From Candidatus Aminicenantota bacterium (GTDB taxonomy: Bacteria; Acidobacteriota; Aminicenantia; JAMOAD01), in contig JAMOUT010000089.1 of NCBI GenBank assembly GCA_027061995.1, positions 1-24,220 on the forward strand: 24,220 bases of DNA, in the 5' to 3' direction. Positions 1 to 24,220 of the stretch are shown here, piece by piece. A program made the position numbers and the translations under genes. The first letter of the stretch is position 1. Each line of letters begins with the position of its first letter. The notes beneath the pieces were generated by a model. The model ran no database searches and had not been told where the DNA came from. It saw only the letters and a list, made by a program, of their open reading frames with translations.

Positions 1-339
1 CCTTGTTCCCTCATAACCATTTATTTTTATAATAACACCTTTAACAGGAGATAAAATTTTTACGGGTTTAAATTTGTATCCCGGATCATCTCTTTTAACA
101 AGAGCTACAGGCTCACCCTTTTTAACTTGCGAGCTTTCCCCTTTATACAGTTTAAGAAGGATACCTCTTATAGTAGGAAATATATTAACTGTTTTTTCCA
201 TTGAGAATGTCCCTTCAAATTCAATTGTCTCGGCAATCTCCTTTTTAATGATTTTACCTGTTTCAACTTTGACCGAACCGCCAAAACCATTTATTGCAAA
301 AGACAGAAGAAAAACATAAATTAAAAAAGATTTTTTCAT
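1..339 (-). CDS. Membrane fusion protein (HlyD/RND-type adaptor), N-terminal part
   Basis: Periplasmic adaptor that would link an inner-membrane pump to the TolC-like channel encoded just upstream. I translated it directly: 113 codons from ATG at 339-337, open to the window edge, so the C-terminal part is missing. It begins with MKKSFLIYVFLLSFAINGFG, a signal peptide. Residues 23-60 (VETGKIIKKEIAETIEFEG, then a segment ending in FPTIRGI) look like the first beta strands of an adaptor. The following KGESSQVKKGEPVALVKR matches the first half of the lipoyl/biotinyl-like hairpin domain (V-KKGxxL), and LSPVKGVI resembles the start of its second half. Its ATG overlaps the TGA of the channel gene as ATGA, with the ribosome site (GGAGG) inside that gene's last codons, so translation is probably coupled. 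The pump permease is expected beyond the edge. Confidence 0.85.
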   Translation of the reverse strand, partial: MKKSFLIYVFLLSFAINGFGGSVKVETGKIIKKEIAETIEFEGTFSMEKTVNIFPTIRGILLKLYKGESSQVKKGEPVALVKRDDPGYKFKPVKILSPVKGVIIKINGYEGTR

Positions 340-1622
340 TTTAACCTCCAAAATTCTAACCCTATTGTATTTATTAGTTTTAATTTTTCCATCTTTATCT
401 GATTTTTTATTTTTAAAATCGATAGTTTGGCAAATTTAAGATTTGAACTTGCATTTAAAACATCCATATTTGAAACCGCCCCTTTTGAATAAGCTTTTAC
501 AACAGTTTTATAAGCTTCTTCCGCAAGTTCTAAATTTTCTTTTTCTTTTTGTAATTGTTTTTTTAAAGATAAGATATTAATAAGCGATTTTTCAATATCG
601 GTTTTTATCTTTCCTTTTAATGATTCTATTTTAAGTGTTATTTGATTATCCTGAACGGTAAGTATTTTATTCTGATACTTTGTTTTAAATCCGTCAAAAA
701 TTTTATAAGCAATAGTAAAATTCAGGTTCCAATTTTGTTTAAGTTTATCAATATCGGGAAGCATTCCGTTTCTTAATTCATAGTTTGCTTGAAAAGCAAG
801 AATGGGAAGCAGAGCTGTTTTATTAACTTTTTTTTGAACTTGAATCAAGGATTTTTGTAAATATAAATTTTTCATATCTTCCCTATTTGAAACCGCTATC
901 TCAATAAGCGACTGAGAATCATATTTTACTGGTAAAAGTTCTATATCCCCCTCTATTTTAATATTATCATCCGTATTTAAAAGTTGTTTTAATGAAAGCT
1001 CCATGTTTTTAATCACTTTTTCAATATCAAGAATCCGAGCTTCTGTTTTTGATATCTGAACTTTTGTTGAAAGGATATCATAAGATGGAACTATTCCCGC
1101 ATCAAATCTTTTTTTAACAACTTCAAGATGTTTTTTTAAAGTAATAAGATTTGATTCAAAAATATTTTTGGATTTTATAAGTATATTCGTTGATGAAAAA
1201 ATATTTGCAATCGTGTAAACCATGTTTTTCTTTAATGAGGTATAAGAATTCTCCATAATTGTTTTGTTTTTTTCCGATAATACTTTCAAATTACCTCTTT
1301 TATTCCAATCATATACCATATATTGTGTTGTTATTCTGAAATTATAATTATTAGGAGTCCCGAATTTAAAACTACCCATTCCCGGAATTTCAAACTCGGG
1401 TATTATCCCTATTCTCGTATATCGCCCGTTAAAATCAAGAGAGGGGAAATATGATGAAATCGTTTTTTTAATCGAATAATCTGCTGCCTTGATATTCTCT
1501 TTCATCAGATTAATATCAGGATTATTCTTAAAAACGGTTTTAACCGCCTGTTTAAATGTAATGGGGAAAACCAAAACTTGAATAAAAATAATAAGGATGA
1601 ATAAACTTATATTTTTTTTCAT
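336..1622 (-). CDS. TolC-family outer membrane efflux protein
   Basis: Outer-membrane channel of a tripartite efflux pump, 428 aa, about the normal length for the family. The N-terminus (MKKNISLFILIIFIQVLVFP) is a signal peptide, followed by TFKQAVKTVFKNNPDINLMK, the typical first helix of OEP domains. Two long helical halves follow; in each, a glycine turn with a repeated pattern (KKRFDAGIVPSYDILSTKVQ and AYSKGAVSNMDVLNASSNLK) is the signature of the duplicated TolC fold. The segment LNFTIAYKIFDGFKTKY is a typical inter-repeat beta strand. It overlaps the regulator gene upstream (ATGA at 1622-1619) and the adaptor gene downstream (ATGA at 339-336). Regulator, channel and adaptor therefore form one transcription unit. 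The substrate cannot be told. Confidence 0.92.
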   Translation of the reverse strand: MKKNISLFILIIFIQVLVFPITFKQAVKTVFKNNPDINLMKENIKAADYSIKKTISSYFPSLDFNGRYTRIGIIPEFEIPGMGSFKFGTPNNYNFRITTQYMVYDWNKRGNLKVLSEKNKTIMENSYTSLKKNMVYTIANIFSSTNILIKSKNIFESNLITLKKHLEVVKKRFDAGIVPSYDILSTKVQISKTEARILDIEKVIKNMELSLKQLLNTDDNIKIEGDIELLPVKYDSQSLIEIAVSNREDMKNLYLQKSLIQVQKKVNKTALLPILAFQANYELRNGMLPDIDKLKQNWNLNFTIAYKIFDGFKTKYQNKILTVQDNQITLKIESLKGKIKTDIEKSLINILSLKKQLQKEKENLELAEEAYKTVVKAYSKGAVSNMDVLNASSNLKFAKLSILKIKNQIKMEKLKLINTIGLEFWRLK

Positions 1623-2062
1623 TTTTCCTCCAATTTTTTTATCACTTTCTTCGATATATTAAATAGTTTTTCGGAGCACCGGTAAAACTCCTCTATGTCT
1701 TTATCATCCAAAAACCTTTTACAAAATTTTTCAAAAGCATTATCAATATCTTTCTCCATTTTTAAAATCTCTTTTTCCCCTTTCTCGGTTATATTAACAA
1801 CCGTTCTTCTTCTGTCTTTTTTATCTTTTTCGGAATTTAAAAGTCCCTTTTCACTCATCCTCCATACGAGTTCCGAGCTTGTATTTTGAGCCTGCCCTAA
1901 TCTTTTTGCTATTGTTTTAACATCAAGAGCCCCGACCTCTTTCAATATTCTCAGAAGATGATACTGCCTCATACTATTAACGCTATCAAGATTAACCTCC
2001 CCTACCTTTACGGGAAAATGAAAAAGAAATGTAAGATGAGAAAGTTTATCGGCTATCTTCAT
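1619..2062 (-). CDS. MarR-family transcriptional regulator of the efflux operon
   Basis: Winged-helix repressor of 147 aa, a normal MarR length. Residues 30-75 hold the helix-turn-helix (MRQYHLLRILKEVGALDVKT, then IAKRLGQAQNTSSELVWRM). Residues 80-95 hold the DRRRTVVNITEKG wing, which matches the DRR-x-LTxxG signature of the family. A C-terminal helix for dimerisation follows. The start is fixed by AAGGAGG at 2075-2069, 6 nt before the ATG. It is the first gene of an operon with the TolC-like channel and adaptor. Two palindromes lie over its own promoter, so autorepression relieved by a toxic ligand is the likely mode; this is inferred from the family and the layout. Confidence 0.92.
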   Translation of the reverse strand: MKIADKLSHLTFLFHFPVKVGEVNLDSVNSMRQYHLLRILKEVGALDVKTIAKRLGQAQNTSSELVWRMSEKGLLNSEKDKKDRRRTVVNITEKGEKEILKMEKDIDNAFEKFCKRFLDDKDIEEFYRCSEKLFNISKKVIKKLEEK

Positions 2063-2080
2063 GTCTTGCCTCCTTATTAT

Positions 2081-2109
2081 ATCGTATTATGATTATATCG
2101 TTATACGAT
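2081..2109. promoter_or_regulatory. Paired palindromic operators, candidate MarR sites
   Basis: Two 13-bp palindromes sit 16 bp apart centre to centre. Site A, ATCGTTATACGAT (2097-2109), has perfect 5-bp arms. Site B, ATCGTATTATGAT (2081-2093), has one arm mismatch. The outer arms ATCGTAT (2081-2087) and ATACGAT (2103-2109) also form a perfect 7-bp inverted repeat. They cover the spacer, the -10 box and the expected transcript start of the MarR promoter, where a repressor would block RNA polymerase. Confidence 0.6.
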
Positions 2110-2120
2110 GTTTTAGTCAA
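2092..2120 (-). promoter_or_regulatory. Sigma-70 type promoter of the efflux operon
   Basis: On the minus strand TTGACT (2120-2115) and TATAAT (2097-2092) are separated by exactly 17 bp, close to the ideal vegetative promoter. A second TATAAT lies at 2081-2076 just before the ribosome site, without a matching -35. The expected transcript start near 2085 leaves a leader of about 23 nt before the MarR start codon. Confidence 0.75.
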
Positions 2121-2130
2121 TATTCTTAAA

Positions 2131-2158
2131 TATTTTTTTTCTTGCAATCATTTAATTT
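2131..2158. repeat. 28-bp near copy of an internal segment of the alcohol dehydrogenase gene
   Basis: Positions 2131-2158 match 2422-2449 at 27 of 28 bases (G against C at the 14th). The second copy lies inside the alcohol dehydrogenase gene, where it encodes part of KLNDWKKKN. The first copy is in the gene-free stretch between that gene and the MarR promoter. Flanks do not match. Part of it is a T run, so chance contributes, but the shared CAATCATTTAATTT part is not a simple run. Confidence 0.6.
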
Positions 2159-2254
2159 ACAATCTCCACCCTTTCTATACTTTTGTGTCTCTATTATTAT
2201 TTCTTTTTTTTTCTTTATATGATTCACATCTTAACAATGATTTATATTAATTTT

Positions 2255-3427
2255 TCACTTTTTAATCAATTGTTCATATATCCTTAGAATAATACTTTTA
2301 TTGAATTTTTCAAACCCTCCGAGATATCGGTTCCCTTTTGAATAATTTCTAATACAATCATCAGCCAATCTTTCCAAGGTTTGTTTTGTCAAACCATCTT
2401 CCCAGAGATTAACATCCAACATATTTTTTTTCTTCCAATCATTTAATTTTTTAATTCCCGAGTCAATATCAAGATTAAACAGGTATTTAAAAAACTTTTC
2501 AACTCTATTCCCGTTTATTTCTTTCATCGTTTTAAGATACGGAATAATAATTGCCGCAAGCCCTTTTCCGTGAATAATATCATAATGACCCGATAACGGG
2601 TGTTCAAGATAATGCATAATCATCGAGCCTTTTCTTCCCGCCGACGGTATCCCCGTTATCGCGAGCGTTGAAATAAACATGATCTCAGCCCTCCATCTGT
2701 AATTATCCGGCTCTTTTAATACTTCCGGCAGAGCTTTTACCAAAACTTTTAACATCCCTATGGTAATCTCATCCGCATATTCCGAATTATCATTTCTTGT
2801 TGATATGAATGATTCCGTGATATGGGAAAATATATCCATAACCCCGTAAGCCGTTTGTTGAGGTGGAACCGAAAATGTGTATTTCGGATTATCAACCGCA
2901 TATTTCGGAATGATATGAATTGAACCTACCGGAATTTTCTCTTTTGTTTTACTGTTTGTAAAAACAGCCCCCGCATCAGCTTCCGAACCTGAAGCAGCAA
3001 TGGTGGGTATGGCTATAACGGGGGTGGCTCCCGTAATTTTTTTCGGTTTTTTAATCCCGTCATAAACATAATCCCATATTTTCCCTCCTCCATGATTAAT
3101 AATGGCTACCCCTTTTGCTGCATCCATAACAGAGCCGCCTCCGACCGCAATAATATAATCGGGATTGGACTTTTTCACAATCTCCCCTCCCCTGTCAATT
3201 GTCATAGTATCGGGGTTTTGTTTAATCTCATCGAATATTTCATATTCCACACTGTTTTTATCCAAAATTTTTTTAAGTTCATCAAGGGCACCTGAAATTT
3301 TAGCCCCCTGTTTTCCCGTAATAATCAGAACTTTTCGGACATCTTTTCTAAAAATTTTATTCAAATTATTCATACTTTCCCTACCGAAAAAAATAAATTC
3401 CGGCAATTTTATAAGAAAATCATCCAT
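2255..3427 (-). CDS. Iron-containing alcohol dehydrogenase (butanol dehydrogenase-like)
   Basis: NAD(P)H-dependent group III alcohol dehydrogenase, 390 aa, normal length. It would interconvert aldehydes and alcohols in the cytoplasm, usually to dispose of reducing power in fermentation. Residues 90-105 hold the nucleotide-binding motif DYIIAVGGGSVMDAAKG. Expected metal ligands by comparison with FucO-type enzymes are D198 and H202 (GVMDIFSH), H272 and H286 (MHYLEHPLSG and IIHGKGLA). TIAASGSEAD (residues 142-151) is the conserved loop after the pyrophosphate-binding part. The start is supported by GCAGGAGG 5 nt before the ATG. It appears to be a single-gene unit; a CATAAT -10 candidate lies at 3451-3446. 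The substrate is unknown; the closest type by eye is the YqhD/BdhA branch. Confidence 0.92.
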   Translation of the reverse strand: MDDFLIKLPEFIFFGRESMNNLNKIFRKDVRKVLIITGKQGAKISGALDELKKILDKNSVEYEIFDEIKQNPDTMTIDRGGEIVKKSNPDYIIAVGGGSVMDAAKGVAIINHGGGKIWDYVYDGIKKPKKITGATPVIAIPTIAASGSEADAGAVFTNSKTKEKIPVGSIHIIPKYAVDNPKYTFSVPPQQTAYGVMDIFSHITESFISTRNDNSEYADEITIGMLKVLVKALPEVLKEPDNYRWRAEIMFISTLAITGIPSAGRKGSMIMHYLEHPLSGHYDIIHGKGLAAIIIPYLKTMKEINGNRVEKFFKYLFNLDIDSGIKKLNDWKKKNMLDVNLWEDGLTKQTLERLADDCIRNYSKGNRYLGGFEKFNKSIILRIYEQLIKK

Positions 3428-3493
3428 TTTATCCTCCTGCGAAATATTATGATATTTATTTTTTACGAATATAAATCCATTTTGTTTAATTAA

Positions 3494-3508
3494 GTGATCT
3501 ATATCATT
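3494..3508. promoter_or_regulatory. CRP/FNR-like palindrome (weak)
   Basis: GTGATCTATATCATT has TGAT and ATCA arms around CTAT, resembling half-sites for CRP/FNR-family regulators (TTGAT-N4-ATCAA). Its centre lies about 61 bp upstream of the transcript start predicted from the CATAAT box of the alcohol dehydrogenase gene, a usual activator position. The arms are only 4 bp and the outer bases do not pair, so chance is quite possible in this AT-rich gap. Confidence 0.22.
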
Positions 3509-3537
3509 TCAAAAAAAGTTTTGTAAAATTTCCGTAA

Positions 3538-3566
3538 TTGACAAAAGTATTGCAATAATGTAAAAA
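3538..3566 (+). promoter_or_regulatory. Possible promoter of the 3574 gene
   Basis: A perfect TTGACA (3538-3543) is followed after 17 bp by TAAAAA (3561-3566), a poor -10. Transcription would start only a base or so before the ATG at 3574, which also has no Shine-Dalgarno sequence. If real, the message would be nearly leaderless. Confidence 0.35.
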
Positions 3567-3573
3567 ATTAATA

Positions 3574-4212
3574 ATGAATATAAAAAACTTTTATATGTTA
3601 AGGAAGATTATTCTTGAAAAAATCTATACGCAAAGAGAGATAGACTTTATCAAAATAGATTCCGTTTTTGTAAAAGAGATGGAGGAATATTTTAAAAAAG
3701 CTGATAATGATGAAAAAGATATTCTCACCCTTAGAAGAAGAATAACTCTTGACCCTTCTTCATCATTTAAATATTTCAGAGCAATGGAAAGAATTGAGAT
3801 AAGGAAAAAAGTTATTCAGCTTCTTCTTGCCATTGCCATTAACAAAGTTCCGAATAAAACCGATAAATTCATACTAAAACAATTATCCGAAATCACAGAT
3901 TCATTAATATCACTTTTTGATGAAAAAGATGTTTATGAAAGCGGGATGAAAGAATTTTTAAACTCTGATTTTTTGATAAATTATATGGATAATTTTAAAG
4001 AATATTATGATTTTAATATCAAAGAGATAAAAGATAAATTCGCCAAAGGTAAAAAGGATGGCGATTTCATAGCTGTCCTTGAAACTTTATTCTTGAGCTC
4101 TCTATTTTGGTTTACATTAAGAGAGGGTAATCTACAAAAGATTAGAAAAAGTGATTTATATATATATCTTTTATCAAAAAAACTTATCGAAGAATATAAA
4201 AATTTAAGATAG
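3574..4212 (+). CDS. Hypothetical helical protein, unknown function
   Basis: A 212-aa soluble protein that I do not recognise. It is rich in Lys, Glu, Asp and Ile, has no signal peptide and appears almost wholly alpha-helical. The first half contains a charged stretch with LTLRRRITLDPSSSFKYF (residues about 51-68). The second half (LLAIAINKVPNKTDKFILKQ onward) has the length and helical pattern of ligand-binding domains of TetR-type regulators, but no convincing N-terminal helix-turn-helix of that family can be seen, so this is only a loose resemblance. It is alone, divergent from the alcohol dehydrogenase and convergent with the flavoprotein. The start is uncertain: ATG at 3574 lacks a ribosome site, and the in-frame ATG at 3595 is not better. 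Confidence 0.65.
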   Translation: MNIKNFYMLRKIILEKIYTQREIDFIKIDSVFVKEMEEYFKKADNDEKDILTLRRRITLDPSSSFKYFRAMERIEIRKKVIQLLLAIAINKVPNKTDKFILKQLSEITDSLISLFDEKDVYESGMKEFLNSDFLINYMDNFKEYYDFNIKEIKDKFAKGKKDGDFIAVLETLFLSSLFWFTLREGNLQKIRKSDLYIYLLSKKLIEEYKNLR

Positions 4213-4532
4213 ACAATACTTATCAATCACTTTATTCATACTCCCGATAATAATCCCTTTTTTATTTCAATTTAAACTTCTTCGTATAAAAAATCCATAT
4301 GTTCTAATAAAAATATATTATTTAATTTAACTTTATTATTCTCTTTTTACCTATTCAACAAAAAACAATAAAATTAAAATAATAGAAATTCCACTTTTTC
4401 GTTTTTTTCCTCCTACAAATAAATATTTTATTTATCTTTAATAATAATGGAATAGGACAAAAGAAATTCCGCTCCTTTTATTAAGTTAATTACAGTATTC
4501 CTAATAAGAAAATTTTTCCCGCACAAACAATA
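4213..4532. other. Gene-free AT-rich gap between convergent genes
   Basis: This 320-bp stretch lies between the 3' ends of two convergent genes. I see no open frame of note, no convincing terminator hairpin and no RNA gene. A loosely repeated AGAAATTCC followed by a C/T-rich stretch occurs near 4383 and 4462. It presumably carries the transcription ends of both genes. Confidence 0.5.
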
Positions 4533-5249
4533 TCAGTTTCCATTTTCTTTATCCCAGCTCTTATTGGCTCCACTAATATAATATCGGTAAGGGATAAGCG
4601 GTTTTTCAAGTTTTTCCTTTGTTTTCCCCGAAAATTTCATATCCTTTACTATCTCTTTGCCCGCAACTCTTAAAACTTTTTTGTATTTATTTATAAATGG
4701 TTTCATCATTAAAAGATCTATTTGAAGTATCTCCCCTTCTCCCCTGTATATCTCGGCTATAACTTCAGAGTGCATATTTCTTGCAATTCTTCTGAAAAGA
4801 AGTTTTAAAACTTGAAAATGGCTTTGTTCGGGAAAACCACAGTTTGAAATTACAACTATTTTAGGATATTTATCATATCTCTTTTTATGTCTGCACTCCC
4901 CGTTTTCATCCTTTTCAAAATATGGTTCCATAATCGGAATCATTCTATCCATAAAATTCTTCATAATTCCCGATACATTATCAACATAAAGGGGGGTGGC
5001 AAAAACAGCTATATCAGAATTAATAAATTTCTCTATCAATTCATCCATATCATCCTTAATTATACATTTTCCCGGAGTCTTACTCCAACAATCAAAACAC
5101 CCGACACATCCTATTATCTTTTTTCTCGCAAGAAAAATATTTTCTGTTTCAGCGCCTGCAATCATTGCCCCTTTTAAAAATTCTTCAACTATAAAATTAG
5201 TATTTCCCTTTTTCCCCCTCGGACTTCCGTTAAAAACAGTGATTTTCAT
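4533..5249 (-). CDS. Iron-sulfur flavoprotein-like (Isf-type) flavodoxin-fold oxidoreductase
   Basis: Cytoplasmic FMN-binding electron carrier or reductase, 238 aa. The N-terminal MKITVFNGSPRGKKGNTNF (residues 1-19) is the phosphate-binding loop of the NADPH-dependent FMN reductase/flavodoxin fold. C48, C51, C54 and C62 form CX2CX2CX7C, the compact cluster motif of Isf proteins that binds a 4Fe-4S centre. ATPLYVDNVSGIMKNFMDR (residues 84-102) is the second flavin-contact motif of the family. The C-terminal 90 residues are an extension of unclear role, longer than in the plain FMN reductases. Start: AGAGGAGA 6 nt before the ATG. It appears monocistronic. Electron transfer from ferredoxin to small acceptors is known for archaeal Isf; the partner here is unknown. 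Confidence 0.85.
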   Translation of the reverse strand: MKITVFNGSPRGKKGNTNFIVEEFLKGAMIAGAETENIFLARKKIIGCVGCFDCWSKTPGKCIIKDDMDELIEKFINSDIAVFATPLYVDNVSGIMKNFMDRMIPIMEPYFEKDENGECRHKKRYDKYPKIVVISNCGFPEQSHFQVLKLLFRRIARNMHSEVIAEIYRGEGEILQIDLLMMKPFINKYKKVLRVAGKEIVKDMKFSGKTKEKLEKPLIPYRYYISGANKSWDKENGN

Positions 5250-5315
5250 AATATTCTCCTCTTTAATCTCATCTTTATTTTAACACACCGACCTTAAAAA
5301 AATATTATCAAATAT

Positions 5316-6680
5316 TTATCTGTTTTTAACACTTTCATTCAGTCGGTTTGCCATTGTTTTCAGTTCATGAATCTCATCATAATTCAGATTACTTTTAAGA
5401 TATACAAAAGCGATTTTATTTTGAATAAGAGGGTCATCACTCTCTTTTAAAATACCTCTGTCAATAAGTTTTTGATAATCAGTTGTTTGCGGAATCGGTG
5501 AAAAATATGAAAATTTCACGGGAACTTTATATTTTGCTATAAATCTTATTGTTTTTTCAATATCTTCATATTTTTGCTCGGGATGTCCGAAAAGTATGTA
5601 TGTTTCCATTGTTTTCTTTTCAAACCCAGCTTTTTCGAGATTAAATATCGCTTTTTCATAATCATCGAGTTCAAGTTTAGGGGCAAGTTCATCAACAAGA
5701 TTTTCAACTCCCGTTTCCAAACTTAACCTTAATGTTTTAAAATTGCTATCTTTTAACTCTCTCGCGGTGTCATAATCAAGCTCCTTTATATGAATCCCGT
5801 TAGGGGTATGAAAACTGAAATATAACCCTTTTTCTCTCAATCTCCTTAAAAGGGGCAATAATCTCTTTTTCTTATTAACAAGAAGAGCATCATCATAAAA
5901 AACCATATGTTCGACATTATATTTTTCTTTGTAAAAAGACAACTCCTCCACTAATGAATCAACTTGTTTTTGAAAGAATCTTCCCGAGAGTATGTTGGAT
6001 GCACAATAAGGACATCTGAAAGGGCATCCGAAGGAGGTCATAAAAGGGAGATAAGGATGTGTATTTTCAAGAGAATATAATGGATAAGGGAGTTCTCCGA
6101 TATTATTAAAAACAGGAAACTCCTTTACTTCAAATCCTCGCTCTTTTAGCAAAGGTAATAGATGATTTTCAAATCTTCCCGCTCCGACAAAATCAGCTCC
6201 CGACTCTTTTTCTGCGAATGATTTAAGCAAAGTGGGATATATCCCCCCGAGCCATACTTCAGATTTCGGATACTTATCTTTAATTATCTCTATGGCTCTG
6301 TGAACTCCCGGATACCAATATGTCATGGTTGAGCCAATCATATAAAGCTCCGCCTCCCCTATTCTCTCTATTTTTTCTCTGAAAATTTCTTCGGTAAATC
6401 CGTATCTTGCATAATTTCTCGGTATTTTCTTATATATCTCGGGTTTTTCTATTATCTCTCTGTGAAATTTACCTCTACCGTCAGCTCTCGGTTTCGGAAT
6501 TTTAATTTTTTCCCTTATATCTTTTGAGTGTCTGTCGAGAGTATCTATATAATAAAGTTTAACATTTCGGACAAACTTATCTGTGATTCCCGCAAGATAC
6601 AAAAGCCCGACAGGCTTCGCCCATAAATCATAAGCTGTAAAATCATATATCCACGGATTAATAAAAACTATCTTTTTCAT
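5316..6680 (-). CDS. B12-type radical SAM protein (B12-binding-like domain plus radical SAM)
   Basis: A 454-aa enzyme of the cobalamin-dependent radical SAM class by architecture. Residues 1-200 form a Rossmann-like domain with the PVGLLYLAG and GGIYPTLL elements typical of B12-binding domains. C219, C223 and C226 (FGCPFRCPYCAS) hold the 4Fe-4S cluster that cleaves S-adenosylmethionine, and the barrel continues through LRLSLETGVE and YILFGHPEQ. The base-off cobalamin motif DxHxxG is not intact: the nearest match is DRHSKD (residues 49-54), with Asp in place of Gly, so B12 binding is doubtful. Members methylate carbon or phosphorus or remodel rings; no substrate can be inferred. It lies 48 bp downstream of the HerA-type ATPase on the same strand and may share its transcript; its own ribosome site is poor. 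Confidence 0.85.
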   Translation of the reverse strand: MKKIVFINPWIYDFTAYDLWAKPVGLLYLAGITDKFVRNVKLYYIDTLDRHSKDIREKIKIPKPRADGRGKFHREIIEKPEIYKKIPRNYARYGFTEEIFREKIERIGEAELYMIGSTMTYWYPGVHRAIEIIKDKYPKSEVWLGGIYPTLLKSFAEKESGADFVGAGRFENHLLPLLKERGFEVKEFPVFNNIGELPYPLYSLENTHPYLPFMTSFGCPFRCPYCASNILSGRFFQKQVDSLVEELSFYKEKYNVEHMVFYDDALLVNKKKRLLPLLRRLREKGLYFSFHTPNGIHIKELDYDTARELKDSNFKTLRLSLETGVENLVDELAPKLELDDYEKAIFNLEKAGFEKKTMETYILFGHPEQKYEDIEKTIRFIAKYKVPVKFSYFSPIPQTTDYQKLIDRGILKESDDPLIQNKIAFVYLKSNLNYDEIHELKTMANRLNESVKNR

Positions 6681-6728
6681 CTTTGATAGTATATAAAATA
6701 ATAAATGTTCGTCGGATTACTATATATT

Positions 6729-9098
6729 TTATTTAACCGCTTTCCATAAAATGGCAATCTCTGATATCACAATATCATCCTTTTCAAGCCTGACCTCAAA
6801 AGGCTCTATACTATCCGCTTTATCATAGAATTTATCCTCTATATCCATTATTTTATCTTCAAGCTCCTCTTTAAGCTGTTTTATCTCATCTTCAAGCTGA
6901 CTCAGTTTTTCTTTCTGTTCCTCAATTCTTCCTCCCTGAGAAGCTGTCATCCTTCTTCTTCTCGCTGCCGTTGACAGAGCTCTTCTTGAACTTTTACCGA
7001 GAATCAATCCGAGAACAGTTTCACCGATTGAAACAATCTCTTCCGTCTTTTTAGAGCTGTATTCTTTTTCAAGTTTTTCAAGTCTTATCTTCTCCCTGTC
7101 CAATCTATCCTGATATCTGTCTATCTTTCTTTCAAAACTATCCTTCGCTTTTTCAACCTCTCTGTCTATCATTTTTTCAACAGTCTCTTTACATTTTAAT
7201 CTGAAAGATTCCTCGCTCTCCCCCTCTTCCGACAAAAGATTCAATTCACGGTTGATATAAAGTTTTATGGTATGATTGGTAAAAAGATAATTTTTAAAAG
7301 AATTTTTCAATCCTCTTATCTTTTTATAATTAACCTCTATATTAAAAGGCTCGAATCCCTTTATCCCCTCCTCCGGATCCTGTGAATATTCTTTTTCTTC
7401 TCCGTATTCAATGGCTTTCTCCCAGTCGGGATTATTCTCTATCGGAAGCTCGAATATTTTCTTTTTTCTTATATATAATCCGAATTTTTGTTCATCAAAA
7501 ACAACGGAACTTTTAATTAAATAAAAAGGGACATATCTGTATTCGGGAGGATTATCGGTTTCTTCGAAATAATTCATAATATCAACTTTTAAAGCGGGCA
7601 AATACGGCAAAAGACCTGTATCAGTCTCTTTGTTTGTTATCCCGGTTTTCTCTGTCTTACCATTATCATTTATCAAATTCTCTGTTTTTTCATACTCAAT
7701 TCGTTCCCCCCCTTTAAGCCCTTTAATCTGCTCTCTCGTAAGGGGTCCGGCAAGATATGTTATCGCCCATCTCGTATGAAAAAGCTCTATTCCGGGTCTG
7801 TGAACATTTTTTATCATAAAAACTCTCTTTTTCAAAGATGACATTATCTCTTTCGTATCCGAGATTTCAAGAGATTCTCCCGCTTTATCAACAATCCCCG
7901 AAAGACCTTCGGCGACCCTCTCTTTATCTCCCTCTGCTTGAAGTCTCCCGATAAACCAGGAACCTGCATTGGTAAGTCCTTTATAATCTATATCTTTCGG
8001 ATTCTGGGTAACAAGAACAACCCCGAGTCCGAATGCTCTCGCCTGTTTTAAAAGTAAAAGCAGTGGTTTTTTGGAAGGGGGGTTTTTAGGATATGGGGGG
8101 ATATATCCGAAAATCTCATCCATATAAAATATATATTTAAGATCTGACGAGCCCTTTTGTTTTCTAAGCCAATACACTATCTCATTGAGCAAAAGACTTA
8201 CGAAAAACATTCTTTCGTTTTCCGACAGATGAGCTATATAAAATATATTAACAGGGATTTTACCATCCTTTTTCTCATAAAGTTTTTCAATCGAAAGAGG
8301 CATCCCCGATGTCCAAAACCTAAAACTCGGAGAAGCAATAATATTATTTATATTAAAAGCGAGATCAACTCTCTCTTTCTCATCCATGATTTGATTTATA
8401 TCAAAAACTCCGAGTTTTTTTATCGGAGGCTTCTGAATATTGATTATTAGTTCCTCTATACTCAAACTTCTACCATTTCTCCAATAATACTCTATAAGAT
8501 TTGAAATCAAAATGTGTGGCTTACTTTTCAGAGGATCACTCTCTATATCAAGAAGTGATAAAAGGGCTGATACAGTATTTCTGATTTTCTCAACCTGTGC
8601 CTCTTCATCACCTTCAAAATCAGTATCAGGTTTTTTAAAACCTTCAAGGATACTTATCTCCAGACCCGCTGAAGAACCCGGGGTAAATATCCTGACATCA
8701 GATTTATCTTTTATCCTTTTTATTTTATCCTTATCAATTCCCCAATCATTTAGCCCGTTTTTCCATCTTTCGGCGACCTCTTTTGCATATTCATCTATTG
8801 TTTTACCCTCTTTTTTCGCTTCAACAGGTGATACCCATTTTTTAAATTCATCGGGAGAAAGTTCGGGGAAGATGAGTTTAAGGTTTGATACATCCCCTTT
8901 CGGATCAATAACTATTATGGGGATATCATTTTCAATAGCCTCTTCAAGCATTGTAACGGACATCCCTGTTTTACCGCTGCCTGTCATTCCGAAAACAACA
9001 GCATGAGTCGTCAAATCATCCGCTTTATATAAAAATTTCTCCTCTTTGATTTTTTTCTTAAATTTTTTTCCGAGATAAAATTTTCCTCTTTCCTCCAT
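6729..9098 (-). CDS. HerA/FtsK-type ATPase (DUF87-like) with C-terminal coiled coil
   Basis: A 789-aa P-loop ATPase of the HerA/VirB4 superfamily. G37-T44 (GMTGSGKT) is Walker A, IIVIDPKGD (61-69) the following strand, YIFYMDE (322-328) Walker B with D327 and E328, and VLVTQNPKDID (361-371) the conserved sensor region. Residues 70-200 are the insertion seen in this bacterial branch (KKWVSPVEAKKEGKT and on). Residues about 590-760 are rich in Glu, Lys and Arg and read as a long coiled coil, broken by a basic patch SSRRALSTAARRRRMT. There is no signal peptide or membrane helix. HerA proteins act as hexameric DNA or protein translocases, archaeal ones with the NurA nuclease; no nuclease gene is adjacent here. 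It begins its own transcript (promoter at 9150-9122) with AAAGGAGG before the ATG. Confidence 0.85.
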   Translation of the reverse strand: MEERGKFYLGKKFKKKIKEEKFLYKADDLTTHAVVFGMTGSGKTGMSVTMLEEAIENDIPIIVIDPKGDVSNLKLIFPELSPDEFKKWVSPVEAKKEGKTIDEYAKEVAERWKNGLNDWGIDKDKIKRIKDKSDVRIFTPGSSAGLEISILEGFKKPDTDFEGDEEAQVEKIRNTVSALLSLLDIESDPLKSKPHILISNLIEYYWRNGRSLSIEELIINIQKPPIKKLGVFDINQIMDEKERVDLAFNINNIIASPSFRFWTSGMPLSIEKLYEKKDGKIPVNIFYIAHLSENERMFFVSLLLNEIVYWLRKQKGSSDLKYIFYMDEIFGYIPPYPKNPPSKKPLLLLLKQARAFGLGVVLVTQNPKDIDYKGLTNAGSWFIGRLQAEGDKERVAEGLSGIVDKAGESLEISDTKEIMSSLKKRVFMIKNVHRPGIELFHTRWAITYLAGPLTREQIKGLKGGERIEYEKTENLINDNGKTEKTGITNKETDTGLLPYLPALKVDIMNYFEETDNPPEYRYVPFYLIKSSVVFDEQKFGLYIRKKKIFELPIENNPDWEKAIEYGEEKEYSQDPEEGIKGFEPFNIEVNYKKIRGLKNSFKNYLFTNHTIKLYINRELNLLSEEGESEESFRLKCKETVEKMIDREVEKAKDSFERKIDRYQDRLDREKIRLEKLEKEYSSKKTEEIVSIGETVLGLILGKSSRRALSTAARRRRMTASQGGRIEEQKEKLSQLEDEIKQLKEELEDKIMDIEDKFYDKADSIEPFEVRLEKDDIVISEIAILWKAVK

Positions 9099-9121
9099 TT
9101 TAACCTCCTTTGTAATTATTT

Positions 9122-9150
9122 AGTATATAAAAAAAAATTAAAAATTTCAA
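9122..9150 (-). promoter_or_regulatory. Promoter of the HerA-type ATPase
   Basis: On the minus strand TTGAAA (9150-9145) and TATACT (9127-9122) are exactly 17 bp apart, in a very AT-rich spacer. The gap is shared with the divergent radical SAM operon. Confidence 0.65.
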
Positions 9151-9240
9151 ACTCTTTTTTCCGGTTCCCATTAATTAAGGAGAAAAAACAAACAGATGTT
9201 AAACTTAAAATCATTACTATCGCAAAAAATTCCAAAATAT

Positions 9241-9269
9241 TTGCAATATTCTTTTTTACGGTGTATCAT
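9241..9269 (+). promoter_or_regulatory. Promoter of the radical SAM/SPASM operon
   Basis: TTGCAA (9241-9246) and TATCAT (9264-9269) are 17 bp apart. The expected transcript start near 9276 lies after the in-frame GTG at 9261 and before the ATG at 9297, which supports the ATG as the true start. Confidence 0.55.
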
Positions 9270-9296
9270 TTTATATTAAATAGTAAGAGGGTATAT

Positions 9297-10484
9297 ATGC
9301 ATTTTACACTACATTTAACAAGCGATTGTAATTTCAGATGTTCTTACTGTTATACTCCACCTCTTAAATCCGAAGAAATGGATATAAAAATATCTAAAAA
9401 ATCGATTGATTTTGCTGCTGAACTTTCTCCGGAAAATGCGGGGATTATTTTTTTCGGCGGGGAACCTCTTTTAAAAAAATCTTTGATTATTGATACGGTT
9501 GAATATGCAAAAACAATTCAAAAAAAAGGATTAGCCCGATTTCATTATAAAATAACAACGAATGGTCTTCTCTTAGACGAAGACCTTTTAGAATATTCAT
9601 TAAACAACTCAATGTATATAGGTATAAGCATTGACGGAATAAAAGAAGCTCATGACTATCACAGAAAAGATAAAAGAGGTAACGGAACTTTTGATAAGGT
9701 TATTGAAAAAGCTAAACTTCTGCTTGAATACCAACCTTATTCAAATACTCTAATGGTGGTATCTCCCGAAACAGTTGAATATTTTTATGATTCCGTGGTT
9801 TTTTTGCTTGATCTCGGTTTCAGATATATTATCGCCTCATTAAATTATGCGGGTGATTGGGATGATAATAAATTGCATCTTCTTAACAAACAATACAAAA
9901 AACTATCAAAATTATATGAAAAACTAACTTTAAAAGAGTATAAATTTTATTTTAGCCCTTTTGAGAAAAAATTGGCATCTCATATTATGGGGAAACAATA
10001 TAAAAATTTCGAATGCCACTTCGGAGTAAGGCAGATATCAATATCTCCGAGAGGTGATATATTCCCCTGTGTTCAATTCGTAAAGACAGACGGTTCAACC
10101 GATTCATACAAATTAGGTGATATTTGGAAAGGTATTGATTATACAAAACAGATGCATCTTTATAATAAATCAAGAAAACTTCAGAATACTTGTAAAAATT
10201 GTGCCTTTAAAAACAGGTGTGAAAACAGATGTGCGTGCATAAAATTTCAAACAACCGGAGCAATAGATAAAATTCCCCCTGTCCTATGCGAACATGAAAG
10301 GATAATTATCCCCATAGTTGACAAACTCGGAGAGAGATTGTATAAAAAAAGAGCTCCCATATTTATGCAAAAACACTATAATAGTTTTTACCCTTTGATA
10401 TCATTTTTTCAGGATATGGAAGAAGAGATAATCTCAAAAAATAATTATGAAAAAAGATATATTTCAGTTAAAAGGGAGAGGTGA
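9297..10484 (+). CDS. Radical SAM/SPASM peptide- or protein-maturase
   Basis: Iron-sulfur enzyme of the family that modifies peptides or proteins after translation (anaerobic sulfatase-maturase and sactipeptide-synthase relatives). With the start at ATG 9297 (AAGAGG 6 nt upstream) it has 395 aa. C11, C15 and C18 (TSDCNFRCSYCY) bind the S-adenosylmethionine-cleaving cluster; GGE at 54-56 and TTNG at 87-90 are the family motifs that follow. The C-terminal SPASM region is complete by eye: C240 and C258, then C299, C302, C308 and C312 as CX2CX5CX3C, with C314 and C331, enough for two auxiliary clusters. A GTG at 9261 would add 12 residues but lies upstream of the expected transcript start. It is the first gene of a four-gene operon and lies 3 bp before the candidate substrate. 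No separate RRE peptide-recognition gene is present. Confidence 0.9.
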   Translation: MHFTLHLTSDCNFRCSYCYTPPLKSEEMDIKISKKSIDFAAELSPENAGIIFFGGEPLLKKSLIIDTVEYAKTIQKKGLARFHYKITTNGLLLDEDLLEYSLNNSMYIGISIDGIKEAHDYHRKDKRGNGTFDKVIEKAKLLLEYQPYSNTLMVVSPETVEYFYDSVVFLLDLGFRYIIASLNYAGDWDDNKLHLLNKQYKKLSKLYEKLTLKEYKFYFSPFEKKLASHIMGKQYKNFECHFGVRQISISPRGDIFPCVQFVKTDGSTDSYKLGDIWKGIDYTKQMHLYNKSRKLQNTCKNCAFKNRCENRCACIKFQTTGAIDKIPPVLCEHERIIIPIVDKLGERLYKKRAPIFMQKHYNSFYPLISFFQDMEEEIISKNNYEKRYISVKRER

Positions 10485-10487
10485 TAA

Positions 10488-11306
10488 ATGAAACATAAAC
10501 CTGTTAAAAATTATACCGAACCTGTATATCCCAAACAAATTTTTTACCTTAAAAACCCTGAATCTCTTATTAAATTCATACCTCGAAAATGGATTACCAA
10601 TAAAATAACTCTTTTAACACTTGTAACATTCCTATCAAGCGGATTTGGTCCGGGATGTAAAAAAAACAAAAATAAAATCTCTTATAAATTCGTAAAATCC
10701 GTTAATAATGATAAATCAAAGAGAGAAAGGTTTAATAGTTTTGTCGCCCCGATTTTTATCTATGGCTCGGGCTCAGGTTCAATAGGATGTATTTCCGTGG
10801 CACCTCCCGTTTTTATCTCCGAGGCAGAGGCAATAGATATAATATATACTGAACTTAAAAATAATGGATTTGATTTTGATGTAAAATCAAAATTAATCAA
10901 AGACTTTTATCTTTATGAAAAGGGGATGCCTTACTATGATCGCACCGAACAAAAAATAAAGCATAAAAACAAAATAAAAGGACATCCCTTTTATTATGAT
11001 TTGTATAGTAAAAAATATAATCTCGGAATAAAATTTATTTCCGATTATAATTATGATGATATACTGGGAATCGGCGAAACAAGATTTTATTCAACCCTAC
11101 GAAGATATAATCTTATTAAAGCTGCTTCCGAACTAAAGGAAAAGTTAAAAAAATTAAAAAAATATAATTCCGCGATATTTTATGAGCCCATGATAAGATC
11201 GGAAACAAGTTATGAAGACTCGATAAAAAAAGAGAAAGAGGCTCTGAGAAAACAAGTTGCGGAATTTATTGTATGGTTTAAAAACAAGATAAACAATGAA
11301 AAATAA
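10488..11306 (+). CDS. Membrane-anchored protein with GSGSGSIGC motif, candidate substrate of the maturase
   Basis: A 272-aa protein that I cannot place in a named family. Residues 1-40 are a hydrophilic leader (PVKNYTEPVYPKQ and on). Residues 38-57 (NKITLLTLVTFLSSGFGPGC) are a hydrophobic segment ending in Cys, like a displaced lipoprotein signal or membrane anchor. Residues 86-118 hold VAPIFIYGSGSGSIGC, then VAPPVFISEAEAIDII, an unusual Gly/Ser run closed by Cys. The remainder is charged and helical, ending in LRKQVAEFIVWFKNKI (253-268). The only cysteines are C57 and C101. It starts 3 bp after the maturase with a GGGAGAGGTGAT ribosome site, so the two are surely cotranscribed. The role as substrate is inferred from position and composition. 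Alternatives are a periplasmic partner of the repeat proteins downstream or an unmodified lipoprotein. Confidence 0.6.
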   Translation: MKHKPVKNYTEPVYPKQIFYLKNPESLIKFIPRKWITNKITLLTLVTFLSSGFGPGCKKNKNKISYKFVKSVNNDKSKRERFNSFVAPIFIYGSGSGSIGCISVAPPVFISEAEAIDIIYTELKNNGFDFDVKSKLIKDFYLYEKGMPYYDRTEQKIKHKNKIKGHPFYYDLYSKKYNLGIKFISDYNYDDILGIGETRFYSTLRRYNLIKAASELKEKLKKLKKYNSAIFYEPMIRSETSYEDSIKKEKEALRKQVAEFIVWFKNKINNEK

Positions 11307-12774
11307 TAAGATTAATATTATCCTTTTATTTATTATCCTTATCACAATATCATGTTCGAAAGACAGATGGGATCCCGCGAGATACAGAGAGGAAATTTAC
11401 AAACATAGCAAAAGACAACAAAGGGAAGGAATCAGAACTCTCGGACTATTGAAAAATCCGCGAGATTACAATTTTCTTTTGGGATGCCTGTATTCAAACG
11501 ACTCCTTTATCAAAAGAAATACCATATTAGCAATAGGAGATTTCGGAGATAAAAGGGGGATTTCACCTCTTTTGGAGATATATTTTTTATCACCTTCCTA
11601 TTATTACGATAATATCAAGATATCTTTGTTGAAAATCGATAAAAATTGGAGAGATACAACCGAAGCTATGAAAAATTTTAAAAAATATTTACGGATAATA
11701 AATAAAACTTCCAAAATGAATTGTTATCGAAAAAAAGCGGCATTCAGGACAATGTTATTCATTGACAGTAAAAAAGCCTTGAAATACTCAAGAAAATTTA
11801 TAGAGAATAAGGAGTCTTGTCTTATTGCCGAAAGTGCAAAAAATCTCTTGAATTTCAATATGGTTAACCAAACCGATAATCTGATAAATTCAATTGAGTT
11901 AATATATAAAATCGGTGATTTCAAAGACTTGAACTCATTGATAAATTCAATTGGAAATTTTGATAAAAAATGGCATGAAAGTAAAAACGGAAAAAAGATA
12001 TTAAATCTAATACACGATTCAATAATTAAAAAAAAACAAAGGCTGAATAAGAAAGATATTTACATGTTAAGGTTTTTTAATGATAAAGATTATTTAAAAA
12101 TTCTTTTGAATATCATAAAAACAAATAATAAAGAGAGTGAAGCCGATAAAAGATCCATAGCCATAGAATCAATTGTAATGATGAAAACCAACCAATCTCT
12201 TGAATATATTGTCAGAGCTCTTGATTTGAAAAACAGCTCGATTACCGAAGAGATTGCTTTGTTATTAGGAAAGATAAAAGATAAAAGATACTACCCTTAT
12301 CTATTAAAGGTGTTTGAAGATAAAGATACGGTTTGGTGGCTCAGAAAATATATATTTTATTCGATGCTTAACATAGATAAAATCAAAACCCGTGATTTGA
12401 TAATAGATATGATAGAAAAAGAAAACATGATTTCCTCATTCACTTTTCTTATAAAAGACAGGAAAATATTTGATGCCATTAAAAATAATTTTAAAAAGAA
12501 CAAGCACCTTAATACGGAATATGCATATAGAACTGAAGATGATATGGTCGAGTTTTTCTCAAGCTTTAGAAAAAAAGATGACTTGGATTTTTTTATTAAA
12601 CTATTAAAACAATATGATGAAAAAAGCAGGGAATTTTCAGCTATGCTTCGTGTTCTCGCATATATTGCCGATAAAAGATTCAAACCTATTTTGAAAAAAT
12701 ATTCGAGCTCCGAAAGAGATGATTTAAAAACAATCGCCCTATGGGGATTAACAAGGATCGGATATGAAAAATAA
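11296..12774 (+). CDS. HEAT-repeat lipoprotein
   Basis: A 492-aa protein with the lipoprotein-like signal MKNNKINIILLFIILITISC, Cys20 being the likely lipidation site (the lipobox ITISC is loose). After it, helix pairs of HEAT type can be seen: around RREGIRTLGLLKNPRDYNFL and NTILAIGDFGDKRGISPLLE (residues about 40-95), again around IAIESIVMMKTNQSLEYIV and EIALLLGKIKDKRYYPYLL (290-340), and at the end (LRVLAYIADKRFKPILKKY, TIALWGLTRIGYEK). The middle is too divergent for me to count repeats. Such solenoids bind other proteins; here the place is probably the periplasm or outer-membrane face. It overlaps the gene before by 11 bp and the ankyrin gene after it by 11 bp, both without a strong ribosome site of the first, which suggests coupled translation. 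Confidence 0.75.
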   Translation: MKNNKINIILLFIILITISCSKDRWDPARYREEIYKHSKRQQREGIRTLGLLKNPRDYNFLLGCLYSNDSFIKRNTILAIGDFGDKRGISPLLEIYFLSPSYYYDNIKISLLKIDKNWRDTTEAMKNFKKYLRIINKTSKMNCYRKKAAFRTMLFIDSKKALKYSRKFIENKESCLIAESAKNLLNFNMVNQTDNLINSIELIYKIGDFKDLNSLINSIGNFDKKWHESKNGKKILNLIHDSIIKKKQRLNKKDIYMLRFFNDKDYLKILLNIIKTNNKESEADKRSIAIESIVMMKTNQSLEYIVRALDLKNSSITEEIALLLGKIKDKRYYPYLLKVFEDKDTVWWLRKYIFYSMLNIDKIKTRDLIIDMIEKENMISSFTFLIKDRKIFDAIKNNFKKNKHLNTEYAYRTEDDMVEFFSSFRKKDDLDFFIKLLKQYDEKSREFSAMLRVLAYIADKRFKPILKKYSSSERDDLKTIALWGLTRIGYEK

Positions 12775-14368
12775 AAAGAAAATATTGATTATTCTGATAC
12801 TGATATTTATTATTGTTTTTTTTAATAATTTTAAGAATCAACTGTTTTTCATAACCGCCAAAAACAAGATGTTTTTATTTTCCGATATTCTAATCAAATT
12901 AGGCGCTAACCCTGATTATTCCGAATATAAAGGGGAAAACATCCTTATATACGCTATTATAAACGGTAATAGAAAAATATTTGATTATCTTATCAATAAA
13001 GGAATTACTTTTAATCATAATGATTCTTCGGGAAGAAACCCTCTAATCTTAGCCATAATAAATAAAAGATACGAGTTCATAAAAATTATTCTTAAAAAAA
13101 TTAAGAACATCAATAATACTGATACAAATCAAAAAACGCCTCTTTTTTATGCGGTTAAATCAAAAGATAAAAAAGCCATAAAAATGCTCATTAATTCAGG
13201 GGCAATAGTAAATGTAAAAACAGGTAATCATTATATTTTCGGACCGCTTCATCTTGCGGCAAAAGAGGGTTTTATATTTTTTATAAAAATCGCATCCGAA
13301 ATAAAAGGGGTTAATATTGATGCTCCCGATGATAAAAAGAGAACCCCGCTTCACTATGCTTGCAAATACGGAAATTCGGATATAGTAAAATATCTTATAA
13401 ACAGAGGAGCTAATATTGAAGCTCTCGATAATTCTAATCGGACTCCCATCTTTTATGCTTCACATTTCGGGCATTTGAAAATTGTAAAATTTCTAATTAA
13501 GAATAAAGCCAACATAAATCCCATATGTAAAGATAAAAAACATTGTTTTTCTCCTGTCTTTTCAGCAGCCGCTCAAGGACATAAAGATGTTGTGGAATAT
13601 CTTTATAAGAATGGTGCCGATATTAAAACAAAAAACTCATATGGTTTTAATCCGTTTTTTGCGGCGGCTGAAAACGGGAAAATACAAGTTCTCGAATACC
13701 TTTTATCACTAAAAATATTTAAAATAGATGATACAGACATATACGGAAGAACTCCTTTATTGGTAGCCGCTCAAAAAGGCCATCTTAATACGGTAAAATT
13801 TCTTAGGAAAAACGGTGCAAACATATTTTACAGAAATTATAATAATTTTTCCGAGTCTTTTTCCCCTTTCTTCGGAGCAATTGTAGGAAAAAACTTACAA
13901 CTGATTGAATATTTTATCAATCTCGGAGAGGATATAAACGGACAGAGCTACAGAGGAATCACTCCGCTTATAATAGCGGTTAAAAACAGAATATTCGGAG
14001 TTGCAAAATATCTGTTATCAAAGAGAGCTGATATAAATATCGCGGATTATTCGGATAATCCCCCTTTATATCATGCAATTGAAAATAAAGATTTCAGGAT
14101 GGTAAAACTTCTTGTTGACAACAAAGCTAATGTTAATTATAAGTTTGTCAATCATTATTACGACTCTATTCTTGAAGTCGCTTTTTTCGGAAAATCATTA
14201 CCAATAATAAAATATCTTGTGGAACACGGAGCTAATGTTAAAAATTATTATATTGTTCCTGATGATTATATTGAGATATCCGGTCACAATTATAAAAGAA
14301 TTGTAAAATACCTTGTTTCCAAAGGGGCAATATATATAAAACTTCCCCCATTGGAAAAAAATTATTGA
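12764..14368 (+). CDS. Membrane-anchored ankyrin-repeat protein
   Basis: A 534-aa protein. Residues 5-21 (KKILIILILIFIIVFFN) are a single membrane helix or uncleaved signal. From about residue 40 to the end run roughly 13 ankyrin repeats of 33 residues or so. The consensus is clear in KKRTPLHYACKYGN followed by SDIVKYLINRGANIEA, in NRTPIFYASHFGHLKIVKFL, and in GRTPLLVAAQKGHLNTVKFL. Some repeats have inserts (for example SESFSPFFGAIVGKN). The last repeats end at YLVSKGAIY, then a short KLPPLEKNY tail. It is the last gene of the operon, with a ribosome site AAGGA inside the HEAT gene. Repeat surfaces bind proteins; the partner is unknown. Ankyrin genes often serve as effectors or as immunity-like binding proteins, but nothing here decides between these. 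Confidence 0.85.
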   Translation: MKNKKKILIILILIFIIVFFNNFKNQLFFITAKNKMFLFSDILIKLGANPDYSEYKGENILIYAIINGNRKIFDYLINKGITFNHNDSSGRNPLILAIINKRYEFIKIILKKIKNINNTDTNQKTPLFYAVKSKDKKAIKMLINSGAIVNVKTGNHYIFGPLHLAAKEGFIFFIKIASEIKGVNIDAPDDKKRTPLHYACKYGNSDIVKYLINRGANIEALDNSNRTPIFYASHFGHLKIVKFLIKNKANINPICKDKKHCFSPVFSAAAQGHKDVVEYLYKNGADIKTKNSYGFNPFFAAAENGKIQVLEYLLSLKIFKIDDTDIYGRTPLLVAAQKGHLNTVKFLRKNGANIFYRNYNNFSESFSPFFGAIVGKNLQLIEYFINLGEDINGQSYRGITPLIIAVKNRIFGVAKYLLSKRADINIADYSDNPPLYHAIENKDFRMVKLLVDNKANVNYKFVNHYYDSILEVAFFGKSLPIIKYLVEHGANVKNYYIVPDDYIEISGHNYKRIVKYLVSKGAIYIKLPPLEKNY

Positions 14369-14485
14369 GAAAATCCATTGTCACTCATTTATTAACATAA
14401 TGATTATTTTCCCTTTAATTTTTTTAATCAACTTATACCTTTATATTTATAATTCAATTAAAAATTTCAGATCTATCCAAAAAGC

Positions 14486-14514
14486 TTGATAATTTCTTTT
14501 TAATATTGTATATT
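14486..14514 (+). promoter_or_regulatory. Promoter of the ornithine carbamoyltransferase unit
   Basis: TTGATA (14486-14491) and TATATT (14509-14514) are exactly 17 bp apart. The ribosome site AGGAGGAG lies 5 nt before the ATG at 14543. No ARG-box palindrome was found in the 174-bp gap upstream. Confidence 0.65.
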
Positions 14515-14542
14515 TTAGGCTAAATTAATGTAGGAGGAGAAA

Positions 14543-15523
14543 ATGGCTTATAATTTGAAAGGGAGAAATTTCCTTACTCTCAAAGATTTTACAAAGGAGG
14601 AGATAAATTTTCTATTAAAACTCTCCCTAAAATTGAAAGAAGACAAATATGCAGGAATCAGGAGTAAAAATCTTGAGGGTAAAAATATTGCCCTCATCTT
14701 TGAAAAACCCTCTACAAGAACAAGGGCAGCTTTTGTTGTGGCATCCGTGGAAGAGGGAGCTCATCCCGAATATCTCGGTAAAAATGATATTCAACTCGGT
14801 AAAAAAGAGACTGTTAAAGACACGGCAAGAGTTCTCGGAAGAATGTTTGATGGGATAGAATTCAGAGGCTTTAAACATGAAACAGTTGAAATTCTCGGTG
14901 AATACGCAGGTGTTCCCGTTTGGAACGGACTAACTGATAAATATCATCCTACCCAGGTTCTTGCGGATTTTCTGACTGTTCTCGAAGAAAGAGGATATCT
15001 TGAAGGGATAAAATTCGCCTATGTCGGAGACGGTAGAAATAATATGGCAAACTCTCTAATGATAGGAGCGGCAAAACTTGGTATGGATTTCAGAATAGTA
15101 TCTCCGAAAGAACTTTTTCCCGAGGATAAACTTATCAAAGAGAGTTTGGAATATGCAAAAGATAGCGGTGGAAAAATCACAATTACAGCCGATATTGATG
15201 AAGGTGTTAAAGGTGCGGATGTTATTTACACTGATGTTTGGGCATCAATGGGTGAAGAGGATAAAATACCGGAAAGGATAAAACTTTTAAAACCTTATCA
15301 AATAACTACCACAATGCTTGATAAAACCGGAAACGGAAAAGTTATATTCCTTCACTGTTTACCCTCTTTTCATAATCATGAAACTGAAGTTGCAAAAAAA
15401 TATCCTGATATTTGTGAAGTTGAAGAAGCTGTTTTTGAAGGAAAGCACTCAAGGGTTTTTGATGAAGCTGAAAACAGAGTTCACACCATAAAAGCTGTTA
15501 TGGTCGCAACTCTCGGCAAATAA
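14543..15523 (+). CDS. argF: Ornithine carbamoyltransferase (ArgF/ArcB)
   Basis: Cytoplasmic enzyme joining carbamoyl phosphate and ornithine to give citrulline, or the reverse in the arginine deiminase pathway; 326 aa, normal length. STRTR (57-61) binds carbamoyl phosphate, HPTQ (135-138) closes that site, HCLP (271-274) carries the catalytic Cys and [15 protein letters not shown] near the end is conserved. [20 protein letters not shown] (87-106) and the length resemble the catabolic ArcB forms more than the short anabolic ones; that distinction is by eye. There is no arcA, arcC or other arginine gene in the window. An ABC ATPase gene follows after 2 bp. Confidence 0.93.
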
Positions 15524-15525
15524 TC

Positions 15526-16290
15526 TTGATTGAATTAAAAAATATTAATTTCAAATACGGAGAGGGAGAGAATTGTTTTTCCCTCTCCGATATCAATCTG
15601 ACATTAAAAGAAAAAAATATTTACGGAATCATAGGGAAAAACGGATCGGGAAAAACAACACTTTTAAAAATCATTGTCCGCATACTTAAAAATTATGAAG
15701 GTAAGCTTACCGTAAATAAAAAAGAGATAAAAGATTACAAAAGAAAAGAGCTTTCAAAATTAATCTCTTTTCTTCCTCAGGAAAATCTATTTTTTTCGGA
15801 AATTCCCGTTTTTTATTTTCTACTTTTGGCAAGATACCCATATCTTGATAATCTGAAAGGTTTCTCGGAATCGGATTATAGAATTATAGAAAAAATCTTA
15901 TCTGATTTTAATCTTATCGAATTAAAAAACAGAAATCTCAATAATCTGAGCGGAGGTGAAAAAAAAAGAGTTCTTTTCGCCTCTCTTTTTATAACCGACT
16001 CAAAATATATAATACTTGATGAGCCCGATGCTTTTCTTGATCCCCCTCATATTAAAGAGATTAAAGATTCCATATTAACACTCAAAAAAATCGGTAAAAC
16101 AATAATATTAACATCTCATTCAATAAATTTTATAACTGATTTATCCGATTTTATTATCGGTCTGAAAAGCGGCAAATTAGTCTATTTTGATAAAAACCGT
16201 CCGGAAAATAATAATAAAATATTTGAAAATATATTTGATTTCAGATTTAATACCATTATAGAAAAAGAAAAAACCATCTATTACATATAG
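15526..16290 (+). CDS. ABC transporter ATP-binding protein, FepC/BtuD-like, without a permease
   Basis: A 254-aa ATPase that would energise uptake, in this subgroup of iron-siderophore, haem or B12. G37-T44 (GKNGSGKT) is Walker A, Q85 (FLPQ) the Q loop, LSGGE (141-145) the signature, D165/E166 (YIILDEP) Walker B and H198 (LTSHS) the switch. The stretch FLLLARYPYLD (98-108) is typical of FepC-type proteins. The only good start is TTG at 15526, directly after the carbamoyltransferase stop and with no ribosome site; the next ATG would remove the core. Translation is probably coupled to the gene before. No permease or binding-protein gene lies nearby, and the next gene faces the other way after 6 bp. 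Confidence 0.85.
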   Translation: MIELKNINFKYGEGENCFSLSDINLTLKEKNIYGIIGKNGSGKTTLLKIIVRILKNYEGKLTVNKKEIKDYKRKELSKLISFLPQENLFFSEIPVFYFLLLARYPYLDNLKGFSESDYRIIEKILSDFNLIELKNRNLNNLSGGEKKRVLFASLFITDSKYIILDEPDAFLDPPHIKEIKDSILTLKKIGKTIILTSHSINFITDLSDFIIGLKSGKLVYFDKNRPENNNKIFENIFDFRFNTIIEKEKTIYYI

Positions 16291-16296
16291 ATAATT

Positions 16297-16836
16297 CTAT
16301 TCATTCTCAAGATTTTCATTCAAATATTCTTTTATAAAATTTATTACATCCGGATTATTGATAGGAATATCACCTATCTGTTTTTTTATCTCTTTTGTAT
16401 TCAGATTAAATATTTTATCATCAGCTTTATATGTAAAATCAATATCCGTTTTTTCCGCTCCTACTATCAAAGTTAATATCGTATCCTTTATATTACCCAA
16501 AGGGGGTCTGTCTATATGTGATTTTTTAAAAACAGCTTTAATAATCGTCCCTTTCCCTTTTTCACTAATAATTTCAAACTTTCCTTCACACATCTCACAA
16601 CACTCTTTTAAAAGCGGTATCCCAAGCCCGACCCTCTTTCCTTTTTTTGTAGTGTAAAAAGGGTCTTGAGCAATCTTAACTTCTCTTTCACTCATCCCCT
16701 TTCCATCATCTTCAACTATTATGGATAATGTATCATCTTTATCAGAATCAATTATTTCCAATCTGACATTGGAGGCTCCGGCCGTGAATGAATTCTGAAC
16801 AATATCAAGTATATGATAAGACAACTCTTCCATCAT
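16297..16836 (-). CDS. Stand-alone kinase-like ATPase (HATPase_c, anti-sigma/histidine-kinase type)
   Basis: A 179-aa protein with a GHKL ATPase domain and no histidine phosphoacceptor or sensor domain. N15 (IVQNSFTAGAS) is the N box, DDGKGM (43-48) the G1 box, DPFYTTKKG (58-66) the F box and GLGIPLL (70-76) the G2 box. The C-terminal 75 residues are an additional small domain starting near HIDRPPLGNIKDTI. It overlaps the PHP gene by ATGA (16836-16833), so the two are translated together. From general knowledge, PHP plus HATPase gene pairs occur beside [FeFe]-hydrogenase genes of Thermotogae and Clostridia; no hydrogenase gene lies in this window. Function is unknown; RsbW-like partner binding is possible. 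Confidence 0.85.
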   Translation of the reverse strand: MMEELSYHILDIVQNSFTAGASNVRLEIIDSDKDDTLSIIVEDDGKGMSEREVKIAQDPFYTTKKGKRVGLGIPLLKECCEMCEGKFEIISEKGKGTIIKAVFKKSHIDRPPLGNIKDTILTLIVGAEKTDIDFTYKADDKIFNLNTKEIKKQIGDIPINNPDVINFIKEYLNENLENE

Positions 16837-17573
16837 TTTTTTCCCCTTATCACCCTATATTCCCCTTTTAAGGCTGCATTATAAATATCATTAATACTTT
16901 TTTCAGTAACATCATACACTGTATATGCTCTTGCTATATCTTCAAGATAGTGTGCATCCGAATTAGATATGAGATTATTGTTTCTAAGGAAAGGGTAAAA
17001 TTCAAAAATCTCTTTTAACTCGGCATTATATGATATTTCAAATACGGAATTTTTTAAACTTTCCGGAATAAAGCCGAGATTCACAAGAATCCCGAACTGC
17101 TCTCTTTCAATATGGGCGGGTATCATATATCCGTTATAATGCTTAACTTTTTCAAAAAGAGTTTCAATATCTATATCCAATGAATTTAATAAAAGTTTTT
17201 CTTCAAAACGGACTATGTTATTCTCGGAATCCACAACAACCTGATCTCCGAAATATTCGGGATCATTTTTCATCATAGGTAAATAATCGTATATTTCGGA
17301 ATAAAACCCCTCTATATCACCTCTATGCTCGAAATAGCATAATATATGAACCTCTTCCATTGTTTGCGCCTCCATACCGTAAATAACCTTAATCCCATCT
17401 TTTTCCCCTAACTCTGCAACAAAAAAACTGTTTTCAATACTATTGTGATCCGTTATCGCAATAACATCAAGAGAAAGCTCTTTTACCCTTCTTATAATCG
17501 CAGAAGGAGACATCTCAAGAGAGCCGCATGTTGACAGTGCGGTATGTATATGTAAATCAGCCGATATTTTCAT
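16833..17573 (-). CDS. PHP-domain phosphoesterase-like protein (TrpH/YciV-like)
   Basis: Cytoplasmic metal-dependent phosphoesterase of 246 aa. The expected metal ligands of the PHP fold are all visible: H8 and H10 (ADLHIH), D-H in AITDHNS, E in YGMEAQT, H in VHILCY, H in IPAHIER and the terminal D-x-H in SNSDAHY. Such proteins release phosphate or nucleotides; some act on 3'-phosphoadenosine phosphates or RNA. No substrate can be inferred. The first of a two-gene unit with the HATPase protein, behind the promoter at 17616-17588; its ribosome site is weak (GAACGG). Confidence 0.88.
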   Translation of the reverse strand: MKISADLHIHTALSTCGSLEMSPSAIIRRVKELSLDVIAITDHNSIENSFFVAELGEKDGIKVIYGMEAQTMEEVHILCYFEHRGDIEGFYSEIYDYLPMMKNDPEYFGDQVVVDSENNIVRFEEKLLLNSLDIDIETLFEKVKHYNGYMIPAHIEREQFGILVNLGFIPESLKNSVFEISYNAELKEIFEFYPFLRNNNLISNSDAHYLEDIARAYTVYDVTEKSINDIYNAALKGEYRVIRGKK

Positions 17574-17587
17574 CCGTTCGGTCTAAT

Positions 17588-17616
17588 AATATAATAGATA
17601 GAGAGTATTATTTCAA
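17588..17616 (-). promoter_or_regulatory. Promoter of the PHP/HATPase pair
   Basis: On the minus strand TTGAAA (17616-17611) and TATATT (17593-17588) are 17 bp apart; the transcript would begin near 17581, about 8 bp before the ATG at 17573, so the leader is very short. Confidence 0.65.
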
Positions 17617-17892
17617 GTCCGAGAGTGAATTTTAATTTTTTTTATCAATATTCAGAATATCAGAAATTATTGTAAATCCATATCAAAAAATAAAAATATC
17701 TCGGTTGATTGAAGCTTTTTTTATCAATAAATAAAATATTATATTTAATATCAGTTTCAAAATGTGATTCAGGGATATAGCGATTTTCAGTATATATTAT
17801 CCATCCGATTTTATAAAACTTTCAAAAACATTTAATCTTAGAATCAATCGTGAGAGATTATATTATTAGAAAATCCGCTTCTTTTTCTCCGA
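17617..17892. other. Gene-free AT-rich gap
   Basis: Together with the promoter it makes a 319-bp gap between the PHP gene and the 3' end of the LemA gene. I see no open frame, RNA gene or firm terminator. A short AATC/GATT inverted repeat near 17873-17896 is too weak to call. Confidence 0.5.
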
Positions 17893-18447
17893 TTAGAATT
17901 TAACTTCCGGTGCTTTTTTCTCCTCTTCGTTTTCTATTTCAAAATATTCTCTTTTTGAAAGATTCATCATAGGAGCTACAAATATCCATGGAAAAGCTTT
18001 TATTTTATAATTATATTGCATTACAATGTCATTATAGTGTTGTCTTGCGAAAGCTATTGAATTTTCGGTTGTTTTTAATTCCTCCATAAGCTCTATTGCA
18101 TGCCTGTCAGCTTTAAGATTAGGATATTGTTCAACAACAGCAAGAAGTCTCCCGAGAAGTCCTGATATCTCCCCCTCCGCTTTCATTCTTGAAGGAATAT
18201 CCTTTGCTCCTACTGCCGCCGCTCTCGCTTGGATAACTTTTTCCAAGGTATCTTTTTCATGTTGCATATAACCCTTTACAGTATTAACAAGATTGGGAAT
18301 CAGATCATGTCTTCTTTTGAGTTGAACATCTATTTGAGACCAAGCATTATCAACTTCAACCTTTGATCTCAATAATGAATTATAAAGGATAAAATATGTA
18401 AAAACTACAAAAGCGACTAATGAAAGAATTATAACCAAAGCATTCAT
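17893..18447 (-). CDS. lemA: LemA family protein
   Basis: A 184-aa membrane-anchored protein of the LemA family. Residues 4-23 form the single membrane helix (ALVIILSLVAFVVFTYFILY); then comes the family's helical bundle with the characteristic VEVDNAWSQIDVQLKRRHDL (31-50), IPNLVNTVKGYMQHE and RQHYNDIVMQYNYKIKAFP (134-152). The tail after YFEIENEEEKKAPEVKF is the common acidic end. It lies 1 bp after the YIP1 gene (ATG at 18447, TAA just before), so both are cotranscribed. Role unknown in general; it is often linked to membrane stress and TPM-domain proteins, none of which is present here. Confidence 0.95.
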   Translation of the reverse strand: MNALVIILSLVAFVVFTYFILYNSLLRSKVEVDNAWSQIDVQLKRRHDLIPNLVNTVKGYMQHEKDTLEKVIQARAAAVGAKDIPSRMKAEGEISGLLGRLLAVVEQYPNLKADRHAIELMEELKTTENSIAFARQHYNDIVMQYNYKIKAFPWIFVAPMMNLSKREYFEIENEEEKKAPEVKF

Positions 18448-18448
18448 G

Positions 18449-19036
18449 TTAAAACCTTATATTCATCATATGTCTGCCACCTATCATTGATATACCGAAA
18501 ATAGGTGCGAAAATCAAACTAATAACAGCCATAACGACTATTGAAACAATTATAAAAATAATCTCATATCCTATGCTTTTATCCTTGGGAATTTCCATAA
18601 AAATAATAATAGCATGATATAAAACTATAAGTGAATAAATAGCTCCGGCTAATGCTATTAACCAACCGATAATAGGGATAAAAACAAACAGATTTCCAAC
18701 CCACATAGGAGTCAAACTGTATGCAATTGTTTTTGCCGCTTGATCAAGGTCACCATTACCTCCGAAACTTTTGGAAAGTATCTGCATAAGATATGTTAAT
18801 GCAATAAAACTTATACCTGCCATCAATAATTGCATTATGAGAGCTTTTATTGCCCATGATGCGGACCATCTTATCCAAACAAGAAAATTTCCGATGGCGG
18901 GTAAAGCTATTAATATTAAAACATAATTAATTAAAAGATTTGTCCACGGTGTTTTTTCACCTTTAACAGATTCAAAAGTTTCCTTTGGTTTTAAAATAAT
19001 ACCTTGAACTAATTTGATAATTTTGCCAAAATCCAT
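18449..19036 (-). CDS. YIP1-family integral membrane protein
   Basis: A 195-aa integral membrane protein. Residues 1-30 (KIIKLVQGIILKPKETFESV) are the amphipathic start typical of the bacterial YIP1 group, where the KPKETFESV stretch is conserved. About five membrane helices follow between residues 34 and 187. It is the first gene of a two-gene unit with LemA and has AAGGAGGAGA before the ATG and a strong promoter upstream. The function in bacteria is not known. Confidence 0.85.
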   Translation of the reverse strand: MDFGKIIKLVQGIILKPKETFESVKGEKTPWTNLLINYVLILIALPAIGNFLVWIRWSASWAIKALIMQLLMAGISFIALTYLMQILSKSFGGNGDLDQAAKTIAYSLTPMWVGNLFVFIPIIGWLIALAGAIYSLIVLYHAIIIFMEIPKDKSIGYEIIFIIVSIVVMAVISLIFAPIFGISMIGGRHMMNIRF

Positions 19037-19064
19037 CTATCTCCTCCTTGTATTTAATACTATA

Positions 19065-19093
19065 ATTATATTGTAATTATATGTTTCAGTCAA
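19065..19093 (-). promoter_or_regulatory. Promoter of the YIP1-lemA unit
   Basis: On the minus strand TTGACT (19093-19088) and TATAAT (19070-19065) are exactly 17 bp apart. A perfect 7-bp inverted repeat, ATAATTA/TAATTAT (19062-19080, 5-bp spacer), covers the -10 box; it may be an operator or just AT bias. Confidence 0.7.
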
Positions 19094-19101
19094 TATTTAA
19101 A

Positions 19102-20364
19102 TTATATCTCTTCCCATCTTAATATCCTGTTTTTTAAGTAATTCTTATTTTTTTCGAATATCTCCGCCTGTTTTTGAATAATGTCTTCAGCTTGTTGCCA
19201 ATTCATTGTTTCTGTCTCTTCAACATATGATGCTGTTCTACCAAAATAAAGAGGAGCAAGTATATTTATTAGTCTCCTTCTGTTTCTTGACCAATTGTGG
19301 AAAGTATATGCGGAATCATAAACAATATTCGACCAAAGGTCCGCATCAATATATAAACCGTTTCCCCTTTTCTTCTTTCCGTAAACTCTATCAAGCCCGT
19401 TAAAACTCTTCGGAGATAATATATCTTTATATAATGATTTGAATTGTTCGAAACCGTCCAAAAATTCATCATTAAGTTTTTTTAAATTCACTTTAATCTC
19501 GGGTATATTAAATTTAGAACTTACACCTTTCAGCGTAGGGATATCTTCACTGTTTTCTATATTTATCCACCTGTCTTCATAATCTCCCATAAGAAAAAAC
19601 ATTGTGGATATAACCTGAATAAACATATGAACCAAATCTTGAGCGGGATCCTTAGCATTATGGACTTTAACGCCAAGATTAACTTGAGATATATCATTTG
19701 TCTCATTTATTGCAACGGTTGTCATCCATATATCTATCCCGAATTTTGCTATATCACTCATCCATACATCCTTTTCCGCATAAAGTTGAGCAAGTTTCCC
19801 CGAAAAAGAGAAATCACCTCCAATCGGCTGTCTAACTCTTTTCCCGTATAATGCCCTTGTAACGGGATAAACAAGCATATTTGTAATAGTCCCGTCATAT
19901 TTATGTCTTTTATAAAGAGGTGCGAGAAAACAAGTCTCCCCTTTTAAAACAGGCTCCGCGAGAACTTTTATCCATTCGGGGGTAATACTCCTTAAATCCG
20001 AATCCACCACAATGATAGCCTTTGTTCCCAATCTTTTTGCAGTTTCAAAAATAGCTCTGAAAGATGTTCCCTTTCCCGGAATACCTCTGTATATATCAAC
20101 AATTTTAGAAACTTTTGAATCAATTTTAACGGATTCGCTGTTTTCCCTTGTGTTATCGGTGGATCCTCCGTCAGATACAAATATACCTGTTTTCATCTGC
20201 GGAAAATATTCGGAAAGACCTATCCCCGCTTGTTCAACAACATAAGAGATAGTATCTTCATTATTGTAAGCGGGTATTCCGACAAGTATATCTATATTTC
20301 CGGTTTTTTTTATCCATTCTTCAGCTTTTTTTCTTAAAGCTGTTTCATAAGGTTTAAATCCCAT
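19102..20364 (-). CDS. mggA: Glycosyltransferase, probably mannosylglucosyl-3-phosphoglycerate synthase (MggA-like)
   Basis: A 420-aa GT-A-fold enzyme. VGIPAYNNEDTI (28-39) is the nucleotide-binding start, VSDGGSTDNT (63-72) the next loop, and D121-S122-D123 (IIVVDSDLRSITPEW) the metal-binding DxD. IGGDFSFSG and DIWMTTVAI are acceptor-side motifs seen in mannosylglycerate/mannosylglucosylglycerate synthases. It lies 16 bp after gpgS in the same unit. In Petrotoga mobilis a phosphorylating route runs GpgS, then MggA adding mannose from GDP-mannose, then MggB removing phosphate; the gene set here fits that. The reading is from operon and fold, so an alternative is a mannosylglycerate synthase-like enzyme using glucosylglycerate directly. 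Confidence 0.65.
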   Translation of the reverse strand: MGFKPYETALRKKAEEWIKKTGNIDILVGIPAYNNEDTISYVVEQAGIGLSEYFPQMKTGIFVSDGGSTDNTRENSESVKIDSKVSKIVDIYRGIPGKGTSFRAIFETAKRLGTKAIIVVDSDLRSITPEWIKVLAEPVLKGETCFLAPLYKRHKYDGTITNMLVYPVTRALYGKRVRQPIGGDFSFSGKLAQLYAEKDVWMSDIAKFGIDIWMTTVAINETNDISQVNLGVKVHNAKDPAQDLVHMFIQVISTMFFLMGDYEDRWINIENSEDIPTLKGVSSKFNIPEIKVNLKKLNDEFLDGFEQFKSLYKDILSPKSFNGLDRVYGKKKRGNGLYIDADLWSNIVYDSAYTFHNWSRNRRRLINILAPLYFGRTASYVEETETMNWQQAEDIIQKQAEIFEKNKNYLKNRILRWEEI

Positions 20365-20380
20365 TTCTTTCTCTTATATC

Positions 20381-21589
20381 CTATTTATTATCAGTATCAA
20401 CAATATTTTTCAGTTGATCCAAAAATCTCGGATAAGCTGAAGTTATTCTAATCCAATTCGGTAACATTTGAACTCCGAGGGGATCCTCAAGAAATTCCTC
20501 GGAACTTTGAATCAGAGCCCTGTAAAATGTTTCTATTAAAGTTTCTTCTCTATGTCTATCGAATTTAAGCCCGTTCATCATTGCATCCGCATGGTAACTC
20601 GGAATCATATCCTCGGCTATTTTCAAATATGTTTTTTGAATTGTTTTTAAAACCCCTTCGGATAGTCTAATCCCCTCCGCAGCTATACTTTTCAAAACAT
20701 TAGTTGCAATATCCCTTGTCATTTTATTTAAACCCAATGATGCATCTTTTTCAGAAACCTTTTGATGTTTATGATCATACCTGTCTGTTAATTCAACCTG
20801 AGCAATTCTTTTCAGAGTAACATTTCTGTAAACTTCATACAAAACACTAACCTCAAGTCCCCAATCACCCGGAAATCTCATAACTCTTGCAAGCCCTGTC
20901 CTTAACGCAAATTCCCCGGACAAAGGATACCTGAAACTATTCAGATAATGGATAAAAGGGTTTACTTCCAAAACCTTCATTAATGATTTCAGAAAAGGGA
21001 TAACAAATAATCTTGTAACCCTACCGTGAAGCTTATCACTGAATCTTGCGTAAAATCCTTTACTGAAATCATAAGGAAGGTGAGGATTTACAAGAGGATA
21101 TATTAATCTTGCAACCATCTCTTTTGAATAAGTTTCTATATCAGAATCATGAAGTGCGATTATATCCGAATCTCCCTGAGCGAGAACAAGACCGAATCCT
21201 GTCCAACAAGATTTTCCTTTACCTTCCGGCCCAATTTTTAAATCAGCATCTTCAAGCTTTTTCATCAGCTTTTTTATTTTAGGATTATCCATCCAAAGAA
21301 CGGTTATTCTAATAGGATGAGTTTTCACCTCCTTTTTAACTTTTTCAAATTCCTCTTTTGAAGCTCTCCCGAGGGATAGAATAACCTGATGAATAAAAGA
21401 CATATCCTCCAAAATTTCAAGAGTTCTTTTCATAGCGGGTCTTATATAATCACTATAAAGGACAGGAATTAAAATAGTTGTTTTTCTTCTTTTTGAATAT
21501 TTGTTTAAATCTTTTTCTATCCTTTTCATCCCTTTATCACCAAGGATATTTAAGGTTGTTACGATTCCCGATTGATAAAAATCAGCCAT
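20381..21589 (-). CDS. gpgS: Glucosyl-3-phosphoglycerate synthase (GpgS)
   Basis: Transfers glucose from a sugar nucleotide to 3-phosphoglycerate, the first step of glucosylglycerate synthesis; 402 aa, in the normal range of non-mycobacterial GpgS. TTILIPVLYSDYIRPA (37-52) begins the GT-A fold, GKGKSCWTGFGLVLAQGD (123-140) is a highly conserved nucleotide and acceptor loop, and H147-D148-S149-D150 (ALHDSDIETY) is the metal-binding DxD of family GT81. YPLSGEFALRT and FPGDWGLEVSVLYEVYR match the acceptor-site blocks, with DRYDHKHQK further on. The gene starts 1 bp after the phosphatase stop, with GGAGG inside that gene's last codons. Confidence 0.87.
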   Translation of the reverse strand: MADFYQSGIVTTLNILGDKGMKRIEKDLNKYSKRRKTTILIPVLYSDYIRPAMKRTLEILEDMSFIHQVILSLGRASKEEFEKVKKEVKTHPIRITVLWMDNPKIKKLMKKLEDADLKIGPEGKGKSCWTGFGLVLAQGDSDIIALHDSDIETYSKEMVARLIYPLVNPHLPYDFSKGFYARFSDKLHGRVTRLFVIPFLKSLMKVLEVNPFIHYLNSFRYPLSGEFALRTGLARVMRFPGDWGLEVSVLYEVYRNVTLKRIAQVELTDRYDHKHQKVSEKDASLGLNKMTRDIATNVLKSIAAEGIRLSEGVLKTIQKTYLKIAEDMIPSYHADAMMNGLKFDRHREETLIETFYRALIQSSEEFLEDPLGVQMLPNWIRITSAYPRFLDQLKNIVDTDNK

Positions 21590-21590
21590 T

Positions 21591-22445
21591 TTACACCTCC
21601 ATACTTATTTTATCATAATCATCAATATTCAAAACTCTCTTAACCCCCTCTCTCCAACCTAATGGAGCGGGTTTTTCAGTTATATACAGTTTTGATATTT
21701 TATCTTTTATCTCTTTGCAAATTGTTAAATCTTTTTTCCTAATCAGGATGGGGATTTCAACATTCTCAAGTAAACTCAAATCATTAAGAGAATCCCCTAT
21801 TCCTATTGTTATAATATCTCCGTATTTTTTTTTGTAAACAGTTTTTAAAAAATTAACGGCAACTCCTTTATTATAATCACCGGATATATGGTAAAATCTC
21901 CCCCCGACATGTATCCTATACCCTTTTTTATTCGCTTGTTCCATAAGCTTTCTAATTTTAACCTCTTCCGGGTTTTCAATTATGAAAGGGATATCATATT
22001 CTCTGTCAAGTGTATCAAGCAACTCATTTTCAGAAAGATTAAGAATTGATGATAATTTTAAAATCGGAAAATCAAATATTGTTTTAATCTTTAATCCCTC
22101 TTTAATCGAAAAATCTTTAAGAAATTTTTTCAGTATATAAATATCTGTTCCGATTGTTTTTTTTATTAAACCATTATTCCTCGTAATATCTGATTTTTGT
22201 TCAATATATTTTTCAAAATCATCAATCAGATAAACAGCTCCCCCGTTTTCAACCGCAAACCCCTCATATTTTGGCAAAATTTCAAGAAATTTCAAAGTCT
22301 CTTTTTTTGTTTTACTAGTTACAGGAATAATAGAGATATCTTTTTCTATCAAATATAAAACAAAATCTTTGATTTCACTAAAATCATAAGTATCATAATC
22401 AAGTAAACTTGCATCAAGGTCAGTAAATATTACAGTTTTTCTCAT
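21591..22445 (-). CDS. mggB: HAD-family (mannosyl/mannosylglucosyl/glucosyl)-3-phosphoglycerate phosphatase
   Basis: Removes the 3-phosphate from the glycosyl-3-phosphoglycerate made by the glycosyltransferases; 284 aa. D9-L-D11-A-S13 is HAD motif I, VTSKTK (42-47) motif II with its conserved Ser/Thr region, and IGIGDSLNDLSLLENV the acidic motif IV. ENGGAVYL and VGGRFYHISGDYNKGVAVNF are hallmarks of the MpgP/MPGP subgroup, and KPAPLGWREGV near the end is also shared. It is the first gene of the solute operon, with promoter at 22481-22453. Whether its true substrate is the glucosyl (GpgP) or the mannosylglucosyl (MggB) ester cannot be decided from sequence; the symbol follows the neighbouring genes. 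Confidence 0.75.
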   Translation of the reverse strand: MRKTVIFTDLDASLLDYDTYDFSEIKDFVLYLIEKDISIIPVTSKTKKETLKFLEILPKYEGFAVENGGAVYLIDDFEKYIEQKSDITRNNGLIKKTIGTDIYILKKFLKDFSIKEGLKIKTIFDFPILKLSSILNLSENELLDTLDREYDIPFIIENPEEVKIRKLMEQANKKGYRIHVGGRFYHISGDYNKGVAVNFLKTVYKKKYGDIITIGIGDSLNDLSLLENVEIPILIRKKDLTICKEIKDKISKLYITEKPAPLGWREGVKRVLNIDDYDKISMEV

Positions 22446-22452
22446 TAAATTA

Positions 22453-22481
22453 ATATTACTATATTATCGAACTTTTTTCAA
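22453..22481 (-). promoter_or_regulatory. Promoter of the compatible-solute operon
   Basis: On the minus strand TTGAAA (22481-22476) and TAATAT (22458-22453) are 17 bp apart. The transcript would begin at the first base or so of the ATG at 22445, so the leader is nearly absent; no strong ribosome site is seen. Confidence 0.5.
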
Positions 22482-22617
22482 TTATCCTTGTTAAACCCCT
22501 AAAATCGAATAATAACCGTAAAAACAGTAGCAAGAAAGCAAGGAATATTATTTCGCACTGTTCAAAAGAAGCCGAAAGCAAAAAACTTTTAAAACGGCTC
22601 TTTGGGTTAACAGCAAT

Positions 22618-22704
22618 TTAAGCCATCAGCTTTTGCAAATTAAAGCTAAGCAGCCCCAAGCCGAGCAGATTTTTAATTTTAATAAATGTTGTATCTTTAG
22701 CTCC
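22618..22704 (-). pseudogene. Relic of the C-terminal end of a transposase-like gene
   Basis: Read on the minus strand, 28 codons before a TAA encode GAKDTTFIKIKNLLGLGLLS then FNLQKLMA. The hydrophobic NLLGLGLLSFNLQKL pattern resembles the closing helix of DDE transposases of several insertion-sequence families. Upstream the frame is broken by TGA at 22707-22705 and TAA at 22722-22720, so no more of the gene survives in frame. Three CTG leucine codons and the G+C-rich middle are unlike the neighbouring genes. The insertion-sequence family cannot be named; the reading as a transposase is by pattern only. Confidence 0.4.
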
Positions 22705-22710
22705 TCAACT

Positions 22711-22734
22711 CTTTGCTCTTTATAAAAAGCAAAG
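22711..22734. repeat. 24-bp near-perfect palindrome
   Basis: CTTTGCTCTTTA and TAAAAAGCAAAG are 12-bp inverted arms with one mismatch and no loop. It sits between the transposase-like relic and the 3' end of the 376-aa gene. It may be part of the old element, or act as a weak transcription end for the gene upstream; it lacks a G+C-rich stem. Confidence 0.5.
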
Positions 22735-22766
22735 GATTGAAGGACTTTGCACAGCACGGTTTTGAA

Positions 22767-22794
22767 AATTCAGCATTCATAATTCAGCATTCAT
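22767..22794. repeat. Two tandem copies of a 14-bp repeat at a gene end
   Basis: AATTCAGCATTCAT occurs at 22767-22780 and exactly again at 22781-22794. On the minus strand the second copy supplies the last five codons (MNAEL) and the first copy the TGA stop of the 376-aa gene, so the present end of that gene is made of repeat sequence. Confidence 0.9.
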
Positions 22795-23907
22795 AACTCT
22801 CCCTCCCCTCCTTTCCAAAACAATTATTACAAACTTTTTATAATCCCGCATTGCCACGAATCTGTCCCCTTCGGGAGAAAAAAAGTTTAATATTTCCGGT
22901 AATGTTGTAGGGCTTTTTAACTTTAACATTCTTCTTTTTTTCATATCAAGATCACATACGAATATATAACTGTCAAGAGGATAATCCCCTCCCTCCGTAT
23001 CATTAAATGTCCCGATGTTTTGTAAATAAAGTTTTGCATTCGGAAAAATTCTACCATCCCATAAATCCACATATCCATAGTGCTTTTTCAAATTTTGGTT
23101 TAGCTCCGGTTTTAATAGCAATTTTACATATTTTATAGTTTTCAGATCTTTAAGATCAATGATTCTTCCGATATTATCTTCAAATACATATCTATCCTTT
23201 AATCTGAATACTTCCGAAATACCTCTATCCCAAATATTTTTGATTTTGCATGTTTTCAAATCTAATAAATATTCGGAAGTCCCTCTTTTTATACTTCCTT
23301 TACAATAATATTTTGAATAATATAATTTATAATCAGGAATATAGATCAAATTATATATTCTATTACAAGAGTTGATTTCACATACAATCTCTTTTCCACC
23401 ATTAATATAATCATACTTGATTATTTTTAATTCATATTTATTGTTATTCACATATTTTGTCTCTAATGATAAAACCTTATTAAGTTCTTTATAAAAAGCA
23501 AAAGGCTTAATCTTTCTTTTTTCTTTGATTTTGAATTTCTTTATGAGCTTCCATGTTTTGGTATCATAGACTCTGTATTCACTATTATCTTCAGTAAAAA
23601 ATCTTTCCCCCGAGTATGACATAAAAAGATATTTACCCTCAAGCTTCTTAAAATATTTCCCCTCCTTATCATATAAAAGGGTTTTTCCCTCATCCTCTTC
23701 CACAATCATTATGTATTTGCCGTCCATTGTCCATCCCTTGAACTTATCATATAGAAAATCCCCTTCCTTTAACTTATATTGCACTGTTATAACTCTTTTC
23801 ACCTTTACCATGGAAGGATCACCTCCGAGATCCGTAAACTTTGAATAACCCATTAAACTTAAAGCCACAACAAATAAAATAAAAACCAAAAATCTATTAT
23901 TTTTCAT
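22777..23907 (-). CDS. Secreted hypothetical protein, possibly beta-propeller-like
   Basis: A 376-aa protein I do not recognise. The N-terminus MKNNRFLVFILFVVALSLMG is a signal peptide or anchor. The remainder alternates short hydrophobic and charged strands with repeated patterns such as GKYIMIVEEDEGKTLLYDKE, SEYRVYDTKTWKLIKKFK and YIFVCDLDMKKRRMLKLK, which is how irregular beta-propeller (WD40-like) sequences read; the count of blades cannot be given. The start overlaps the stop of the gene before it (ATGA at 23907-23904), so it belongs to an operon with it. Its last residues (VMNAEL) come from the 14-bp repeat, so the original C-terminus may have been lost or altered. Function unknown; the periplasm or cell surface is likely. 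Confidence 0.65.
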   Translation of the reverse strand: MKNNRFLVFILFVVALSLMGYSKFTDLGGDPSMVKVKRVITVQYKLKEGDFLYDKFKGWTMDGKYIMIVEEDEGKTLLYDKEGKYFKKLEGKYLFMSYSGERFFTEDNSEYRVYDTKTWKLIKKFKIKEKRKIKPFAFYKELNKVLSLETKYVNNNKYELKIIKYDYINGGKEIVCEINSCNRIYNLIYIPDYKLYYSKYYCKGSIKRGTSEYLLDLKTCKIKNIWDRGISEVFRLKDRYVFEDNIGRIIDLKDLKTIKYVKLLLKPELNQNLKKHYGYVDLWDGRIFPNAKLYLQNIGTFNDTEGGDYPLDSYIFVCDLDMKKRRMLKLKSPTTLPEILNFFSPEGDRFVAMRDYKKFVIIVLERRGGRVMNAEL

Positions 23908-24220
23908 CTCTCCCCCCTGATTAAAGATTTTTTCCCTTTTTTTCTCACCTGTTTTATATAACTAAGCGTTGTTTGCATCTCATACCAGTATTGTATCTTC
24001 TTCATATCCCAACTCTTAAATAATTCCGAATGATTCATCACATCAAATACATATTTTTTACCCGTAGGTTTTAATTCTATAATCAAAAAGGGGGAAAAAT
24101 TCAGGGAATTATCCTTTTCTTCAAATAACCCGGATATATATTTTTTAACAATTATGTCTTCTGTTTTTATATTTTTTATCCTTGCATATTCTTCAAGACT
24201 GCCTTTTAATACCTCTTTCC
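23904..24220 (-). CDS. Hypothetical protein, C-terminal part
   Basis: The frame is open from the window edge (24220) to TGA at 23906-23904. I read 105 residues, including KEVLKGSLEEYARIKNIKT, LIIELKPTGKKYVFDVMNH and IQYWYEMQTTLSYIKQVRKK. The start lies outside the window; a TTG at 24086 is inside the frame but the coding-like sequence continues upstream of it, so it is not the likely start. It is Lys-rich, without membrane helices in the visible part. I do not recognise it. It ends with an ATGA overlap onto the secreted protein gene, so the two are translated together. Confidence 0.6.
   Translation of the reverse strand, partial: KEVLKGSLEEYARIKNIKTEDIIVKKYISGLFEEKDNSLNFSPFLIIELKPTGKKYVFDVMNHSELFKSWDMKKIQYWYEMQTTLSYIKQVRKKGKKSLIRGER

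Follow-up and report, generated by a model that had tools for sequence, protein, structure and literature searches.

A radical SAM/SPASM maturase and a predicted surface-directed protein substrate form a conserved gene pair in three bacterial phyla

Introduction

In a 24,220-nt stretch of DNA from a Candidatus Aminicenantota bacterium (the whole of which is called the window below), a gene for a radical SAM/SPASM maturase is followed on the same strand by genes for a 272-aa protein, a HEAT-repeat protein and an ankyrin-repeat protein. What does this maturase act on, and which of its neighbours belong to the same system? A preliminary description of the locus, made from the sequence alone, proposed a modified surface protein with solenoid partners and could match the layout to no described system. 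Comparison across genomes reveals that the conserved unit consists of genes 1 and 2, the maturase and the 272-aa protein. This pair proved genuine and conserved; in the libraries searched it has no name and indeed matches no described family, and searches of the open-access literature for the system or its nearest relatives gave no description of it. We propose, with a probability of about 0.72, that the two genes encode a dedicated enzyme-substrate pair, in which the maturase would bind the N-terminus of the 272-aa protein and modify a Gly-rich core in the cytoplasm before the protein is exported.

Results and discussion

Organization of the operon

The four genes and their products are arranged as follows.

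9297..10484, + strand: radical SAM/SPASM maturase, 395 aa (PF04055, 70.1 bits, and PF13186, 27.4 bits, both above cut-off; cysteine table and alignment)
10488..11306, + strand: predicted maturase substrate, 272 aa, exported or anchored (no Pfam or NCBIfam family; adjoins the maturase in three phyla)
11296..12774, + strand: HEAT-repeat lipoprotein-like protein, 492 aa (PF13646, 55.5 bits), outside the conserved unit
12764..14368, + strand: membrane-anchored ankyrin-repeat protein, 534 aa (PF12796, 261.9 bits)

As first described, the four reading frames share the plus strand and are separated, in order, by 3, -11 and -11 bp, with the HEAT gene overlapping the gene for the 272-aa protein and the ankyrin gene overlapping the HEAT gene. 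Both 11-bp overlaps have the identical ATGAAAAATAA arrangement, which suggests coupled translation at each. The HEAT_2 and Ank_2 Pfam models score above cut-off for genes 3 and 4. All three downstream products had been taken to be membrane-anchored or lipoprotein-like, and this is borne out for the HEAT protein, with its lipoprotein-like N-terminus (ITISC), and for the ankyrin protein, which has a strong membrane segment at its N-terminus. The hydrophobic segment of the 272-aa protein itself is only moderate and ends in GFGPGC57, which is not a canonical lipobox.

No Rfam elements are present in the whole window, and promoter-like and terminator-like sites are about as frequent as in shuffled sequence. 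A second radical SAM gene (5316-6680, opposite strand) is unrelated to the operon; its product has a long region N-terminal of the radical SAM core and was judged by eye to be of the B12-binding type.

The maturase is a complete SPASM enzyme distant from curated families

The radical SAM motif of the maturase, C11xxxC15xxC18, is accompanied by a complete SPASM set formed by C240, GX4C258, C299x2C302x5C308x3C312 and C331. These residues fit the patterns that define the class (CxxxCxxC for the radical SAM site and CX9-15GX4C-CX2CX5CX3C-C for SPASM), and the Pfam Radical_SAM and SPASM models both exceed their cut-offs, in agreement with the full radical SAM site and full SPASM cysteine set noted earlier. 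All of these cysteines are retained in 10 of 11 close maturase relatives in the alignment. Maturases paired with the long protein (11 relatives) share 38-55% identity with that of the window, and the family has its own C-terminal extension, LCExERIxIPIxDxLxExLYKKxAxFxQKHYN. One of the paired maturases (L089:5856-6968) keeps the radical SAM cysteines and has lost C240, C258, C312 and C314 from its SPASM part; it adjoins three divergent substrate proteins without the core cysteine described below.

Three curated profiles match the maturase best, each far below its own cut-off: the PapB ranthipeptide maturase (NF047865; 228.8 bits, cut-off 340), the SCIFF maturase (TIGR03974; 162.7 bits, cut-off 425) and QhpD (TIGR03906; 150.1 bits, cut-off 453). 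The rSAM_w_lipo model (TIGR04133), which by its name would describe a SPASM enzyme associated with a putative lipoprotein, reaches 69.5 bits, where 425 is the cut-off. A viperin-like role in defence was also rejected, as the prokaryotic viperin model gives 67.1 bits against an NCBIfam cut-off of 180 and the PADLOC pVip match of 68.4 bits reflects the common radical SAM core only. Among solved structures the best match is 5wgg (E 8e-59), which is CteB (PMC7876137).

The maturase and the 272-aa protein occur together in three phyla

A single-sequence scan of genome contigs returned no relatives of the 272-aa protein, and a profile was needed to reach them. That profile recovered Candidatus Fischerbacteria RBG_13_37_8 (G064), one Deltaproteobacteria MAG (labelled Myxococcota) and one Bacillota MAG, and a single-sequence search of 297 host-phylum genomes yielded one other genome, again G064, with three copies. 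Plasmid and viral collections gave no match. Altogether, relatives are found in 13 genomes (the window's own, G000, with G064, G406, G803, G407, G423, G506, G573, G583, G584, G646, G690 and G718) from three phyla, namely that of the window, Myxococcota and Bacillota. Each genome carries a single maturase, always of this family, with one to four copies of the protein, often in tandem, as expected of substrates served by a single enzyme. A copy adjoins the maturase in 12 of the 13, counting G506, where one TraX-like gene intervenes; in G407 the maturase contig breaks off within the last codons of a copy of the protein.

The co-occurrence runs in both directions. Among 391 genomes of a Bacillota class, 8 have a maturase of 578-659 bits and 8 have strong matches to the protein, and these are the same 8. 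G584 from this sample has a weaker maturase (415 bits) with three weaker copies of the protein directly upstream. In the window's phylum the maturase is confined to G000 and G064 among 396 genomes, and the protein, sought in a different sample of 297 genomes, occurs in these two only. Two Myxococcota genomes likewise have both genes side by side, and the maturase tree places the window with Fischerbacteria and these two Myxococcota (95/90). Throughout, the 272-aa protein is the only gene that adjoins the maturase in all lineages. The preliminary description had made adjacency across distant phyla the mark of a genuine pair and maturase homologues without the 272-aa protein the evidence against one. 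Adjacency held in three phyla, and homologues of the second kind occur only in a more distant branch, beside peptides with the same leader.

Several other arrangements were observed at these loci. Some copies of the protein do not lie beside a maturase (L002, L003, L053 and L060). The gene between substrate and maturase in G506 belongs to the TraX family (L059:975-1607, - strand), and in G646 and G583 the gene immediately after the maturase encodes an MsrA-MsrB methionine sulfoxide reductase fusion (L061:75-1034 and L062:3786-4733, both - strand; identified with Pfam in L062 and by eye in L061).

HEAT and ankyrin proteins are not part of the conserved unit

Might all four genes nevertheless encode one machine, in which a modified surface protein works with dedicated HEAT and ankyrin partners? 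The two 11-bp overlaps are what such a machine would predict, a HEAT gene directly follows the protein in L005 as well (with a 4-bp overlap), and no Ank_2 gene besides the ankyrin gene of the operon was found in the 2.36-Mb host assembly, which also has few HEAT genes. However, L005 is the sole recurrence of a HEAT neighbour, and the best Fischerbacteria match of the window's HEAT protein is another gene; on this ground a specific orthologous link between the two HEAT neighbours was rejected. The ankyrin gene appears at no other locus and was possibly acquired, Bacillota loci have neither gene, and repeat proteins are common in G064 (approximately 11 HEAT and 25 ankyrin reading frames, counted by hand). 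We therefore regard the four-gene machine as unlikely. The expectation that HEAT or ankyrin genes travel with the pair was not borne out, and of the modified surface protein with solenoid partners that was originally envisaged, the conserved pair stands and the four-gene unit does not. We see in the HEAT and ankyrin proteins probable local partners or passengers, co-translated with the pair, rather than core parts.

Other repeat proteins do occur nearby, since L015 has a gene for a TPR lipoprotein between its substrate genes, and L097 one for a WD40 protein directly upstream. Thus, repeat proteins are neighbours at four diderm loci, with four different folds among them, and at no Bacillota locus. 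This theme (HEAT, TPR, WD40) is suggestive, but it was noticed post hoc and lends no support to a fixed four-gene system. The L015 TPR gene, which follows a frameshifted substrate gene, is interrupted by a stop. Matches of the ankyrin protein to Dot/Icm effectors and to PADLOC PDC-M72A were dismissed as generic repeat matches.

A leader-like start and a Gly-rich core are the best conserved parts of the 272-aa protein

The 272-aa protein falls outside all Pfam and NCBIfam models. Alignment and structure prediction delineate the following parts in it.

10488..10595, + strand: leader-like N-terminus, residues 1-36 (Y9xxP12xY14P15 ... P24 ... L27 ... P32 ... W35)
10596..10658, + strand: hydrophobic segment, residues 37-57, with Cys57 as its last residue, where most relatives have a lipobox-like Cys
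10740..10823, + strand: predicted modified core, residues 85-112 (FVAPIFIYGSGSGSIGCISVAPPVFISE), from column identity and low pLDDT
10764-10790, + strand: GSGSGSIGC, inside the predicted core
10803..11303, + strand: folded C-terminal domain, residues 106-272, from AlphaFold2 models of the full protein and of a relative's domain

Across 20 proteins, mean column identity is 0.52 for residues 1-36, 0.33 for the hydrophobic segment, 0.19 for the linker, 0.54 for the core and 0.39 for the C-terminal domain, making leader and core the best conserved zones. The region ahead of the hydrophobic segment of a signal sequence is normally variable, and a conserved stretch at this position is unusual. In most relatives a lipobox-like cysteine closes the hydrophobic segment (for example, LGGC, LSAC, LCAC or TAAGC), and it is mainly from these family members that anchoring of the window's protein is argued; the Fischerbacteria proteins, too, are without a proper lipobox.

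The core usually reads HGxGxGxxGC followed by P-x-[FY]-[LIM]-[ST]-E and is predicted to be disordered up to about residue 107, with pLDDT below 50 over residues 47-107. Its GC is present in most family members in all three phyla; the cysteine is absent from the proteins of L016, L061, L062 and L089. A Myxococcota paralogue in G406 (L054:6530-7252, - strand) has an ordinary signal with no leader and no core cysteine and retains an intact C-terminal domain. This single case points to a link between leader and core. In L015 (4921-5767), the middle one of three tandem substrate genes is frameshifted immediately after its GRGATGC core. A Bacillota homologue (L089:2775-4544) is fused to a Cu_amine_oxidN1 domain, a fusion that we take as typical of surface proteins.

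Within the C-terminal domain, D171, F231, L253, Q256 and F260 are invariant. Structural comparison of the predicted domain gives Z 6.9 for I-Bth0305I (rmsd 3.2 A over 92) and Z 5.5 for Vsr, and a Vsr/DUF559-like PD-(D/E)XK fold may be considered a weak lead, the Z scores being below a level that is meaningful by itself. A Foldseek search of the PDB gave no match at E<=0.001, the viral library lists many nucleases at E 0.003-0.1, and the acidic residue in strand 2 of most relatives is Lys in the window's protein.

Short peptides beside sister maturases share the predicted leader motif

Seven Bacillota genomes carry sister maturases of 336-372 bits. At the six of these loci that could be read clearly, one to three peptides of 66-192 aa are encoded directly upstream of the maturase; in the seventh genome (G474, L093) the maturase gene is broken and no such peptide was identified. 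The short lipoprotein-like peptides lie at these positions.

L091:4302-5335, L092:5320-5804, L094:6770-7227, L095:6727-7459, L096:5130-5531 and L090:5092-5670: short lipoprotein-like peptides, upstream of sister maturases

The peptides, for which no Pfam family above cut-off and no NCBIfam match was found, read MKITPAKNYKKPLYAIG...TGC and similar. They begin with MKxxPxKxYKKPLYAIG and continue with Gly-rich repeats of the form hxLxG[DEG]xxV (for example, ELDGDVIV and QLAGEVDV), most of which lack a core cysteine. Their start aligns with MKHKPVKNYTEPVY of the window's protein, the common start being MKxxPxKxYxxPxY. YxxPxY occurs at residues 9-14, as it does in the long proteins, in 9 of 11 short peptides (shuffled mean 0.005), although the 11 comprise one clade and one outlier and are not independent. 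In the maturase tree, two changes are enough to set the substrate types apart, compared with 5.2 in shuffles. The C-terminal domain of the long proteins has no counterpart in the short peptides, and a common start without a common C-terminal domain points to recognition by the maturase. This pattern suggests a maturase-recognition leader that is built into the signal sequence.

The same motif bears on whether the 272-aa protein is the substrate at all. A maturase that acts on some other peptide or on a small molecule could use the protein as a membrane partner or carrier, and the predicted folded and conserved C-terminal domain is indeed unlike that of typical precursors. We consider this quite improbable, however, given that the protein alone adjoins the maturase in all lineages, that 2-4 copies can accompany a single maturase, and that its N-terminal motif reappears in the short peptides beside sister maturases.

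Proposed mechanism

Gene order, co-occurrence in both directions, the conservation of leader and core and the occurrence of the leader motif in the short peptides are observed, whereas the recognition, the site and chemistry of modification, the export route and the function of the enzyme-substrate pair are inferred and can be pictured as follows. Judging from its conservation, the N-terminus of the 272-aa protein is most likely where the maturase docks in the cytoplasm, such that the start of an exported protein probably directs the enzyme before export. Radical chemistry would then modify the disordered Gly-rich core, most likely by cross-linking it intramolecularly. The modified protein would leave by Sec, as a lipoprotein in most relatives, and cleavage at the lipobox cysteine would discard leader and signal together. 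Since one cut would remove both, no dedicated protease or exporter would be needed, and neither a subtilisin-like protease nor an ABC exporter, as found in QhpD operons, is present in the four-gene operon. The lipobox of the window's protein is degenerate, and the hydrophobic segment, left uncut, may serve as its anchor instead. A surface or periplasmic protein would result, with the modified core joining the membrane to the folded C-terminal domain.

A specific version of this mechanism is a ranthipeptide-like or sactipeptide-like thioether, in which the core cysteine (C101 in the window) is bonded S-C to a nearby residue. PapB, CteB and QhpD are thioether formers. With PapB, the SCIFF maturase and QhpD as the best profiles and CteB as the best structure, a cysteine thioether is plausible where the core cysteine is present, and the GC is retained in most members across three phyla. 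In addition, QhpD cross-links a protein subunit that is bound through its N-terminal leader before export (PMC7876137). Nevertheless, all three profile cut-offs are missed widely, and the Cys-X3-Asp/Glu motif of PapB substrates is absent, with no Asp or Glu at +4 in the window's core (GC-ISVAPPVFISE). Moreover, several family members, among them proteins beside related maturases, and most repeats of the short peptides have no such cysteine, so a core-cysteine thioether cannot be the only chemistry of the family. We consider this version possible, though we lean against it.

Comparison with known systems

The PapB system that makes freyrasin resembles the pair in having a stand-alone SPASM enzyme that starts at the radical SAM core and a precursor encoded next door. 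Its substrate, however, is a short Cys-X3-Asp peptide, whereas the predicted substrates here are proteins of approximately 200-300 aa that carry an export signal as well as a folded domain. QhpD is a SPASM enzyme whose substrate QhpC, the gamma subunit of QHNDH, has an N-terminal leader and is modified in the cytoplasm ahead of its export (PMC7876137). QhpC differs in that the QhpE protease frees it and the QhpF ABC transporter carries it out of the cytoplasm, whereas the leader here appears to be fused to the signal sequence. The substrate in the window matches no NCBIfam model, which also sets it apart from rSAM_w_lipo.

Bufferins and other MNIO-modified precursors offer a parallel to the fused leader, because a Sec or lipoprotein signal, rare among RiPPs, replaces the classical leader and some of the precursors are long (PMC12452194). 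MNIO enzymes work with DUF2063 partners, whereas the pair combines a radical SAM/SPASM enzyme with no partner protein gene. A broader formulation, to which we give about even odds, is that the family constitutes a SPASM counterpart to the MNIO bufferins. Such a widespread system would serve exported proteins and short peptides, mostly lipoprotein-like, whose leader lies ahead of the hydrophobic segment; signal peptidase II would remove both without a transporter or protease of the system's own, and the cross-link would possibly not be cysteine-based.

These data add an unnamed family of maturases and predicted substrates, present in at least three phyla, whose substrates would be protein-sized and directed to the surface. 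The arrangement would offer a simple route by which a radical-modified precursor sheds its leader and is exported without machinery of its own. The leader motif may also serve as a handle for finding more substrates, and it brings into the family a branch of short Gly-rich lipoprotein-like peptides that begin with the same leader.
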